Source: Abyssibacter profundi (GTDB lineage Bacteria; Pseudomonadota; Gammaproteobacteria; Nevskiales; OUC007). From it: a stretch of 64,000 nt of DNA. Made by a program: the position numbers and the translations under genes. The DNA is taken from the NCBI RefSeq assembly GCF_003151135.1, contig NZ_QEQK01000004.1:62001-126000 (forward strand), written 5' to 3'. The stretch's first letter is position 1. Each line of letters starts with the position of its first letter. Below are positions 1 through 64,000 of the stretch, one piece after another. The notes beneath the pieces are model-generated. The model had not been told where the DNA came from. It saw nothing but the letters and a program-made list of their open reading frames with translations, and made no database searches.

Positions 1-169
1 GAGCTGTCGCCACTGGTCTTCCATGGTGCCGGTGTCTGACGTCGCGCGTCCTGGAATGGGCTCGCGCCAGGCCGCATCGTGATGCCGGCAGCGCGCCAGT
101 CGTCAATTCGACCTTCGTCGAACAATTACCTATCCTGAGATGACTGGGGTGCGCGTCTAAGGAGTATCG
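1..169. other. upstream region of the first gene
   Basis: No complete gene is visible here. One frame on the plus strand is open from the window edge to a TGA at 37-39 and could be the tail of an upstream gene, but it is too short to identify. A 6-bp inverted repeat (TTCGAC, 4-nt loop, GTCGAA) lies at 107-122. A clear Shine-Dalgarno AAGGAG at 159-164, five bases before the ATG at 170, fixes the start of the first CDS. Confidence 0.4.
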
Positions 170-1177
170 ATGCCGCTGGCGTTTGTGACCGGGGCCACGG
201 GATTCGTCGGCCTGAACTTGATCGAAGCGCTGGGGCGCGACGGTTGGGACGTCGTGGCATTGCATCGGTCTAGTTCGGATGTCTCCGAGCTCCTGCACCG
301 GGGTGTCGAGCGCAGGGAAGGAGATATCACCGACTTGGACGCTGTGCGCTCGGCGATGCCGGAGCATGCTGACGTGGTGTTCCACGTGGCCGGGGATACC
401 AGTTTGTGGCGACGACATCGAGCCGGTCAGACGCTGGTGAATGTCCGAGGGACCCGCAATCTCGTCAAGGCGGCGCTTGAGCGGCGTGCCGCCCGTTTTG
501 TTCATACCTCCAGCGCAGTTGCATTCGGTTTGCATTCCGGTCGGATCAACGAGCAAACACCGGTGTCCGCAGCAAAGTCGCCGATTGATTACGTCCGGAC
601 CAAGGCCTTGGCTGAGCGAGAGATTCGCCGGGGTATTGCCCGGGGCTTGCAGGCTGTGATCATCAATCCAGCCAATATTCTCGGGCGCTATGACTACAAC
701 AACTGGTCCAAGCTGTTTCAGCTAATCCAGCAGCGCCGATTGCCCGGCATGCCCGATGGGGGCGGTTCTTTTTGCCATGCAGAGGCCGTAGCCAGCGCGC
801 ATATTGCCGCCGCTCGGGACGGGCGGGTCGGTAACAATTATCTGCTGGGCGGGCAGGATGCCGCCTACCTGACGCTGGTCAAGCGGGTGGCACGTGTATT
901 GGGGCGGACAGTCGCGCCCAGGCCGCTGCCAGTTCCGGTGCTTGCAGCGTACGCGCGGCTGGAGGAGACCGTCGCACCGGTGTTCCGACGAGCACCGGAT
1001 CTGACGCGCGAGACCGTGACGTTGCTCGCCAGCAACATCTACTGCGACACGACGCGGGCTCGCCAGGAGCTGGGCTTTGAGTGCGTTTCCATGGAGCGGA
1101 TGCTGCGTGAAACCATGGATTGGATGGTGGAGGCGGGTTTGCTTGCCTCGGTTAACCCGTCGAACCGCTCCGTCTGA
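170..1177 (+). CDS. NAD(P)-dependent epimerase/dehydratase, extended SDR (dihydroflavonol reductase-like)
   Basis: Extended short-chain dehydrogenase of 335 residues. The N-terminus carries the Rossmann motif TGATGFVG (residues 7-14), and the catalytic pair appears as DYVRTKALAE with Tyr and Lys four residues apart near residue 140. A serine-rich segment (VHTSSAVAFG) supplies the usual active-site Ser/Thr. Members act on hydroxy-aldehydes, flavonoids, sugars or sterol-like substrates, and the substrate cannot be read from sequence. The start is set by AAGGAG five bases upstream. The 3' end overlaps the convergent bepA gene by 26 bp, so the two stops are interleaved and no terminator lies between them. 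Confidence 0.85.
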   Translation: MPLAFVTGATGFVGLNLIEALGRDGWDVVALHRSSSDVSELLHRGVERREGDITDLDAVRSAMPEHADVVFHVAGDTSLWRRHRAGQTLVNVRGTRNLVKAALERRAARFVHTSSAVAFGLHSGRINEQTPVSAAKSPIDYVRTKALAEREIRRGIARGLQAVIINPANILGRYDYNNWSKLFQLIQQRRLPGMPDGGGSFCHAEAVASAHIAAARDGRVGNNYLLGGQDAAYLTLVKRVARVLGRTVAPRPLPVPVLAAYARLEETVAPVFRRAPDLTRETVTLLASNIYCDTTRARQELGFECVSMERMLRETMDWMVEAGLLASVNPSNRSV

Positions 1178-2600
1178 GTTCGGCCGGCGCGTTGCGTCGG
1201 TACTCCAGCATGCGTGACTCCAGCCGTGCACGCTCCACTTCAGACAAGTCCTGTCGCTGCAGGCCGGTGTGCAACTGATTGATGGCTGCCCGGTAATTGC
1301 CGCGGTAACGGAAGAATGCGGCCATCTGATAGTGCGCCTCCGGCTCTCGGCCGCTGTCTCGGGCCGCCAGGGCCAGCAAGCGGAATGCATCGGGTTGATG
1401 GCGCTGATAGGCCTGGCTGGCCAGCAGCACCCGTCGAGCCTGGTCTGATTCCCCGTTGCGGATGAGCGTATCGGCGTAGGCCAACGCCGTGGGCGCGTAG
1501 CCAGGGAAGCGCCGCATGGTGTCTTCGTAGCGGGCATGGGCTGCCCGGTGCTGACCCGCGATTTGCTCGGCCTGGGCGAGGGCAAGCTGCACGTTAATCT
1601 GGTCGGCGTCAGCGATTTGCTTCAGCTGCCTTAACGCCGCTTCACCATCGCCACCGAGCATATCGATGAGTGCGAGGCCGTAGCGAGCTTCGTCATCCGT
1701 CTGATCGTGCTCCAGCGAGCGCTGAAAAAATTCGCGCTCCAGCGAGGGCGGGGAGGCAGCCAGAACCCGTGCCCGGGCACGCATGTAACGGTATTCTTTC
1801 GAGCTCTCCCGTTCGACCGGCCCGTACTCTTCTGCGCGGTTTAAAGCTTCGGAAACGCGCGTGGCCGAGACCGGGTGGGTGAGGAGAATCTCGGGAAGCT
1901 GATTGCCGTAGAGGCGGGTTTGCTGGTGTAGCCGTTCAAAGAATGTGGCCATACCACGTGGATCAAACCCGGCCTGTGCGAGCGTGCGGATCCCGAGTCG
2001 GTCAGCTTCTAGCTCATGGCTACGGGTGTGGTTGATCTGCCGCTGTTGGACGGATGCCAATCCGATGCCCAGTGCGGCCTGCACGAGATCGGGGTCTGTG
2101 GCACCGGCCAACGCCGCGGCGACCACCAGCGCTGCGGTGGCCAGGTTCCAGCCGGCGGAGCCCTGGAGTTGCCGTGCAATATGCCGCTGGGTGACGTGGG
2201 CTTCTTCATGGGCGACCACGCCAGCGAGTTCCGATTCGCTGCTGGACGCCTTGATCAGACCCGTGTGTATACCGATGTAGCCACCAGGCAATGCGAAAGC
2301 ATTAATGGAGTCATCCCGGATGACAAAGAAGGTGAAGCCGTTGGGTCCGGTTCCTCCATGAACGGCCAGCCGAGCCCCGAGTCGGGTGACGTACTCGGTG
2401 AGCTGATGATCCTCAAGAATCAGCCCGGCAGCGTGGAGTTGGGCTTCGATCCGGGCGCCGATATCGGCCTCTTCGGCAGGAGACAGCGTGCGGTCCGCCG
2501 GCTCTCCGAAATCGGGAAGATTGACGCTGGCCAGGGCGGTCGTAGCCGCCAGAGCTGCCGTGCAGATCACGACCAGCAGATTGCGGAGAACTGACATCAT
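1152..2600 (-). CDS. bepA: beta-barrel assembly-enhancing protease, M48 family with TPR domain
   Basis: Periplasmic zinc metalloprotease of 482 residues that helps assemble or degrade stalled outer-membrane proteins such as LptD. The first ~24 residues are a Sec signal peptide ending at an ALA motif. The zinc motif HEEAH is at residues 131-135, with a downstream helix carrying the third ligand in SHELEAD. The C-terminal half is helical TPR sequence, as in E. coli BepA (YfgC). It is divergent from the PerM-type permease, as in E. coli, which supports orthology. It overlaps the upstream convergent reductase at its 3' end. Confidence 0.93.
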   Translation of the reverse strand: MMSVLRNLLVVICTAALAATTALASVNLPDFGEPADRTLSPAEEADIGARIEAQLHAAGLILEDHQLTEYVTRLGARLAVHGGTGPNGFTFFVIRDDSINAFALPGGYIGIHTGLIKASSSESELAGVVAHEEAHVTQRHIARQLQGSAGWNLATAALVVAAALAGATDPDLVQAALGIGLASVQQRQINHTRSHELEADRLGIRTLAQAGFDPRGMATFFERLHQQTRLYGNQLPEILLTHPVSATRVSEALNRAEEYGPVERESSKEYRYMRARARVLAASPPSLEREFFQRSLEHDQTDDEARYGLALIDMLGGDGEAALRQLKQIADADQINVQLALAQAEQIAGQHRAAHARYEDTMRRFPGYAPTALAYADTLIRNGESDQARRVLLASQAYQRHQPDAFRLLALAARDSGREPEAHYQMAAFFRYRGNYRAAINQLHTGLQRQDLSEVERARLESRMLEYRRNAPAELRRSGSTG

Positions 2601-2831
2601 GTGGTTTCGAGGCGTGTGCTACAGTCGCTGGCATTCGGTGCGCGAACGCCGACTCGGATTCATCCTACGCCGATTAGAGTTCCGCTGCTCGGGAGAGTTC
2701 GCCGATCTTTCAGGCCGTACCCGTTGCCGGAACTCCCCGGTGGTTCAGCGGTCTGCTGCAGGAGCCGGCTCGGGGCCACGATGCCCAAAGGCTGCGCCTC
2801 CTCCACTGTCCAGGCAAGGAGCCGATTCGTC

Positions 2832-3935
2832 GTGCATGCGGTCAAGGACTGGCTGAAGCGCCAGCTCTCCAATCCCCAGGTGGTCAGTCTGGCGCTGGTG
2901 CTGTTCGCCGTCTGGATCATCATCACGTTCTTTGCCGGTACGTTGGCCCCCGTTCTGGTGGCTGTGGTGCTGGCCTACCTGCTGGAAGGGCCGGTGGCCG
3001 TACTTCAGCAACGCACGCGTCTACCGAGATGGTTGTCGGTCACGGTGGTCTGGGCGAGTTTCTGCGCCGGTTCGCTGGCAGCGTTGGTGCTGCTGCTGCC
3101 GATGTTGTCGCGGCAGGCCACGCAGGTTGTCCAGGAAGTGCCGGTCATCATCGGCAACATCCAGGCCTATTTGATGACGCTGCCGGAAAAATACCCCTCC
3201 ATGGTGTCGCCCAAGCAAATCGAAGAGGTCATGCTTTCGGCCGGCGACTACGTGGCTGAATTCCGCCAGTTCGTGCTCAGCAACAGCGTGGTGGTGGGTG
3301 TCGGGCTGTTGTACATCGCGGTGTACGTGGTGCTTGTGCCGCTGCTCATGTTTTTTCTGCTCAAGGACAAAACCAGCATCCAGGCGTGGTTCCGTGGTTT
3401 TCTGCCTGATGACATCGGCCTGCTGCGCCGGGTCTGGGGTGATGTCGACCGCCAGCTGGCGAACTATGTGCGCGGCAAGTTCGTGGAGATCATCATCGTC
3501 TGGGTCGCCGCGTTCGCCACGTTTATGTTGCTGGGCTTGAACTACGCCATGCTGCTGTCCGCACTGGTGGGATTCTCGGTGCTGGTGCCGTATCTGGGCG
3601 CGCTGGTGATCACAGCGCCGATTGCAGCCGTGGCCTGGGCACAGTGGGGCACCGAGCCCCAGTTCTACTACGTGCTGATCGCCTATGGGGTGCTACAGGC
3701 GCTGGATGGCAATGTGCTGGTACCACTGCTGTTCTCCGAGGCCGTGGATCTCCACCCCGTGGCCATCATTGTCGCGGTGCTGTTCTTCGGCGGCATTTGG
3801 GGGTTCTGGGGTGTGTTCTTTGCGATCCCGCTGGCCACGGTCGTCAACGCCATCATCAATGCTTGGCCGGAGCGCCTGCGTGATACCGATGCGCCACCCG
3901 AGCCAGCAGACACCCACGAGACGGCTACAGCGTAG
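2832..3935 (+). CDS. perM: PerM-type AI-2E family transporter
   Basis: Polytopic inner-membrane protein of the AI-2E/PerM family, with about seven to eight hydrophobic segments and the signature VPLLMFFLLKD in the middle. The frame is open from 2601, but I prefer the GTG at 2832. It is preceded by AAGGAG at 2816-2821, gives a 367-residue protein close to E. coli PerM (about 350), and begins with HAVKDWLKRQLSNPQ, which resembles family N-termini. An ATG at 2781 lacks a ribosome site. PerM was named for permeability and its substrate is unsettled. Its 3' end overlaps the convergent phoH-like gene by 11 bp. Confidence 0.85.
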   Translation: MHAVKDWLKRQLSNPQVVSLALVLFAVWIIITFFAGTLAPVLVAVVLAYLLEGPVAVLQQRTRLPRWLSVTVVWASFCAGSLAALVLLLPMLSRQATQVVQEVPVIIGNIQAYLMTLPEKYPSMVSPKQIEEVMLSAGDYVAEFRQFVLSNSVVVGVGLLYIAVYVVLVPLLMFFLLKDKTSIQAWFRGFLPDDIGLLRRVWGDVDRQLANYVRGKFVEIIIVWVAAFATFMLLGLNYAMLLSALVGFSVLVPYLGALVITAPIAAVAWAQWGTEPQFYYVLIAYGVLQALDGNVLVPLLFSEAVDLHPVAIIVAVLFFGGIWGFWGVFFAIPLATVVNAIINAWPERLRDTDAPPEPADTHETATA

Positions 3936-5325
3936 CCGACGCGAAGGCTGCCAACCGGGAGCGCTCACCGCGCGCCAGGGTCACATGACCACCGTGCTCC
4001 CAGCCACGGAAATGGTCGACGACGTAGGTCAGCCCCGAGTTGGTTTCCGTGAGATAGGGTGTGTCGATCTGGCTGAGGTTGCCCAGGCAAACAATCTTGC
4101 TGCCTGGGCCTGCGCGGGTGATCAGGGTTTTCATCTGCTTGGGCGTGAGATTCTGCGCCTCATCAAGAATGATGTAGCGGTTGACGAAGGTGCGTCCGCG
4201 CATGAAGTTGACCGAGCGAATCTTAATCCGCTTGGACAGCAGTTCGTTCGTGGCAGCGCGTTCCCATTCACCGGCGTCGTCGGACTGGGTGAGTACCTCG
4301 AGGTTGTCCATGAGCGCCCCCATCCAGGGCGTCATTTTTTCTTCTTCGGTGCCGGGGAGAAAGCCGATGTCGTCACCGACCGGCACGGTGACGCGGGTCA
4401 TGATGATCTCGCGAAAGCGCGATTGATCCAGCGTTTGCGCCAGACCGGCGGCCAGCGCTAGCAAGGTCTTGCCGGTCCCGGCGGCGCCAAGCAAGGTGAC
4501 AAAATCGATACTGGGGTCGAGCAGCAGATTAAGGGCTAGGTTCTGCTCGCGATTGCGGGCATGAACGCCCCAGACGGACTGTTTGCCTTCGCTGTAGTCA
4601 TTAATGACCTGCAGCGTGGCCGTGTCCTCTCCAACGGATCGGACGATGAGGTCTGGGCCGCTGCCATCCTCGAAATACACGAACTGGTTGGCATGCAGGT
4701 CCTGGATTTCGGGGCCGCCCAGCCGGTAGTGCGCAGAGCCTCGATCATCCGTCCACGACTCCATGTTGTCGCCATGGGCTGACCAGAACCCCTCCGGCAG
4801 CGCCTTGTAGCCGGCATCCAGCAAATCCAGATCATCCAACACGCGATCGCTGGCGTAGTCCTCGGCCGGAATGCCGGTGATAGCGGCCTTGATGCGCAGG
4901 TTGATGTCCTTGGACACCAGCGTGACCTGACGATTTGGGTGCTCCGCCTTCAGTGCCAGGGTGGTGACGAGAATACTGTTGTCGGGTTTGTTGCCAGGCA
5001 GCAGATCGGGCAATTCGACATTGGGTGGTCGGGTCTGGAAGTACAGACGCCCGGATGGCACGGCCTTGTTACGGATATTGAGGCCGAAGTCGGGTAGGGC
5101 GAGGCCGGCTTCGATCGCCTGTTCGTCCACGCCGTGGATCATCTCATCAAGAAAACGACTGACCTGACGGACGTTCCTCGACACCTCGCTGGTGCCTTTC
5201 TTGGCAGCATCTAGCTCCTCCAGCACCACCATGGGGATATAGAGGTCATGCTCTTCGAATCGAAACAATGCGGAGGGGTCGTGCATCAGGACGTTGGTGT
5301 CCAGTACAAAGATGCGGGTCGTCAT
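3925..5325 (-). CDS. PhoH family protein: PIN domain fused to PhoH ATPase
   Basis: This 466-residue protein joins an N-terminal PIN nuclease domain (FVLDTNVLMHDPSAL at residues 6-20, with acidic residues typical of PIN metal sites) to a C-terminal PhoH P-loop ATPase. The Walker A is GAAGTGKT near residue 280 and the Walker B-like segment is YIILDEAQN. Such PhoH2/YlaK-like proteins couple RNA unwinding to ribonuclease activity in the mycobacterial examples studied. It lies downstream of bcp and may be read from the gcvR-bcp transcript, but a hairpin separates them. Confidence 0.9.
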   Translation of the reverse strand: MTTRIFVLDTNVLMHDPSALFRFEEHDLYIPMVVLEELDAAKKGTSEVSRNVRQVSRFLDEMIHGVDEQAIEAGLALPDFGLNIRNKAVPSGRLYFQTRPPNVELPDLLPGNKPDNSILVTTLALKAEHPNRQVTLVSKDINLRIKAAITGIPAEDYASDRVLDDLDLLDAGYKALPEGFWSAHGDNMESWTDDRGSAHYRLGGPEIQDLHANQFVYFEDGSGPDLIVRSVGEDTATLQVINDYSEGKQSVWGVHARNREQNLALNLLLDPSIDFVTLLGAAGTGKTLLALAAGLAQTLDQSRFREIIMTRVTVPVGDDIGFLPGTEEEKMTPWMGALMDNLEVLTQSDDAGEWERAATNELLSKRIKIRSVNFMRGRTFVNRYIILDEAQNLTPKQMKTLITRAGPGSKIVCLGNLSQIDTPYLTETNSGLTYVVDHFRGWEHGGHVTLARGERSRLAAFASATL

Positions 5326-5352
5326 TCCGGTGCTCCCCGGTGGCTAAACCAA

Positions 5353-5380
5353 ACGAGGGGCGGTGTTGGCCGCCCCTCGT
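5353..5380 (-). terminator. hairpin between bcp and phoH-like gene
   Basis: An 11-bp perfect GC-rich stem with a 6-nt loop lies between the two minus-strand genes. In the minus direction it is followed by TTGGTTTAG rather than a continuous T-run, so it may be a weak or partial terminator that reduces readthrough from bcp. Confidence 0.55.
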
Positions 5381-5390
5381 GTCTGAATCG

Positions 5391-5855
5391 TTACAGTGCT
5401 TGAATCGCCTCAAGAACCGCTTGCGCGTGGCCCTTGACCTTGACCTTGCGCCAGGCCTCGCGCAGTCGGCCCTCGCCGTCGATCAGGAAGGTCGATCGCT
5501 CGATCCCCATGTACTTGCGGCCGTACATGTTTTTTTCTTTCATCACGTCGTAGGCCTGACAGACGGTTTCGTCAGGATCGGACAGCAGGTGGAACGGAAA
5601 CTCGTGCTTGGCCCTGAAGTTCTCATGCGAGCGAATGCCTTCGCGGGAAACGCCCAGCACCTCGGCGCCGGCCGCCTGGAACTGGGAATACAGGTCGCGA
5701 AAATCCTGGCCTTCCTGCGTGCATCCGGGGGTGCTGTCCTTGGGGTAGAAATACAGCACCAAGTGCTTGCCCTTGAAGTCCGCCAGCGAAAGCGTTTGGT
5801 CACCCGTGGCCGGTGCAGAGAAATCCGGTGCGGGTTGTCCGATCTCTATCGTCAT
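5391..5855 (-). CDS. bcp: thioredoxin-dependent thiol peroxidase (PrxQ/Bcp) without the usual resolving cysteine
   Basis: Cytosolic peroxiredoxin of 154 residues that reduces hydroperoxides. The peroxidatic cysteine is Cys45 in STPGCTQEGQDFRD. In E. coli Bcp a second cysteine sits at position 50 and forms the intramolecular disulfide, whereas here position 50 is Gln. The only other cysteine is Cys99 in ETVCQAYDV, so the enzyme is either 1-Cys or uses a different resolving residue. The gene follows gcvR by 41 bp on the same strand, the E. coli gcvR-bcp order. Confidence 0.93.
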   Translation of the reverse strand: MTIEIGQPAPDFSAPATGDQTLSLADFKGKHLVLYFYPKDSTPGCTQEGQDFRDLYSQFQAAGAEVLGVSREGIRSHENFRAKHEFPFHLLSDPDETVCQAYDVMKEKNMYGRKYMGIERSTFLIDGEGRLREAWRKVKVKGHAQAVLEAIQAL

Positions 5856-5896
5856 ATCTGCGGCTGTCTCCTAAGCGTGGGTCGTTCGAGTTGAAT

Positions 5897-6436
5897 CTAG
5901 TTCTTGATCGGGTCCAGCAGGCCGTCGGCATGTAACTCGTCGCAAAGGTCCATGAAAGATTCGCGCAGCGCCGGCGGGTGCGCATTCACAGGGACATGGA
6001 CCACCAACTGCAGGTTCGCAAGCGCCGCGCCAGTCTGCGCCGCGTCATAGTGCTGGGCGGCGATCTCGACCACCGAGGCGTCGTGACTGCGGAAGAACTC
6101 CAGCACATCCCTGAGCAAGCCAGCTTCCTGCGGTGCGATGATCTCGACGGCATAGGGGCGCAGCTTGTCATCCATGGGACGCGGCGCGCTGCGTGTGCAA
6201 TGCGCCGTCAGGCCCAGATCGCCGGCAATCGCCGGTAGCGCGGTTTCGAGTCGGCCCAGGCTGCTCCAGTTGCCGCTGACCAACAGGTTGGCGGCAAACT
6301 GGTCACCGACCGGGTACAGGCGGCATTCAAGAATGCTGCAGCCGCGGCTGGCGATCTCGGAGACGACGGACCGGGAAAGGTCTGCCTGCTGGGGACCGTT
6401 GAGTGCGATCGACAGCAGGTGTTGCGTATGCGGCAT
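5897..6436 (-). CDS. gcvR: glycine cleavage system transcriptional repressor, ACT-domain protein
   Basis: 179-residue protein of two ACT domains. The first opens with LLSIALNGPQQADLSRSVVSEIASRG and the second with AVEIIAPQEAGLLRDVLEFF, both in the beta-alpha-beta form that binds amino acids. E. coli GcvR binds GcvA and represses the glycine cleavage operon when glycine is low. It has no DNA-binding domain of its own. The call rests on domain content and on position: divergent from dapA and upstream of bcp, as in E. coli. GcvA is not in the window. Confidence 0.85.
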   Translation of the reverse strand: MPHTQHLLSIALNGPQQADLSRSVVSEIASRGCSILECRLYPVGDQFAANLLVSGNWSSLGRLETALPAIAGDLGLTAHCTRSAPRPMDDKLRPYAVEIIAPQEAGLLRDVLEFFRSHDASVVEIAAQHYDAAQTGAALANLQLVVHVPVNAHPPALRESFMDLCDELHADGLLDPIKN

Positions 6437-6574
6437 ATCAGATTGTCTACGTTATACTGCCGCGCCTTACAGGGGCTGCGGCGATTCGGAAGCGGGCGCG
6501 CCTCGCCCCCGTGACTTTTCGAAATTCTAGCAAATGCCGGCCGCCCGAGGGCTGCCTGGCCAGAGTGCAATCCA

Positions 6575-7456
6575 ATGTTTGAAGGCAGCAACGTCGCGCT
6601 AGTGACTCCAATGCATCCGGACGGTCGCGTGGATTTCGATGCGCTGGATGCCCTGGTGAATTGGCATATCCAAGCCGGCACTGAGGGCCTGGTGGCCGTG
6701 GGCACCACGGGCGAGTCCGCAACCCTGTCGGTCGACGAGCATCTGGAGGTCATCCGCCGGGTCATTGCCGTGGCCGATCAACGCGTCCCGGTCATTGCCG
6801 GTACCGGCGCCAACTCCACAGCAGAAGCCATCGCGTTGACGGTCGAGGCTGGGCAGGCGGGTGCCGCCGGTGCCCTGGTGGTCACGCCGTATTACAACAA
6901 GCCGCCACAGGAAGGGCTTTACCAGCATTACTGGGCGGTTGCCGAAGCCTCTAGCATCCCTGTCATTCTCTACAACGTTCCGGGCCGAACTGGCTGCGAT
7001 CTGCTTCCGGAAACGGCCGTCAGGCTGGCCGCGCACCCACGGATTGTCGCGTTGAAAGAAGCCGTCGGAGACCGCGAGCGCGTGGAGACGTTGCGGAGTC
7101 GGCTTCCACAACCGTTCGTGCTGCTGTCCGGAGACGATGGGACGTCGGCTGATGCCATGCTGGCGGGCTTTGATGGCGTGATTTCGGTGACCGCGAATGT
7201 GGTGCCCGAACAGATGCGCCGGCTTTGTGATGCCGCACGCGCGGGCGACGTCGAAGCCACGCGCGAAGCAGATGCACCGATGGTGGGGCTGCACAGTTCG
7301 CTGTTCCTAGACCCGAACCCCATTCCAGTTAAATGGGCGCTGCAGCAAATGGGACGGATTGGAGGCGGCATTCGCCTGCCGCTCGTCCGTCTGCAATCTC
7401 AATTCGAAACCCCGGTTCGCACCGCACTGGTCGATGCCGGCGCTCTGGAGCACTGA
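6575..7456 (+). CDS. dapA: 4-hydroxy-tetrahydrodipicolinate synthase
   Basis: Condenses pyruvate with aspartate-semialdehyde in the lysine/diaminopimelate pathway. The 293 residues match the family length. The Schiff-base lysine is Lys161 (RIVALKEAVG), the catalytic Tyr is Tyr133 (ILYNVPGRTG), and the pyruvate-binding GTTGE is at 43-47. The ribosome site upstream is weak. The stop codon abuts the ATG of a small lipoprotein, so the two are probably cotranscribed. A TATACT hexamer at 6453-6458 may be the -10 of its promoter, but I see no good -35. Confidence 0.97.
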   Translation: MFEGSNVALVTPMHPDGRVDFDALDALVNWHIQAGTEGLVAVGTTGESATLSVDEHLEVIRRVIAVADQRVPVIAGTGANSTAEAIALTVEAGQAGAAGALVVTPYYNKPPQEGLYQHYWAVAEASSIPVILYNVPGRTGCDLLPETAVRLAAHPRIVALKEAVGDRERVETLRSRLPQPFVLLSGDDGTSADAMLAGFDGVISVTANVVPEQMRRLCDAARAGDVEATREADAPMVGLHSSLFLDPNPIPVKWALQQMGRIGGGIRLPLVRLQSQFETPVRTALVDAGALEH

Positions 7457-7765
7457 ATGCACAGCAAGACCCTCTTCACAGCCGTACTGGCCCTGGCCGC
7501 GGCAGGTTGCGCCAGCACACCCTGCGACCTGGACGAGCCCTACCACCGCGCGGTGGCGTATCCCTATCTCAAAGATGGACCGGGTGTGGCTGCGCCTGAG
7601 CCGACGGATGAGTTCCGCATTCCTCAAGTCCCTGAATCTGTCGAGTTTGCAAAGGACGACACCAGCGGCGACGAGCACGCCTGCTTGGAGGTGCCCGCAC
7701 CACTCCCCGAGTTCGAGGCGGCACCCGCCCAGCCGGAAGAGCCAGCGGAAACAGAACAGGGCTAG
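7457..7765 (+). CDS. small lipoprotein in the bamC position (possible minimal BamC)
   Basis: A 102-residue lipoprotein. The signal peptide ends in a lipobox (LAAAGC, cysteine at about residue 18), and the rest is acidic and proline-rich with no predicted fold. It directly follows dapA, where gammaproteobacteria carry bamC (nlpB). The segment YHRAVAYPYLKDGPG...EFRIPQVP resembles the unstructured N-terminal stretch of BamC that lies along BamD. The two helix-grip domains that make up most of BamC (about 340 residues) are absent, with no sign of them before the tRNA. It may be a BamC reduced to its BamD-binding tail or an unrelated lipoprotein. Confidence 0.6.
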   Translation: MHSKTLFTAVLALAAAGCASTPCDLDEPYHRAVAYPYLKDGPGVAAPEPTDEFRIPQVPESVEFAKDDTSGDEHACLEVPAPLPEFEAAPAQPEEPAETEQG

Positions 7766-7779
7766 CGCACGCCCCGGCA

Positions 7780-7808
7780 TTGCCATCCATCGGCGATATC
7801 GCTACCAT
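7780..7808 (+). promoter_or_regulatory. tRNA-Ser promoter
   Basis: TTGCCA at 7780-7785 and TACCAT at 7803-7808 are separated by exactly 17 bp. The start site would be near 7815, leaving a leader of about 40 nt before the tRNA at 7857. Confidence 0.6.
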
Positions 7809-7856
7809 CGCGCGCCCTGCCAGTCGCCACTTAGCGTAGCGGCCGGACAAAACTAG

Positions 7857-7946
7857 GGAGAAGTGGCCGAGCGGTTTAAGGCGCACGCCTGGAAAGCGTG
7901 TTGGGGTTTACGCCCCTCGAGGGTTCGAATCCCTCCTTCTCCGCCA
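7857..7946 (+). tRNA. tRNA-Ser(GGA)
   Basis: Complete 90-nt class II tRNA. The acceptor stem GGAGAAG pairs with CTTCTCC, the anticodon loop reads GGA in CTGGAAAG, there is a long variable arm, the T-arm is GGTTCGAAT, and CCA is encoded at 7944-7946. A terminator follows within 7 nt, then the 174-bp repeat array that copies its 3' end. Confidence 0.97.
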
Positions 7947-7952
7947 AATGAG

Positions 7953-7978
7953 AAAGCCCCGCACCAGCGGGGCTTTTT
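7953..7978 (+). terminator. tRNA-Ser terminator
   Basis: Ten-base-pair stem (AAAGCCCCGC with GCGGGGCTTT, loop ACCA) followed by T residues. The same hairpin recurs at about 8128-8151 in repeat copy 2. It is mutated in copies 3 and 4. Confidence 0.85.
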
Positions 7979-8485
7979 CGTTTGGTGGGGAAGGGGATTT
8001 GGATGAGAGCCCACGGTTCGACGATTGGGCCAGGACGGCCCAATCGGACGCGGGAGCGAAGCGACGGCGCCGCGTAGCGGCGAGGGCCAGGATGGCCCGA
8101 GTCTATCCCTCCTTCTCCGCGATGATTAAGCCCCGCACCAGCGGGGCTTTTTCGTTTGGTGGGGAAGGGGATTTGGATGAGAGCCCACGGTTCGACGATT
8201 GGGCCAGGACGGCCCAATCGGACGCGGGAGCGAAGCGACGGCGCCGCGCAGCGGCGAGGGCCAGGATGGCCCGAGTCTATCCCTCCTTCTCCGCGATGAT
8301 TAAGCCCCGCACCAGCGGCGCTTTTTCGTTTGGTGGGGAAGGGGATTTGGATGAGAGCCCACGGTTCGACGATTGGGCCAGGACGGCCGAATCGGTCGCG
8401 GGAGCGAAGCGACGGCGCCGCATAGCGGCGAGGGGCAGGTCGGCCCGAGTCGATCCCTCGTTCTCCGCGATGATTCAGCCCGGCA
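7956..8485 (+). repeat. tandem array of three 174-bp units derived from the tRNA-Ser 3' region
   Basis: Units begin at 7956, 8130 and 8304, with a fourth cut short after 8478; each step is 174 bp. Every unit runs from the terminator hairpin through two GGGCC/GGCCC hairpins and ends with a copy of the tRNA tail ATCCCTCCTTCTCCGC (tRNA 7929-7944, copies at 8105, 8279 and a one-mismatch copy at 8453). Copies 1 and 2 are almost identical, while copy 3 is diverged, including its terminator stem. The layout parallels the E. coli tyrT distal repeats (178-bp units carrying the tRNA end, source of rtT RNA). Because 174 is a multiple of three, long spurious reading frames cross the array on both strands. 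Confidence 0.9.
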
Positions 8486-8530
8486 CCAGCAGTTCATCAG
8501 TCGCGGGTCAGCGCAGGGGCAGCTACTCGA

Positions 8531-9382
8531 TCACTCTTGCGAGTCAGGCTCGCGTTCCGGTGTGCGATTTTGTTGCTCGTAAAGCGATTCCAGCACATAA
8601 GACAAGCGGTCGCCCAGGTGTTTGTTGGCGGCGATTTCCATCGATCGCGCAACCTCAGACAGCACCCCTTGCTCCACTAATGGCCGAAGGCGCCAGACCA
8701 GCTCGGCCAGCTCGGGCACTTTGTCTGCTGGGGGTAGGCCCGGGCCGTATTTGTCGAAGCAGTGGCGTTCGACCAGCCGCACCATGTCTTCGCTGGCCGC
8801 CTCGACATTCGCACGCAGTTTGCGCACGACGCTGACCATGTCTTCGAACGGGATGCCTGCGGCCACCAGTTCGGCCGCGGCGTGGACGATTTTCGGGCTG
8901 GGCGCACGAAATTTTGCACCGGTCTGTTCCAGCAGGCCCAGGTCAGTGGCGATCATCAGCCACCTCGGGGAAAAGTGACCGCGGAACAGGCGCATCAGAT
9001 CTCCCAGCGAATAGGTTTGCGGGACTTCATCGGTCCATGGTGACGATACCGCGCGTTGCAGGCCCATGAGGTCGGCGATGTCGTGGCCGGCTTCCATGGC
9101 CTGGAATAGCTCGCCAATGCTCGTGAGCGTATAGCCCCGGCTAATCATCTCGCTGATGACCCGCAGTCGAGACAGGTGATCGTAGTTGTAGATGCTGACC
9201 CGGCCCCGGCGAATCGGAGGCGGGATTAAGCCCCGGTCCTGATAGGCCCGGATATTCCTCACGCTGGTGCCCGACAGTCGCGATAACTCACGGATGCGGT
9301 ATTCCGCGGGCTGGTCGCCTTGGGCGGCGGCTGCCTTGTCGGATGTGCTCATGGTGTCGTCCATCTGTGCTGTGCCCCCCAT
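8531..9382 (-). CDS. MerR family transcriptional regulator
   Basis: 283-residue regulator. The winged-helix MerR domain occupies about residues 25-95 (YRIRELSRLSGTSVRNIRAYQDRGLIPPPIRRGRVSIYN). After it come a helical linker and a large uncharacterised C-terminal domain of about 170 residues. No cysteine cluster of the metal-sensing type is visible, so an organic ligand is more likely than a metal. The frame has two in-frame Met codons (residues 7 and 11) and the true start may be internal. It is divergent from the PF10118-type protein across 143 bp (to the chosen ATG at 9526), which contains paired palindromes, and probably controls that gene and itself. Confidence 0.88.
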   Translation of the reverse strand: MGGTAQMDDTMSTSDKAAAAQGDQPAEYRIRELSRLSGTSVRNIRAYQDRGLIPPPIRRGRVSIYNYDHLSRLRVISEMISRGYTLTSIGELFQAMEAGHDIADLMGLQRAVSSPWTDEVPQTYSLGDLMRLFRGHFSPRWLMIATDLGLLEQTGAKFRAPSPKIVHAAAELVAAGIPFEDMVSVVRKLRANVEAASEDMVRLVERHCFDKYGPGLPPADKVPELAELVWRLRPLVEQGVLSEVARSMEIAANKHLGDRLSYVLESLYEQQNRTPEREPDSQE

Positions 9383-9425
9383 GCGGCAATGCGCCCCATC
9401 CTACAAGCCGGTCGAGGACGAGGGG

Positions 9426-9464
9426 TGATGACATCAATAGAGAGAATATTACATCAAGTGATGT
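9426..9464. promoter_or_regulatory. paired palindromes in the MerR/PF10118 divergent promoter
   Basis: Two related palindromes, TGATG-A-CATCA at 9426-9436 and ACATCA-AG-TGATGT at 9451-9464, share the half-site TGATG(T) with centres 26-27 bp apart. TTGACA hexamers follow at 9464-9469 and 9483-9488. This is a plausible operator for the adjacent MerR protein. The regulator-site pairing is inferred only from adjacency. Confidence 0.55.
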
Positions 9465-9525
9465 TGACATTGTGATCCAACGTTGACACCGTATGGTGAC
9501 ACTGACATCCATCGGAGCGTTAAAC

Positions 9526-10380
9526 ATGCTGCCCATTCGACGGGACTTCCGGTTCAATCTAGGTTCGCGAGATGTACTGAACTGGCACGAGCGCGGTCCG
9601 TACGTCACGCACTTCTTCAACACGCTGTCGGTGTTCTTCCCGGTCGGTGAGCGGTTCTTCATGCACGCGGTGCGGCACTACCGGGACCAGATCACCGATC
9701 CGGAACTGAAACAGGCAGTCACCGCATTCATCGGTCAGGAGGCCATGCACGGCCGCGAGCATGAGGCCTACAACGAGGCGGTCTCCGCTGCGGGCATGCC
9801 GGTTGAGGCCATGGAGGCCCGCGTGGATCGCCTGCTGGAATACATCAAGGCAAATCGACCAAAGTCGATGCAGCTGTCGGCGACCATCGCCCTGGAGCAT
9901 TTCACGGCCATCATGGCCGACAAGCTACTGGCCGACCCGAGCATCATGGGTGACTCCGATCCTGTCCTGACCAAGATCTGGAACTGGCATGCGCTGGAAG
10001 AAACCGAGCACAAGGCCGTGGCCTACGATGTGTGGGCGGCGGTCATGGAGCCAGGCACCAGTACCTACCTCAAGCGCAGCTTGGGGCTGGTGCTGGCTAC
10101 GGTCATCTTCTGGCCGTTGGTGGCCAATTTTCACTGGCGGATGGTCAAAGCCGACGCCACGCTGGAGCGCGGCTTGGTGGCGCGTGTGAAGGGCTATGTG
10201 GGCTTGGCGGATTTTTTGTTCCGTTCTCCGGGGGCGCTACGGAAGACCATTCCGGAATGGGTGGACTACTTCCGCCCCGGCTTCCATCCCTGGGATCACG
10301 ACAACAAGGCGTTTCTGGAGCAGTTGCCAGCCTTTGAAGCCGAGATGCAGCGCATGATGGAGGGGCCGAAGGCCGCCTAG
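9526..10380 (+). CDS. metal-dependent hydrolase-like protein (PF10118/COG3687 family), probable di-iron fold
   Basis: The frame is open from 9493, but I choose the ATG at 9526 (MLPIRRDFRF) because GGAG lies 8 bases upstream, giving 284 residues. The conserved metal-binding pattern is GQEAMHGREHEAYN, ALEHFTA and WHALEETEHKAVAYDVW, i.e. repeated E-x-x-H pairs as in ferritin-like di-iron proteins. The family is annotated as a predicted metal-dependent hydrolase, but no substrate is firmly known. A hydrophobic stretch near residues 190-210 suggests membrane association. A MerR regulator is divergent to it. Confidence 0.82.
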   Translation: MLPIRRDFRFNLGSRDVLNWHERGPYVTHFFNTLSVFFPVGERFFMHAVRHYRDQITDPELKQAVTAFIGQEAMHGREHEAYNEAVSAAGMPVEAMEARVDRLLEYIKANRPKSMQLSATIALEHFTAIMADKLLADPSIMGDSDPVLTKIWNWHALEETEHKAVAYDVWAAVMEPGTSTYLKRSLGLVLATVIFWPLVANFHWRMVKADATLERGLVARVKGYVGLADFLFRSPGALRKTIPEWVDYFRPGFHPWDHDNKAFLEQLPAFEAEMQRMMEGPKAA

Positions 10381-10406
10381 CGCGTCCACAACCCATGTTT
10401 TGCGAC

Positions 10407-10440
10407 AAGGCCGAAGCTGACGTTGGCTTCGGCCTTCGTT
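10407..10440 (+). terminator. terminator after the PF10118 gene
   Basis: Perfect 11-bp stem (AAGGCCGAAGC with GCTTCGGCCTT, 8-nt loop) ending in CGTTTG. It separates the upstream gene from the flavoprotein gene at 10522. Confidence 0.7.
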
Positions 10441-10521
10441 TGTTCGGAGCCTGGCTAGCGCAAACGCACTGCGGCCGGTTCACGCTAGACTTTCCGCGCC
10501 ATTTAACGACTGACTGAGATC

Positions 10522-11766
10522 ATGGACGAGACACAAAATCGACCAACAACGGTGATTGTTGGCGGCGGGCAGGCCGGCATTGAAGCTGCATTTGCACTGC
10601 GCCAAAACGGTTATGAAGGGCGGGTGCTCGTCTTTGGCGATGAGGACGAGCTGCCCTACCGGCGACCGCCGTTGTCCAAGGCGTATCTCGACGGGAGCAT
10701 GGCGCGTGAATCGCTGACAATCCGCAAGCCCGCCATGCTTGAGAAGGCGAATATCGAATGCAAGACCGGCCTGCGGGTGACTGCCATTGATCGGCAGGCT
10801 CGGCAGGTCACTTTGTCTGATGAAGCATCCGTCGGGTATGACGATCTCATCCTGGCGACTGGAGCCCGGGTTCGACGCCTGGGTGAACCAGCCGATGCGG
10901 CGGCCAACGTGCACTACATCCGCACGCTGGCTGACATCGACCGGCTCAAGCCTTCATTTGAGGCAGGGAAGCGGCTTCTGGTCGTGGGCGGTGGTTTCAT
11001 CGGACTGGAGGCGGCCGCGTCAGCCATCAAGGCGGGGCTGGATGTCACCGTCGTCGAGATGGGCGATCGATTGCTGCAGCGCGTGGTCGATGCCCCGATG
11101 TCGGCGTATTTTGAGCAGGCCCACTCGCGTCGCGGCGTCCAGGTGCTGACCGGTACCGGCATTGACGAATGGCAGGGAGCCGGACAGGTACAGTCGGTGA
11201 CATTAACCAATGGCAAGTGCTTACAGGTTGATGTGGTCGTGGTCGGTATCGGCGTGATCCCGGAGACGGAACTCGCGGATGCGGCTGGACTCACCGTCGA
11301 CAACGGGATTGTCGCGGATGCCTATTCCCGGACGAATGACCCGCACATCTATGCCGTGGGTGACTGTGCGAATCACGCGAACCGGTTTCTGGGCCACGCA
11401 GCCCGGCTTGAGTCGGTCCCAGCTGCCCAGGAGCAGGCCAGAACCGCGGCGCGCAGCATCTGTGGACAGGACGAGCCGCATGAAGCCGTGCCGTGGTTCT
11501 GGTCAGATCAGTTCGATTTGAAGTTGCAAATGGCCGGCCTATTGGGTGCACACGATCAAACCGTGTTACGTGGCACGCGGGATGAGGACTCATTTGTCGT
11601 TTTCTATCTGCAGGCCGGCATCATCGCTGCGGCGCATGCCGTCAATCGGCCGCGCGAGTTCGCCCAGATACGCAAGCTGATCGCGGCGCGTACCCCGGTC
11701 GACGGCGATAAGCTTGCCGACGAGGCTTGTGCGATTGCCGATGCTGCACAGGCAGCGGCCGCCTAG
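10522..11766 (+). CDS. FAD/NAD(P)-dependent oxidoreductase, ferredoxin/rubredoxin reductase type
   Basis: 414-residue two-dinucleotide-domain flavoprotein. The FAD fingerprint is VGGGQAGIEAA near residue 15, the NAD(P) fingerprint is VVGGGFIGLEAA near residue 157, and the second FAD motif is IYAVGDCANH near residue 275. The C-terminal WSDQFDLKLQMAG segment is typical of reductases that feed electrons to 2Fe-2S ferredoxins, putidaredoxin or rubredoxin for cytochrome P450s and dioxygenases. No redox partner is encoded nearby, so the acceptor is unknown. It has its own transcript, flanked by a terminator upstream and the tRNA promoter downstream. Confidence 0.9.
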   Translation: MDETQNRPTTVIVGGGQAGIEAAFALRQNGYEGRVLVFGDEDELPYRRPPLSKAYLDGSMARESLTIRKPAMLEKANIECKTGLRVTAIDRQARQVTLSDEASVGYDDLILATGARVRRLGEPADAAANVHYIRTLADIDRLKPSFEAGKRLLVVGGGFIGLEAAASAIKAGLDVTVVEMGDRLLQRVVDAPMSAYFEQAHSRRGVQVLTGTGIDEWQGAGQVQSVTLTNGKCLQVDVVVVGIGVIPETELADAAGLTVDNGIVADAYSRTNDPHIYAVGDCANHANRFLGHAARLESVPAAQEQARTAARSICGQDEPHEAVPWFWSDQFDLKLQMAGLLGAHDQTVLRGTRDEDSFVVFYLQAGIIAAAHAVNRPREFAQIRKLIAARTPVDGDKLADEACAIADAAQAAAA

Positions 11767-11838
11767 CGGGTCGCTTCCGGGGAGAAATCTGGAGCACGTG
11801 CCGTTGTTTTTGCGCGAACTCGCGGCAGAAGGAAGTGG

Positions 11839-11863
11839 TAAATCATTGAAATAAAATGATTTA
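11839..11863. repeat. AT-rich inverted repeat upstream of initiator tRNA promoter
   Basis: Perfect 9-bp arms (TAAATCATT and AATGATTTA) around a 7-nt centre, ending 11 bp upstream of the -35 box at 11875. It sits where an UP element or activator site would be. The role is not known. Confidence 0.45.
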
Positions 11864-11874
11864 CAAAGAATCCG

Positions 11875-11903
11875 TTGCAGGGCGGTAGGGAGGTCTGTAC
11901 TAT
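11875..11903 (+). promoter_or_regulatory. promoter of the initiator tRNA
   Basis: TTGCAG at 11875-11880, a 17-bp spacer, and TACTAT at 11898-11903. The start site would fall near 11910, a few bases before the mature tRNA 5' end at 11916. Confidence 0.65.
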
Positions 11904-11915
11904 GCGCCTCCCTGG

Positions 11916-11992
11916 TGCGGGGTGGAGCAGCCAGGCAGCTCGTCGGGCTCATAACCCGAAGGTCGCAGGTTCGAATCCTGCCCCCGCTACCA
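11916..11992 (+). tRNA. metY: initiator tRNA-fMet(CAT)
   Basis: 77-nt tRNA with CAT anticodon and the three G-C pairs (GGG/CCC) closing the anticodon stem, diagnostic for initiators. CCA is encoded. The first acceptor position is a mismatch as expected, but it is U1:U72 instead of the canonical C1:A72. It sits upstream of rimP-nusA-infB, the metY position in E. coli. Confidence 0.95.
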
Positions 11993-12002
11993 ATCTTCTT
12001 AA

Positions 12003-12028
12003 AAGCCTCGTCTCCGACGGGGCTTTTT
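12003..12028 (+). terminator. terminator after initiator tRNA
   Basis: Ten-bp stem with one G-U pair (AAGCCTCGTC / GACGGGGCTT, loop TCC) followed by TTT. It would end the tRNA transcript and require a separate promoter for rimP-nusA. Confidence 0.8.
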
Positions 12029-12158
12029 CGTATGTGCGACAGCAACTTGGGTCCGCACGATGAAGTGGTTTCCAGGTTGTTTGATGTTCCAGGTCTGGTT
12101 GTTCCTGGCTCGTGTGCAGCATTTGTGAGCGTTGGCGGGTCTTTACTGATTTGCCTCC

Positions 12159-12187
12159 TTGAGTGTAGGGGCGGTCATCCCTATAAT
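12159..12187 (+). promoter_or_regulatory. promoter of the rimP-nusA-infB leader
   Basis: TTGAGT at 12159-12164, a 17-bp spacer, and a perfect TATAAT at 12182-12187. Transcription would start near 12194, about 160 nt before rimP. Confidence 0.7.
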
Positions 12188-12193
12188 TCTGCG

Positions 12194-12340
12194 CCTCATG
12201 CGGGGCGTTTAGCCTGCACGTCGGGTGTCATCCGGTCTGTGCGGTAGACGTCTTTAAGTAACGTGTCGCGTGCTGCTCATGGTTTGGGGCGGCAGGCGAG
12301 CTGACCGAATAAGGGAGCCCCGACCGATCGGGGCTTTTTT
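12194..12340 (+). ncRNA. leader RNA ending in an intrinsic terminator before rimP (candidate attenuator)
   Basis: From the predicted start near 12194 the leader runs about 145 nt to a terminator: stem AGCCCCGA / TCGGGGCT with a 4-nt loop at 12316-12335, then a T-run. This terminator lies only 12-13 nt before the rimP start. All transcripts from 12194 must pass it to express rimP-nusA-infB-rbfA-truB. I see no leader peptide with a codon run and no recognisable riboswitch. Confidence 0.5.
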
Positions 12341-12352
12341 ATTCTTGAGGAT

Positions 12353-12808
12353 TTGAAAGCTTTGCAGCGAGATCTGACAGCACTGATTGAGCCCGTGGTC
12401 GAGTCCCTCGGCTATGAGCTTGTGTGGCTGCAACTGGCCGGCGGTGATGGTGAGCAAATCCTGCGGCTTTACATCGATCACGCGGACGGAATTGGTCTGG
12501 GTGATTGTGAACGTGTGAGTCGCGAGGTCAGTGCGCTCATGGACGTTGAAGACCCGATCTCGGGTCACTACACGCTGGAGGTGTCATCGCCAGGTCTCGA
12601 TCGGCCGTTGGTGAAGCCACAGCACTTCGATGCGTTCGTCGGCTGGGAGATCAAGCTTCGGCTGGTGGATAGCATCGAGGGACGCAAACGTTTTCGCGGC
12701 CAGTTGATGGCGCGAGACGACGAGACGATCGAAATGACAGTTGATGGTGAGCTGCACCGGTTTGCGTTGCGCGACATCGACACGGCACGGCTGGTGCCAG
12801 AGGAATAG
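12353..12808 (+). CDS. rimP: ribosome maturation factor RimP
   Basis: Needed for late 30S subunit assembly. The 151 residues contain the family signatures ESLGYELVWLQL, YIDHADGIGLGDCERVSREVSALMDVEDPI and YTLEVSSPGLDRPL. Translation must start at a non-ATG codon: TTG at 12353 (GAGG ends only 2 nt upstream) or TTG at 12362 (spacing 11). Alignment with E. coli RimP fits either. First gene of the rimP-nusA-infB-rbfA-truB block. Confidence 0.95.
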   Translation: MKALQRDLTALIEPVVESLGYELVWLQLAGGDGEQILRLYIDHADGIGLGDCERVSREVSALMDVEDPISGHYTLEVSSPGLDRPLVKPQHFDAFVGWEIKLRLVDSIEGRKRFRGQLMARDDETIEMTVDGELHRFALRDIDTARLVPEE

Positions 12809-12817
12809 GTCCTAGGA

Positions 12818-14371
12818 ATGGCGGGTGAAATGAACAAGAACGTACTGCTCGTAGTCGATGCGGTGTCCAACGAAAAGGGCGTCGAGAAGGACATCATTTT
12901 CGAAGCCATCGAAATGGCGCTGGCCTCGGCCACGCGTAAGAAACATATCGATGACATCGACGCCCGCGTCGAGGTCAATCGTCAGACTGGGGCCTACAAC
13001 ACCTTCCGCCGCTGGGAAGTCGTACCCGATGACGCGCCGACCGCTGAAGAAGCTGGCGAGGATCACGAGGGCCCGGTGTTCATCGCCGAGTCGCGCTCCA
13101 TTCGTTTGTCCGATGCGCAGCAGCAGTACGAAGGCATTGAAGTCGGCGACTATGTGGAAGAGCCGATGGAGTCCGTGGAGTTCGGCCGCATTGCCGCACA
13201 GGCTGCCAAGCAGGTCATCGTGCAGAAAGTGCGCGAGGCCGAGCGGGCACAGGTGGTCGAGGCCTACCAGGATCGAGTCGGCGAACTGATCACCGGTCTG
13301 GTCAAGCGCATGGAGCGCGGGGCCGTCATCATGGACTTGGGTGGCAACGCCGAAGCCATTATTCCGCGTGACCAGCTGATTCCACGTGAGCCGATGCGGC
13401 CTGGTGATCGCGTCCGCGGATTTCTTTATGACGTCCGGGCTGAGCCCCGCGGTCCGCAGTTGTTCGTGAGCCGCACGCGGCCGGAGTTTTTGATCGAACT
13501 TTTCCGTATGGAAGTTCCGGAAATCGGCCAGGGGCTGATCGACGTCAAGGGCGCGGCGCGCGATCCGGGGCTGCGGGCCAAGGTTGCCGTCCTGGCCAAG
13601 GACAAGCGAATCGACCCCGTTGGCGCCTGTGTGGGCATGCGCGGCTCACGTGTTCAAAGCGTGTCGAATGAACTCGGTGGCGAACGTGTGGATATCGTGT
13701 TGTGGGACGAGAATCCGGCGCAGTTCGTGATCAATGCCATGGCGCCTGCTGATGTTGCCTCCATCATCATGGATGAGGACTCGCATGCCATGGACGTGGC
13801 GGTGGACGGCGAAAAGCTGGCTCAGGCCATTGGTCGAGGTGGACAAAACGTGCGCCTGGCGTCCGAGCTGACAGGCTGGACGCTGAACGTCATGACCATC
13901 GAAGACGCAGAGAGCAAGGGTGAAGATGAGGCGGAGCGGCTGATCGGGTTGTTCCGCAACCAGCTTGATGTGGACGAAGAGGTCGCTGTCATCCTGGTCC
14001 AGGAAGGGTTTACCTCCATCGAGGAGATCGCTTATGTCCCGGCGGATGAGCTCACCCAGATCGAAGAGTTTGATGACGGGATTGCCGAGGAGCTGCGTAA
14101 CCGAGCACGCAACGTCCTGTTATCGCGCGCGATCGGTGGAGGCGAGGGTGACAAAGCCCAGCCTTCTGAAGATCTGGTTGCCCTGCCGGGCATGTCCGAG
14201 GTGGTGGCCTATGCGCTGGCCGCGGAAGGCTTCACCACCCGGGATGAGTTGGCCGACGCGGCAACAGACGAAATTTCAGGCCTGGGCGGTCTGACGGACG
14301 CCAAGGCGGCCGAATTGATTATGGCCGCCCGCGCCCATTGGTTTGAGGATGAGGAAGCGGCGGCGGAGTAA
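12818..14371 (+). CDS. nusA: transcription termination/antitermination factor NusA
   Basis: RNA polymerase-binding elongation factor of 517 residues. Domains in order: N-terminal polymerase-binding domain, S1 (about 130-200), KH1 and KH2 ([25 protein letters not shown] and the [15 protein letters not shown] loop), and two C-terminal acidic helix-hairpin-helix repeats typical of proteobacterial NusA. The ATG at 12818 follows rimP by 9 nt. An internal ATG at 12830 ([17 protein letters not shown]) aligns better with the E. coli start. Confidence 0.98.
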
Positions 14372-14423
14372 TTAAACCTGCCTGTTTGCGAACTGATCCA
14401 CGTATTGAATTGAGAGGACTCGA

Positions 14424-17180
14424 ATGGCTGAGATGACAGTCCAGGACCTGGCCAAGGAAGTCGGCATTGCTGTTGACGCACTGCTGACCAAACTTGCGGA
14501 TGCCGGGATCGACGCCACGAGCGCCGACGCCAAAATTTCCGACGAAGACAAGCTGACCCTGATTCGCCACCTCCGTGGCGGAACCAGCTCGGTCAAGCTT
14601 TCTGCACCCAGCGACAAACGCATTAGCGTTCCGTCGCGTAAACGCAGCCAGTTGAAGGTGAGCGGCCAACGCGGTTCGCCGGCTCGGACCGTGAACGTGG
14701 AGGTGCGCAAGCGGCGCACCTTCGTGCGTCGCGATCCTGCGGCCGAGGAACAGGCTCGCGAACAGGAAGCCGCCAAGCTGGCGGAGGAGAAGGCGCGCCT
14801 GGAGGCTGAAGAGGCCGCCAAGCAGGCTGCGGAAGCCAAGGCAGCCGCCGAGGCCGAAGCCGAAGCAGAGGCAAAAGCCAAGGCTGAGGCCGAGGCCGCC
14901 GCGGCCGTCGAAGCCGAACGCAAGGCTGCTGAGGAAGCTGAGAAGCAGCAGGCCGAAGCCGAAGCCGCAAAAGCCAAGGCGGAAGAGGAAGCGGCTAAGA
15001 AGGCGGCCGCCGAAGCTGAAGCCAAGCAGGCCGAGGCGCCCAAGGTTGAGGCTAAGGACGAGGCCAAGGAGGCTGAAAAGCCTGCAGACAGCAAGCCGGC
15101 CGATAAACCGGAAGACGCGCCAGCCGAGCCTGCCGGCCCCAAACGTCGTGTCATTGCCGACGAGCTGGCACGCGGTGAACTGGAGGCTGCACGCCGTCGT
15201 GCGGCTGAGAACCTGCGGCGTGCGTCCAAGGCACCGCCGCCGGCCCCGCCCCGTAACAAGGCTGAAGAAGAGCAGCGCCGTCGCGAGGAATTGCACGTCG
15301 CCAAGGGCAAGGCCGGTCGACGCCGCAAGTCGGGGCGCTCGCCGTCACGCGTTCGCGTCAAGACGGAGCATGGTTTTGCCAAGCCGACAGCACCGGTCGT
15401 ACGTGAGGTGGCAGTGCCGGAGGCCATTACGGTGGGCGAGCTGGCGCAGCGCATGGCTGTCAAGGCCACTGATCTCATCCGCGACATGATGAAGATGGGT
15501 GAAATGGCGACCATTAACCAGGTCCTGGATCAGGACACGGCCACGCTGCTGGTCGAGGAGATGGGGCACTCCGTCAAGCGTGTTAGCGAGGCGGACCGCG
15601 AAGAATCACTGATTCAGGGTGCGGTGGGTGAGTCGGATGACTCGATCACCAAACAGCCTCGTCCGCCGGTTGTGACCATCATGGGTCACGTCGATCACGG
15701 CAAGACGTCGCTATTGGATTACATCCGCAAGTCACGGGTCGCGTCTGGTGAGGCCGGGGGCATCACGCAGCACATCGGCGCCTATCATGTTGAAACCCCC
15801 AACGGGATCGTGACCTTCCTGGATACCCCAGGGCATGCCGCGTTTACCAAGATGCGTGCGCGCGGCGCGTCGTCGACCGATGTCGTGGTGCTCGTGGTGG
15901 CCGCTGACGATGGCGTCATGCCGCAGACCAAAGAGGCCATCGATCACGGTCGGGCCGCTGGTGTGCCGATGGTGGTTGCCGTCACGAAATGTGACAAGCC
16001 CGAAGCCGATCCCGAGCGCGTTCGCAATGAGCTGTCTCAGGAGCAGGTGATCCCCGAAGAATGGGGGGGTGAGTACCAGTTCATCAATGTGTCTGCGCAC
16101 TCGGGTGAGGGCGTCGACGCGCTGCTCGAAGCGATTCTGCTGCAGGCCGAAGTGCTGGAATTGAGCGCGCCGGTCGATGCACCAGCCAAGGGTGTTGTCG
16201 TGGAGTCCAGCCTTGAGAAAGGGCGCGGACCTGTGGCAACGGTTTTGGTGAAGGAAGGCACGCTGAGCAAGGGCGACGTCATTATTGCCGGCGCCAATTT
16301 TGGACGTGTGCGCGCCTTGTTTGACGAGAGCGGAAGCCAGGTTGATTCCATCGGCCCGTCCATGCCGGCCGAGGTGCTGGGTTTGTCCGGTACGCCGGAA
16401 GCCGGCGACGAGGTGCTTGCTGTTGCCGACGAGAAGAAGGCGCGCGAGCTGGTCGAGTTGCGTGAAGCCAAACAGCGCGAGAAGCGTCAGATGGATCTGG
16501 CCAAGGATCGTCGAAACGCGATGATGGCCAGCTTGTCCGAAGGCGGGCTCAAGCAGCTGGCCATCATGATCAAGGGTGATGTGCAGGGCAGCGTCGAGGC
16601 CTTGGCAGATGCCATTGCGAACATCCCGACCGAAGAAGTCTCGGTCAAGGTGGTGTCCTCCAATGTCGGTGGAATCAGCGAGTCCGATATCGATCTCGCC
16701 GCGGCGTCCAATGCCCTGGTGATTGGTTTCAACGTGCGAGCTGACGGTAAAGCCCGCAAGGCCGCACAGGAAGCCGGCGTGGATGTGCGCTACTACAGCG
16801 TGATCTACGACGTGATGGACGACATGCGCGACGCGGTCAGCGGTCTGCTGGGCACCGAGACCAAGGAACAAATCGTCGGTACCGCCGAGGTGCGCGACGT
16901 GTTCCAGGCCACCAAGTGGGGCAAGGTCGCAGGCTGTCTCGTGGTCGAGGGTCAGGTCCGCCGCGGACTGCCCATCCGCGTGTTGCGCGACAACGTCGTG
17001 ATCTACGAGGGCGAGCTGGAATCGCTGCGCCGGCATAAGGACGACGTGCAAAAGGTCGATGCCGGTACCGAATGCGGCATCGCGGTGAAGAACTACAACG
17101 ATGTGCGCCCAGGCGACAATATCGAGGTGTTCGAGCGCATCGAAGTCCAGCGTAAGGTTGCCGAGACGGCCGAGGCCTAG
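14424..17180 (+). CDS. infB: translation initiation factor IF-2
   Basis: GTPase that brings initiator tRNA to the 30S subunit. 918 residues. The N-terminal subdomain is followed by a long Ala/Glu/Lys-rich low-complexity linker (about residues 110-230). The G domain starts near residue 415 with P-loop [12 protein letters not shown], followed by DTPGHAAF (G3) and TKCDKPEAD (G4), then the beta-barrel and C-terminal fMet-tRNA-binding domains. Encoded 52 bp after nusA in the same operon. Confidence 0.98.
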
Positions 17181-17203
17181 CGCCTCGGTCGACGGTTACA
17201 GCT

Positions 17204-17569
17204 GTGCCAAGAGAAGCGCCACGGTCCAGTCGGGTCGGATCACGCATTAAGCGTATTCTCGGCCAGGTCATTTCCATGGATGTCCGCGATCACCGTTTGG
17301 GTCTGGCGACGGTAACGGATGTCGAGGTCACCAAGGATTTGTCAGTTGCGCGCGTCTACATCAGCGCTCTGGGCGATCGCGCGGCCGCGGATCAGGCTGT
17401 GGAGGTGCTGAACGAGTCGGCGCCCTATCTTCGCCACCGGGTCGCCCAGGCAATGTCGCTGCGACACACGCCGTCGCTGCGTTTTATGCCCGATTACAGC
17501 CAGGCGGATAGTGACCGCATTCGTTCGCTGCTCAGTGACGATCACCAAACGCCGCCCGACGCGGACTAA
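17204..17569 (+). CDS. rbfA: 30S ribosome-binding factor RbfA
   Basis: KH-type cold-shock factor that binds immature 30S subunits. 121 residues with IKRILGQVISMDVRDHRLGLATVTDVEVTKDLSVARVYIS and the C-terminal LRHRVAQAMSLRHTPSLRFMPD. It starts at GTG 17204, 23 bp after infB. Confidence 0.96.
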   Translation: MPREAPRSSRVGSRIKRILGQVISMDVRDHRLGLATVTDVEVTKDLSVARVYISALGDRAAADQAVEVLNESAPYLRHRVAQAMSLRHTPSLRFMPDYSQADSDRIRSLLSDDHQTPPDAD

Positions 17570-17583
17570 GAGCCCGACGCTTC

Positions 17584-18504
17584 ATGGCGAGAAAACGACG
17601 CGGGCGGCCGGTTAGCGGCATTCTTTTATTGGACAAACCGGCTGGCGCCAGCAGCAACGGCGTGTTGCAGCGGGTTCGGTGGCTGTTTAAGGCCCAAAAA
17701 GCGGGACATACCGGCAGTCTCGACCCCTTGGCGACAGGCATGCTACCCATTTGCTTTGGTGAGGCCACCAAACTCTCGGGCTATCTGCTGGATGCCGACA
17801 AGCGCTATACCGTCACGGCTCAGCTGGGAACGGCGACGACCACCGGTGACGCGGAAGGGGAGGTTGCAGAACACGGCGGCCTCGATCCCCGATCGTTTGT
17901 CGCTGCCGCCCAAGACTTCGTCGGCGAGATCGAGCAGGTTCCCCCCATGTACTCGGCGGTCAAGCACCAGGGTCGCCGGCTCTACGAACTGGCGCGCGCC
18001 GGAGAAACCGTAGAGCGTAAGCGGCGCCGCATCAGCATTCATGCCATAGAGCTCATTGATCAGACAGCCGAATCCGTGACGCTGTCTGTCTCGTGCTCGA
18101 AAGGCACCTATATCCGTACGCTGGTCGAAGACATCGCCAAGGCGGCGGGTGGCTGTGCCCATGTTGCCGCTTTGCATCGAACCCAGGCCGGCCCATTCGA
18201 AGGCGCCATGGTTACGATGGATCAAATCGAATCGTTGTCAGACGACGTTGCAGCCCTGGATCAATTGTTGTTGCCAGCAACCACGGCGGTGGCCGATTGG
18301 CCCACAGTCCATGTCAATGCTGACTCAGCCTACTTTCTGAGGCGGGGGCAAGCGGTGCAGGTGCCCAAGGCGCCGACCGAAGGATTGGTGGCCATGCTGG
18401 GGCCCGGCAACGACTTGATCGGTATCGGTGAGATCCTCGACGATGGCCGTGTCGGGCCGCGTCGGGTGATGGCTTCACAGCCAGCTGGCGATACGCCGTC
18501 CTAG
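17584..18504 (+). CDS. truB: tRNA pseudouridine(55) synthase TruB
   Basis: Forms the T-loop pseudouridine 55. 306 residues. The catalytic aspartate is in AGHTGSLDPLATGMLPICFG (about residues 39-58), with KRYTV, PPMYSAVKHQG and the RTLVEDIA motif all present. The C-terminal PUA domain is complete. Encoded 14 bp after rbfA. Confidence 0.97.
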   Translation: MARKRRGRPVSGILLLDKPAGASSNGVLQRVRWLFKAQKAGHTGSLDPLATGMLPICFGEATKLSGYLLDADKRYTVTAQLGTATTTGDAEGEVAEHGGLDPRSFVAAAQDFVGEIEQVPPMYSAVKHQGRRLYELARAGETVERKRRRISIHAIELIDQTAESVTLSVSCSKGTYIRTLVEDIAKAAGGCAHVAALHRTQAGPFEGAMVTMDQIESLSDDVAALDQLLLPATTAVADWPTVHVNADSAYFLRRGQAVQVPKAPTEGLVAMLGPGNDLIGIGEILDDGRVGPRRVMASQPAGDTPS

Positions 18505-18554
18505 GCTCTTTGCGATGCCTGTGACGCCGTGCGGCGGACGCTGTGCAAAAGTCC

Positions 18555-18583
18555 TTGTTTTCGCGTGATTGCCGCACTAGAAT
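18555..18583 (+). promoter_or_regulatory. rpsO promoter
   Basis: TTGTTT at 18555-18560, a 17-bp spacer, and TAGAAT at 18578-18583. It gives rpsO-pnp a promoter of its own between truB and rpsO, as in E. coli. Confidence 0.65.
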
Positions 18584-18631
18584 ACGCGCCCTTCGATGCC
18601 CTCGGGCGTACCGTTTTTCAGGAGTAATTGA

Positions 18632-18901
18632 ATGTCCTTGTCGTCTGACCAGAAGCAGAGCGTGATCGGTAAGCATCAGCGTTCGAGTGCTGACACCGGC
18701 TCGCCTGAGGTTCAGGTGGCGCTGCTGTCCAAGCGTATCACCGAGCTGGGTGATCACTTCGCCAAGCACAAGAAGGATCATCACTCCCGCCGCGGCCTAC
18801 TCAAGATGGTCAACCATCGCCGCAAGCTGCTGGACTACCTCAAGAAAAAGGATCTTGGGCGTTACCAGGCTCTGATTAAAGAACTCGGTCTACGCCGCTA
18901 G
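18632..18901 (+). CDS. rpsO: 30S ribosomal protein S15
   Basis: 89-residue primary 16S rRNA-binding protein with [48 protein letters not shown] and the C-terminal LGLRR. Standard length. Followed by a terminator and pnp. Confidence 0.99.
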
Positions 18902-18919
18902 GCCGCAACGATTCGACAC

Positions 18920-18947
18920 CGGCCGACTTTCTGTCGGCCGTTTTTTT
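18920..18947 (+). terminator. rpsO terminator
   Basis: Eight-bp perfect stem (CGGCCGAC / GTCGGCCG, loop TTTCT) followed by seven T residues, 15 nt before the pnp start. It is the counterpart of the rpsO-pnp intercistronic terminator in E. coli, so pnp depends partly on readthrough. Confidence 0.9.
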
Positions 18948-18961
18948 GCAACGGATAAATA

Positions 18962-21058
18962 ATGGATTCGATCAAGAAGACCTTTCAGTACGGTGCCAAT
19001 ACCGTCACGCTCGAAACCGGCGCGATTGCGCGTCAGGCCTCCGCCGCCGTCACGGTGAACATGGATGACACGGTTGTGCTGGTCACCGCCGTGGCGCAGA
19101 AGGAGGCAAAACCGGGCCAAGGCTTCTTCCCGTTGACGGTGAACTACCAGGAGCGTTTCTACGCCGGTGGTCGCATTCCGGGTGGTTTTTTTAAGCGTGA
19201 AGGTCGTCCGACCGAAGGTGAGACGCTGACGTCTCGCTTGATCGACCGGCCCATCCGGCCGCTGTTCCCGAAGGGCTTCCTGAACGAGGTTCAGGTCGTT
19301 GCAACGGTGATCTCGTTGAACCCTGAAGTGCAGCCCGACATCCCGGCGCTCATCGGCGCCAGCGCTGCGCTGACCCTGTCCGGTTGTCCCTTTGCCGGTC
19401 CGATCGCCGCGGCGCGAGTCGGTTACATCGACGGCGAGTACGTGCTCAACCCGTCGACCACCCAGATCGAATCCTCCGCGCTGGATCTCGTCGTGGCCGG
19501 CACCAAGGACGCGGTGCTGATGGTCGAGTCCGAAGCCGAGGTGCTGACCGAAGAGGTCATGCTGGGTTCGGTCCTGTTCGGTCATGAGCAGTCGCAGATC
19601 GCCATCCAGGCCATCGAAGAACTCAAGGCAGAGGCGGGTAAGCCTGCATGGGAGTGGTCAGCACCGGCGGAAGATACCGCGTTGGCCGAAGCGGTTTCCG
19701 CAGCTGAAGCTGAAGTGACCGAGGCCTACTCGATTGCTGACAAGCTGGCACGCCAGGACCGCCTGGCCGAGATCCGCACGGCGCTAATCGAAAAACTGGC
19801 GGGTGAAGACGAAGACGCCCAGTGGACGGCATCGGATGTGGCGGGCGCGTTCTCCAAGTTGGAGAAGCGGATTGTTCGCAGTCGTGTGCTGGACGGACAC
19901 CCCCGGATTGACGGGCGTGACACGCGCACCGTGCGTGGTCTGGATATCCAGGTTGGCGCAGTACCGCGCGCGCATGGGTCCGCCGTGTTTACCCGCGGTG
20001 AGACACAGGCTCTGGTCGTGACGACCCTCGGGACGGGCCGCGACTCTCAGATCATTGACAGTGTGTCGGGCGAAACCAAAGACCCGTTCATGCTGCATTA
20101 CAACTTCCCCCCGTACTGCGTGGGTGAGACCGGGTTCATGGGCTCACCGAAGCGCCGCGAAATCGGTCATGGCCGGTTGGCTCGTCGGGGTGTGGCTGCC
20201 GTGCTGCCGGATCTCGAAAGCGAGTTCCCTTATGTCGTGCGTGTGGTGTCCGAGATCACCGAGTCCAACGGCTCCAGCTCCATGGCTTCGGTTTGTGGAA
20301 CCAGTCTGGCGCTGATGGACGCCGGTGTCCCGATCAAGGCGCCGGTGGCCGGTGTGGCCATGGGCCTGATCCTGGATAACGACCGCTTTGCCGTGTTGAC
20401 CGATATCCTGGGTGATGAAGATCACCTGGGCGACATGGACTTCAAGGTGGCCGGCACCACGGACGGCGTCACCGCCCTGCAGATGGATATCAAGATCGCC
20501 GGCATCACCCGCGAGATCATGGAGCGAGCGCTGGACCAGGCGCGGGAAGCGCGGCTGCACATCCTGACCGAAATGAACAAGGTCATCGATACGCCCCGTG
20601 AGGACATGTCCGAGTGGGCGCCCCGTATCACGACCATCAAGATCAACCCGGATCGCATCCGTGACGTGATCGGCAAGGGTGGCGTCACCATTCGCGCGAT
20701 TACCGAAGAGACCGGGACGACCATCGATCTGGATGATGATGGAACGGTGAGGATTGCCGCTGTCGACAAGTCTGCGGCTGATGCGGCCGTTAAGCGAATC
20801 GAAGAATTGACTCGTGACGTGGTCGCGGGCGAGGTCTACGAAGGCAAGGTCGCGCGTTTGATGGACTTTGGTGCCTTCGTCACGATTTTGCCGGGCAAGG
20901 ATGGGCTTGTTCACATTTCCCAGATCTCAGATAAGCGTGTCGAGAATGTCTCCGACGAACTGTCGGAAGGCCAGGAAGTACGCGTCAAGGTGCTGGAAGT
21001 CGACAAGCAGGGACGCATTCGCCTGTCCATGCGACTGGAAGAGGGTGAGCGGCAGTAA
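18962..21058 (+). CDS. pnp: polyribonucleotide nucleotidyltransferase (PNPase)
   Basis: 3'-5' phosphorolytic exoribonuclease of the degradosome, 698 residues. Two RNase PH domains are separated by a helical domain. The second carries the active site ([35 protein letters not shown]). C-terminal KH ([27 protein letters not shown]) and S1 ([27 protein letters not shown]) domains are intact. Confidence 0.99.
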
Positions 21059-21295
21059 ATTTGACTGCCGCGACATCGATGTCAGTGTCGTCTGCATGGA
21101 TTTCCCACGTCAGGACGGCGATTTCGAACGATCGTTCAGATAGAATCCGTCGGAAATCGACACTTTGATGCTTGCTTCACCTCATAGGATTCGTTAATGT
21201 ACCCATTAACAGTTGCTTTACAACGGTTCGGGGAAGCCGAAAGTAACTGCCACGAATCCGGGGGGTGAAGTGGAAAAGGCTCTCGAGGGAGAGTG
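21059..21295. other. gene-free region downstream of pnp
   Basis: No convincing reading frame. It is AT-richer than its surroundings and contains small inverted repeats such as GACATCGATGTC near 21072-21083 and CGATCGTTCAG near 21129. It leads into the degenerate copy 1 of the small-RNA repeat. Confidence 0.4.
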
Positions 21296-21336
21296 CCAAG
21301 GTGCGTGAAAGGCGTGATGCCTTTCTCAAGGAGACT
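21296..21336 (-). repeat. copy 1 (degenerate) of the small-RNA core repeat
   Basis: Shares with copies 2 and 3 the core CCAAGGTGCG, the stem GAAAGGC-N5-GCCTTTC (21307-21325) and AGGAGACT. Read on the minus strand it has only a weak terminator (GGC-ACTCTC...GAGAGCC then TTTT), and I find no good promoter upstream, so it looks like a relic. Confidence 0.6.
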
Positions 21337-21340
21337 AGAC

Positions 21341-21367
21341 AAAAGCCCGGCTAGCCCGGGCTTTTGT
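21341..21367. terminator. bidirectional terminator after pnp
   Basis: Ten-bp stem AAAAGCCCGG / CCGGGCTTTT with a short central loop and T-runs in both directions. It probably ends the pnp transcript on the plus strand. Confidence 0.8.
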
Positions 21368-21484
21368 TTGTCTGCGATTCGCGGCGAGCAGTCCTTCGCA
21401 TGCCCCCGCCCCGATTAGACGATTTGGACATCAGGGCCGTGTGCGGCTGGCCTCGAGCGCCCCGTGTTGGGCCTGTGTTCAGGC

Positions 21485-21597
21485 AAAAAAAAGCCCCCGG
21501 GGACGGGGGCCAAGGTGCGAGAAAGGCACGAGGGCCTTTCTGGAGGAGACTCTGTTCAGAAGACCGCGCCTTCGGCGCCACGTCTTCGTCTATGTTG
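21485..21597 (-). ncRNA. candidate small RNA, copy 2
   Basis: Predicted transcript of about 113 nt on the minus strand. The promoter is TTGGGT (21627-21632), 17 bp, TATACT (21604-21609). Elements in order: a 5' hairpin (21587-21559; GAAGAC...GCGCC-GAA-GGCGC...GTCTTC), a single-stranded GTCTCCTCC anti-Shine-Dalgarno motif, a second hairpin (21541-21520; AGAAAGGC / GCCTTTCT), then CGCACCTTGG and a GC-rich terminator with 8 T residues (21485-21492). Copy 3 has the same order and length. The lower stem of hairpin 1 differs in sequence between copies but stays paired, which supports selection on RNA structure. Confidence 0.68.
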
Positions 21598-21605
21598 CGG
21601 TGCAG
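21592..21605. promoter_or_regulatory. PhaR-like site over the copy 2 start point
   Basis: ATGTTGCGGTGCAG overlaps the -10 box and the start of small RNA copy 2. Shared consensus with three other sites is TGTTGCGNTGC. Known PhaR operators are TGC/GCA-rich, so PhaR is the obvious candidate. Confidence 0.45.
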
Positions 21606-21632
21606 TATAACCGAATTAGGTGGCCGACCCAA
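21604..21632 (-). promoter_or_regulatory. promoter of small RNA copy 2
   Basis: Read on the minus strand: TTGGGT at 21632-21627, a 17-bp spacer, TATACT at 21609-21604. Confidence 0.6.
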
Positions 21633-21677
21633 CCCTATCCGGGTCCTTACCTCGAGCCAGCAACCATGACTCCACGC

Positions 21678-21790
21678 AAAAAAAAGCCCCCGGGGGAGGG
21701 GGCCAAGGTGCGAGAAAGGCACAAGGCCTTTCTGGAGGAGACTCGGGTCAAGTTGCAGCGCCTGTGGCGCAGATCAACTGTCTGATGTTG
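21678..21790 (-). ncRNA. candidate small RNA, copy 3
   Basis: Second member of the tandem pair, also about 113 nt. The promoter is a perfect TTGACA, 17 bp, TATACT. The 5' hairpin (21779-21751; AGTTG...GCGCC-ACA-GGCGC...CAACT) has the same GCGCC/GGCGC upper stem as copy 2 but a different, still complementary, lower stem. It is followed by the identical GTCTCCTCCAG motif, the hairpin AGAAAGGC / GCCTTTCT (21733-21713), CGCACCTTGG and a terminator ending in 8 T residues (21678-21685). The exposed CU-rich segment could pair with ribosome-binding sites. The T-rich tail suggests an Hfq-type RNA, which is an inference. Confidence 0.72.
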
Positions 21791-21798
21791 CGATGCAG
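21785..21798. promoter_or_regulatory. PhaR-like site over the copy 3 start point
   Basis: ATGTTGCGATGCAG overlaps the end of the -10 box and the start region of small RNA copy 3, in the same relative position as in copy 2. Confidence 0.45.
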
Positions 21799-21825
21799 TA
21801 TATGGTTAGCTTACTAATGTGTCAA
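21797..21825 (-). promoter_or_regulatory. promoter of small RNA copy 3
   Basis: Read on the minus strand: consensus TTGACA at 21825-21820, a 17-bp spacer, TATACT at 21802-21797. It is one of the strongest-looking promoters in the window. Confidence 0.78.
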
Positions 21826-21830
21826 CAAAA

Positions 21831-21864
21831 ATGTTGCGCTGCACCCAAGGGAATCAATTCCCTT
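21831..21864. promoter_or_regulatory. PhaR-like site and palindrome between phaR and the small RNAs
   Basis: ATGTTGCGCTGCA at 21831-21843 lies 5 bp upstream of the copy 3 -35 box. Next to it is a perfect 8-bp palindrome, AAGGGAAT-CA-ATTCCCTT, at 21847-21864, four bases beyond the phaR stop. The palindrome has no T-run, so it may be a weak terminator or a protein site. Confidence 0.4.
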
Positions 21865-21867
21865 GCT

Positions 21868-22386
21868 CTAGTCTTTCGTGGAGGTGGGTGACGACGCCTC
21901 GCTGTCGTCCTCTTCCAATTTGCCGCCAGCCTTTCCACGTGGAAGATTCTTCACGAATTCACGACGCACGGCACGCCAGAGTTGCGTGTTTTCAGCCGCC
22001 AATTCCTTGAGCGACTGGAGTGGCGTCGCCGTGCCCAAGCGCGTGCGTAACTGATCTTTCAACTGTCCGCTGCGTTCGATGAACAGCTGGAGCGAAAGTT
22101 CCAGGTAGTGGCTGGCCGTGCTCTGCATGCTGTCGCCATAGAAGCGGATCAGCTGCTCCAGCAACTGTGTACGGAAGAGGGGGTTGCCGCCTTCTTCCTG
22201 GTCGGCGATGACTTGCAGCAGGATATTCCGGGTGATGTCCTGGCGGGTGCGTTTGTCGATCACGACGAACTTCACTTCGTCGATCACCAACTGGCGAATT
22301 TCCTCCAGCGTGATGTATCGGCTAATCGCCGTATCGTAGAGCCGGCGGTTGGGGTACTTCTTGATGACACGAACGTCGTCAGTCAT
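21868..22386 (-). CDS. phaR: polyhydroxyalkanoate synthesis repressor PhaR
   Basis: 172-residue regulator. It has the highly conserved N-terminal PhaR DNA-binding domain (VRVIKKYPNRRLYDTAISRYITLEEIRQLV, residues 6-35) and the PHB-accumulation domain (RNILLQVIADQEEGGNPLFRTQLLEQLIRFYG). Known PhaR proteins repress phasin genes and themselves and are released by binding nascent PHB granules. A TGTTGCGCTGC motif 14 bp upstream of its ATG (22400-22411) suggests autoregulation. No PHA synthase or phasin is encoded in the window. Confidence 0.95.
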   Translation of the reverse strand: MTDDVRVIKKYPNRRLYDTAISRYITLEEIRQLVIDEVKFVVIDKRTRQDITRNILLQVIADQEEGGNPLFRTQLLEQLIRFYGDSMQSTASHYLELSLQLFIERSGQLKDQLRTRLGTATPLQSLKELAAENTQLWRAVRREFVKNLPRGKAGGKLEEDDSEASSPTSTKD

Positions 22387-22399
22387 GGATAGTCTTAAA

Positions 22400-22411
22400 T
22401 TGTTGCGCTGC
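22400..22411. promoter_or_regulatory. PhaR-like site upstream of phaR
   Basis: TTGTTGCGCTGC, the same motif found at the small-RNA promoters, placed 14 bp before the phaR start codon and therefore suited to autorepression. Confidence 0.5.
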
Positions 22412-22538
22412 GGAAGTGTGCCAGATGCCCCTCCTGACGCCTAGCTGGTCGGCCAGAGGCCGGCGAAGTCGTGGCATCGGGTGCAGTCGCCGTCTCTTCG
22501 GCTGATGTGCGCGTCAACCCTTGCGCCGAAGCGCATCC

Positions 22539-23420
22539 TCAACTGCGGTGGGAGTTCAGTTGGCTCAGGCGTTCGCGCCAGGCGATCACACCGGCTTGCC
22601 AGAGCTCGGGCAGTGTCTTGGCTTCTCGAGCCGCGGTGATGGTCTCCGGTAGCCCCAGTGCGCGGAATGCGGCGCGAATGGTCTCAATGGGTTGCATCGG
22701 GTCGATGGCAGGGGCGTGATTCTGTTTGCTGAGCTTGCGGCCATCGGCACCGCGCACCACGGGCACATGGGCATAGCGCGGTGTCGGTAGCCCCAACAGC
22801 GTAAGCAAACAGCGCTGGGTGGCGGTCGTTGGGAGTAAATCATCACCGCGCACCACGTCTGTAATCCCGCATTCGGCGTCGTCAACTGCACCGGCCAAGA
22901 CATAGGCATAACTGCCATCAGCGCGCAGTACCACGGGGTCGCCGTAGTCACGCCCCTGAAGACTGTGTTGTGGGCCGGCCAGCCGGTCGATGAATCGATC
23001 CTCCAGCTGGTCAATACGCACACGTGAGCAGCGCGCGACGCGGCCATCGGACAAGCCAGACCGGCACGTTCCGGCGTAGACGCCGGGGCGCGGCGCATGC
23101 CTGCGCACCTGCGCGCGGGTGCAGGCGCAGCCATAAACCAGGCCGGCTGCCGACAAGGACTGGAAGGCCTGCTGGTAGGTCGACTGTCGCCTGGATTGCC
23201 AGTACACGGGTTCATCGGCCTGCATGCCCAGTTGGGCCAGCGTGTTGATCATTGTCCGGGCAACGTCCGGATCGCAGCGGCCTGTGTCCAGATCCTCGAT
23301 GCGCAGTTGCCAGCGGCCGTCGTGCGCGCGGGCATCCAGGTAGCTGGCCGCCGCAGCCACCACGGAGCCCCGGTGTAGGGGGCCGGTGGGAGAGGGGGCA
23401 AAACGTCCGATGTACGTCAC
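22539..23420 (-). CDS. gluQ: glutamyl-Q tRNA(Asp) synthetase
   Basis: Truncated glutamyl-tRNA synthetase paralogue that glutamylates queuosine 34 of tRNA-Asp. 293 residues, catalytic core only. HIGH-equivalent FAPSPTGPLHRGS is at residues 7-19, the zinc-binding cysteines are in YGCACTRAQ...YAGTCR, and the KMSKS-like GRKLSKQNH is near residue 235. QueF, which makes the queuosine precursor, is encoded 5 kb away, and a tRNA-Asp(GTC) lies at 56.8 kb. Confidence 0.95.
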   Translation of the reverse strand: MTYIGRFAPSPTGPLHRGSVVAAAASYLDARAHDGRWQLRIEDLDTGRCDPDVARTMINTLAQLGMQADEPVYWQSRRQSTYQQAFQSLSAAGLVYGCACTRAQVRRHAPRPGVYAGTCRSGLSDGRVARCSRVRIDQLEDRFIDRLAGPQHSLQGRDYGDPVVLRADGSYAYVLAGAVDDAECGITDVVRGDDLLPTTATQRCLLTLLGLPTPRYAHVPVVRGADGRKLSKQNHAPAIDPMQPIETIRAAFRALGLPETITAAREAKTLPELWQAGVIAWRERLSQLNSHRS

Positions 23421-23498
23421 AATTCGGCCTTGTTGTGGCTCATAGGTCGGCTCATGTCCGTATTATGTGGGTTCGTCCGCTAACGCCGCGATAAGACC

Positions 23499-24272
23499 GT
23501 GTGGTTACAGGCTTTACTGTTTGATCTCGATGGCACGCTCGCCGACACCGAAGCTGAGGGGCACCGGCCCGCCTATAACAGTGCGTTCAAGGATTTAGGC
23601 CTCACCTGGAAATGGGGCCCGCGGCTATACCGCAAGCTCTTAAGCCTGCCGGGCGGGCGAGAGCGGGTTCGACACTATGTGGAGTCCTATGACCCGGAGC
23701 GTGGCGATCAGTCGGTCGACGAGCTGGTCGATGCCGTTCACACGGCGAAGTCACGCCACTACGCGCGGCGGCTGGCGAAGGGGAAAATACCGTTGCGACC
23801 CGGTGTGCGCAGGCTGATCGAGCAAGCCAAAGCCATGGGGGTCAAAGTGGCGATTGTCACGAACGCTAGCCACGCGAGCATTGAACCGTTTCTGTCGCAT
23901 GCGATGGGGCCGGACCTGGTGGACAAGGTGGATCTGGTCATCGGTTCGGAAGAAGCACCGGCCAAGAAACCCGCACCCGACTTGTACCTCATGGCGCTGG
24001 AGCGTCTGGGGGTTTCGGCTGATCGGAGTCTGGCCATTGAGGATTCCGATGTCGGGTTGCAGGCCGCGCGCGCTGCAGGTCTGACAACCTTGGTCACGGT
24101 GAATTCGAATACGCGTAGCCAGGTGTTCGATGAGGCGGTGTTGGTGGTCGACAGCCTGGGTGAGGCCGATCGGCCGGTGGAGGTGCTGAACTCACTTGGC
24201 GCCGACGCGGGTTGCCACGTGATTGATGTGCCGTTTCTCAATCAACTGATCGAGCCCGAAGCGGATGCGTGA
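23499..24272 (+). CDS. HAD-IA family hydrolase, CbbY/beta-phosphoglucomutase-like
   Basis: 257-residue HAD phosphatase with motif I FDLDGTLADTEA (residues 8-19), motif II VTNAS, and motif III/IV KKPAPDLYLMALERLG...AIEDSDVG. The helical cap (residues 20-90) is of the CbbY type. The substrate is unknown. It starts at GTG 23499, and its end overlaps the FGGY kinase start by 8 bp, so the two are translationally coupled and may act on the same sugar phosphate. Confidence 0.87.
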   Translation: MWLQALLFDLDGTLADTEAEGHRPAYNSAFKDLGLTWKWGPRLYRKLLSLPGGRERVRHYVESYDPERGDQSVDELVDAVHTAKSRHYARRLAKGKIPLRPGVRRLIEQAKAMGVKVAIVTNASHASIEPFLSHAMGPDLVDKVDLVIGSEEAPAKKPAPDLYLMALERLGVSADRSLAIEDSDVGLQAARAAGLTTLVTVNSNTRSQVFDEAVLVVDSLGEADRPVEVLNSLGADAGCHVIDVPFLNQLIEPEADA

Positions 24273-25818
24273 CCAGCATGTGTTGGCGTTGGACGTCGGC
24301 ACCCAGAGCGCGCGTGCAATTGTGTTTGATGCCCGGGGGCGGCTGGTCGCGAGCGCGCAAACCGCGTTCGAGCCCTACCAGTCACCGCATCCCGGCTGGG
24401 CGGAGCAGGCGCCGGAGGTTTACTGGGACGCCATCTGCGAGAGCTGCCAGCGCGTGTGGGCACAACCCGAGGCCCACCCGGGCCGCATCGCGGCGGTCAG
24501 CCTGACCACACAGCGAGGCTCCGTGGTCTGTCTGGATGCGCAGGGACAGCCCCTCCGACCCGCGATTCTCTGGTTGGACAAACGGATGCAGCCCGGGCTC
24601 GGCAACGTGCCGGGCCCCTGGGGCTGGCTGTTTCGCGCGCTGGGTGTGGAGGAAACCATCGCCCAGTTTCGAGCCGATGCAGAATGCAACTGGCTGGCTG
24701 CGCAAGAGCCGGACACCTGGGCCCGTACGCGCCATTTTTTGTTCCTGTCCGGCTACCTCAGCCTGCGATTAACCGGACAAATCCGGGATTCGGTGGGCTG
24801 TCAGGTCGGCTACGTGCCCTTCGACTACCAGCGGCAGCGGTGGGCGCATCGCATGGACTGGAAGTGGCGAGCGGTTTGTGTCCGGGCTGCACAGTTGCCT
24901 GAACTGGTGCCGGTGGGCAAACCCCTGGGCCGCTTAACCCCCGAGGCCGCTGCGGCGCTCGGTCTGCGGGCGGATCTCCCGTTGATCGCGGCCGCCGGTG
25001 ACAAGGCCTGTGAGGTGCTGGGCTCGGGCGCCTTGTCACCCGATACGGCCTGTCTGGGTTACGGCACCACGGCCACCATTAACACGGTGTCACCGCGTTA
25101 CCACGAGGTGATCCGTTATCTGCCAGCCTATCCTGCCGCCGTGCCAGGGCATTTCAACACCGAGGTCCAGATCTTCCGCGGATTCTGGATGGTGTCCTGG
25201 TTCAAAGAGGAATTCGGTGCTGCCGAACGTGCGTTGGCGGCCTCCGCCGGCTTGCCCACCGAGGCCGTGCTTGATGATCAGGTCCGCGATATCGCCCCCG
25301 GTTGCGACGGCTTGATGCTGCAGCCGTACTGGAGCCCGGGCGTTCGCGAGCCAGGGCCCGAAGCCCGCGGGGCCATCATTGGTTTCAGTGACGTACACAC
25401 CCGCGCGCATCTGTACAGGGCCATATTGGAGGGTCTGGCCTATGCCTTGCGGCATGGTCGAGAGCGGATCGAACGCAGTACGCGACAGCCGATCCATCGC
25501 CTGCGCGTGGCCGGTGGCGGCTCGCAAAGTGATGTTGCCATGCAGATCACCGCTGACGTCTTCGGTCTGCCTGCCGAACGCCCGCATGTTTATGAAGCGT
25601 CGGCGCTGGGTGCAGCGATCTGCGCGGCGGTGGGCGTCGGGCTGCACCCTGACTACCGGACAGCTGTCCGCGCCATGACGCATGTGGGCGACGTGTTCGA
25701 GCCTGAGCCGGCGTCGGTGGCGACGTACGACGAACTCTACCGGCGTGTGTATGCACGCATGTACAGGCGGATGCGTCCCCTGTACCGGCAACTGGCACGA
25801 ACAGCGGTTGCGGGGTAG
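24265..25818 (+). CDS. FGGY-family carbohydrate kinase
   Basis: 517-residue sugar kinase of the FGGY class. N-terminal phosphate loop LALDVGTQSARAIVFD (residues 7-22) and C-terminal ATP-binding LRVAGGGSQSDVAMQITADVFGLP near residue 413. The acceptor sugar cannot be assigned; xylulose, glycerol, ribitol and gluconate kinases share this fold. There is no transporter or isomerase next to it. It overlaps the upstream HAD gene by 8 bp. Confidence 0.87.
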   Translation: MRDQHVLALDVGTQSARAIVFDARGRLVASAQTAFEPYQSPHPGWAEQAPEVYWDAICESCQRVWAQPEAHPGRIAAVSLTTQRGSVVCLDAQGQPLRPAILWLDKRMQPGLGNVPGPWGWLFRALGVEETIAQFRADAECNWLAAQEPDTWARTRHFLFLSGYLSLRLTGQIRDSVGCQVGYVPFDYQRQRWAHRMDWKWRAVCVRAAQLPELVPVGKPLGRLTPEAAAALGLRADLPLIAAAGDKACEVLGSGALSPDTACLGYGTTATINTVSPRYHEVIRYLPAYPAAVPGHFNTEVQIFRGFWMVSWFKEEFGAAERALAASAGLPTEAVLDDQVRDIAPGCDGLMLQPYWSPGVREPGPEARGAIIGFSDVHTRAHLYRAILEGLAYALRHGRERIERSTRQPIHRLRVAGGGSQSDVAMQITADVFGLPAERPHVYEASALGAAICAAVGVGLHPDYRTAVRAMTHVGDVFEPEPASVATYDELYRRVYARMYRRMRPLYRQLARTAVAG

Positions 25819-25819
25819 C

Positions 25820-25853
25820 GCCCCCGGGGGTTCCCGCCATCTACCCCGGGGGC
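25820..25853. terminator. hairpin between convergent kinase and peptidase genes
   Basis: Perfect 10-bp GC stem (GCCCCCGGGG / CCCCGGGGGC) with a 14-nt loop between the two convergent stops. No T-run on either side. Confidence 0.45.
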
Positions 25854-25860
25854 TGCGTCG

Positions 25861-27831
25861 TTACTGGACCGCGCTGCGCTGCCCGCGAATCTCATCAAAG
25901 AATGTTGCGTTCGACGGGGCTCGACCGAGGAAGCTGCGCACCATGGCATCGGCCGACTGTTCGGAGCCCCGCGCCAGAATCAAGTTCCGAAAGCGTAGGC
26001 CCACCTGCGGATTCACGATGCTGGTCCCGAAGGCCGAGAGCATGTCCAGTGCGATGGCCTCCGACCACATATAGCCGTAGTACCCCGAGGCATACCCGCC
26101 TGCGATATGCGAGAAGGCGCCGGGAAACTGCGTCTCAGGGGCGTAGCCATACGGGGTCTGTGCCGTCATCTGCTCCCAGAGGGCCTGGGCCGACTGGGGC
26201 GGGTTTTGATAGAGCTGAAAGTCGAAGCTCGCGTACAGATGCTGTCGCGCATATCGCATGCCACTGGCCAGGCGACGGGCGACATCTAGGCGACGAATCT
26301 GGTCTTCGCCCAGCACCGGGCACCCCGTACAGTGGGCTTGCAACAAAGCCAGTGATTCGGGGCGCCGGGCCCATTCCTCGAACATCTGCGAGGGCGCTTC
26401 GACAAAGTCGCGCTCGACACTGGTGCCGGCATGTGACACGTAGCGGGTGCGTGACAGCACACCGTGCACGCCATGACCGAACTCGTGGAAAAAGGTCTCG
26501 ACCTCGCCCTGGGTGAGCCCGTTCCGGTCGAAATTGGTCACGAGAACCGAGATCGGTGTCCGGCCTTGCAAGGTGCTGGCACCTCGGACGGGAAAGGCGG
26601 CTGCGTGTTTGAACTTGCCCTGGCGGGGAAACAAATCCAGATAGAGACCAGACAGCCGCTCTCCACTGTGCTGGTCGATGACATCGTAGTAGACGACATC
26701 TTCATGCCAGACAGGCACGTCGGCGGGTTCGAAACGCAGGCCGTACTGGGTGGCCGTCACGGCGAGTATCCAGTCACGCACCGCCAGGGTGGGGAAGTAC
26801 GCACGTAGCGCCTCTTGATCGACTTGTGCGGTGGCTTGCCGGTATTGCTCGATGTAGTACGAACGATCCCACTGCTTGAGTTGGACTTCGTCCAGCGGGC
26901 GTCCCTGGTCTTCGGCCTTCATCGCACGCAGACGCGCCACGTCGGCGGCCTCGGCTTCGCGGGTGACAGCGCCGACCTCGGTTAGGAAACGGTCCAGCCG
27001 TGCCACCGAGCCCACCATGCGCCGCTGGAGCACGAACTCGGCGTAAGACTCCAGCCCGTGCAGGCCGGCGTATTCGTGCCGCAGTTCAACAATGCGATCC
27101 AGCAGTTCCAGGTTTTCCGCGCCGCCACGGCGGTTGAACGCGGTGTAGTAACGCTGACGGGCCGACTCGTTGCTTGCGCTGCGCATGAACGGTCCGTAGT
27201 CCGGGTAATCGAAGCCCACCGTCAGGCTGCCGCCGGGCTGGACGTCGTGCTGCTCCAGGTAGCTGGCTGGCAGACCTGCGAGCTCATCTCCAGAGAACGT
27301 CAGCTTGGTGTTGTTCTCCCGGATATTTCGCGCGAACCGCTGACCCAGCGACTGGAGTTCGGTGAGGATTGCTGCGGCACGTTGACGCCGCTCCGGGGGC
27401 AGGCTGACACCGGCATCCGCGAAAGCGATCAGCAAATCCTGCTTGAGCTTGGCGTCGATGGCGTCTTGCGGCTCCACGTCCGAGATGGCCGCATAAAGCG
27501 CCTCGTCCTGATACAGCGAGGTCTCAAACTGTGTGTACTCGACAATGCAGGCCTCACCCGCATCCCGCACCGTCTTATCCGGGTGCACATAGGCCAGGAT
27601 GTACACCGGACCCACGGTGTTTTCCACCGACGCCATCATCCGGTCCCAGCCGTGCAGGACCGGACCATCAACACGGCCTTGCGCCAGCTGCTGGGCGCGT
27701 GCCGCCCCCAACGTGAGGGCCTGCTCGCAGCTGGCCGAGATTTCCGCCGCCGTGAGCATGGGTAGGGTGATCCGTGCTTCGGCGACACCTGCGAGCAAAC
27801 AGCTCGCCACACAAAGCAGGCGGCGCATCAT
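25861..27831 (-). CDS. M3 family oligopeptidase, exported
   Basis: 656-residue zinc peptidase of the thimet oligopeptidase/Dcp family. The zinc motif is HEFGHG near residues 448-453 in [12 protein letters not shown], with the family [24 protein letters not shown] downstream. The N-terminus looks like a signal peptide ([15 protein letters not shown]), so it may work in the periplasm, unlike cytosolic OpdA. It follows queF with a 4-bp overlap. Confidence 0.92.
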
Positions 27832-28241
27832 TGTCCTACCCCCGTGACGGCTGGTGGCACCGGTGCGGGCGGAGCCGGCGTCCAGTCTTCGGCGCGGTGC
27901 TCGGCCACCACATTGGTGTAGATGCCACCGCGTACGTAGAACTCGGCGGTGACGCGCATATAGCGAGGCGATGTGGCGGCGACCAGATCGTCCAGGATGC
28001 GATTGGTCACGGCCTCGTGAAATGCGCCCTCATCGCGAAAGCTCCACATATAGAGCTTGAGCGACTTGAGCTCCACGCAGGTCTGGTCTGCGATGTAGTC
28101 CAGGTGAATGGTGGCGAAATCAGGCTGGCCGGTCTTGGGGCACAGGCAGGTGAACTCAGGAATCCGCATCTGGATCAGGAAGTCACGCTCAGGATTCGGA
28201 TTCGGAAAGGTTTCCAGGTCCTTGGAAGGCTGGGTGGACAT
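27828..28241 (-). CDS. queF: NADPH-dependent 7-cyano-7-deazaguanine reductase, short type
   Basis: Reduces preQ0 to preQ1 in queuosine synthesis. The ATG at 28241 has GGAG a few bases upstream and gives 137 residues, the size of unimodular (YkvM-type) QueF; a longer upstream frame is not needed. The catalytic Cys is in [14 protein letters not shown] and the family motif is [20 protein letters not shown]. It differs from the ~280-residue E. coli form. The stop overlaps the M3 peptidase start. Confidence 0.95.
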
Positions 28242-28414
28242 AGGGGCTCCAAGTCGGTGCTGCGGCACGGTTGCGCATGCGCGGTAGGGCGCGCATACGC
28301 AAACAATGGGATGGCGAAGCAAGCGGGATCATCGGTTTTCACCCACGTCGGCTACTTCGCGGCGACCGCATTAATTTACACTACGGCGTTGATTCCCCTG
28401 AACAGCGCCACCTG

Positions 28415-31400
28415 ATGCGGCTCAGCGCCATCCGGCTTGCCGGTTTCAAGTCCTTCGTGGACCCCACGCACCTCAAACTGGATTCCAACCTGACCGCGGT
28501 TGTGGGTCCCAATGGCTGCGGCAAGTCGAACATCATCGACGCGGTGCGTTGGGTCATGGGCGAATCCAGCGCGCGACAGCTGCGTGGCGATGCCATGGAA
28601 GACGTGATCTTCAACGGCTCCAAGGGTCGTAAACCGGTGGGCCGGGCCTCGGTTGAACTGGTGTTCGATAACAGTGAAGGCCGGCTGGAAGGTCAGTTTG
28701 GGCAGTACGCCGAAATCTCCGTCAAGCGCGAGCTGGCTCGCGATGGTCAGTCCACCTATTTCCTCAACGGCAAACGTTGCCGGCGCCGGGATGTCTCCGA
28801 TCTGTTTCTCGGAACCGGGTTGGGCTCTCGCAACAGCTACGCAATCATCCAGCAGGGCACGGTCTCCCGTCTTGTGGAGGCACGTCCCGAGGACATGCGC
28901 AACATCATCGAGGAAGCCGCCGGAATTTCGCGTTACAAGGAACGGCGGCGTGAGACCGAGAACCGAATTCGGCATACCCGGGACAATCTGGATCGCCTAG
29001 ATGATCTGCGATCCGAGCTGGGGGAGCGACTGGCTCAGCTCAAGCGCCAGGCCGATAACGCCGAGCGATACAAGCTGCTGAAAACGGAAGAGCGCAAGGT
29101 CGGGGCCGAGCTCGTCGTGCTGCGTCTGCAGGCACTGGAAGTCGAAAGTCGCGAGCAGGAGGCCCGGATCGAGTCGGCGCGTAGCGCCTACGAGGCCGCC
29201 CGCGTGGAGGCCGATGCCGGTAACAAATCTGCCGAGGAGGCCCGGGCGGATCAGCAGGTGGCCACCGATGCGCTGCAAGCGGCGCAGGGTGCGTTCTATG
29301 GGGCCGAGTCGGCACTGTCGCAGCTGGACCAGGCGATTCGCCATGCCAGAGAGCTGGCTGAAATTCGCCGCCGTGAGCAGGCTCAGCTTGCTGGAGAGCT
29401 GGACCGTCTCGAAGCCGAGCAGAAAACGGCCGGGGATGCACGGCAGACGCTTGAACGCGAACTGGCCGATGCGCGCGCCCAACTGGCACAGGCCACGGAG
29501 AGCGAAGATCGTTTGGCCGACCAGGCGGCTCGGGCCGAAGAGGAGCTGTCCCGCGTCCAGTCCGGCTGGGACCAGATTGTCGAGCAGGCCCAAAAACCGT
29601 TACGAGACGCCGAACGGGAGCGTGTTCGCGTAGAGCATGCCGAGCGGCAACTCGAAGACTATGCGCGTCGCGCCGACAGGCTGCGCGCGCGCCTGGCGGA
29701 ACTGGACATCGAGGCGGCGGAGCGCAAGGCGGCGGCATCGACGCAGCAGCACGCCAAACGGGTTCAGGAGCAGGAGGCCGCGCGCGCGCAGGTCACTGAA
29801 CTGGATGTCCGATTGGGTGAATTAAGACTGCGCCGCAGCGAATCTGACCGCGCCCTGGATGAGGCCCGCAAGGTGCTGCACCGCCTGCGAGGCCAACAAA
29901 CCTCATTGGAGGCGCTGCAAAAAGCGGCCCTGCAACAGGACGAAGCCCGCATGGGCGGCTGGCTGCAGCAACATGGTCTGGCCGAGCAGCCGAGGCTGGC
30001 GCAGCTGCTACAGGTCGAACCTGGTCATGAGACCGCCGTCGAGGCGGTGCTGGGTCCCTGGCTACAGGCAGTGGCCGCTGCCTCGGCCCCCGAGCTGGAG
30101 GACGCACCGCCCGCGGCGCTGGGCTTGGTGTCAGACAGTCCTTCGGGCGCCTTGCCTGTCCCGGCCACAGTAGCGGGCGCACGGCCGCTCATCCGTCTTG
30201 TCGAGGGCCCAGCAGTTCTCATGGCTTTGCTCGATGACGTCTACTACACCGACGATCCGGCGACGGCCGCGCACCGGGCCGACCAACTCAAGCCCGGTCA
30301 GCGTCTGGTGACGTCAGACGGCTCCATTTACGGGCCTGGTTACCGCTGGTACGCATCGGCCGGGTCGGCAGGGGAGTCCGTGATCGCGCGTGAGCGCACC
30401 CTCAAGCAGCTCCATCAAGACGTCAGCGCGGCGGAAGCCGAGGAGCAGCAGCATCGGCAAGCCCTGGAGACGGCCCGGACTGAATTGTCGGCACTGGATG
30501 CCCGACGCTCCGAGCTGGTGAGCGCTGCCGATCAAGTGAGTCGCCAGGCTGCCCGGGCGTTAGCCGAGCAGGAGCGGGACCAGAGTCAGCTGGAGCAGGC
30601 GCGGCGTCAGCGAGAGGCCGGCGATACCGAGCTCAAGGAGCTCACGGCGGCTCAGATCAAGGCACGCGAGGAGCTGGACGCGGCGAGAGCCACGCTGTCC
30701 AAACTCATGGAGCAGGCAGCCCAGGCCGAGCAGCGCCGCAACGCTTTACAGGCTGAGTTGACCCAGGCACGCCAGGCCATGGCCGAGGTGCGTCATCAGC
30801 TGGATCAGGCCCGTCGTAGCCGCCAGGATGCTGCGATGCAGCTGTCTCAGCGCGAAACCCGCCTGGGTGCCGCCCGCCAGCGGGTCGATGAACTGGTGGC
30901 CCGTCGCCGTGAACTCGATGCGCGGTTGCGTGCCGAGGATGCCCGTGCGGACCGTAGCGAAAAGCCGATCGAGACGCTGGAAGCCGAGCGTGGTCCCGCC
31001 GAGGCGCATAAGCAGGCAGCCGAGGCCGATTTGCGCAAGGCCAGAGAACGCCTGCAAACCGCCGAGGTGCGTGTCCGCGAGCGAGCAGACCTTGCACGCA
31101 AGGCGAGTTCGAAACTGGAGCCCCTGCGCGAACGACTGCAGCAGGCCAAGCTGGATGCCCAGGGCTTGCAGGTGCGCCGCCAGACGCTGGTTGAGCGCTT
31201 GCAGGAAATGAATGCCACGCTGTCAACCGTTCGAGCCGGCTTGCCCGAGGACGCCACGGTCGATGCGTGGGTTGAACAGCTGGCCTGGTTGGAACGGCGG
31301 ATTCAGCGGCTGGGTGCAATCAATCTGGCCGCGATTGAGGAGTACGCCGAACAGCAGGCCAGAGCCGAGTATCTGGATGCCCAGCACAAGGATTTGACCG

Positions 31401-31921
31401 ATGCCCTGGAGCAGTTGACCTCGGCGATTAACCAGATTGACCGCGAAACGAGGGCGCGCTTCCGCGAAACCTTCGAAACGGTCAACGGCCACTTCCAAAC
31501 ACGGTTTCCCATGTTGTTTGGCGGTGGTGAGGCGACACTGGAGCTGACCGGCGACGATTTGCTGGAGACCGGCATCCGGGTCATGGCGCGGCCGCCAGGC
31601 AAACGGAATGCGTCAATCCAGCTCTTGTCCGGTGGCGAGAAAGCGATGACAGCCGTTGCGCTGTTGTTCGCGCTGTTCCAGCTGACCCCGGCGCCGTTCT
31701 GCATGCTGGATGAGGTCGACGCGCCCCTGGATGACGCCAACGTTTCGCGCTACTGCGACATGATTCGGCACATGTCGGAAGACGTGCAATTTATAATCAT
31801 CTCTCACAACAAGCTGACGATGGAACTGGCCGACCGGTTGCACGGTGTCACCATGCAAGAACCGGGTGTCTCGAGGCTGGTCAGCGTGGACATGGAACAG
31901 GCGCTGGAGATGGCCGGCTGA
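28415..31921 (+). CDS. smc: chromosome segregation protein SMC
   Basis: 1168-residue SMC ATPase that with ScpA and ScpB (at 40-42 kb) forms the bacterial condensin. The frame opens at 28271, but the ATG at 28415 (MRLSAIRLAGFKSFVDP) matches family starts. Walker A is GPNGCGKSN (residues 31-39). Two long coiled coils rich in Ala/Glu/Arg/Gln flank a hinge around residues 530-650. The C-terminal head has signature LLSGGEKAMTAVALLF and Walker B PFCMLDEVDAPLDD. The presence of SMC-ScpAB means this lineage does not use MukBEF here. Confidence 0.97.
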   Translation: MRLSAIRLAGFKSFVDPTHLKLDSNLTAVVGPNGCGKSNIIDAVRWVMGESSARQLRGDAMEDVIFNGSKGRKPVGRASVELVFDNSEGRLEGQFGQYAEISVKRELARDGQSTYFLNGKRCRRRDVSDLFLGTGLGSRNSYAIIQQGTVSRLVEARPEDMRNIIEEAAGISRYKERRRETENRIRHTRDNLDRLDDLRSELGERLAQLKRQADNAERYKLLKTEERKVGAELVVLRLQALEVESREQEARIESARSAYEAARVEADAGNKSAEEARADQQVATDALQAAQGAFYGAESALSQLDQAIRHARELAEIRRREQAQLAGELDRLEAEQKTAGDARQTLERELADARAQLAQATESEDRLADQAARAEEELSRVQSGWDQIVEQAQKPLRDAERERVRVEHAERQLEDYARRADRLRARLAELDIEAAERKAAASTQQHAKRVQEQEAARAQVTELDVRLGELRLRRSESDRALDEARKVLHRLRGQQTSLEALQKAALQQDEARMGGWLQQHGLAEQPRLAQLLQVEPGHETAVEAVLGPWLQAVAAASAPELEDAPPAALGLVSDSPSGALPVPATVAGARPLIRLVEGPAVLMALLDDVYYTDDPATAAHRADQLKPGQRLVTSDGSIYGPGYRWYASAGSAGESVIARERTLKQLHQDVSAAEAEEQQHRQALETARTELSALDARRSELVSAADQVSRQAARALAEQERDQSQLEQARRQREAGDTELKELTAAQIKAREELDAARATLSKLMEQAAQAEQRRNALQAELTQARQAMAEVRHQLDQARRSRQDAAMQLSQRETRLGAARQRVDELVARRRELDARLRAEDARADRSEKPIETLEAERGPAEAHKQAAEADLRKARERLQTAEVRVRERADLARKASSKLEPLRERLQQAKLDAQGLQVRRQTLVERLQEMNATLSTVRAGLPEDATVDAWVEQLAWLERRIQRLGAINLAAIEEYAEQQARAEYLDAQHKDLTDALEQLTSAINQIDRETRARFRETFETVNGHFQTRFPMLFGGGEATLELTGDDLLETGIRVMARPPGKRNASIQLLSGGEKAMTAVALLFALFQLTPAPFCMLDEVDAPLDDANVSRYCDMIRHMSEDVQFIIISHNKLTMELADRLHGVTMQEPGVSRLVSVDMEQALEMAG

Positions 31922-31970
31922 CCACATGGCGGCTGATCGAAGCGTATCCGAATAAGGCAATGGAAATAGC

Positions 31971-34633
<2,663 letters not shown>

Positions 34634-34642
34634 GGGGCCTGG

Positions 34643-35542
34643 CTACCGACCCGGCGAGTGATCGCGACGATCGTGGCGGGCAGGCGGCGGGGGTTCGCGC
34701 ACAGGGGACTCCGGGGCGAGGCGCTCGCTGCGCCAGATCCGTCGGGCGATGCCAACGCCAATGATCAGCGAATGCTCGGTATCGACGAGCGGGCTATCTG
34801 CGAACGTGGCACCCGACAGATTGTCGTACAGCATGAAGGTGCCGATCCGCGTGTCGCCGCGGCGCCAGGTCAGGATCACATTGGCGCGCGCGCCGGAGTA
34901 TCCGCCGCCGGCATCGTAGGCGGGCCGATCGAGACGTGCGAACTGGGGTTGCACGTCATAGAAATAATCGTGGTATTTCTCGGTGGCGAACAACGGGCCG
35001 ACCGATAGCGTCAATCCCCAGGCGGTGCTGCCTGCCAGCCAGTTGCGCGATGCTTCCAGGTTGGGGTGCAGTAGCCAGCCGATGCTGCTCACACTTTGCA
35101 AATCGGTGGCCATGACCGCCCGTGCCGGGATGCGTAGGCGATGCGTCCAGCCGCCGGGCTCACGTTGCAAGACGAAATCCAGTGATGGTCCGATTTCGAA
35201 CGTCGCATCGATATCGGGCATGTCTTCCCGATTGGGGTTGTCGTCGGCATCGCCAGGTAGCGAGGTGGCCAGCGACAGAGACAACTCCGCATTGAGTTCT
35301 TCGAAGAGCGAAGCGCTGGCGCCCTCGCGGCTTAAGCGAAAGCGTTCGCCACGATAGACTGCGTAGGGAGCGGGAAGTCCGAAAACACTGTACTGCTCGG
35401 CACCGCGATAGTCGGGAAACGTGGAGCCGGCGGCGGCAAAGCCGACCTCCCAGAGCGGGTCTCTGGGTGCATCCGCCGACACCGCCGAGCAGGCATAGCA
35501 AAGCGCAGCAAGCCCAAAGGCTGCAGAGTAAAGTCGATTCAT
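34643..35542 (-). CDS. MipA/OmpV family outer-membrane protein
   Basis: 299-residue beta-barrel protein from ATG 35542. The signal peptide ends at AVSA, and the mature N-terminus PLWEVGFAAAGSTFPDYRGAEQYSVFGLPAPYAVYRGERFRL is the typical MipA/OmpV opening. MipA links MltA and PBP1B in E. coli; OmpV relatives have other roles, so function is open. The divergent gene begins only 36 bp away, so promoters must overlap coding sequence or be very compact. Confidence 0.85.
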   Translation of the reverse strand: MNRLYSAAFGLAALCYACSAVSADAPRDPLWEVGFAAAGSTFPDYRGAEQYSVFGLPAPYAVYRGERFRLSREGASASLFEELNAELSLSLATSLPGDADDNPNREDMPDIDATFEIGPSLDFVLQREPGGWTHRLRIPARAVMATDLQSVSSIGWLLHPNLEASRNWLAGSTAWGLTLSVGPLFATEKYHDYFYDVQPQFARLDRPAYDAGGGYSGARANVILTWRRGDTRIGTFMLYDNLSGATFADSPLVDTEHSLIIGVGIARRIWRSERLAPESPVREPPPPARHDRRDHSPGR

Positions 35543-35578
35543 ATCATTGAGTGTGCAGCGTTTGATGGGTGAAGGCGA

Positions 35579-36640
35579 GTGGTAATCCGGTGCTGGCGCG
35601 CCCTTCGATTGTTCGCGGCCGCAGGGCTCGCGGTGGCCTGCTGGTCCTACCTGTCGACCGAGCAATGGGATCAGACGCTGGCGAGTTTGCCGGACTATCC
35701 GTTTGAGACGGCCTACCGGCAGGCTTTCGAAGCTGGACGGCTTTCGGAGGCGGCCACCATTCTAAACGCCGCGGATGACGCCGGTGTGATGTCTGGGGAG
35801 GCGATGGCTGTTTATCGGCAGCAGCTGGAGCTGCGCAGCGAGTCGTCGGCCTACCTGCTCACGCAGACGCTGGATGGGGCTTGGACGGGGCGGGGCGAGT
35901 CCACGCCCGCGTTATTGGGCGCCCTGGTCTCCGACCTGTTCGTGTTTGGAGACATCCGCGATCTGCTGATTCAGGGGGTACGGCAGATCAAGGGTGAGCC
36001 AACCGATCCGGTGATCATCGCGCTGTCAGCCCTGGGCCTTGGGCTCACCGTGGCGCCCGCCGTGGATGGGGGTGCGGCCTTGCTCAAGCTCGCCCGAAGG
36101 CAAGCGGTGCTGGGCGAGCGCATGGGTCAACGTTTACGGCGAATGGCCCAGCAGCCCGACGGTCTGCGGCGCTTGTCCGCAGTCGCCCGGCAGACCCAGC
36201 AGCTTGCGCGCCAGACGGACCCGGCCACGGCCCTGCGGCTGCTGCGGTTCATGGATCACCCCTCCGAGCTTGCGCTGGCCCTGCGCCTGACCCGCCGGGG
36301 TGGAGGCGGCGCATTCGCGCTGGAACTGGGTGGGCGCCGCAGTCTGCGGCTGATGAAGCAATGGGGGCCAAGAGGCGATGAATGGCTGATCCGTGCATCA
36401 CGAAAAGGCAGGCAGGGCATCGATTGGCTGGCGCATGGCGGACGTCATGCCCTGCGCTCCCATCCACTGCTGGGCGTGGTCAAGGCGGTCTACAAAGGGC
36501 ATCCCCAGGCGGTGATAGCCCGCTGGCTGCGCCGGCACGCCGGTGCGCTGCGCTGGCTGGTCAGCGCCTGGTGTCTATTGGAATGGCTGGGCTGGTGGCA
36601 GCGCCGACGGCTGCGTGACACCCGACGACCGTCTGGTTAG
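35579..36640 (+). CDS. hypothetical membrane-associated protein
   Basis: 353 residues, no family recognised. It starts at GTG 35579 with GAAGG upstream. The N-terminus has a signal-anchor (RLFAAAGLAVACWSYLS). A central moderately hydrophobic part contains DLFVFGDIRDLLIQGVRQIKGEPTDPVIIALSALGLGLTVAPAVDGG, and the C-terminal half is very Arg/Leu-rich with a final hydrophobic segment (ALRWLVSAWCLLEWLGWW). The composition suggests a membrane protein with a basic cytoplasmic region. Neighbours give no functional hint. Confidence 0.75.
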   Translation: MVIRCWRALRLFAAAGLAVACWSYLSTEQWDQTLASLPDYPFETAYRQAFEAGRLSEAATILNAADDAGVMSGEAMAVYRQQLELRSESSAYLLTQTLDGAWTGRGESTPALLGALVSDLFVFGDIRDLLIQGVRQIKGEPTDPVIIALSALGLGLTVAPAVDGGAALLKLARRQAVLGERMGQRLRRMAQQPDGLRRLSAVARQTQQLARQTDPATALRLLRFMDHPSELALALRLTRRGGGGAFALELGGRRSLRLMKQWGPRGDEWLIRASRKGRQGIDWLAHGGRHALRSHPLLGVVKAVYKGHPQAVIARWLRRHAGALRWLVSAWCLLEWLGWWQRRRLRDTRRPSG

Positions 36641-36903
36641 GGTGCGGCGTCGATGGCCAGGGCGTGTATATCCGTATCCATCAACTGCCCCAGTGCTGCG
36701 TATACCGCGCGATGGCGCGCCAACGGTGCCTGGCCCTCGAATGAGGAGGCGCGAATCCGGACCGTGAAGTGGCCTTTGCCACTACGTGCCCCGGCGTGGC
36801 CCACATGCAGGTGGCTGTCATCCTGAATGGCCAGTTCGTAGGGGTCGAACGCGGATTCAAGACGGGTACGAATCTCGGCAATGCGGTCTTCAGCTGACTT
36901 CAT
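36637..36903 (-). CDS. BolA family protein
   Basis: 88 residues from ATG 36903 (MKSAEDRIAEIRTRLESAF). It has the BolA fold signature HLHVGHAGARSGKGHFTVRIRASSFEGQAPLARHRAVYAALGQLM, with the conserved HxGH-like and RHR motifs. BolA proteins partner monothiol glutaredoxins in Fe-S trafficking. It overlaps the upstream YciI gene by 4 bp in a yciB-yciI-bolA operon. Confidence 0.92.
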   Translation of the reverse strand: MKSAEDRIAEIRTRLESAFDPYELAIQDDSHLHVGHAGARSGKGHFTVRIRASSFEGQAPLARHRAVYAALGQLMDTDIHALAIDAAP

Positions 36904-37205
36904 CGAGGATAAACGGCTTTGAAGGGGTAGATGGTGACGTCGCTGTAGACACCCGCCTCGCGGTAGGGGTCGGCTGCCGCCCATCTGCGCGCGGCGTCCA
37001 GGGATTCGAAATCGGCGACGATCAGGCTGCCGTGGTAGCCGGCTGCAGCGGCGTCCGGGTGTTCGGCCACGGGCAGTGGGCCCGCAAGGTGCAGACGGCC
37101 TTCGGCCTGCAGCCGGTCCAGCCGCTCGAGGTGGGCCGGGCGTGCTGCCGCGCGTGCTTTCAGCGAGTCTGCTGCGTCCTGGGCAAAGATCACGAACGGC
37201 ATCAT
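36900..37205 (-). CDS. yciI: YciI family protein
   Basis: 101-residue dimeric alpha-beta protein with FVIFAQDAADSLKARAAARPAHLERLDRL and the C-terminal ADPYREAGVYSDVTIYPFK typical of YciI. A conserved His-Asp pair has been proposed as an active site in the family, but the reaction is not known. Position next to yciB matches E. coli. Confidence 0.92.
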   Translation of the reverse strand: MMPFVIFAQDAADSLKARAAARPAHLERLDRLQAEGRLHLAGPLPVAEHPDAAAAGYHGSLIVADFESLDAARRWAAADPYREAGVYSDVTIYPFKAVYPR

Positions 37206-37747
37206 GACTGCGCTTCCTCCTCCTTGGGTAGATAAGGCGCAATAAAGGGCAGGTGAGCCAGTAGGAACAGGAAGGACGCACCGGTGTAGCCGAAGGTTTT
37301 GATCATGACCCAGGTTGATTCCGGCAGGTAGAAGGCGATGGGGACGTTCACAACGGCGCAGAGCAGAAAGAACACGGCCCAGGCGGCATTGATCCGGGAC
37401 CAGAGCCAGTCGGGCAGGTCGATCATGCTGGGCGGGATACGGGCCATGAGCGGCTTGTCCCCGACGAAGTGGCTACCTGCCAATACCACTGCGAAGATGG
37501 CATAGACGGCGGTTGGCTTGAGCTTGATGAACATCGGGTCGCGTATCCACAACGTCAGCCCGCCAAGTAGCAGGGCGATGATTGCCGCAATCGCGTTTGT
37601 CTTATGCCATTCGCCAGTGCGCAGCCGGTGGACGGCCACCGCCGCGAACAGCGTGGCAATGAGCACCGCTGTGGCGACATAGATGTCGTAAACTACGTAA
37701 GCGGCCACGAAGGCCAGCGCCGGCAACCAATCCATCAAAGTTTTCAT
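37202..37747 (-). CDS. yciB: inner-membrane septation protein YciB/IspA
   Basis: 181 residues from ATG 37747 (MKTLMDWLPALAFVAAYVVYDIYVATAVL), with five to six membrane segments and the family motifs TLWIRDPMFIKLKPTAVYAIFA and DLPDWLWSRINAAWAVFF. In E. coli YciB interacts with cell-elongation and division proteins. It is the first gene of yciB-yciI-bolA and is divergent from yciO. Confidence 0.95.
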   Translation of the reverse strand: MKTLMDWLPALAFVAAYVVYDIYVATAVLIATLFAAVAVHRLRTGEWHKTNAIAAIIALLLGGLTLWIRDPMFIKLKPTAVYAIFAVVLAGSHFVGDKPLMARIPPSMIDLPDWLWSRINAAWAVFFLLCAVVNVPIAFYLPESTWVMIKTFGYTGASFLFLLAHLPFIAPYLPKEEEAQS

Positions 37748-37816
37748 GCGGCACAGTATAACGGCCGCGTCTTCTTTCAGCCTGTACTGCGGCCCGAGGC
37801 CAGCAGACCCGAAGCC

Positions 37817-38440
37817 ATGGCACAGCACGTCGCAATTCATCCGGTCGATCCGCAGCGGCGACTGGTGCTCCAGGTGGTCGATCAGCTCCACGCAGGTGCG
37901 GTGATCGCGTATCCCACCGATTCGTCCTATGCGCTGGGATGTCACATCGGTGACAAGCAGGCGATGACACGGATTCGACGCCTGCGCGGCTTCGATGACA
38001 AGCACCACATGACGCTGATGTGTCGGGATTTATCCGAGATATCGACCTACGCCAAGGTCGACAATCAGCAGTATCGGATGATTCGCGGGGCCACGCCTGG
38101 CCCCTATACCTTCGTGCTCAAGGCCACGCATGAAACGCCGAGGCGCCTGCAGGATGCCAAGCGTAAAACCGTCGGCATTCGTATCCCGGACAACACGATC
38201 TGTCAGCACCTGCTTGAAGTGTTGGGCGAGCCGCTGTTGACCTGTACGGCCTTGCTCCCCGGCGATGATCTGCCGCTGTCCGATCCCGATGATGTGCTGG
38301 ATCGGCTGGATCGTGAGGTGGATGTCATCGTCGATGGTGGTGCCTGCAGTATCGACCCCACGACCATCGTCGATCTCAGCGGAGACTTGCCCGAGGTACT
38401 GCGCGAGGGGCAGGGGGCGCTTGCGGCCCTGGGCCTATAA
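37817..38440 (+). CDS. yciO: YciO/YrdC/Sua5 family protein
   Basis: 207 residues from ATG 37817 (MAQHVAIHPVDPQRRLVLQ). The YrdC-type nucleotide-binding fold shows IAYPTDSSYALGCHIGDK, RIRRLRGFDDKHHMTLMCRDL and TPGPYTFVLKATHETPRRL. YciO is a paralogue of TsaC/YrdC, the threonylcarbamoyl-AMP synthase. Divergent neighbour of yciB. Confidence 0.93.
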   Translation: MAQHVAIHPVDPQRRLVLQVVDQLHAGAVIAYPTDSSYALGCHIGDKQAMTRIRRLRGFDDKHHMTLMCRDLSEISTYAKVDNQQYRMIRGATPGPYTFVLKATHETPRRLQDAKRKTVGIRIPDNTICQHLLEVLGEPLLTCTALLPGDDLPLSDPDDVLDRLDREVDVIVDGGACSIDPTTIVDLSGDLPEVLREGQGALAALGL

Positions 38441-38447
38441 TTCTTCG

Positions 38448-39122
38448 ATGAACGACTTTAACTTCATCCAGCTGCTGGCGATCTGGGCTCTGCCAGTGGT
38501 GTTTGCGGTGACCGTCCATGAGGCTGCTCACGGCTTTGTCGCCCGTGCATTGGGGGACGACACCGCGAGCCGCTTGGGCCGGCTAACGCTGAACCCCGTT
38601 AAGCACATCGACCCGGTGGGGACCTTGCTGGTACCCGGTTTGATGCTGCTGGGTGGAGCCTTGTTGGGCGCTGGAGGGCTAATTTTTGGCTGGGCCAAGC
38701 CGGTGCCGGTTAATGCGCTGCGATTCAAGGACCCCCGCCGAGGCATGGCGGTGGTGGCGGTCGCCGGCCCGCTGTCGAACCTGGTCATGGCCATTGGCTG
38801 GGCCCTGGGCCTGAAATGGGCAATGACCACCGGAACGCAGGCCCCCTGGATACAGGGCGTGGCCTATATGTGCTTTGCAGGCGTCCTCATCAACCTGGTG
38901 CTGATGGTGCTGAACCTGCTGCCGATTCCGCCGCTGGATGGCAGCCGGGTCGCCGCCTCGTTGCTGCCGCGTGATACGGCAGCGCAGTACATGAAGATCG
39001 AGCCGTATGGGCTGGTCATTCTTGTTGTGCTGCTGGCCACGGGTGTCCTGGGTGTGCTGATTGGCCCGCCCATGGATGGCCTGCGCAACCTCATCTTTCA
39101 AATGCTGGGAATATCTCTGTGA
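38448..39122 (+). CDS. site-2 protease family membrane metalloprotease (M50)
   Basis: 224 residues from ATG 38448. The first transmembrane helix carries the zinc motif HEAAH in [17 protein letters not shown], with second-site [10 protein letters not shown] near residue 160. No PDZ domain, so it is a minimal S2P rather than RseP. Substrate unknown. It overlaps trpS by 4 bp. Confidence 0.92.
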
Positions 39123-40120
39123 GTACGCAACGACCTGTCATGCTGTCGGGCATCCAGCCCTCCGGCCATCTCACCCTGGGCAATTATCTTGGTGCGATCC
39201 GAAACTGGGCGCAGAAGCAGGATGACTATGACACCCTGTTCATGCTGGTCGACCTGCATTCCATCACCGTGCGCCAAGACCCCGCTGCACTGCGTGAGCG
39301 GTGCTACCAGTTCCTGTGTCTGTACATGGCCTGTGGCCTGGATCCGGACCGCAACACGCTATTTGTCCAGTCACATGTGCCGGCGCACTCCGAACTGGCC
39401 TGGTTGCTGAACTGCTACACCTACGTGGGTGAGCTCAACCGCATGACCCAGTTCAAGGACAAGTCCAAGAAACATGAGGCCAACATCAACGCCGGGTTGC
39501 TGAACTACCCGGTGCTCATGGTCGCGGATATCTTGCTGTACCAGACCGATCTGGTGCCGGTCGGGCACGACCAGAAGCAGCATCTTGAGCTGACACGTGA
39601 TGTCGCACAGCGCTTCAACGCGTTGTATGGCGACGTGTTCAAGGTGCCCGAGCCGTATATACCCGAGGTTGGCGCGCGCATCATGAGCCTGCAAGAGCCG
39701 ACCGCGAAGATGTCGAAGTCCGACTCGGTCGAGTCGAACTACATCACTTTGCTGGACGAGCCCAAGCGCATCGTCAAGAAGATCAAGCGAGCCGTGACGG
39801 ACTCCGAGGCCGAGGTGCGCTTCGACATCGAGAACAAGCCGGGTGTGTCCAATCTCATGAGCATCTTGTCTGCCGTGACCGGCAAGCCCTTTGATCAGAT
39901 CGAGCGGGACTATGCCGGCCTGGGTTACGGCCAGTTCAAGCAGGACGTGGCCGATGCGCTATTGGCCGAGTTGGAGCCCATTCAGGCCCGCTACGCCGAA
40001 CTGCGGCAGGATCAGGCCCGGTTGACCGAAGTGCTGCGTCGAGGTGCCGAGGCCGCTTCGGATCGCGCCTCCGACACGCTGAACCGAGCGAGGGATGTGA
40101 TTGGTCTGGTGGCTGCGTGA
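39119..40120 (+). CDS. trpS: tryptophanyl-tRNA synthetase
   Basis: 333-residue class Ic synthetase. HIGH-equivalent [13 protein letters not shown] at residues 14-26 and KMSKS in [15 protein letters not shown] near residue 195. GTG start at 39119 overlapping the M50 stop. First of a tightly coupled run trpS-scpA-scpB-rluB. Confidence 0.98.
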
Positions 40121-40929
40121 GCGAGACGGCGGTCGCCAATCCACAGGACTGGACCGTCAAGGTCCATGGGCAGCCGCTGGCCGCGCTGCCCAAGGATTTG
40201 TACATCCCGCCGGATGCCTTGGAGGTCTTTCTGGAGACCTTTGAAGGCCCCCTGGATTTGCTGCTTTATCTAATCCGCCGTCAGAACATCGACATTCTCG
40301 ACATCCCGGTCTGCCAGATCACCACGCAGTACATGGATTACATTCGCCTGATGCAGCACATGCGATTCGAGCTGGCGGCCGAGTATCTGGTGATGGCGGC
40401 GATGTTGGCCGAGATCAAATCAAGATTGCTGCTGCCCCGGCCGGCCAGTGTTGAGGATGAGGAAGAGGACCCCCGTGCAGGGTTGGTTCAGCGCCTGCAG
40501 GAGTACGAGCGGTTCAAGCAGGCGGCCGAGCAACTGGATGCCATGCCGCGCCACGGTCGCGAATTCTGGAGTGCCGGGGCACGGCCGGATCGCATCGAGG
40601 TGCAGGCTGAGCCCCCTCAGCCCAGCCTTCAGGAATTGCTGGAATCCTTGCGTGATGTGCTCCAGCGTGCCGAGTTATTCGCCAGTCATGAGGTGGCCAG
40701 GGAGCCGCTTAGCGTGCGCGAGCGGATGGGGCGGGTGATCGAACTGCTCAAGGACCGGGTCGCCAGGCCATTTTCCGGTTTGGTCGATTTCAGCGAGGGG
40801 CGCGCCGGTGTGGTGGTGTGTTTTCTCGCCGTGCTTGAGTTGGCACGGACCTCGATGATCGAAGTCCATCAGCCTGATATGGATGCATTGCCGCTCATCC
40901 GTCTGGCCGGTCCCATGGAGGCAGCATGA
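40117..40929 (+). CDS. scpA: segregation and condensation protein A
   Basis: Kleisin subunit of SMC-ScpAB, 270 residues. The N-terminal [35 protein letters not shown] binds the SMC neck, with a central acidic segment and a C-terminal winged helix. GTG start at 40117 overlaps trpS by 4 bp. Confidence 0.97.
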
Positions 40930-41687
40930 GTCACGCGGCCGACCAAAGCGCGGAGTCGCGCGCCCCGGAAGAGCTGGCACGAATACTTGAGGCGGTCCTG
41001 CTGGCAAGCGATCAACCGCTGTCCTTCGAGCGGCTACAGGCGGTGTTTGACCAAGAGGCGGCACCCTCGCGCTCGGAACTGCGTGCGGCCCTGGATCTGA
41101 TTGCCAATCAGCGCCAGGACAGCGCCATCGAACTGGTCGAGGTTGCCAGCGGCTGGCGGCTGCAGGTGCGTGAACGCTATGCACCCTGGGTGGCCCGTCT
41201 CTGGCGCGAGAAACCGCAGCGGTATTCCCGTGCGCTGCTCGAGACATTGGCCATTATCTGTTATCGCCAGCCGATTACCCGTGGCGAGATCGAAGAAATT
41301 CGTGGGGTCTCGCTGTCGGCCAACATCGTGCGCACGCTGCTGGAGCGCGGCTGGGTGCGAGAGCTGGGTCATCGGGAGGTGCCGGGTCGTCCGGTCTTGC
41401 TGGGCACCACCCGACAGTTTCTCGACGACTACAATCTCAAGTCGCTGGACCAGCTCCCGGCACTGCCGGAGATCAAGGATCTCGATGCCCTGCATGCCGC
41501 GCTGGCGCGGCTGGACCCGACATTCAAGCCCCCCGCCGACGATGCGGCAGACGAGGAGGGGGATGCGTCCGCATCGACCTCCGAATCAGCGGCGGCGCCG
41601 GCTATCGCGGATGCTCATCCTGAAGACGCAGAGGAGCCGGGCGCTGACGCGTCGCCGGCAGATCAGCCTCAGAGGTTGCCAACATGA
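40926..41687 (+). CDS. scpB: segregation and condensation protein B
   Basis: 253 residues: two winged-helix domains (ILEAVLLASDQPLSFERLQAVF and YSRALLETLAIICYRQPITRGEIEEIRG) followed by an acidic Ala/Asp/Glu-rich tail. Forms a dimer on ScpA in the SMC complex. 4-bp overlaps on both sides. Confidence 0.97.
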   Translation: MSHAADQSAESRAPEELARILEAVLLASDQPLSFERLQAVFDQEAAPSRSELRAALDLIANQRQDSAIELVEVASGWRLQVRERYAPWVARLWREKPQRYSRALLETLAIICYRQPITRGEIEEIRGVSLSANIVRTLLERGWVRELGHREVPGRPVLLGTTRQFLDDYNLKSLDQLPALPEIKDLDALHAALARLDPTFKPPADDAADEEGDASASTSESAAAPAIADAHPEDAEEPGADASPADQPQRLPT

Positions 41688-42457
41688 GTCGTGGAGAGCG
41701 CATACATAAGTTTCTGTCGCGCGCCGGCCTGGGATCTCGGCGTGAGATCGAGCGCTGGGTGCGTGAAGGGCGGGTGCGTGTCAACGGTGAAGTGGCGGCC
41801 CTGGGCCAACCGGTGACGCCGGCCGATCAGATTCAGGTTGATGGCCGCAGAATCGCCATGCGTGTCGCCGCCGAGGTGCCTTGTCAGGTGCTTATTTACC
41901 GTAAGCCCAGCGGTCAGATCGTCACGCGAAGTGATCCGCAGGGGCGAGAAACCGTCTTCGCCAATCTGCCGCGGCCTGGGCGGGGGCGCTGGGTGGCGGT
42001 TGGTCGTCTTGATGTCGCCACGTCCGGCGTGTTGGCCTTCACCACGGATGGCGAGTTGGCCCAGCGACTCATGCGCCCGGAGTACCGAATTCCGCGACAA
42101 TACTCGGTGCGTGTGTTCGGGCAGGTCACGGAGGCTCAGCTCAAGGCCTTGCGGTCTGGCGTCGAGCTGGACGATGGCATGGCCCGCTTTGACGCCTTGG
42201 AGATCGGGGGCGCAACCGGGGACAACCAGTGGTTTCATGTGACCGTTCATGAAGGCCGAAACCGGCTGGTACGCAGGCTCTGGGAAAGTCAGGGCCTGCA
42301 GGTCAGTCGCCTCATCCGAACCCGTTTTGGCCCGCTGGTCGCCGATAAATCCATCCGAGCGGGCGGAAGTCGGCTGGCCACGGGCGAAGAGGTGCAGGCG
42401 TTGCGTGAGCTTGTCGGTTTGAAAGGTCCCGACACCAAACCCACCAAGCCGCGCTGA
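41684..42457 (+). CDS. rluB: 23S rRNA pseudouridine synthase, RluB type
   Basis: 257 residues: an N-terminal S4 RNA-binding domain (RIHKFLSRAGLGSRREIERWVREGRVRVNGE) and an RsuA-family catalytic domain with the aspartate in VGRLDVATSGVLAFTTDGELAQRLM. RluB modifies U2605 of E. coli 23S rRNA. RluB is favoured over RluE/RluF because of the scpB neighbourhood. Confidence 0.9.
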   Translation: MSRGERIHKFLSRAGLGSRREIERWVREGRVRVNGEVAALGQPVTPADQIQVDGRRIAMRVAAEVPCQVLIYRKPSGQIVTRSDPQGRETVFANLPRPGRGRWVAVGRLDVATSGVLAFTTDGELAQRLMRPEYRIPRQYSVRVFGQVTEAQLKALRSGVELDDGMARFDALEIGGATGDNQWFHVTVHEGRNRLVRRLWESQGLQVSRLIRTRFGPLVADKSIRAGGSRLATGEEVQALRELVGLKGPDTKPTKPR

Positions 42458-42471
42458 AGCCCCAGCAGGCA

Positions 42472-43119
42472 TTGCGGCGCCTCGCGGCGCGGTACGGCAG
42501 GCAGCAGGCTTGGTGGCCTGCGGCGCATACCTTCAAGGTTGTGATTGGAGCCCTGCTCGTTCAGCAGACACGCTGGGTGCAGGTGGAGCAGTCGTTGGCC
42601 GCGCTACGGGCGCAGTCGCTACTGCGTCCCGAGTTACTTGCCGACGTCGATTTGCAGCGCTTGGCCGAACTGATACGACCGTCTGGGTTCAACCACCAGA
42701 AATCGGCGCGTCTGCGTCGGATCGCTGGCTGGTGGCAGGCGCAGGGTGGTTACCCGGCGCTAAGCCGTTGGACAACACCGGATCTGCGGGGCGCTTTGCT
42801 TGGTCAGTCAGGCGTCGGACCTGAAACCGCGGATGCCATTTTGCTCTACGGCTTTAATCGGCCTGTTTTTGTGGTGGATGCGTATCTGCGTCGACTGCAG
42901 CAGCGCTTAGCTGGTCGAACAGATGGCGATAACGGTGATCAGGCACTGGCTCGGCAATGGCTAGCCGCATGTGACCATGACGTCGAGCGCTGTCGCCAGG
43001 CGCATGCGCTCGTCGTGATTCACGGCCAGCGCAACTGTCGGCCAAAACCGGACTGCCGTGGTTGTCCCTTGCAGCCCGGCTGTTCTTACGCGGGGTCTTC
43101 GATACTGGCCAGGCGATAG
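42472..43119 (+). CDS. HhH-GPD DNA glycosylase, endonuclease III-like (MagIII type)
   Basis: 215-residue base-excision glycosylase starting at TTG 42472. The helix-hairpin-helix motif is LLGQSGVGPETADAILLYGF, with the catalytic Asp in VFVVDAYLRRL. The lysine that makes Nth bifunctional is not in the expected HhH position, so a monofunctional alkylbase glycosylase like H. pylori MagIII is likely. A C-terminal C-x5-C-x2-C-x5-C cluster (NCRPKPDCRGCPLQPGC) should hold a 4Fe-4S centre. The 3' end overlaps the convergent response regulator by 34 bp. Confidence 0.85.
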   Translation: MRRLAARYGRQQAWWPAAHTFKVVIGALLVQQTRWVQVEQSLAALRAQSLLRPELLADVDLQRLAELIRPSGFNHQKSARLRRIAGWWQAQGGYPALSRWTTPDLRGALLGQSGVGPETADAILLYGFNRPVFVVDAYLRRLQQRLAGRTDGDNGDQALARQWLAACDHDVERCRQAHALVVIHGQRNCRPKPDCRGCPLQPGCSYAGSSILARR

Positions 43120-43793
43120 CCCATTTTCGGCACGGTATGCAGCAGCGGCTTGTCGAAGGGACGGTCGATCGCATTGCGCAGCGTGTAGATGTGCACGCGC
43201 AGCGCATCAGAGTCAGGCGGATCATCGCCCCAGACCACAGACTCCAGCGCAGATCGTGAGACCACATCAGGCGACCGCTGCATCAACAGCGTCAGAATGC
43301 GGATATGGATCGGGGCCAGCTCGATGCGCTGGTCGGCCCGGGTGACTTCCAGCGTCCCCAGGTCGAGGCTTAGGTCGGCAATCTGGAGGCGCTTGGACGC
43401 CGGGGCCGCCGAGCGACGGACCAGGGCCTTGACGCGTGCATCGAGTTCCAGAATCGAAAACGGCTTGGCCAGGTAGTCGTCCGCACCGGCAGCGAACCCT
43501 TCGATCTTGTTCTCGACGGCGCCACGGGCAGTCAGCATCAATACTGGCGTGTAGCGCTCGCTGCGCTCGCGTAACGCGCGGCAAACCTCCAGGCCGTTGA
43601 GGCCCGGCAACATCAGGTCGAGAATGATGACGTCGTATTCATTCTCCAGTGCGAGCTTCAGCCCGAGTTCGCCGGTGCCGGCTGAATCGAGCACGAAGCC
43701 CTGCGGTTCGAGTTGTCCGTAGATGAAGGCCGTAATGTCTTCATCGTCATCCACGACCAGAATGCTGGTGGGTTTGTCCCCATTCATCCCCAA
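43086..43793 (-). CDS. OmpR/PhoB-family response regulator, orphan
   Basis: 235 residues: receiver domain with acidic pocket VVDDDED, phosphoacceptor Asp in DVIILDLMLPG, and Lys in DDYLAKPFS. A winged-helix effector follows (LAPIHIRILTLLMQRSPDVVSRSALESVVWG...RVHIYTLRNAID). No histidine kinase is encoded beside it, so its partner lies elsewhere. Confidence 0.93.
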   Translation of the reverse strand: MGMNGDKPTSILVVDDDEDITAFIYGQLEPQGFVLDSAGTGELGLKLALENEYDVIILDLMLPGLNGLEVCRALRERSERYTPVLMLTARGAVENKIEGFAAGADDYLAKPFSILELDARVKALVRRSAAPASKRLQIADLSLDLGTLEVTRADQRIELAPIHIRILTLLMQRSPDVVSRSALESVVWGDDPPDSDALRVHIYTLRNAIDRPFDKPLLHTVPKMGYRLASIEDPA

Positions 43794-43890
43794 TTCCTTT
43801 GGGTTGAGTCACTTGCAGCGGTACGTTAACAGACCTTTCACCCGCTCGGGAGCCGTTGACGTGAAAAAATCAGCGGTCAATGGCCACTGT

Positions 43891-44592
43891 TTATGGTCTC
43901 GGATTGTTCAGTGTTTCCTGAACAAAATGAGCGAGTTGGTCGGCCACCTGATCGGGTGCAGCGAGGTCGCTGGGCTCCAGGGCAGGGAAGGCCAGTCGAC
44001 GCAGGGCGGTAAACATCGGCGGCGGGCCAAACAATCGCATGCGGACGGTCGAAGTGGCGTCCAACTCCTGGGCCCAGCTGTCCTGCAACTTATGCAGCGC
44101 CGCTTTGGACAGCCCGTAAGCGCCCCAGAACGCGTTGGAGCGTCGTGCATCGGCGTCGTCAACCCAGATGACCGTGCTTGGCCGCCGGTTCAGCAGTGGC
44201 AGCAATGCCCGCGTGAGTAGCCAAGGCGCGGTGACGTTGACATGAAGGATGGTCGCCATATCTTCCGGTTTCAGTTCATGCAGCGGCGTCAGGCCGGTGA
44301 ACTGCGCCGCGCAGTGGATCACGGCGTCCAGTCGACCCATGGACTCCTCAAGCATGCTGGCCACCTGCGCATAATCGTCCATGGTGGCACCGGCAAGGTT
44401 TAGGGGGAGGACGGCGGGTTCCATTGCGGACTGGTCGGCCACCGCAGTGGCGGCGTCTTCCAGCCGGCGGCGGCTGCGTCCGGCCAGGACCACGCGGACA
44501 CCTCGGGAGGCGGCTTGTATGGCGGTGGCACGGCCCAGACCGCTCCCCGCGCCGGTGATGAGCCAGACGGGTGCGTCGTTCAGGTTGTTCAT
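43891..44592 (-). CDS. SDR family oxidoreductase, YciK-like
   Basis: 233 residues from ATG 44592 (MNNLNDAPVWLITGAGSGLGRATA). The cofactor motif TGAGSGLG and the catalytic YGLSKAALHK are intact, with an NVTAPW structural motif. It follows mupP by 4 bp, the same order as next to mupP in Pseudomonas. Substrate unknown. Confidence 0.9.
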   Translation of the reverse strand: MNNLNDAPVWLITGAGSGLGRATAIQAASRGVRVVLAGRSRRRLEDAATAVADQSAMEPAVLPLNLAGATMDDYAQVASMLEESMGRLDAVIHCAAQFTGLTPLHELKPEDMATILHVNVTAPWLLTRALLPLLNRRPSTVIWVDDADARRSNAFWGAYGLSKAALHKLQDSWAQELDATSTVRMRLFGPPPMFTALRRLAFPALEPSDLAAPDQVADQLAHFVQETLNNPRP

Positions 44593-44596
44593 GGTG

Positions 44597-45262
44597 TCAG
44601 AGTCTGTCGAGCAGGGAGAGGAGGTCGCGCGGCGTCGCGGCATGGTGGTCGGCGGGCCAGTGCTCGTAACCGGCTTCGTCTTCGGGCACATAACCCCAGC
44701 CGACGGCCACGGTTTGCATGCCGGCTCGCTGGCCGGCCGCGATGTCCGTGGGTGCGTCACCGACGTAAACAATCCGGTCGACCGGCGCATCCAGTTGATC
44801 GGCGGCCAGCAGCAGCGGAGCTGGATGGGGCTTGCGCTCACCTGCGGTGTCTCCGCCGATCAGCACGGATGCGTCGGTGAGTTGCTCCGCGTCGGCGCAC
44901 TCCTGGACCACGCGTCTGGCCAGCGCTTCCAGCTTGTTCGTCACGATGCCCCAGCGATGCCCGCCTGACCGTAGCGCGTCGAGCACCTCGACCATGCCAT
45001 CGAATGCCCGGCTGTGTGCCGCAATGTCTTGCTGATAGAGGTCCACCAAGCGGCTCGTCAGCATGGCTTCATTGGGGACATCGCCAAAGGCCAGGCGGAC
45101 CAGACCGCGGGCACCGCGGGACACATGGCGGCGTGTCTGTTCCAAGGCGATGGGCGGCCGATCATGTTCGGTGAGTAGACGTACCAGGGCGCGGTGCAGG
45201 TCCGTTGCTGTGTCCAGCAGCGTGCCGTCGAGATCGAACAGCATGACGTCCATGGCGTTCAT
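44597..45262 (-). CDS. mupP: HAD phosphatase, probably N-acetylmuramic acid 6-phosphate phosphatase MupP
   Basis: 221-residue phosphoglycolate-phosphatase-like HAD protein: motif I LFDLDGTLLDTATDLHRAL, motif II VTNKLE, motif III/IV GERKPHPAPLLLAA...YVGDAPTDIAAGQRAG. By sequence alone it could be Gph. The order ubiG-mupP-SDR with an MTA deaminase and mtnA upstream is that of the Pseudomonas gene shown to act in the AmgK/MurU cell-wall recycling route, so MupP is preferred. Confidence 0.82.
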   Translation of the reverse strand: MNAMDVMLFDLDGTLLDTATDLHRALVRLLTEHDRPPIALEQTRRHVSRGARGLVRLAFGDVPNEAMLTSRLVDLYQQDIAAHSRAFDGMVEVLDALRSGGHRWGIVTNKLEALARRVVQECADAEQLTDASVLIGGDTAGERKPHPAPLLLAADQLDAPVDRIVYVGDAPTDIAAGQRAGMQTVAVGWGYVPEDEAGYEHWPADHHAATPRDLLSLLDRL

Positions 45263-45963
45263 TCAGCCGGCCGGGTCCGCATGAAATAGTTCACGCTGAC
45301 ATCGCTGTCGTGCAGGCGGTAAACCTGTGTCAGGGGGTTGTAGACCAGCCCGGTCATTTGCTGGACTTCCAATCGGTTCGTCCGGCACCAGCCGGCCAGT
45401 TCTGCCGGGCGTATCAGCTTTTCGTATTGATGAGTCCCCCGGGGCACCAGGCCCAGCACGTATTCGGCGCCCACAATCGCGAAGGCGAAGGCCTTGGCGT
45501 TCCGGTTGATGGTGGAGAACAACACCTCGCCATCGGGCCGCGCCAATTGCCGGCAAGCCTGGACGATGGCGGCGGGGGCGGGGACATGCTCCAGCATTTC
45601 AAAGCAGGTGATCAGGTCGAAGGCGCCCGGCAGCTCCGCAGCCAGCGCTTCCGCGCTGGTGTCTCGGTAGTCGATGTCCAGACCGGCGTCCTCGGCATGT
45701 AGCCGGGCCGCTCCGAGGAGGTCGGACGACAAATCGATGGCAGTGACCTGGGCGCCCGCCCGCGTCATTGCCTCAGCCATGAGTCCGCCCCCGCAACCGA
45801 TATCGGCGACGCGCAGGCCTCGCACCGGACGGGTCTGCTGCACATAGTCCATGCGCAACGGGGTGATCGCGTGCAGGGGCGCCATCGGCCCCTGGGGGTC
45901 CCACCAGCGTTGCGCCAGGGCGTTGAAGCGGTCGAGTTCCGCCTGATCGGCATTCGTGGTCAT
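45259..45963 (-). CDS. ubiG: ubiquinone biosynthesis O-methyltransferase UbiG
   Basis: Performs both O-methylations of ubiquinone synthesis. 234 residues: RFNALAQRWWDPQGPMAPLHAITPLRMDYV at the N-terminus, SAM motif VADIGCGGGLMAEAMTRAGAQVTAIDLS, and the family segment ISTINRN-like FSTINRNAKAFAFAIVGAEYVLGLVPRGTH. Overlaps both neighbours by 4 bp. Confidence 0.97.
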   Translation of the reverse strand: MTTNADQAELDRFNALAQRWWDPQGPMAPLHAITPLRMDYVQQTRPVRGLRVADIGCGGGLMAEAMTRAGAQVTAIDLSSDLLGAARLHAEDAGLDIDYRDTSAEALAAELPGAFDLITCFEMLEHVPAPAAIVQACRQLARPDGEVLFSTINRNAKAFAFAIVGAEYVLGLVPRGTHQYEKLIRPAELAGWCRTNRLEVQQMTGLVYNPLTQVYRLHDSDVSVNYFMRTRPAE

Positions 45964-47270
45964 GCGGGCTCCTGCATGCGCTCAGCCCATTGGGCCGCGC
46001 GTTCCATGATCTGCTGCTCATCCATCCCCTGGACGCGGCCGGCCTGCAGCAGCTGCTGTCCTGCAATCCAGCAGTCGGTGACCTGGTCACGGCCCGCCGC
46101 GTAAACCAATTGCGACAGCGGCTGATGGACTGGCCAGGTCGCGGGATGGTCCAGGGCAATCGCGGTTAGATCTGCCGATTTACCGGGCTCGATCGAGCCG
46201 ATTTCATGGTCAAGGCCCAGCGCCCGTGCACCGCCTAACGTGGCGGCGTGCAGCGCCTCGGCGGCAGAAAAGGCGGTTGCCTGACCCTGTGTCAGTTTTG
46301 CGAGCATCGCGGCGGAGCGCATTTCACCGAACATGTCCAGGTCGTTATTGCTGGCCGCCCCATCCGTCCCCAGGGCGACGTTCACACCGGCTGCGAGCAG
46401 GTCGGACACCCGGCACTGTCCGCTGGCCAGTTTCATGTTGGATTCGGGGCAATGCACCACGGACACGCCTCGACGACCACATAGCTCGATCTCATCATCG
46501 GTTAGCGCGGTCATGTGGACGGCCATAAAGCCGGGCTTCAGCAGGCCCAGGGCGTCCAGTCGAGCCAGCGGTCGGCTGCCTGACTGGTCCTGCGCCTGCT
46601 GCACCTCAAAAGCGGTCTCGTGCACATGCATTTGCACCGGACGATCGAGCTCGTCAGACAGGGTGCGCACCCGCTGCAGCGGGGCATCCGACACCGTGTA
46701 GGGTGCGTGAGGGGCGAACATCGTGCTCACCAGTGGCATATCACGGGTGGCGTCCTGCACGGCCAGTCCCTTGGCCAGATATTCATCGGCGTCAGCGGCC
46801 CAGGCTGTGGGGAAGTCGATCAGTATCATCCCGACCACCGCGCGCAAACCTGCGGCATCGACAGCCCTGGCGACTGCATCCGGGAAGAAATACATGTCGG
46901 CGAAGCAGGTGGTTCCGCCGCGCAGCATTTCCAGCATGGCCAATTGGGTGCCGTCATGAACGAAGGCTTCCGATGCAAAACGGGCTTCGGTGGGCCAGAT
47001 GTGCTGCTCCAGCCAAGTTTGCAACGGCAAATCGTCAGCCATGCCACGCATCAGGCTCATGGCCGCGTGGGTATGGGTGTTGACCAGGCCGGGCATCAGC
47101 ACGTGCTGCGGCAGGTCGATCCGCTCGGCGGCTTGAATCGAGCTCAGCGCGTCCGGCGGCACAATCGCCGTGATCCGGCCGTTGTCGATGGCGACTCCAT
47201 GGCCTTCCAGTACAGCCATGGGCTGCACCGGCACAAGCCAGCGGGGCGTGATGAGGGTCTGGACTTCCAC
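45960..47270 (-). CDS. mtaD: TRZ/ATZ family amidohydrolase, probable 5'-methylthioadenosine/S-adenosylhomocysteine deaminase
   Basis: About 436 residues starting at GTG 47270, with AGGA nine bases upstream. The frame extends further, but that part would invade the divergent promoter region. Metal-binding motif PGLVNTHTHAAMSLMRG, then HVHETAFEV, MAVHMTALTD and the metal Asp in ALGTDGAASNNDLDMF. In Pseudomonas the orthologue in this position deaminates methylthioadenosine, whose later product is isomerised by MtnA, the divergent gene here. Confidence 0.87.
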   Translation of the reverse strand: MEVQTLITPRWLVPVQPMAVLEGHGVAIDNGRITAIVPPDALSSIQAAERIDLPQHVLMPGLVNTHTHAAMSLMRGMADDLPLQTWLEQHIWPTEARFASEAFVHDGTQLAMLEMLRGGTTCFADMYFFPDAVARAVDAAGLRAVVGMILIDFPTAWAADADEYLAKGLAVQDATRDMPLVSTMFAPHAPYTVSDAPLQRVRTLSDELDRPVQMHVHETAFEVQQAQDQSGSRPLARLDALGLLKPGFMAVHMTALTDDEIELCGRRGVSVVHCPESNMKLASGQCRVSDLLAAGVNVALGTDGAASNNDLDMFGEMRSAAMLAKLTQGQATAFSAAEALHAATLGGARALGLDHEIGSIEPGKSADLTAIALDHPATWPVHQPLSQLVYAAGRDQVTDCWIAGQQLLQAGRVQGMDEQQIMERAAQWAERMQEPA

Positions 47271-47349
47271 CTGCTGATGTCCTGAGTGGCGTAGGCAGCC
47301 ATGCGATGAACTGCGACCATAGGGCGCTGCACTGCTGCGAGGAAATTGA

Positions 47350-48351
47350 ATGCCCGAAAGCATATCAAAGGGTTGCCCCAGTCCTGTGACCTGGACCGGG
47401 CGTACCGTGCGCTTGCTGGATCAGCGCTGGTTGCCCGCGCGGGAGACCTATGTCGATTGCGATTCCTCGGACGCCGTTGCCGAGGCCATCCACGCCATGG
47501 TGGTCCGCGGAGCGCCCGCAATCGGCGTGGCGGCGGCGTATGGCTTGGCGCTGGCCGCGCGCAACACAACCCGACTAGATGCGTTGGCTGCGGCCGGTCA
47601 GCGGCTCAAGGCGGCGCGACCAACCGCCGTGAATCTGGCCTGGGCCGTGGACCGGGTGCTGGCCCGCTGTAAGACCGAGCAGGGACTGGCGGCTGACGTG
47701 TTGGCCGAGGCCCAGGCCATCGAAGCCGAAGACCTGCGCGCCAACCATGCCATGGCGCGGCATGGCGCGGAGTGTCTGCAAGGGACGGTGAATGTCTATA
47801 CGCATTGCAACACCGGGTCGTTGGCGACTGCAGGGTTTGGTACCGCGCTGGGTGTGGTCCGGCAGCTCCATGCGGAAGGGCGGCTCGGCCAGGTCTTTGT
47901 CGGCGAAACCCGGCCCTGGTTGCAGGGGGCGCGGCTGACCGCATGGGAACTGGCAATGGATGGCATCGAGCCAACCCTGATCGTGGATTCGGCTGCCGCC
48001 AGCGTGATGCGCTCGGGCGCGGTCGATGTCGTGATCACGGGGGCTGATCGCGTCACCGCGGATGGTGACGTGTTGAACAAGATCGGAACCTACAGCCTGG
48101 CTGTACTGGCCCGCCATCATGGATTGCGAATGATGGTTGTCGCACCCATGTCCACCGTTGACCTGGACACGACCAGCGCCAGCGAGATCGAGATTGAGCA
48201 GCGACCTGCGGAAGAGGTCACGGCCTGGAATGGCGAGCGCGTGGCTCCCCAGGGGGTCTCGGTCTTCAATCCTGTCTTTGACGCCACGCCCTACGCGCTG
48301 ATCGACTGGATCGTCACGGAACAGGGGGTGTTCACGCCCCCGGCGAGTTAA
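47350..48351 (+). CDS. mtnA: S-methyl-5-thioribose-1-phosphate isomerase
   Basis: Methionine salvage enzyme of 333 residues, homologous to eIF2B-alpha. Signatures: VVRGAPAIGVAAAYGLALAARN, the catalytic Cys in VYTHCNTGSLATAGFGTALG, ETRPWLQGARLTAWEL, GADRVTADGDVLNKIGTYSLA and the catalytic Asp within it. Divergent from mtaD, consistent with one salvage route. Its stop abuts the convergent ABC ATPase. Confidence 0.97.
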   Translation: MPESISKGCPSPVTWTGRTVRLLDQRWLPARETYVDCDSSDAVAEAIHAMVVRGAPAIGVAAAYGLALAARNTTRLDALAAAGQRLKAARPTAVNLAWAVDRVLARCKTEQGLAADVLAEAQAIEAEDLRANHAMARHGAECLQGTVNVYTHCNTGSLATAGFGTALGVVRQLHAEGRLGQVFVGETRPWLQGARLTAWELAMDGIEPTLIVDSAAASVMRSGAVDVVITGADRVTADGDVLNKIGTYSLAVLARHHGLRMMVVAPMSTVDLDTTSASEIEIEQRPAEEVTAWNGERVAPQGVSVFNPVFDATPYALIDWIVTEQGVFTPPAS

Positions 48352-49104
48352 TCAATCACCGCGGATGACGACCATCTGCCGCTGCTGAAAGTGGACCGCC
48401 CCGCCGTAGGCTTGAGACAAGGCCTGGGCGCCCAGGCCCTCCAGTGTTGGGGCGGCTGCCAGCACCGCGCCCGCATGCAGCAGGTGGATGGTCGCGTCCA
48501 GATCATGGAGCGCATCGAGCTCGTGCACGCTGATCACAATGCCCACGCCATCGCCCGCCAGTTCCTCAAGCAGCGTCAGCAGCCGCGAACGGTAGCGCAG
48601 ATCTAGCGCCGCCAGCGGTTCATCCAGGAACAAGAATGAGCCAGGTGCCGGGACCAACTGCGCAAGGACCCGGGCGAGTTGTGCACGCTGCCGTTCTCCG
48701 CCGGACAACGTATGCACGCGCCGCGGCAGTAAACGCCCAAGGTCCAGCGCCTGAATCGCTCGATGCTTGGCGGTGTGGGTTTCCTGCGGGTGGGGGTGTC
48801 GCCCCAAATCGATCAAGGCCCCGACACGATAATCGAAGGCCAATGGGTTTGACTGTGGCAGGACGGCCCGACGACGGGCAAGTTCAGCGGGCGGGTAGTG
48901 CTTGAGATCGTGCCCGTTCAGCTGCACGCGACCACCATCCAGCGGCTGCAGGCCGGCCAGGCTGGCGAGCAGCGTGGACTTACCAGCGCCGTTGGCGCCG
49001 ATCAGGACATGGAGCTCACCTGGCCGGACACGGCAATTCACGGCCGTGAGTCGCGGTCGCTGCGTCCCCTGGACGGACAGTTCACTGGCTGTCAGGTCAC
49101 TCAT
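48352..49104 (-). CDS. ABC transporter ATP-binding protein, iron/hemin/cobalamin type
   Basis: 250-residue ATPase: Walker A GANGAGKSTLLASLAG, signature TLSGGERQRAQLARVLAQL, Walker B FLFLDEPLAALDL. Closest in style to HmuV/FecE/BtuD. It overlaps the FecCD permease by 4 bp. No periplasmic binding protein or TonB receptor is next to it, so hemin, cobalamin and siderophore remain possible. Confidence 0.92.
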   Translation of the reverse strand: MSDLTASELSVQGTQRPRLTAVNCRVRPGELHVLIGANGAGKSTLLASLAGLQPLDGGRVQLNGHDLKHYPPAELARRRAVLPQSNPLAFDYRVGALIDLGRHPHPQETHTAKHRAIQALDLGRLLPRRVHTLSGGERQRAQLARVLAQLVPAPGSFLFLDEPLAALDLRYRSRLLTLLEELAGDGVGIVISVHELDALHDLDATIHLLHAGAVLAAAPTLEGLGAQALSQAYGGAVHFQQRQMVVIRGD

Positions 49105-50093
49105 GAGGGGCGCTGCCAGACCATGAGCAGGAAAAACGGACCACCGAGCAGGGCGGTGAGCACGCCGGCCGGTATCTCTGCCGGCGCGATCACACTGCGC
49201 GCGACCAGGTCCGCCCAGATGAGCAGGTTGGCGCCGGCGAGCGCGGACAGGGGGAGTAGCGGGCGCTGATCCGGGCCCACCCAGGTGCGCATCAAATGGG
49301 GAACAACCAATCCGACAAACGCAATGGTACCGACCAGAGCGACGGCTGTTCCCACGCCCAGGGCGACGGCAATGAGCACGGTGTTACGCAGCCGCTGGGG
49401 ACGCACACCCAGCGCCAGAGCATTGGCAGGCCCTAGCTGCAGCAGATTAAGTCCTCGAGCCAGGCGCCAGAGGCAAACGGCGGCCAACACCATCCACGGC
49501 AAACCAGAGGCCAACTGTCCGGCGGTGGGTCGGCTGAGGTCGCCGAACAGCCAGAAGCTCAGCTGCCGTAGCGCGCTGTCGCTGGCGATGTAGGTCAGCA
49601 GGGCGATCCCGGCTCCGGCCACCGCATTGATCGCGATGCCCGCGAGCAGCAGGGTGCCGTGATCTCCCGCCGCGCTGCGCAGGCCGATGCTGGCGATCAG
49701 TGCTGCGGTGGCCAGTGCACCGAAGAAAGCGGCCACAGGCAGGGCTGCGGCGGTTGCCACGGCGGGGCATAACACCAGCAGGCCGGCTGCCCCCAAAGCA
49801 GCCCCGGCCGACACTCCGACCAGCCCGGGTTCTGCGAGGGGGTTCTGAAAAAGTGCTTGCAGCGCCGCTCCGCTGGCGGCGAGCAAGCTGCCGGCGCAGA
49901 GCGCAGCCATCAGCCGGGGCAGGCGCAGCTCCAGCAAGACGAGGCGGGCGAGATCTGCATCTGCGCCAGCGCCCCACAGCAAAGCCCAGTTCAGCGCGGC
50001 AGGCCCGGCCGCCAGCGAAGTCAGGCTGCCTACGAGGAGGCCTGCCAGCAGGGCGCAGGCAGCAAAGCGGGGAGAGCGAAGAAGTGCGGGCAC
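49101..50093 (-). CDS. FecCD-family ABC transporter permease
   Basis: 330 residues, about nine to ten hydrophobic helices, with the family motifs RLPRLMAALCAGSLLAASGAALQALFQNPLAEPGLVGVSAGAALGA and FVGLVVPHLMRTWVGPDQRPLLPLSALAGANLLIWAD. Transports iron-siderophore, heme or cobalamin with the adjacent ATPase. Confidence 0.94.
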   Translation of the reverse strand: MPALLRSPRFAACALLAGLLVGSLTSLAAGPAALNWALLWGAGADADLARLVLLELRLPRLMAALCAGSLLAASGAALQALFQNPLAEPGLVGVSAGAALGAAGLLVLCPAVATAAALPVAAFFGALATAALIASIGLRSAAGDHGTLLLAGIAINAVAGAGIALLTYIASDSALRQLSFWLFGDLSRPTAGQLASGLPWMVLAAVCLWRLARGLNLLQLGPANALALGVRPQRLRNTVLIAVALGVGTAVALVGTIAFVGLVVPHLMRTWVGPDQRPLLPLSALAGANLLIWADLVARSVIAPAEIPAGVLTALLGGPFFLLMVWQRPS

Positions 50094-50174
50094 AGGTCGG
50101 CGAATTGAGGCTGAATGGCCCGAGTGTAGCCTGCAGGCTCAAGAGACCTGCGGGCTCTGGTAGAATCTCGCGCC

Positions 50175-50261
<87 letters not shown>

Positions 50262-50321
50262 ATTATTCATTCTTGACCGTCCTGCCCCCGGGCACGCGGT
50301 TCTCAACAGCAGACACCTAGC

Positions 50322-51653
50322 ATGGAAGTATCCGTAGAACAGTCCGAAGGCCTTCGTCGACGCCTGAGCGTCGAAATCCCGGCAGATCAGCTCGAGCAGG
50401 CGTTTAGCACGCGCATCAAGCAGATGGGCCAGCGCGCCAAGGTGCCGGGATTCCGTCCGGGCAAAGTGCCCACGAAGGTTCTGGTTCAGCGCTACGGAGA
50501 TGCTGCGCGTGCCGAGGCAGTGGAAGAACTGCTGCGCACGACCTACCCGAAGGCCATCGAGGAATCCGAACTCAAGCCTGCCGGGTATCCGACGTTTGAC
50601 ATCCAGGCAGAAGTAGTCGGCGAGCCGCTCAAGTACACCGCGAGCTTCGAGGTGTATCCCGAAGTCACGCTGACCGGTCTGGACGGCCTGAAGGTCGAGC
50701 GGCCGCAGGTTGAGATTGGTGAAGACGATGTCGAGCGGACCCTGGGCACGATCAAGGAGCAGCACCGCAAGTGGGTTGCCGTGGACCGTCCTGCCGCCAA
50801 GGGCGACAAGATGAAGCTTGATTTCGTCGGCAAGCTGGATGGCGAGGCATTTGAAGGCGGCGCTGCCGAGGCGGCGGAAGTGGAGCTGGGCGCCGGTCGT
50901 TTCATCCCCAGCATGGAAGAAGCCCTGGTCGGACTGACAGCCGGTACCGAAACCACGATCGACGTCAGCTTCCCGGATGACTATCAGGCGGAGAATCTCA
51001 AGGGCAAGGACACGCAGTTCGAAGTCAAGATTCTAAGCGTTGAAGCCGGTGAAGATCCTGCGCTGGATGACCCGGAACTGCTGAAGTCCCTGGGCGTTGA
51101 AGAGTCGGCAGGTGAGGCCGGTTTGCGTGCCAAGGTGCGCGAGCAGCTCGAGCGTGAACGTGACAAGGCCGTGTCCGGCAAGGTCAAGGAGCAGGTCATG
51201 GACGGGCTGCTGGCAGCCAATCCTATCGATGTGCCGCAGGCGATGGTGGACGAGGAAATTCAGCGCATGCGTCAGGAAGCCGTTCAGCGTTTCGGCAATA
51301 TGCCGAACAACGATCCGGACGCGATGGCGCGGATGCTCCCCGATGACCTGTTCAAGGACAATGCCACCAAACGCGTCGCCTTATCCTTGCTGATCTCCGA
51401 AGTGATTCAAGAAAAGCAGGTCAAGGTCGAAGAAGAGGATATCGATGCCGTGCTGGCGCGGTACGCCTCTGAACTCGCGGACACTGAGCAGGCGATGCAG
51501 TACTATCGATCCCAGCCGCAGATCATGCAGCAGTTCCAGGCCCTGGCCATGGAAGAGCGCGTGGTCGACGTGCTGCTGGAGGGCGCGACCGTGACGGACC
51601 AGTCCGTGACGTTCGATGACCTCATGAACCCGAACAACGAGACCGCTGAATGA
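50322..51653 (+). CDS. tig: trigger factor
   Basis: Ribosome-bound chaperone, 443 residues: N-terminal ribosome-binding domain ([20 protein letters not shown]...[11 protein letters not shown], with the GFRPGK-type signature), an FKBP-type PPIase domain near residues 150-240 ([20 protein letters not shown]), and the C-terminal substrate-holding arms. Overlaps clpP by 4 bp. Confidence 0.98.
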
Positions 51654-52270
51654 ATGAACGCGCACTGAATCTGGTCCCGATGGTCATCGAGCAGACCCCA
51701 AGGGGGGAACGCTCGTTCGACATCTACTCACGGCTGCTCAAGGAGCGTGTCGTGTTCGTGGTCGGGCCGATTGACGATCACATGGCCAATTTGATCGTTG
51801 CGCAACTGCTGTTCCTGGAGTCCGAAAACCCGGACAAGGACATCAACCTGTATATCAACTCCCCCGGCGGTTCCGTGACCGCCGGGCTGTCGATCTACGA
51901 CACCATGGAGTTCATCAAGCCGGATGTAGCGACCATGTGCATCGGCCAGGCGGCCAGCATGGGGGCTGTGCTGCTGGCAGGTGGCACGCAGGGCAAGCGC
52001 TTTGCGTTGCCGCATTCCCGCGTGATGATTCACCAGCCGCTGGGTGGATTTCAGGGTCAGGCCACAGACATCGAAATACACGCCAAGGAAATCCTCTTCA
52101 TTCGTGAGCGTTTGAACGAAATTCTGGCACGTCATACCGGCCAGCCGCTCGATAAGATCTCCAAGGACACGGACCGGGATTTCTTCCTTTCGGGAGAAGC
52201 CGCCAAGGAATATGGTCTGATAGACGAAGTGCTGGATCGCCGGCCGGGAACGGAGACCGAACAATCCTGA
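51650..52270 (+). CDS. clpP: ATP-dependent Clp protease proteolytic subunit
   Basis: 206-residue serine protease. Catalytic Ser in [15 protein letters not shown], His in [13 protein letters not shown], and Asp in [21 protein letters not shown]. Coupled to tig and followed by clpX. Confidence 0.98.
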
Positions 52271-52363
52271 GCGAATCCGTCGGGTCCGGATCTTGCTTGA
52301 ACCCTTGCGTACCGTTTGGGCGGAGTGCCCGGACGGTCGCCGAGACGAAACGACGAAACGCTG

Positions 52364-53644
52364 ATGGCTAACGAATCAAAAAATGGGAACGGACGGGTCC
52401 TCTATTGCTCCTTCTGCGGGAAGAGCGAACACGAGGTCCGTAAACTCATTGCCGGTCCCTCCGTGTTCATCTGCGATGAATGCGTCGAACTGTGCAACGA
52501 CATCATCCGGGAGGAGCTCCAGGCCAAGCCGGTCAACCAGGGGCTGCCAAAGCCCCAGGAAATCAAGGCTGTGCTGGATGAGTACGTCATCGGGCAGGAA
52601 GCGGCCAAGAAGGTCCTCGCTGTCGCGGTGTACAACCACTACAAGCGGTTGGGTGCCAAGGGTGTGGACGACGGTGTCGAACTGCAGAAGTCCAATATCC
52701 TGTTGATCGGGCCGACCGGCTCCGGCAAGACGCTGCTGGCCGAAACACTGGCGCGGCTGCTGGATGTTCCATTCGCGATCGCCGATGCCACGACGTTAAC
52801 CGAAGCGGGCTATGTCGGTGAAGACGTCGAGAACATCATCCAGAAGCTGTTGCAGAAGTGCGACTACGAGGTCGAGAAGGCCCAGCGCGGCATCGTCTAC
52901 ATTGACGAAATCGACAAGATCTCTCGCAAGAGCGAGAACCCGTCCATCACCCGTGACGTCTCGGGTGAGGGCGTCCAGCAGGCGCTGCTCAAGCTGATCG
53001 AAGGGACGATGGCCTCGGTGCCACCCCAGGGTGGGCGCAAGCATCCGCAGCAGGAGTTCCTGCAGGTGGACACCTCCGGAATCCTTTTTGTCTGTGGTGG
53101 CGCATTCGCCGGCCTGGATAAGGTCATTCGTGACCGCTCTGAGAAGTCGGGCATCGGATTTGGCGCAAGCGTCAAGAGCAAGGACGACAGCCGCGACCTT
53201 GGTGAGGTGCTGGCGAACGTCGAGCCCGAAGATCTGGTTCGCTACGGCTTGATTCCGGAATTTGTTGGCCGTCTCCCGGTCGTGGCCACGCTGGAAGAGC
53301 TGGACGAGGATGCGCTGATTTCGATTCTCTGCGAGCCCAAGAACGCGTTGACCAAGCAGTACGCCAAGTTGTTTGACATGGAAGACTGCGAGCTGGAGTT
53401 CCGCGAGGACGCCTTGCGCGCCGTGGCGGCAAAGGCAAAAGAACGCAAGACGGGCGCGCGCGGGCTGCGCACCATTCTCGAGCGCATCCTGCTCGATGTC
53501 ATGTATGACCTGCCGTCCATGGAAAACGCGGCCAAGGTGGTCGTGGATGATGCGGTGGTTCGTGGCGATGCCCGGCCGTACATCGTGTACGAGAACCCCC
53601 AGGAGTCGCTGCCCGAGGCATCTAACGTCAAGTCATCGGCCTGA
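52364..53644 (+). CDS. clpX: ATP-dependent Clp protease ATP-binding subunit ClpX
   Basis: AAA+ unfoldase of 426 residues from ATG 52364; the upstream in-frame extension to 52316 is not needed. N-terminal zinc domain C-x2-C...C-x2-C ([11 protein letters not shown]...[10 protein letters not shown]), Walker A GPTGSGKT, Walker [11 protein letters not shown], the pore loop GYVGED, and a C-terminal sensor-2 domain ([17 protein letters not shown]). Confidence 0.98.
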
Positions 53645-53725
53645 CAGGGCGCCGGCGAGATGGCCAGCGCTTGAAATCGCGTTGGCCGGTCGCATTTAGA
53701 GGGCAATCCAGAATTAGGCGCATGC

Positions 53726-56116
53726 ATGTCTGAAGAACAGCAAGTCCCCGTCCTGCCACTGCGCGATGTCGTGGTGTATCCCCACATGGCGATTCCGCTG
53801 TTCGTGGGGCGGGATAAGTCCGTTAACGCGCTAAATGCCGCGATGGCGGATGACAAGAAGATCTTGCTGGTCGCCCAGCGCGAAGCCGAGACCGACGATC
53901 CCGGTCTTGAGGACGTGTACGAAGTCGGAACGCTCGCCAGCATTCTCCAATTGCTCAAGCTGCCGGATGGCACGCGCAAGGTCTTGGTCGAAGGTACCGA
54001 GCGTGCTCGACTCACCAGCTTCAGCGAACGTGAAGATGGCTATGTTGTCGCTGATTACACGCATTTTGACGAGCAGGACGAGGACGACAGCCGTGAGCTC
54101 GATGCTCTGGTGCGGTCGGTGCTTGGACTATTCGAGCAGTACGTCAAACTCAACAAGAAGACGCCCGCCGAGCTGTTGCCGTCACTGACGAGCATGGATG
54201 ATGCGGGCCGGCTTGCCGATACCATCGCCGCGCATCTGAGCCTGCGTCTGGAAGACAAGCAAACCATTCTCGAAGCAGACAGCCCGCGGGCGCGTCTCGA
54301 ACACATCGTCGCCCTCATCGAGGGTGAGATCGACATCCTCCAAATCGAAAAGCGCATCCGTGGCCGCGTTAAGCAGCAGATGGAGAAGTCTCAGCGCGAG
54401 TACTACCTGAATGAGCAGATGAAGGCCATTCAGAAAGAACTCGGCGAGATGGAAGACGCGCCGAACGAGATGGAGGAAATCGAGAACAAGATTGAAAAGG
54501 CGGGCATGCCGAAGGCGGTTAAGGCCAAGGCGATGACCGAGTTCAACAAGCTCAAGATGATGTCGCCCATGTCGGCCGAGGCGACAGTCGTCCGCAATTA
54601 CCTGGACGCGCTCACCGGGGCGCCCTGGAAAAAGCGGACGAAGACGCGCATTGATGTCGAGCGCGCCCAGGATCAACTTGACGAGGACCACTACGGTCTG
54701 GAATCGGTTAAGGAACGGATCCTCGAGTACCTCGCGGTTCAGAGCCGCGTGCGCAAACTGCGTGGTCCGATTCTTTGCTTGGTCGGTCCGCCGGGTGTCG
54801 GTAAGACGTCCTTGGGTCAATCGATTGCACGTGCTGTGAATCGGAAGTTCGTCCGCATGAGTCTGGGCGGCGTACGTGATGAAGCCGAGATTCGCGGTCA
54901 CCGCCGGACCTACATCGGGGCCATGCCCGGCAAGATTGTTCAAAATCTCACCAAGACCGGCGTGCGTAATCCGCTGTTTCTGCTCGACGAGATCGACAAG
55001 ATGGCCATGGATTTTCGCGGTGACCCGGCATCGGCGCTGCTGGAAGTCCTCGACCCCGAACAGAACAACACCTTTAATGATCACTATCTGGAGGTCGACT
55101 TCGACCTGTCGGATGTGATGTTTGTGGCCACGGCCAATACCTTGAATATTCCGGGGCCGCTGCTGGATCGCATGGAAGTGATTCGCCTGCCGGGCTACAC
55201 CGAGGACGAAAAGGTCAACATCGCCCAGCGTTACCTGTTGCCCAAGGCCATCAAGGACAACGGTCTGCAAGCCGAAGAGCTGTCGGTGTCCGAAGGTGCG
55301 ATCCGCGATGCGGTGCGCCTGTACACCCGCGAAGCTGGCGTACGCAATCTGGAACGGCTGATGGCCAAGGTGGCCCGGAAGGTCGTCAAGCAGTTGGTTG
55401 AAGATCCCAAGCGCGGGCCGGTGCAGGTCACGGTGCGCAATCTCAATAACTATCTCGGCGTCCCACAGTTCCGCTATGGCCAAGCTGAAGGCGAGAATCG
55501 GATTGGTCAGGTCACCGGTCTGGCCTGGACCGAGGTGGGGGGCGAGCTGCTAACCGTCGAAACGGCTGTCGTCGCAGGCAAGGGCCGACTCACACATACG
55601 GGGAGCCTTGGCGATGTGATGAAGGAATCCGTCCAGGCTGCGCTGACCGTGGTTCGTAGTCGTGCCGATACGCTGGGCGTGAAATCCGAGTTCCAGCAGG
55701 AGACGGACATCCATGTGCATGTTCCTGAAGGGGCCACGCCGAAAGATGGCCCGTCAGCGGGCATCGCCATGACCACGGCTTTGGTCTCCGCGCTGACGAA
55801 GATCCCGGTGCGCGCTGACGTGGCCATGACCGGCGAAATCACTCTACGTGGTGAGGTGCTGCCCATTGGTGGCCTCAAGGAGAAGCTGCTGGCGGCGCAT
55901 CGAGGTGGCATCAAGACCGTGGTGATTCCTCACGAGAACACCAAGGACCTGGCGGATATCCCCGCCAACATTAAGAATAAGTTGAACATCGAGCCGGTGC
56001 GCTGGATCGATGACGTCCTGCGCCTGGCGTTGGAGCATATGCCCGAGCCGGGCGAGGGTGAGTCGTCCACCCCGGCTGCCGCCGGGGAGGGTGCAGAGGC
56101 CGCTCGAGCCCACTGA
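53726..56116 (+). CDS. lon: endopeptidase La (Lon protease)
   Basis: 796 residues: N-terminal substrate domain ([26 protein letters not shown]), AAA+ domain with [15 protein letters not shown] and FLLDEIDKM, and the protease domain with the catalytic Ser in [14 protein letters not shown] and its Lys about 43 residues on. A heat-shock-type promoter was looked for upstream, but none is clear. Confidence 0.98.
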
Positions 56117-56130
56117 TCGTGTCAAGCCAA

Positions 56131-56156
56131 AAAAACCGCGTCATTTCGCGGTTTTT
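56131..56156 (+). terminator. lon terminator
   Basis: Perfect 10-bp stem AAAAACCGCG / CGCGGTTTTT with a 6-nt loop, ending in a T-run, 15 nt after the lon stop. Confidence 0.9.
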
Positions 56157-56159
56157 CGG

Positions 56160-56189
56160 TTGACGCTCTTCTCGGCGCACTGCTATAAA
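56160..56189 (+). promoter_or_regulatory. hup promoter
   Basis: TTGACG at 56160-56165, an 18-bp spacer and TATAAA at 56184-56189, giving a leader of about 200 nt before the HU gene. The leader (56196-56395) has no reading frame of note. It ends in GAGGGGATCCTC, where the GAGGGGA could serve as the ribosome site. Confidence 0.6.
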
Positions 56190-56395
56190 ACGTCTAAGCC
56201 CGTGCCTCGGGCGACCGACATTTCAAGGGACAGAGAACATACGCCGGTCAGGGACGTGGACCGACATAACGAGCGCGGCACGCAAGCTGCGTCGGTGGGG
56301 CTTTCACGATTCACAACTCCCTTGGGATTGCTAACAGTGAGATGCACAGCAGCGCATCCACGATATACACACGTTATTGAGGGGATCCTCGTACT

Positions 56396-56668
56396 ATGAA
56401 CAAGACTGAACTCGTCATGCTGGTTGCCGAATCCACCGGCCTGTCCAAGGCAGACGCCGCTCGTGCCGTTGACGCCGTGTTTGATGGCATCACGGCTTCC
56501 CTCAAGAAGGGTGACAAGGTGTCGCTGGTTGGTTTCGGTACCTTCGCTGTTCGTGATCGCGCCGCCCGTACCGGCCGCAATCCGAAGACCGGCGAGACCA
56601 TCGAAATCGCCGCAGGCAAGACGCCTGGATTTAAGGCTGGTAAAGCGCTGAAAGACGCGATAAAATAA
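56396..56668 (+). CDS. hupB: DNA-binding protein HU
   Basis: 90-residue histone-like protein: [32 protein letters not shown], the arm [44 protein letters not shown]. Follows lon, as hupB does in E. coli and Pseudomonas. Confidence 0.98.
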
Positions 56669-56694
56669 CTCGCGTCGGGCAAGTAGCCCTACGG

Positions 56695-56724
56695 AAAACC
56701 CAGGCGGTCGCCGTCTGGGTTTTC
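56695..56724 (+). terminator. hup terminator
   Basis: Stem AAAACCCAGGCGG with CCGTCTGGGTTTT (one wobble or mismatch) followed by CTT. It ends only 6-7 nt before tRNA-Val. Confidence 0.75.
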
Positions 56725-56730
56725 TTATCA

Positions 56731-56806
56731 GGGTGCTTAGCTCAGCTGGTAGAGCGTCGCCCTTACAAGGCGAATGTCGGCGGTTCGATCCCGTCAGCAC
56801 CCACCA
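56731..56806 (+). tRNA. tRNA-Val(TAC)
   Basis: 76-nt tRNA, acceptor GGGTGCT / AGCACCC, anticodon TAC in CCTTACAAGG, CCA encoded. Confidence 0.97.
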
Positions 56807-56831
56807 GTTACAATAAGATTTCAAGTTTCGC

Positions 56832-56908
56832 GGAGCGGTAGTTCAGTTGGTTAGAATACCGGCCTGTCACGCCGGGGGTCGCGGGTTCGAGTCCCGTCCG
56901 CTCCGCCA
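56832..56908 (+). tRNA. tRNA-Asp(GTC)
   Basis: 77-nt tRNA, acceptor GGAGCGG / CCGCTCC, anticodon GTC in CCTGTCACG, CCA encoded. Substrate of both queuosine modification (QueF pathway) and GluQ-RS encoded in this window. Confidence 0.97.
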
Positions 56909-56917
56909 TATCCGAAC

Positions 56918-56940
56918 CGGCGCCTTAGGGCGCCGTTTCT
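56918..56940 (+). terminator. terminator after tRNA-Asp
   Basis: Seven-bp perfect stem CGGCGCC / GGCGCCG, loop TTAG, followed by TTTCTTT. Confidence 0.8.
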
Positions 56941-56956
56941 TTATCTGGCAGTCGCT

Positions 56957-58921
56957 ATGTTGCAGTCTATCCGTGAGTCCACGTCCGGGCCGTTTGCCTG
57001 GATTGTTGTTGCGATCATCACTGTCCCGTTTGCGTTCTTCGGAATCGAGACCTTCCGATCAGGTGGAGGAGATGCCACGGTCGCGAAGGTGGGCGATGAG
57101 AAGATCACCCAGCGCGAGCTACAGGTCGGCTACGAGCAGCGTTACCAGCGCCTGCAGCAGATGATGGGTGAAAGCTTCGACCCCTCGCTGATCCAGGGGC
57201 CACAGTTCCGCCGTACCGTCCTGGACGATATGGTCAGAGAGCAGGTCATCAGCAGTTACGTAGACGATTCCGGTTTGCGTGGCACCGACGCCGCAGTGTT
57301 CGACTATCTGCAGCAAGTTCCGGCTTTCCAGGTCGATGGTGAGTTCTCCCCGCAGGCCTATCGGGACACGTTGTCGGCAAATCGTCGGCAGCCCGATGCG
57401 TTTGAAGCACAGGTTGCGGCGTCCATTGCAACGGAGCAGCTGCAGTTGGCGATCGGGCAATCGGCGCTCGTGGCCCCAGGGGAAGTCGATCTGGCGTACC
57501 GCATGCAGCATCAGCAGCGGCGTTTTTCGCAGGTGACCTTCACCATTGCCGATTTCCGTGATGATGTGTCGGTGAGCGAAGAGGACATCCAGGCCAGGTA
57601 CGAAGCCCAGTCTCAACGCTATACCACCCCTGAACAAATCCGCCTGCACTACATCGAGGTCAATCAGTCGCAGCTCACACCCACGGGTGAGCCCGATGAG
57701 GAGGCGCTGCGCGCAGTCTACGAAGACCAGCGTGGTCGATTCACCACGCCCGAGGCGCGGAAAACGTCACATATTCTGATCAAGACCGGGGATCGGAGTC
57801 ATGGTGACGCCAAGGCGTTGGCCGAAGAGGCACGTTCGCGAATTGTGGAGGGTGGGGAGTCCTTCGATGAGGTGGCCCGTGAACTGTCCGAAGATGGCGG
57901 TTCCGCCCAATCAGGCGGTGATCTGGACTGGGTCGAGCGTGGCGTGATGGTGCCTGAGTTTGAAGATGCCTTGTTCGCAATGGAGGAAGGCGAAGTCAGT
58001 CTCCCCGTTGAAACCGACTTCGGTTGGCACATCATCAAGCTGGAATCGATTCGGGCTGAAACGACCAAGCCCTTTGATGACGCGGACGTCCAGGCGCGTA
58101 TTCGGGAAATCTATCAGCGCGATGCTGCGGCCGAGCGTTTCCAATCCTTAACGGAGGAGCTGGAGACCTTGGCCTATGAGTCACTCGACGCCTTGGAGCC
58201 CGCGGCAGAGGCAACCGGCTTGCCGCTGGAGCAGACGGATTGGTTTAGTCGTCAGGGTGGTGCGGGTATCGCAGCGAACGACGACGTGATCGAAACGGCA
58301 TTTTCTCCGATTGTCCTGGAAGATGGGGAGAACAGCCGCTTGATTGAAATCGAGCCCGGTCGGGTGGTCGTGGTCCGAGTAAGCGATCGGCAACCGGAGG
58401 AGCTGCGACCCTTGGACGACGTGAGAGAAGAGATTCGCAGCGAGCTGGTGAACGAAGCCGCCGCGGCCAAGGCGCGACAGCAGGCGGAGTCGCTACTGAC
58501 CAGCCTCAAGGACACCGGAACCTTCTCCGCTGCACTGTCTGCGCAGGCCCTGGAGAAAACCGTGATCGATTCCGGGCTGATCGAGCGTGACGAGACGGAG
58601 GGCCGTGGTGGCGCTCGGTTAAGCCCACGCGTGGTCAGAACGATCTTCTCACAGCCGCGGTCTGCCGCCGGTCAGCCTGAGGGCATGGGCCAGCTGACCG
58701 TTGCGGGGGGTGACGTTGTGGTCTATGCCCTGGAAACGGTCGAAGACCCTCGTGTACCCACCGCGGGTGCTGAACGGCAGACGGTTGCGGACCGTGCCGC
58801 TGCACTGGCCGCACGACAGGAGCTGGCGGCTTGGGAAGCAGCCGTACGTGCAGAGACCCGCATCAAGGTCTATGAAGATGTGCTGGCCCAGCAGATTGAA
58901 GACAGTGCGCCGCCGTACTAG
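56957..58921 (+). CDS. ppiD: peptidyl-prolyl isomerase/periplasmic chaperone PpiD
   Basis: 654 residues. One N-terminal membrane anchor (FAWIVVAIITVPFAFFGIETF), a SurA-like chaperone region, and a parvulin domain around residues 265-365 (RKTSHILIKTGDRSHGDAKALAEEARSRI...GGDLDWVERGVMVPEFEDALF). Acts at the Sec translocon exit in the periplasm. Gene order hup-tRNAs-ppiD is Pseudomonas-like. Confidence 0.96.
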   Translation: MLQSIRESTSGPFAWIVVAIITVPFAFFGIETFRSGGGDATVAKVGDEKITQRELQVGYEQRYQRLQQMMGESFDPSLIQGPQFRRTVLDDMVREQVISSYVDDSGLRGTDAAVFDYLQQVPAFQVDGEFSPQAYRDTLSANRRQPDAFEAQVAASIATEQLQLAIGQSALVAPGEVDLAYRMQHQQRRFSQVTFTIADFRDDVSVSEEDIQARYEAQSQRYTTPEQIRLHYIEVNQSQLTPTGEPDEEALRAVYEDQRGRFTTPEARKTSHILIKTGDRSHGDAKALAEEARSRIVEGGESFDEVARELSEDGGSAQSGGDLDWVERGVMVPEFEDALFAMEEGEVSLPVETDFGWHIIKLESIRAETTKPFDDADVQARIREIYQRDAAAERFQSLTEELETLAYESLDALEPAAEATGLPLEQTDWFSRQGGAGIAANDDVIETAFSPIVLEDGENSRLIEIEPGRVVVVRVSDRQPEELRPLDDVREEIRSELVNEAAAAKARQQAESLLTSLKDTGTFSAALSAQALEKTVIDSGLIERDETEGRGGARLSPRVVRTIFSQPRSAAGQPEGMGQLTVAGGDVVVYALETVEDPRVPTAGAERQTVADRAAALAARQELAAWEAAVRAETRIKVYEDVLAQQIEDSAPPY

Positions 58922-58947
58922 TCATCAAGCCGTATGAGCGAGCAAAC

Positions 58948-58974
58948 AAAAAGCCGGCATCATGCCGGCTTTTT
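58948..58974. terminator. bidirectional terminator between ppiD and fabI
   Basis: Perfect 12-bp stem AAAAAGCCGGCA / TGCCGGCTTTTT with loop TCA, usable from both convergent genes. Confidence 0.9.
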
Positions 58975-59027
58975 GCTGTGTGGCGCCGCTTTTGCCAGGG
59001 GCCGCCCTACGGTTGGCGAGTAAGGCC

Positions 59028-59825
59028 TCAGGGGCTGCGAGACTCGGCGCCTGGCATCCCCTGGATGTGATAACCGGCATCAACGTAGATGATCTCTCCG
59101 GTGATTCCGGAGGCCAGATCACTACAAAGAAACGCAGCCGTGTTACCGACTTCGACGGGTTCAACATTGCGCCTTAGCGGAGATGCTTCGCTGGTCGCAT
59201 TGAGCATGTCGCGAAAGCCTGAAATTCCCGCCGCCGCAAGCGTTTTGATCGGGCCGGCTGACACCCCATTGACACGGATACCCCTGGGGCCGAGTTCAGC
59301 GGCCATATAGCGCACGGATGCTTCAAGACTGGCTTTGGCCGGGCCCATGACGTTGTAGCCGGGTAATGCACGCTCGGCACCCAGGTAACTCAAGGTGAGC
59401 AGGGCCCCGCCATCGGACATCAGCGGATAAAAGGCCTTGCCCAATGCGGCAAAGCTATAGGCACTGATGTCATGCGCAATACCGAAACCCTCGCGCGTCA
59501 CTGACTCAAGAAAACCGCCCTTGAGCAGTTCGCGGGGTGCGAAGCCGATGGAGTGGACAACGATATCGATACCACCCCAGTGCGCCTCGATGGCTTGACG
59601 GGCCTGTACGATCTCGTCGTCCGAGGTCACGTCCAGCGGCAGGCAGAGTTCAGCCGAATACTCCTCAGCAGCCGCTTCTACACGACTTTTCAGTTTGTCT
59701 CCGGCGTAGCTCAGCGCAAGACGCGCCCCCTGGCCATGCATGACCTCAGCAATACCTGAGGCGATAGAGCGAGGACTGGCGATGCCTGTGATGAGTGCGC
59801 GCTTTCCATCGAGAAATCCGTTCAT
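59028..59825 (-). CDS. fabI: enoyl-[acyl-carrier-protein] reductase (NADH)
   Basis: Last step of fatty-acid elongation. 265 residues: [20 protein letters not shown] with the FabI-specific loop, catalytic Tyr-x6-Lys in [20 protein letters not shown], and [13 protein letters not shown] lining the triclosan/substrate pocket. A strong ribosome site (GGAGAGGAGAC directly before ATG) includes GAGGAGAC, which is exactly complementary to GTCTCCTC exposed in the two small-RNA candidates at 21.5-21.8 kb. Confidence 0.97.
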
Positions 59826-59907
59826 GTCTCCTCTCCTTGTTCGCCCCGAGGGCCTTCGGCGTCGCTATGCGCTTTCGCCGGTTGCACCCTGGTTCACTGT
59901 CAGCCGT

Positions 59908-60921
59908 CTAGGCGGGTTCAAAGAACAGCGGATAATCCAGCGTGATGGGTGGCACATCTTTGGCGCCGAAGTTCATCAAGCGAATGCGATTGAGGATCTT
60001 GCCCTCCACATCTGCATCATTGAGCTGGGATTCGACGATCTCGACCGACGAAACCGAACCGTTTGGCGCGATGGTCAAACGGACCACGACCTTGCCTGAC
60101 AATGTCGGGTTTTGTCGGCGGGCCCGGTTGTAGATTGAATAAAACGCGCCTTTGGTCCGATCGAAGACGAGCTGAATTTCGTCAATGGGCCGGCCTGCAC
60201 TTGGTGCACTGCCACCCGAGCCGCGGGCAGGGGACCCACCACCGCCACCACCGCCGGCTGTAGGCCCGCTGACCCGGGTGGTTTCACGCGAGGCGAGTCC
60301 GGTGCCGCCGCTGTCACGCGCCAATTGGCTGGTATCGATCCCTGAGCTGCCGCTGCTGGCACTGGACAGCAGGTCGGATGCCGAACTGGCTGAACCTGAT
60401 CGGCGTGCGCCGCCGGACGCGGAAGGTGCCGCCGTGACCAGGGCTTGTGGATTGGTCAGCGCGGCTGTTGATTCTTCCGTGCGCAGGTCGGCAAAGGCAT
60501 CGCGAATCTGTGCAATGCCGCTGGCCTCAGCCCGTTGTCTGGCCTGTTCCACCTGGGTTTGCTGGGAGGCTTGCTGAGGCGCGGGTTCGGGCTGCTCGCG
60601 CGGGGTGGGTTGCTCGGGTTCCGGCTCCGGCTCGGGTTGCGCTTCTTCGGGCTCTTCCGCCTCTTCTTTGTCTGCGGCGGGCTCCGGTGCTTGCTGTTCC
60701 GCCTTGGGACCCGGGGGGGCTCGCTGCAGCAGCAGACGGGCATACCGATCAGAGAGCTCGTCGCCGGCGCCGTCTTCCTCTCCGGCCATACGAACAAACT
60801 GGATCGCCAGCGACAGCACCAGGAACAACGTCAGCGTAATCGCCAGGATACGGCGGAAGCGCTGGTCGGAATCATCGACTCCCAACGTCCAGGCTGATTG
60901 AAGGGCGTGGCTGGCGGTCAT
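59908..60921 (-). CDS. AgmX/PglI C-terminal domain protein (GltG-like, TonB-like)
   Basis: 337 residues. One N-terminal transmembrane helix (ILAITLTLFLVLSLAIQFV), a long periplasmic region rich in Pro, Glu, Gln and then Ser/Gly (including a run of seven glycines), and a C-terminal TonB-like AgmX/PglI domain (KGAFYSIYNRARRQNPTLSGKVVVRLTIAPNGSVSSVEIVESQ). Last gene of the TolQR-like operon, overlapping the ExbD gene by 4 bp. Probably transmits motor energy across the periplasm. Confidence 0.85.
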   Translation of the reverse strand: MTASHALQSAWTLGVDDSDQRFRRILAITLTLFLVLSLAIQFVRMAGEEDGAGDELSDRYARLLLQRAPPGPKAEQQAPEPAADKEEAEEPEEAQPEPEPEPEQPTPREQPEPAPQQASQQTQVEQARQRAEASGIAQIRDAFADLRTEESTAALTNPQALVTAAPSASGGARRSGSASSASDLLSSASSGSSGIDTSQLARDSGGTGLASRETTRVSGPTAGGGGGGGSPARGSGGSAPSAGRPIDEIQLVFDRTKGAFYSIYNRARRQNPTLSGKVVVRLTIAPNGSVSSVEIVESQLNDADVEGKILNRIRLMNFGAKDVPPITLDYPLFFEPA

Positions 60922-61433
60922 GCGTCCGATCCGGATTCGATTTCTGTCTTCTGAAGAATGGCGAGGGAAATCCGCGCATATTCTGCGGTGGTACAGGCCT
61001 GCATCACCTTGCGGATGACCTTGTAGGGCGTGCCCTCGTCGGCCAGGATCGTCACATCTTCCCGGCCTTCCGATTCCGAACCGTCTTCATAGACCAGCAG
61101 GGATTTAGGCACTTCGGCAAGCAACTCGGTGACGGCCGACAGCGTCTCCGCTTCACGGGCTTCGTCGACCGTCATGGCGCGCTTTCCATTCACCAGGATA
61201 TCGGTCCGCGTAATCATCACGCTGACGGTTTCCCCGGCCTTTGTTTCCTCAAAGGCTTCAGGGAGTTTGAGTTCCTTGGCGCTGGGCAGTGTTTCCACGG
61301 CCGAAGAATTGACGAGCAGGAAAAACACCAGAATCGTGAAGATGTCCATGAGCGAGATCATGTTCATCGAAGCGACCCGGCCTTTTTTCGCGTTGCGCTC
61401 GCGCATGCGCTTGGCGCGTCGGGATTCCTTCAT
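60918..61433 (-). CDS. ExbD/TolR family protein, second paralogue (AglQ/S-like)
   Basis: 171 residues: basic cytoplasmic start (KESRRAKRMRERNAKKGR), one membrane helix (MISLMDIFTILVFFLLVNSS) with the proton-path Asp, and a periplasmic domain of ExbD type (ILADEGTPYKVIRKVMQACTTAEYARISLAI). Overlaps both neighbours by 4 bp. Confidence 0.9.
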   Translation of the reverse strand: MKESRRAKRMRERNAKKGRVASMNMISLMDIFTILVFFLLVNSSAVETLPSAKELKLPEAFEETKAGETVSVMITRTDILVNGKRAMTVDEAREAETLSAVTELLAEVPKSLLVYEDGSESEGREDVTILADEGTPYKVIRKVMQACTTAEYARISLAILQKTEIESGSDA

Positions 61434-61951
61434 CCGTCGGTCTCGTTTGCGCGCGGCGGTGCATCGCCGATCGCGACATCAGGGAAGAGCGGGGTGCGGT
61501 CTGCCATCGATGGCGTGTTTTCATCGGGCAGCGTCATCCGTACGGCATCCATGGCCTGAATCATCTGATCGTATTCAACGTCCGGTTCCAGCAGCACCGT
61601 GGCATTGGTGACGGCCGGATCGATTCGGTCGCGTATCTCCACGATCAGACTATTCACGGCGGCCAGGTCAAACCCGCTGTCGGTTATGGCAAACGATTGC
61701 AAAACGCTGCCATTCACTGCGACCTGGAGTGCATCCGTTCGAACGATCACTGAGAGGCGATCGGTCTCGTTCTCGACGGGCTGCGACTCCGAGTCAGGGG
61801 CGGGTAATGCCAACTGCATGACCGCGAGACGCGAAAACACCGCGGTAATCAGCAGGAACGGCACGAGGATGACCATCAGGTTCATGAATGCCGTGATGTT
61901 CATTTCGGCCGGATCGCGCCGACGCATCCGGTGTAGTCGCGAGGTGATCAT
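61430..61951 (-). CDS. ExbD/TolR family protein, first paralogue (AglQ/S-like)
   Basis: 173 residues: RLHRMRRRDPAEMNITAFMNLMVILVPFLLITAVFSRLAV. At the place where ExbD proteins carry the membrane Asp (SLMD in the partner) this one has FMN, so it probably lacks the proton-carrying acid. The periplasmic domain is of ExbD type. 4-bp overlaps on both sides. Confidence 0.88.
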   Translation of the reverse strand: MITSRLHRMRRRDPAEMNITAFMNLMVILVPFLLITAVFSRLAVMQLALPAPDSESQPVENETDRLSVIVRTDALQVAVNGSVLQSFAITDSGFDLAAVNSLIVEIRDRIDPAVTNATVLLEPDVEYDQMIQAMDAVRMTLPDENTPSMADRTPLFPDVAIGDAPPRANETDG

Positions 61952-62586
61952 GCGTTTTCGGTGGTCCGCGTGGTGTTCAGGAACTTCACACTGGCCATTT
62001 CGATGCTATCCACCAAGGCGGTGGTCCGCGTCTGTAGCACGGCATGCAGAAGCAGCAGTGGAATGGCGACCATCAGTCCGAAGGCTGTGGTGTTCATGGC
62101 CACGGAAATACTGGCTGACAGGAGGTCGGCCTTCTCAGCCGGGTTGACGTTGGCCACGGCCGTAAAGCCCTGGATCAGACCGATGATGGTTCCCAACAGG
62201 CCCAGCAATGTGGCGACGTTGGCCAACACGGCCAGGTAGTGCGTGCGCTTCTCGAGCTGGGGGGTGACCTCCAGCAAGCTCTCTTCCATGGACATTTCAA
62301 CGTCCTGGCGGTCGCTGCTGGTCCGCATGCGGCTGATGCCGTAGGCGAGCACCTGGCCGACGGCTGCTTCGGATTTGCTCGACACCTCGAAGGCGCCCGC
62401 ATAGTCCCCGTTAGACAGCAAGGGCTGCAGTTTTTCCCACAGCTTGCGATTACCCGCCTCGGAGCGCGTCAGGTAGATGTAGCGTTCAATAGCGATGGAA
62501 AGCCCGATCGCGAGAATGATGACGATGGGATACATGAACAGTCCGCCGTTCTGAAAAAAGCGGACGATGGTGCCGAACACCTCCAT
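61948..62586 (-). CDS. MotA/TolQ/ExbB family proton channel (AglR-like)
   Basis: 212 residues with three membrane helices (FMYPIVIILAIGLSIAIERYIYL; YLAVLANVATLLGLLGTIIGLIQGF; SISVAMNTTAFGLMVAIPLLLLHAVL) in the ExbB/TolQ pattern. The conserved Gly-rich GLLGTIIGLI loop and the Thr-rich third helix are present. Forms the stator with the two ExbD-like proteins. Confidence 0.92.
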   Translation of the reverse strand: MEVFGTIVRFFQNGGLFMYPIVIILAIGLSIAIERYIYLTRSEAGNRKLWEKLQPLLSNGDYAGAFEVSSKSEAAVGQVLAYGISRMRTSSDRQDVEMSMEESLLEVTPQLEKRTHYLAVLANVATLLGLLGTIIGLIQGFTAVANVNPAEKADLLSASISVAMNTTAFGLMVAIPLLLLHAVLQTRTTALVDSIEMASVKFLNTTRTTENA

Positions 62587-62601
62587 ACGATTGCCTCTCG
62601 A

Positions 62602-62937
62602 TTACTGCGTTGATGGTCCAGACGAAAATTCGGGCGGGCGCCTGGCGGTTTCCAGGGCCTGCCAGTACTGCATTTGGCGGCGAAAAGCCGGTGGATCGAC
62701 AGGCACTAACGCCTCTTCCAGCAACTTGGCTGGCTTGTCGATACCTTCCTCCGGAGGAGAATTGCGCCACGGCGTGATGTAGAGGCCGATCGGCAACTCC
62801 TGCTCGCCGCGAATCGTGGCGCCTTCCAGCTCGATAGGCTCTTCGGCCGGCTGCGCTGACGCCACGCTCAATGCGAGCAGCCCTAAGACTACATGAGCCA
62901 GACCGGCACGCACGAGGTTTTGAAACAACCTGATCAT
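62602..62937 (-). CDS. small exported protein in TolQR-like operon (GltC-position)
   Basis: 111 residues from ATG 62937, overlapping the upstream TPR gene by 4 bp. Signal peptide (AGLAHVVLGLLALSVASA), then a mature segment with GATIRGEQELPIGLYITPWRNSPPEEG and a C-terminal amphipathic helix. No family recognised by domain. In the Agl/Glt gene set the equivalent slot is GltC. Confidence 0.7.
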   Translation of the reverse strand: MIRLFQNLVRAGLAHVVLGLLALSVASAQPAEEPIELEGATIRGEQELPIGLYITPWRNSPPEEGIDKPAKLLEEALVPVDPPAFRRQMQYWQALETARRPPEFSSGPSTQ

Positions 62938-63536
62938 CGGGTCCTCCGCTCCAGGTCGGCAATCCATAGCGCAACCTGCTCATCGGGCTCGTCGAGCATG
63001 GCCTGATAGGCCTTGTATGCGCCGATGGCCTGCTGGGGTTGGCGCAGGTACAAGTCGTAGAGAATGCCGAGATTACGTTGCGCATCCGTGAATGCCGGAT
63101 CCGCCACCAGCGCCTTGCGATACGCGTCGCGCGCCGCATCGAAATGACCGGCGCGTCGCTCCAGCAGGCCCTGCAGGTTGTAGGCGGGGGCACTACGGGG
63201 GTTTCGTTCCACTGCCTGGCGCACGAGCGTCAGCGCTTCGTCGTTCTCCCCCTTGCGGGCCAGCAAACCGGCAAGGTTGGTATACGGGCCGGCAATCTGC
63301 GGATAGTTGCGAATCATATTGCGCAATGCTGATTCAGCGGCGGCCTCATTTCCCCGTTTGAGGGCATTGATCGCCGCAGCAAAATCATTAAACGCGGCAT
63401 CCGGTATTTCCACCTGCGGCACGGCGGGCAGCTGGATGGCCGCTTCCGCCGGCTCAGGGCGGGGCGCAGGACCACCGGCACAACCCGCAAGCACGCCCAG
63501 CGCGACACAGGTAGCGGCGAGATTAGCGAATCGCAT
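62934..63536 (-). CDS. TPR lipoprotein (GltE-like)
   Basis: 200 residues from ATG 63536. Lipobox LGVLAGC with Cys near residue 19, then about three to four TPR repeats (AGPYTNLAGLLARKGENDEALTLVRQAVERNP, APAYNLQGLLERRAGHFDAARDAYRKALVADP). Outer-membrane periplasmic scaffold by analogy with GltE. Start overlaps the upstream gene by 14 bp. Confidence 0.85.
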   Translation of the reverse strand: MRFANLAATCVALGVLAGCAGGPAPRPEPAEAAIQLPAVPQVEIPDAAFNDFAAAINALKRGNEAAAESALRNMIRNYPQIAGPYTNLAGLLARKGENDEALTLVRQAVERNPRSAPAYNLQGLLERRAGHFDAARDAYRKALVADPAFTDAQRNLGILYDLYLRQPQQAIGAYKAYQAMLDEPDEQVALWIADLERRTR

Positions 63537-64000
63537 TGATCGGAAGCTCATAGTTTTCCTGCTTGGCGTAGCGGGCCGGCACAATTTCGGCCAGCGCTTC
63601 GATACTCCGCTGAATCCAGACGTTGTAGACGCCCTGGTCCATGCGAGCGACATTGGTCTCGAAGACGTCGATAGCCTGTTCTTCGATCGGGAAAGCCTGT
63701 TCCTCTAGCAGCAGCTCGTACTGCTCCAGTTCCAGGGCCGAGAGCCCGGCCGGGCGCTGTGACGCCATCAGGTCACGGCTCAGCGTCAGGTAGATCGACC
63801 CGACCCGGTGCGTGGCCTCGGTGGCGATCTCCGCCACACCGGACTGCGCCGCGTCCTGATAGGCCGTCAGCGCCTTGTCCATGGCGGCACGCTTGCGTTG
63901 TAGGCTGGCCTGCAGCGGCAGCGTCAGCTTGATCGACTCGAACTCCTGCAGCGCAGATTCCGCAAGCACGAGAGACGATTGCGCCGCGAGATAACGACTG
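63523..64000 (-). CDS. TPR-containing protein, C-terminal part (GltD-like), cut by window edge
   Basis: The frame stays open to the window end (minus-strand codons continue upstream of the GTG at 63969 with no stop), so only the C-terminal ~158 residues are seen. They are helical and Ala/Glu/Gln-rich (SALELEQYELLLEEQAFPIEEQAIDVFETNVARM), typical of TPR tails. First visible gene of the operon. Confidence 0.75.
   Translation of the reverse strand, partial: SRYLAAQSSLVLAESALQEFESIKLTLPLQASLQRKRAAMDKALTAYQDAAQSGVAEIATEATHRVGSIYLTLSRDLMASQRPAGLSALELEQYELLLEEQAFPIEEQAIDVFETNVARMDQGVYNVWIQRSIEALAEIVPARYAKQENYELPINAIR

Follow-up and report, generated by a model that had tools for sequence, protein, structure and literature searches.

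Known PhaR circuits and ribosome-binding-site RNAs

In R. eutropha, PHB granules titrate PhaR (PMC12849132), which protects two positions at the phaP1 promoter, one upstream of the -35 and one around the start site (PMC12849132). The published PhaR/PhbF sites used here for comparison were defined by footprint or EMSA (PMC3206438; PMC12849132) and comprise the footprinted Herbaspirillum motif TG[N]TGC[N]3GCAA (PMC3206438), the Rhodobacter motif CTGC[N]3GCAG (PMC3206438) and the Ralstonia motif YTKNTGCRNYGCANMAR (PMC12849132). In Sinorhizobium meliloti, the small RNA MmgR (alpha-r8) is negatively regulated by AniA, the local PhaR, and is reported to lower phasins and PHB (PMC8401924).

A separate line of work concerns the Rfam family RF02278 (Betaproteobacteria toxic sRNA, also double-hairpin RNAs), with members ncS03, ncS05, NcS27 and ncS62 of Burkholderia cenocepacia, for which pairing with transport and metabolism mRNAs at the ribosome-binding site is predicted or shown (PMC5688073). 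Their predicted targets lie in carbon and amino-acid uptake, they are more abundant in glucose medium, and the control of their accumulation was called unknown by the authors (PMC5688073). The similar RNA S17 of Bordetella pertussis likewise represses at ribosome-binding sites (PMC11722255).

The locus considered here lies in a 64,000-nt stretch of Abyssibacter profundi DNA (hereafter the window), where two small RNA (sRNA) units stand directly downstream of phaR on the same strand. It shares with the PhaR–phasin circuit (R. eutropha phaP1; H. seropedicae phaP1 and phbF) the core TGCRNYGCA and its promoter positions (PMC12849132; PMC3206438), but that circuit controls proteins, whereas the product here would be an RNA. 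Like MmgR under AniA, the phaR-side sRNA would be a small RNA tied to PHB with a PhaR-type repressor above it, yet the two come from different bacterial classes and different RNA families. The NmsR sibling sRNAs of Neisseria, likened by description, are also tandem and expose CU-rich stretches against ribosome-binding sites in central metabolism (PMC5688073). We put at roughly 0.7 the probability that both units are PhaR-controlled, trans-acting anti-Shine-Dalgarno sRNAs that lower carbon-uptake translation when granules form.

Two tandem sRNA units beside phaR

The features of the phaR neighbourhood, all on the minus strand, are as follows.

21868-22386, minus strand: phaR, PHA synthesis repressor, 172 aa (TIGR01848, 144 bits; cut-off 109)
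21797-21825, minus strand: unit 1 promoter, TTGACA-17-TATACT, 11/12 to consensus
21678-21790, minus strand: sRNA unit 1, about 113 nt, 5' end placed from the promoter (R1 covariance model, 86.8 bits)
21734-21742, minus strand: unit 1 anti-Shine-Dalgarno segment GTCTCCTCC, read from the sequence and nearly invariant across the sRNA family
21713-21733, minus strand: unit 1 hairpin 2, AGAAAGGC/GCCTTTCT, from fold and covariation
21703-21712, minus strand: unit 1 second unpaired conserved segment CGCACCTTGG, a possible second pairing site, from fold and family alignment
21678-21704, minus strand: unit 1 terminator stem and T8
21604-21632, minus strand: unit 2 promoter, weak -35 TTGGGT, 17 bp, TATACT, from the sequence
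21485-21597, minus strand: sRNA unit 2, about 113 nt, 5' end placed from the promoter (R1 model, 82.5 bits)
21542-21550, minus strand: unit 2 GTCTCCTCC
21520-21541, minus strand: unit 2 hairpin 2
21485-21511, minus strand: unit 2 terminator

The original prediction, an earlier reading of the same sequence, had proposed two minus-strand tandem units, each with a promoter, hairpins, an exposed CU-rich segment and a GC-rich terminator with eight T residues, and all of these elements were found where it had placed them, including a G+C-rich stem followed by T8 at the 3' end of both units. Its promoter claim held for unit 1 and for the TATACT of unit 2 at 17 bp, but the -35 of unit 2 matches the consensus at 3/6 positions and was passed over by the promoter scan. 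The start sites, and hence the equal length of 113 nt, derive from the promoter positions. The repeat between the two units covers 59 nt at 90% identity, and folding prediction gives three hairpins in each, with minimum free energies of -39.2 kcal/mol for unit 1 and -44.2 kcal/mol for unit 2 (z -2.6 and -2.4; 1/200 and 5/200 shuffles as stable, respectively). Hairpin 2 keeps its AGAAAGGC/GCCTTTCT stem around a variable loop, as had been described. The exposure proposed for GTCTCCTCC is mostly borne out, except that the minimum-free-energy structure of unit 1 pairs GUCU with an upstream AGAC, though the centroid leaves GUCU free. An own promoter, an intrinsic terminator with a long T-run and an unpaired seed are the features of an Hfq-dependent trans-acting sRNA, and an hfq gene is present in the same genome.

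A conserved RNA family with compensatory changes

The sRNA core was found by DNA search in 58 of 61 sampled genomes of the order Nevskiales, and a scan of named genomes placed the family in Nevskia, Solimonas, Sinimarinibacterium, Hydrocarboniphaga, Fontimonas and others of that order. The R1 model recovered 90 copies in 79 loci, with matches also in a few other gammaproteobacterial families when run on the wider class; a search of this kind among relatives, beside phaR, had been suggested with the original prediction, and it returned conserved stems and promoters with phaR usually adjacent. Across the 90 copies, 8 of 11 base pairs show changes on both sides, and the cells with double-sided changes (24 observed against 2.4 in shuffles, with 0/500 shuffles as high) stand well above all slid controls, in an alignment that was fitted to the R1 model itself and so favours structure. 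The covariation seen earlier between the two copies of hairpin 1 extends to orthologues of unit 1, whose lower stem reads AGTTG/CAACT in the window, AGCTG/CAGCT in the congeneric genome G001 and AGCCG/CGGCT in G002. Together with the conserved sigma-70-type promoter, this upholds the proposal of a structured, terminator-ended sRNA with an anti-Shine-Dalgarno segment.

The preference for RNA over protein is likewise sustained, the DNA evolving as a structured RNA does; a protein-coding reading was rejected on the compensatory changes and on the sole long minus-strand ORF (123 aa), which spans a promoter and both terminators. The family had gone unrecognised at first reading, and an Rfam search of eight family loci returned no Rfam family at its gathering score; this small-RNA family, not catalogued before, has no Rfam entry. 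Matches within the window to Thr_leader, ncS54, asX2 and RF02278 were set aside as under gathering and near chance.

The original prediction spoke of a pair and had overlooked a third, diverged copy downstream.

21272-21373, minus strand: third, diverged unit with 5' hairpin ACAAAAGCCCGG../CCGGGCTTTTGT and core AGTCTCCTTGAGAAAGGC (R1 model, 63.5 bits)

The R1 match covers 21272-21336, and the unit is 63% identical to the unit repeat, has its own 5' hairpin and a poor T-run/terminator, and, on inspection of the window locus, shows no PhaR box and no clear promoter. It is retained in the congeneric G001 and G002 and is probably degenerate or weakly expressed. Its 5' hairpin AAACAAAAGCCCGG is common to single-copy relatives (L030, L031), and the third unit may keep an ancestral 5' domain that was lost from units 1 and 2. 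The degenerate look of this unit, which has neither promoter box nor T-run, and the fact that the two congeneric genomes compared yielded no unit 2 could be taken to mean that the units are a non-functional repeat or a duplicated terminator region, but conservation of promoter, seed and structure across the order, with compensatory changes, makes such an origin extremely improbable.

A PhaR-type operator in the sRNA promoters

The regulatory logic of the locus is the piece absent from the original interpretation. Three PhaR-type boxes lie in the promoters of units 1 and 2.

21832-21843, minus strand: upstream box TGCAGCGCAACA, just upstream of the unit 1 -35, in the position of PhaR site BS1 of R. 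eutropha phaP1 (PMC12849132)
21786-21797, minus strand: unit 1 box TGCATCGCAACA, overlapping -10/+1
21593-21604, minus strand: unit 2 box TGCACCGCAACA, overlapping -10/+1

The two boxes of unit 1 correspond in position to the pair of sites protected by PhaR at R. eutropha phaP1. The aligned sRNA promoters read TTGAC-17-TATACTGCACYGCAACA, and the consensus of their -10/+1 region, TATACTGC(A)(N)(Y)GCAACA, contains the PhaR operator core; TATANTGC-NNN-GC lies over -10/+1 in 65 of the 90 copies, with the triplets fixed and R-N-Y between them. The published core TGCRNYGCA is found at the promoter positions that PhaR uses, as would be expected of a member of the PhaR regulon. The composite TATANTGCNNNGCAACA has 39 sites in 41 genomes and 0 in the reversed control, and these comprise 35 sRNAs, one phasin, phaR itself once and two unexplained sites. 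In the window's genome, a phasin-like gene has the same two-site promoter as unit 1, its protein being marginally assigned (Phasin_2, 24.4 bits against a cut-off of 24.9, E 3e-5). These matches argue strongly that the sRNA promoters carry a PhaR operator.

Two composite sites bear on other genes. One lies at the start of phaR (L247:224, genome G026), which is consistent with phaR autoregulation, and another just upstream of a spermidine synthase-like gene (L246:246, genome G021). As a genome-wide marker, TGCNNNGCAACA alone was discarded (82 sites against 23 in the reversed control), being informative only in promoter context.

Equally relevant is the co-occurrence with phaR. Counted by genomes rather than by independent evolutionary events, and with G009 and G013 entered as phaR-positive without a direct phaR check, the box is present in 53 of 57 phaR-positive genomes and in 0 of 7 that have the RNA but in which phaR was not found. 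The phaR-positive genomes lacking the box are G027, G029, G037 and G171, and in G171 the RNA is preceded by a small alanine-rich, phasin-like ORF that adjoins phaR and that no family model recognises.

Other promoter arrangements were also observed. In family f117 (L098; L099:1501-1568), a small alanine-rich, phasin-like ORF directly precedes the sRNA core, which lacks its own promoter box and may therefore be a 3'-UTR-derived RNA. In family f6, with phaR-positive and phaR-negative members (L174, L175, L097, L186, L187), a palindrome TACGAAAGTCGTA between -35 and -10 replaces the PhaR box, which suggests that another regulator took over these promoters.

Where phaR lay in the neighbourhood examined, it was on the same strand as the RNA for 56 of 56 copies (48 genomes), with a median gap of 238 nt. 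This neighbourhood is not incidental, because the sRNA promoters carry PhaR-type operators; conversely, the box is more than a by-product of the neighbourhood, since some copies elsewhere in the genome keep it (e.g., L204, L208, L210). An anti-Shine-Dalgarno sRNA outside PhaR control, with TGCACTGCAACA as a conserved RNA 5' end serving stability or pairing and phaR as a mere syntenic neighbour, would accord with a box that continues beyond the probable start of transcription, into the RNA itself, and with the usual adjacency to phaR, which could share its history with the box. It is nonetheless improbable: a phasin gene and phaR carry the composite too, genomes without phaR retain the RNA body but not the box, a second box is situated outside the RNA, ahead of the -35, and the unrelated RF02278 RNAs have the same operator core upstream of their -10.

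Activation of these promoters by PhaR, rather than repression, would have a precedent in R. eutropha, where it is reported for phaP3 and where PhaR acts both ways (PMC12849132). The placement of the boxes, over -10/+1 and flanking the -35, is however that seen at phaP1, which is repressed, and near-consensus promoters require no activator, which leaves activation with very little weight.

Candidate targets

Ribosome-binding sites of the form GGAGGAGAC are the complement of the exposed GUCUCCUCC. Over 17 genomes, GGAGGAGAC precedes an ATG 107 times, against 45 for the composition-matched GGAGGAGCA, and signal-peptide-like starts are found in 58 of 91 ORFs behind GGAGGAGAC compared with 6 of 22 behind GGAGGAGCA (p 0.003; the signal-peptide rule is crude and the control set small). 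The ORFs behind GGAGGAGAC include TonB-dependent receptors, DUF1329 and DUF1302 proteins, DcaP porins, AMP-binding acyl-CoA ligases, wax ester synthases and hydrolases, and the enrichment is suggestive of exported and uptake proteins as the sRNA targets.

An action mainly inside the PHB system, on phasin or phaR translation rather than on carbon uptake, would fit the ribosome-binding site GGAGGA of the phasin-like mRNA, which is complementary to UCCUCC, and the precedent of Sinorhizobium MmgR, which lowers phasins and is repressed by AniA (PMC8401924). GGAGGA is generic, however, whereas the longer GGAGGAGAC points to exported and uptake proteins, and phasin and phaR are absent among the GGAGGAGAC-before-ATG matches of the 17 genomes; such an internal role is unlikely.

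Relation to RF02278

RF02278 and the phaR-side family are alike in having a 5' exposed GUCUCCUCC followed by a hairpin and a strong 3' terminator, and in carrying a PhaR-type box upstream when phaR is present. They differ in the hairpin, which in RF02278 is CCACC/GGTGG and holds a second CU-rich stretch, where the phaR-side family has AGAAAGGC/GCCTTTCT and CGCACCTTG instead, and in that RF02278 loci are usually not adjacent to phaR. Membership of the window RNAs in RF02278 was rejected on both score and hairpin: the best RF02278 score in the window is 20.1 bits against a gathering score of 50, and cross-scores between the two families (11-19 bits) fall far under gathering. The working principle of the two nevertheless looks alike.

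The co-occurrence with phaR is replicated in this other RNA family: among 31 RF02278 loci in a Burkholderiales-like order, TGCRNYGCA lies within 150 nt upstream in 19 of 23 with phaR and in 0 of 8 without (Fisher p 6e-5), against a background in the same loci of 0.03 per 150 nt, the count again being of genomes rather than of independent evolutionary events. A looser operator pattern was rejected; its one match in a phaR-negative genome (TGCACAGCA) fails the published R-N-Y core.

In addition, sub-gathering RF02278 matches in about 100 of 369 genomes of the class correspond to a ACTCCTCCATCCTCCTTTGGTGGTTT double-anti-Shine-Dalgarno family. Generic terminators were considered as their source and dismissed when reading the sequences showed a distinct conserved RNA family. 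These loci (L064-L091, e.g., L073:1501-1561) represent a second conserved anti-Shine-Dalgarno sRNA family, with ACTCCTCCATCCTCCTTTGGTGGTTT and a terminator, and it looks like a wide extension of RF02278 missed by the Rfam cut-off.

Proposed mechanism

Under the preferred reading, PhaR would, in the absence of storage polymer, occupy the TGC-RNY-GCA box over the -10 and start site, and at unit 1 also the second box just upstream of the -35, and would block sRNA transcription. As PHB granules form, PhaR would be drawn onto them and the sRNAs would be made alongside phasin; given that PHB granules titrate PhaR, the sRNAs should therefore rise with phasin and then mute uptake and catabolic translation. 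The exposed GUCUCCUCC would pair with GGAGGAGAC ribosome-binding sites, likely with Hfq, and CGCACCUUG is a probable second pairing site. Translation of outer-membrane uptake and of carbon and lipid catabolism functions would fall, so that a full carbon store would feed back on carbon intake, and the sRNA family probably serves to shut down carbon uptake once storage granules fill. Granule formation in the window's own genome is uncertain because no PHA synthase scores above the curated cut-off, the only candidates being two class III-like PhaC proteins at 161-167 bits against 365.

Wider meaning

A literature search covering few subscription journals returned no paper linking PhaR to the phaR-side or RF02278 RNAs. 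We lean, by a modest margin, towards the broader view that PhaR commands anti-Shine-Dalgarno sRNAs, both the new family and RF02278, beyond phasin and across Nevskiales-like gammaproteobacteria and Burkholderiales-like bacteria, as a widespread means for a filled carbon store to hold back carbon intake through translation. The RNA family itself is new to Rfam and offers a concrete handle for PHB-bioplastic strains. If true, the PhaR operator would help explain the rise of RF02278 RNAs in glucose medium and at growth arrest, and in two large bacterial groups the PhaR link would couple carbon storage with post-transcriptional control.

Follow-up and report, generated by a model that had tools for sequence, protein, structure and literature searches.

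Within the 64-kb window analysed here, the whole stretch of 64,000 nucleotides from contig NZ_QEQK01000004.1 of Abyssibacter profundi, a palindromic motif sits on the promoters of the small-RNA (sRNA) genes linked to phaR, and it is almost certainly the operator of PhaR. PHA granules are a main carbon store and a source of bioplastic. A granule sensor driving dedicated multicopy sRNAs would couple translation directly to carbon storage in many environmental bacteria, among them the Competibacteraceae of wastewater plants. An undescribed RNA family would thereby gain a candidate regulator together with an inducing signal, and an isolated observation on the sRNA MmgR would be extended towards a conserved rule.

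Probable PhaR operators before phaR, the small-RNA genes and the phasin gene

The features of the interval, in gene order on the minus strand, are the following.

22398–22418, no strand: predicted PhaR box before phaR, palindrome CGCAGCGCA (matrix 13.5, rank 7)
21868–22386, minus strand: phaR, PHA synthesis repressor of 172 aa (PF07879 and PF05233; TIGR01848)
21829–21849, no strand: predicted PhaR box just upstream of the copy-3 -35 (matrix 17.2, rank 4)
21820–21825, minus strand: -35 TTGACA of sRNA copy 3 (promoter scan, 17-bp spacer, 11/12 matches)
21797–21802, minus strand: -10 TATACT of sRNA copy 3 (promoter scan; layout conserved across the order)
21783–21803, no strand: predicted PhaR box on the -10 and start of copy 3 (matrix 19.5, rank 2)
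21678–21790, minus strand: sRNA copy 3 (start deduced from the -10; R1 100.3 bits; fold z -2.44; family covariation)
21627–21632, minus strand: probable -35 TTGGGT of sRNA copy 2 (read off the sequence; 17-bp spacer)
21604–21609, minus strand: -10 TATACT of sRNA copy 2 (read off the sequence)
21590–21610, no strand: predicted PhaR box on the -10 and start of copy 2 (matrix 20.9, rank 1)
21485–21597, minus strand: sRNA copy 2 (deduced start; R1 95.4 bits; fold z -2.07)
21271–21337, minus strand: diverged copy 1 (AGUCUCCUUGAG; weak terminator; R1 59.2 bits)

The first-pass annotation had reported one motif at four places in this interval, and the four are exact: TGTTGCGNTGC occurs on the plus strand at 21593-21603, 21786-21796, 21832-21842 and 22401-22411, all inside 820 bp, and nowhere else in the 64-kb window. 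The 3.74-Mb genome holds 21 exact matches, from which about 0.004 would be expected in 820 bp and four would arise by chance with a probability of about 1e-11 (Poisson). The placement had also been described correctly. The site at 22401 lies 14 nt ahead of the phaR ATG (22386), that at 21832-21842 precedes the copy-3 -35 (TTGACA, 21820-21825) by 6 nt, and those at 21786 and 21593 span the -10 hexamers (21797-21802 and 21604-21609) through the small-RNA starts. Read on the minus (gene) strand, the four sites are TGCACCGCA, TGCATCGCA, TGCAGCGCA and CGCAGCGCA, each a YGCRNYGCR palindrome. Since letters of TGTTGCGNTGC differ at these positions in the relatives G001 and G002 (e.g. TGCACTGCA in G002) and the palindrome persists, the operator would be the palindrome and not TGTTGCGNTGC; thus the sites of the first-pass annotation stand, and its motif letters give way to YGCRNYGCR with A/T arms as the true unit.

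For PhaR (AniA) of S. meliloti, the published operator is WNWD2NYGCRNYGCRNH2WNW, as in the bound site GTTTGTTGCGCTGCACAAGAA at phaZ (PMC12542648). A 21-bp PhaR matrix was built from 16 S. meliloti sites, drawn from the promoters listed as efficiently bound (PMC12542648), with no window sequence used; these training sites score 16.8–28.3 against it. When all positions of the window were scored, the four sites ranked 1, 2, 4 and 7 (20.9, 19.5, 17.2 and 13.5), and seven matches reached a score of at least 13 versus a mean of 0.9 in dinucleotide shuffles of the window. All four match the palindrome core, the three sRNA sites scoring 17–21 and the phaR site 13.5. The notion that the motif is equally common at random positions, which the first-pass annotation had named as the adverse outcome, fails on the clustering (4 in 820 bp, 21 genome-wide) and on the shuffles. 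Scored against the same matrix, nine of the 21 genome matches to TGTTGCGNTGC reach at least 12.7, as PhaR sites do, and the other 12 score no higher than 7.2, like background; TGTTGCGNTGC was therefore rejected as a genome-wide predictor of PhaR sites. G001 and G002 also have the box at 21829–21849, with an unchanged spacing of 46 bp, and the changes in G002 preserve the palindrome.

The phaR product carries a PHB_acc_N DNA-binding domain (93.8 bits) and a PHB_acc domain (45 bits), exceeds the cut-off of the NCBIfam equivalog TIGR01848 (144.1 versus 109.45 bits) and shares 38% identity with PhaR of S. meliloti. Of 58 phaR loci examined across the order, some of them duplicates of one gene, 40 have a box scoring at least 13 ahead of phaR, and the box before phaR in the window is likely autoregulatory.

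The first-pass annotation had expected a genome-wide motif scan to hit phasin and PHA genes, which held for the phasin promoter and not for the two PhaC-like loci, where no PhaR box was found by the matrix. The promoter region of the phasin gene (PF09361; marginal on whole-protein score) contains three boxes, one abutting the -35 TTGACA, one overlapping the -10 TATGAT and one further downstream (scores 22.4, 24.0 and 18.5). They are conserved in all four close genomes, at near-identical spacing in G001, G002 and G003, and their layout resembles that of the sRNA promoters. The matrix found no box at a second phasin-like gene (L061). No protein of the genome reaches the NCBIfam cut-offs for PHA synthase (the highest scores, 167 and 160.8 versus 365, belong to PhaC-like proteins); one PhaC-like protein below the curated cut-off does carry the PhaC box GWCMGG and is encoded on the same contig about 22 kb left of the window (L070:1282-2493, plus strand). 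PHA synthesis in Abyssibacter profundi is considered likely from these genes.

Elsewhere, a matrix score of 18.4 was obtained at window positions 18941-18961 directly before pnp (TTTTTTTGCAACGGATAAATA); this site is not a full palindrome, and its score probably comes from the A/T arms. Further PhaR-like boxes in the genome precede thiD and the genes of an OmpA/TSP3 protein, an ANTAR response regulator and a probable oxidoreductase (L044:4455, L049:1998, L054:1994 and L297:1501).

A conserved RNA family and its promoters across the order

Downstream of phaR, the minus strand encodes copies 3 and 2. Both contain GAGUCUCCUCCA, a hairpin formed by GAAAGGC and GCCUUUC, the sequence UCGCACCUU and a strong terminator; the copy-3 core (21744-21678) reads GAGUCUCCUCC, hairpin, UCGCACCUU, terminator. 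The predicted core of about 67 nt presents an unpaired UCUCCUCC followed by the hairpin and a U-rich terminator. By sequence these genes bear the hallmarks of trans-acting sRNAs, namely an own promoter, an intrinsic terminator, a conserved seed and a covarying structure. At gathering score, Rfam matched only tRNAs in the window, and the sRNA family matches no Rfam family. A family covariance model built from five sequences detected the family in 58 of the order's 61 genomes, as a rule close behind phaR (mostly 425-935 nt downstream); outside the order it is rare, since 13 of 369 genomes of the class match and four of those 13 are in the order. In an alignment of 73 members, standard pairs fill 99.2% of the pair cells and nine of 13 pairs show double changes, a result matched by none of 500 shuffles; the alignment was fitted to the model, and partners slid by one column give at most 79%. 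Apart from copy 1, every aligned member has an invariant CUCCUCC, for which no pairing or only weak pairing is predicted; UCGCAC is a second stretch that is conserved and unpaired. This comparison marks the small RNAs of the window as real members of a conserved RNA family.

No PhaR box accompanies copy 1 in any of the three genomes compared (this genome, G001 and G002), though the copy itself is conserved in the genus. Its plus strand (window 21234-21375) sits between pnp and the pnp terminator and, if transcribed, would be extensively complementary to sRNAs 2 and 3 (duplex -119/-116 versus about -70 kcal/mol for shuffled sequence). As a speculation, such a transcript could possibly act as a sponge for the two sRNAs, like Caulobacter CrfA.

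The promoter layout of the family is near-universal, with TTGAC, 17-18 nt and TATACTGCANNGCAACA, the box covering the last -10 bases and the start. Scoring a box as present when at least 13 was reached in the 130 bp upstream of the RNA core, we found it at 51 of 56 phaR-linked copies and at 13 of 14 strong unlinked copies, counts that are not independent because the genomes of the order are related, although the unlinked copies lie in different surroundings. The controls gave 0.9% in shuffles and one of 180 outer-flank tiles. It is hardly credible that the repeats are a by-product of tandem sRNA duplication with no regulatory meaning: copies 2 and 3 are indeed similar tandem copies, but the duplicated unit includes neither the site upstream of copy 3 nor the one before phaR, and the box recurs on unlinked copies order-wide and on phasin promoters.

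Three Salinisphaera-group genomes with no detectable phaR keep the -35, the -10 and the RNA and have no box (0/3). This pattern, supportive of the PhaR link and not decisive for it, also bears on the idea that the conserved letters reflect the RNA 5' end or core-promoter context instead of a protein operator. The overlap of the box with the start, by which it is partly transcribed in each RNA, would suit that idea, but the palindrome occurs as well upstream of the -35, before phaR and at three places at the phasin promoter, and the phaR-less genomes lose the box alone; we regard the idea as very improbable. The RNA also lacks a box in G027, G029 and G037 of the Salinisphaera group, which are phaR-positive and two of which have a promoter altered in a similar way. 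Loss of the box therefore does not strictly follow loss of phaR and may have been an event in this clade.

The same three phaR-positive genomes are what might favour another TGC-N3-GCA regulator binding the palindrome, with phaR as a mere target or neighbour. We rate such a regulator as improbable, since no sites other than those of S. meliloti PhaR went into the matrix, since phasin promoters and the region before phaR also have boxes, and since box presence tracks phaR presence inside and outside the order. The matrix, the phasin boxes and the order-wide boxes favour PhaR itself, and this comparison strongly backs the proposal of the first-pass annotation that PhaR acts on phaR and on both sRNA promoters and in this way gains a post-transcriptional arm.

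A Salinisphaera subgroup (L101, L102, L103, L012 and L014) has a changed RNA promoter that lacks a PhaR box and has a common ATACGAAAGTCGTAC in the spacer from -35 to -10; this stretch is possibly another operator.

Proposed circuit and RNA targets

Operator sequences, promoters, RNA structure, phaR linkage and conservation together form the sequence and comparative basis of a model that we hold to be probable as a whole: PhaR would repress the sRNAs, PHA granules would titrate PhaR, and the RNAs would then block ribosome-binding sites. Free PhaR on the one box before phaR would give autoregulation, and free PhaR on the -10/start box of both tandem sRNA genes and on the box by the copy-3 -35 would exclude RNA polymerase, a mode of repression that fits since the boxes cover -10 and start and flank the -35. 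Once PHA is made, PhaR would be pulled to the granules, and the phasin gene, phaR and the sRNAs would be derepressed together. The UCUCCUCC of the sRNAs would then pair with the strong Shine-Dalgarno sequence of selected mRNAs and lower their translation. We infer the binding, repression and granule release at these promoters by analogy with PhaR in other bacteria and the anti-Shine-Dalgarno action from sequence. In Cupriavidus, PhaR quits its promoters once PHB granules form (PMC9049629), and therefore the sRNAs should rise with PHA.

UCUCCUCC is complementary to strong Shine-Dalgarno sequences, and CUCCUCC could pair with any of them. In the genome, 29 occurrences of the seed complement TGGAGGAGA compare with three of its reversed control; many of the 29 lie away from start codons, and two are the sRNA genes themselves. 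The seed-complement search established no conserved mRNA target. A 13-nt perfect complement of GAGUCUCCUCCAG lies directly before the start of a Phenol_MetA_deg-family gene (L279:1497-1510, minus strand); the match is not conserved in G003, and this gene was rejected as a conserved target. The phasin mRNA, with a 7-nt UGGAGGA here that is weaker in relatives, is a possible target and not a convincing one. It is accordingly conceivable, if unlikely, that the PhaR-controlled RNAs are chiefly decoys (e.g. of Hfq) or serve a single main target and are not broad anti-Shine-Dalgarno silencers, as the lack of a conserved mRNA target from this search and the unexplained, conserved and unpaired UCGCAC would suggest; the near-constant and accessible CUCCUCC argues against it, as does the excess of TGGAGGAGA over its reversed control, many of these matches not being at start codons.

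Known systems and candidates beyond the order

The first-pass annotation knew of no post-transcriptional arm of the PhaR regulon, which is wrong in principle, as S. meliloti PhaR (AniA) binds a box close to the mmgR start site and represses this gene, and MmgR limits PHA and lowers phasin levels in that species (PMC12542648, PMC8401924). PhaR control of an sRNA is thus already known; new are the RNA family, its linkage to phaR, the order-wide conservation and, likely, a second family in Competibacteraceae. A literature search, with subscription papers mostly outside its scope, found no paper on a phaR-linked sRNA family. MmgR (alpha-r8, RF00519) resembles the present RNAs as a trans-acting sRNA with a PhaR box near the promoter start and a tie to PHA and phasin, but the window RNAs score 15.5 bits versus a gathering score of 41 and are not members, and their family differs in being phaR-linked and multicopy with the box on the -10. 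The alpha-r8 siblings SisA-D and the sponge CrfA of Caulobacter crescentus likewise combine multicopy sibling sRNAs, carbon feast and famine, and a complementary RNA (PMC12559287), but belong to another RNA family, and PhaR is not mentioned in PMC12559287. The phaP1 and phaP2 phasin promoters of S. meliloti also have YGCRNYGCR palindromes, two per promoter flanking the -35, whereas the present palindromes sit on sRNA promoters, in Gammaproteobacteria.

The Betaproteobacteria toxic sRNA (RF02278), ncS54 (RF02871) and anti-hemB (RF02837) are also short, terminator-ended sRNAs, but the window RNAs are far below the gathering score of each. RF02278-like sequences carry CUCCUCC as the window RNAs do; RF02278 was nevertheless rejected as the parent family (20.1 and 17.2 bits versus 50), it has no genome-wide match at gathering score in G000, G006 and G008, and among the RF02278-like RNAs of the class the majority start from another type of promoter that lacks a PhaR box. 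The Burkholderia ncS35 was rejected as a homologue, being limited to Burkholderia and not near phaR.

An exact scan for TTGACN{17,19}TATACTGCANNGCAACA in 84,980 species genomes (257 Gb) returned 69 places, of which 48 have the phaR-linked RNA family, 16 a different CCUCC-like RNA, four are seemingly unrelated and one is cut at a sequence end; as the pattern came from the family's own promoters, recovery of the family was expected and the informative part is the scarcity of anything else. The 16 other CCUCC RNAs come from Competibacteraceae, Contendobacter, Plasticicumulans and similar bacteria; boxes cover both the -35 and the -10, and a further promoter often follows downstream. phaR is present in nine of ten Competibacteraceae-type genomes tested and absent in three of the four unrelated ones. 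In a class-wide set outside the order, boxes of at least 13 at CCUCC RNAs were found in 5/11 phaR-positive versus 0/27 phaR-negative genomes (Fisher p = 0.0009, with threshold and grouping picked after the data were seen).

We lean slightly towards PhaR control of CCUCC sRNAs being general in PHA-storing Proteobacteria and having captured at least three unrelated families: alpha-r8 in rhizobia, the phaR-linked family in Nevskiales/Salinisphaerales, and RF02278-like tandem RNAs in Competibacteraceae and Plasticicumulans. If this is true, granule formation itself would trigger a translational brake.

The AATCCTCCTTTGGTGG-type RNAs of Competibacteraceae and Plasticicumulans are often tandem and have PhaR boxes at the -35 and the -10 (L201, L218, L250, L196, L200, L207, L221, L240, L189 and L223); they look RF02278-like by eye and have no Rfam match at gathering score. 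In G171 (L286:2038-2680), phaR is followed by a short gene with three PhaR boxes, whose product is phasin-like by eye with no Pfam match, and the RNA lies in the 3' region of this gene, which suggests a 3'UTR-derived form. G097 also has a CCUCC RNA just downstream of phaR, with boxes.
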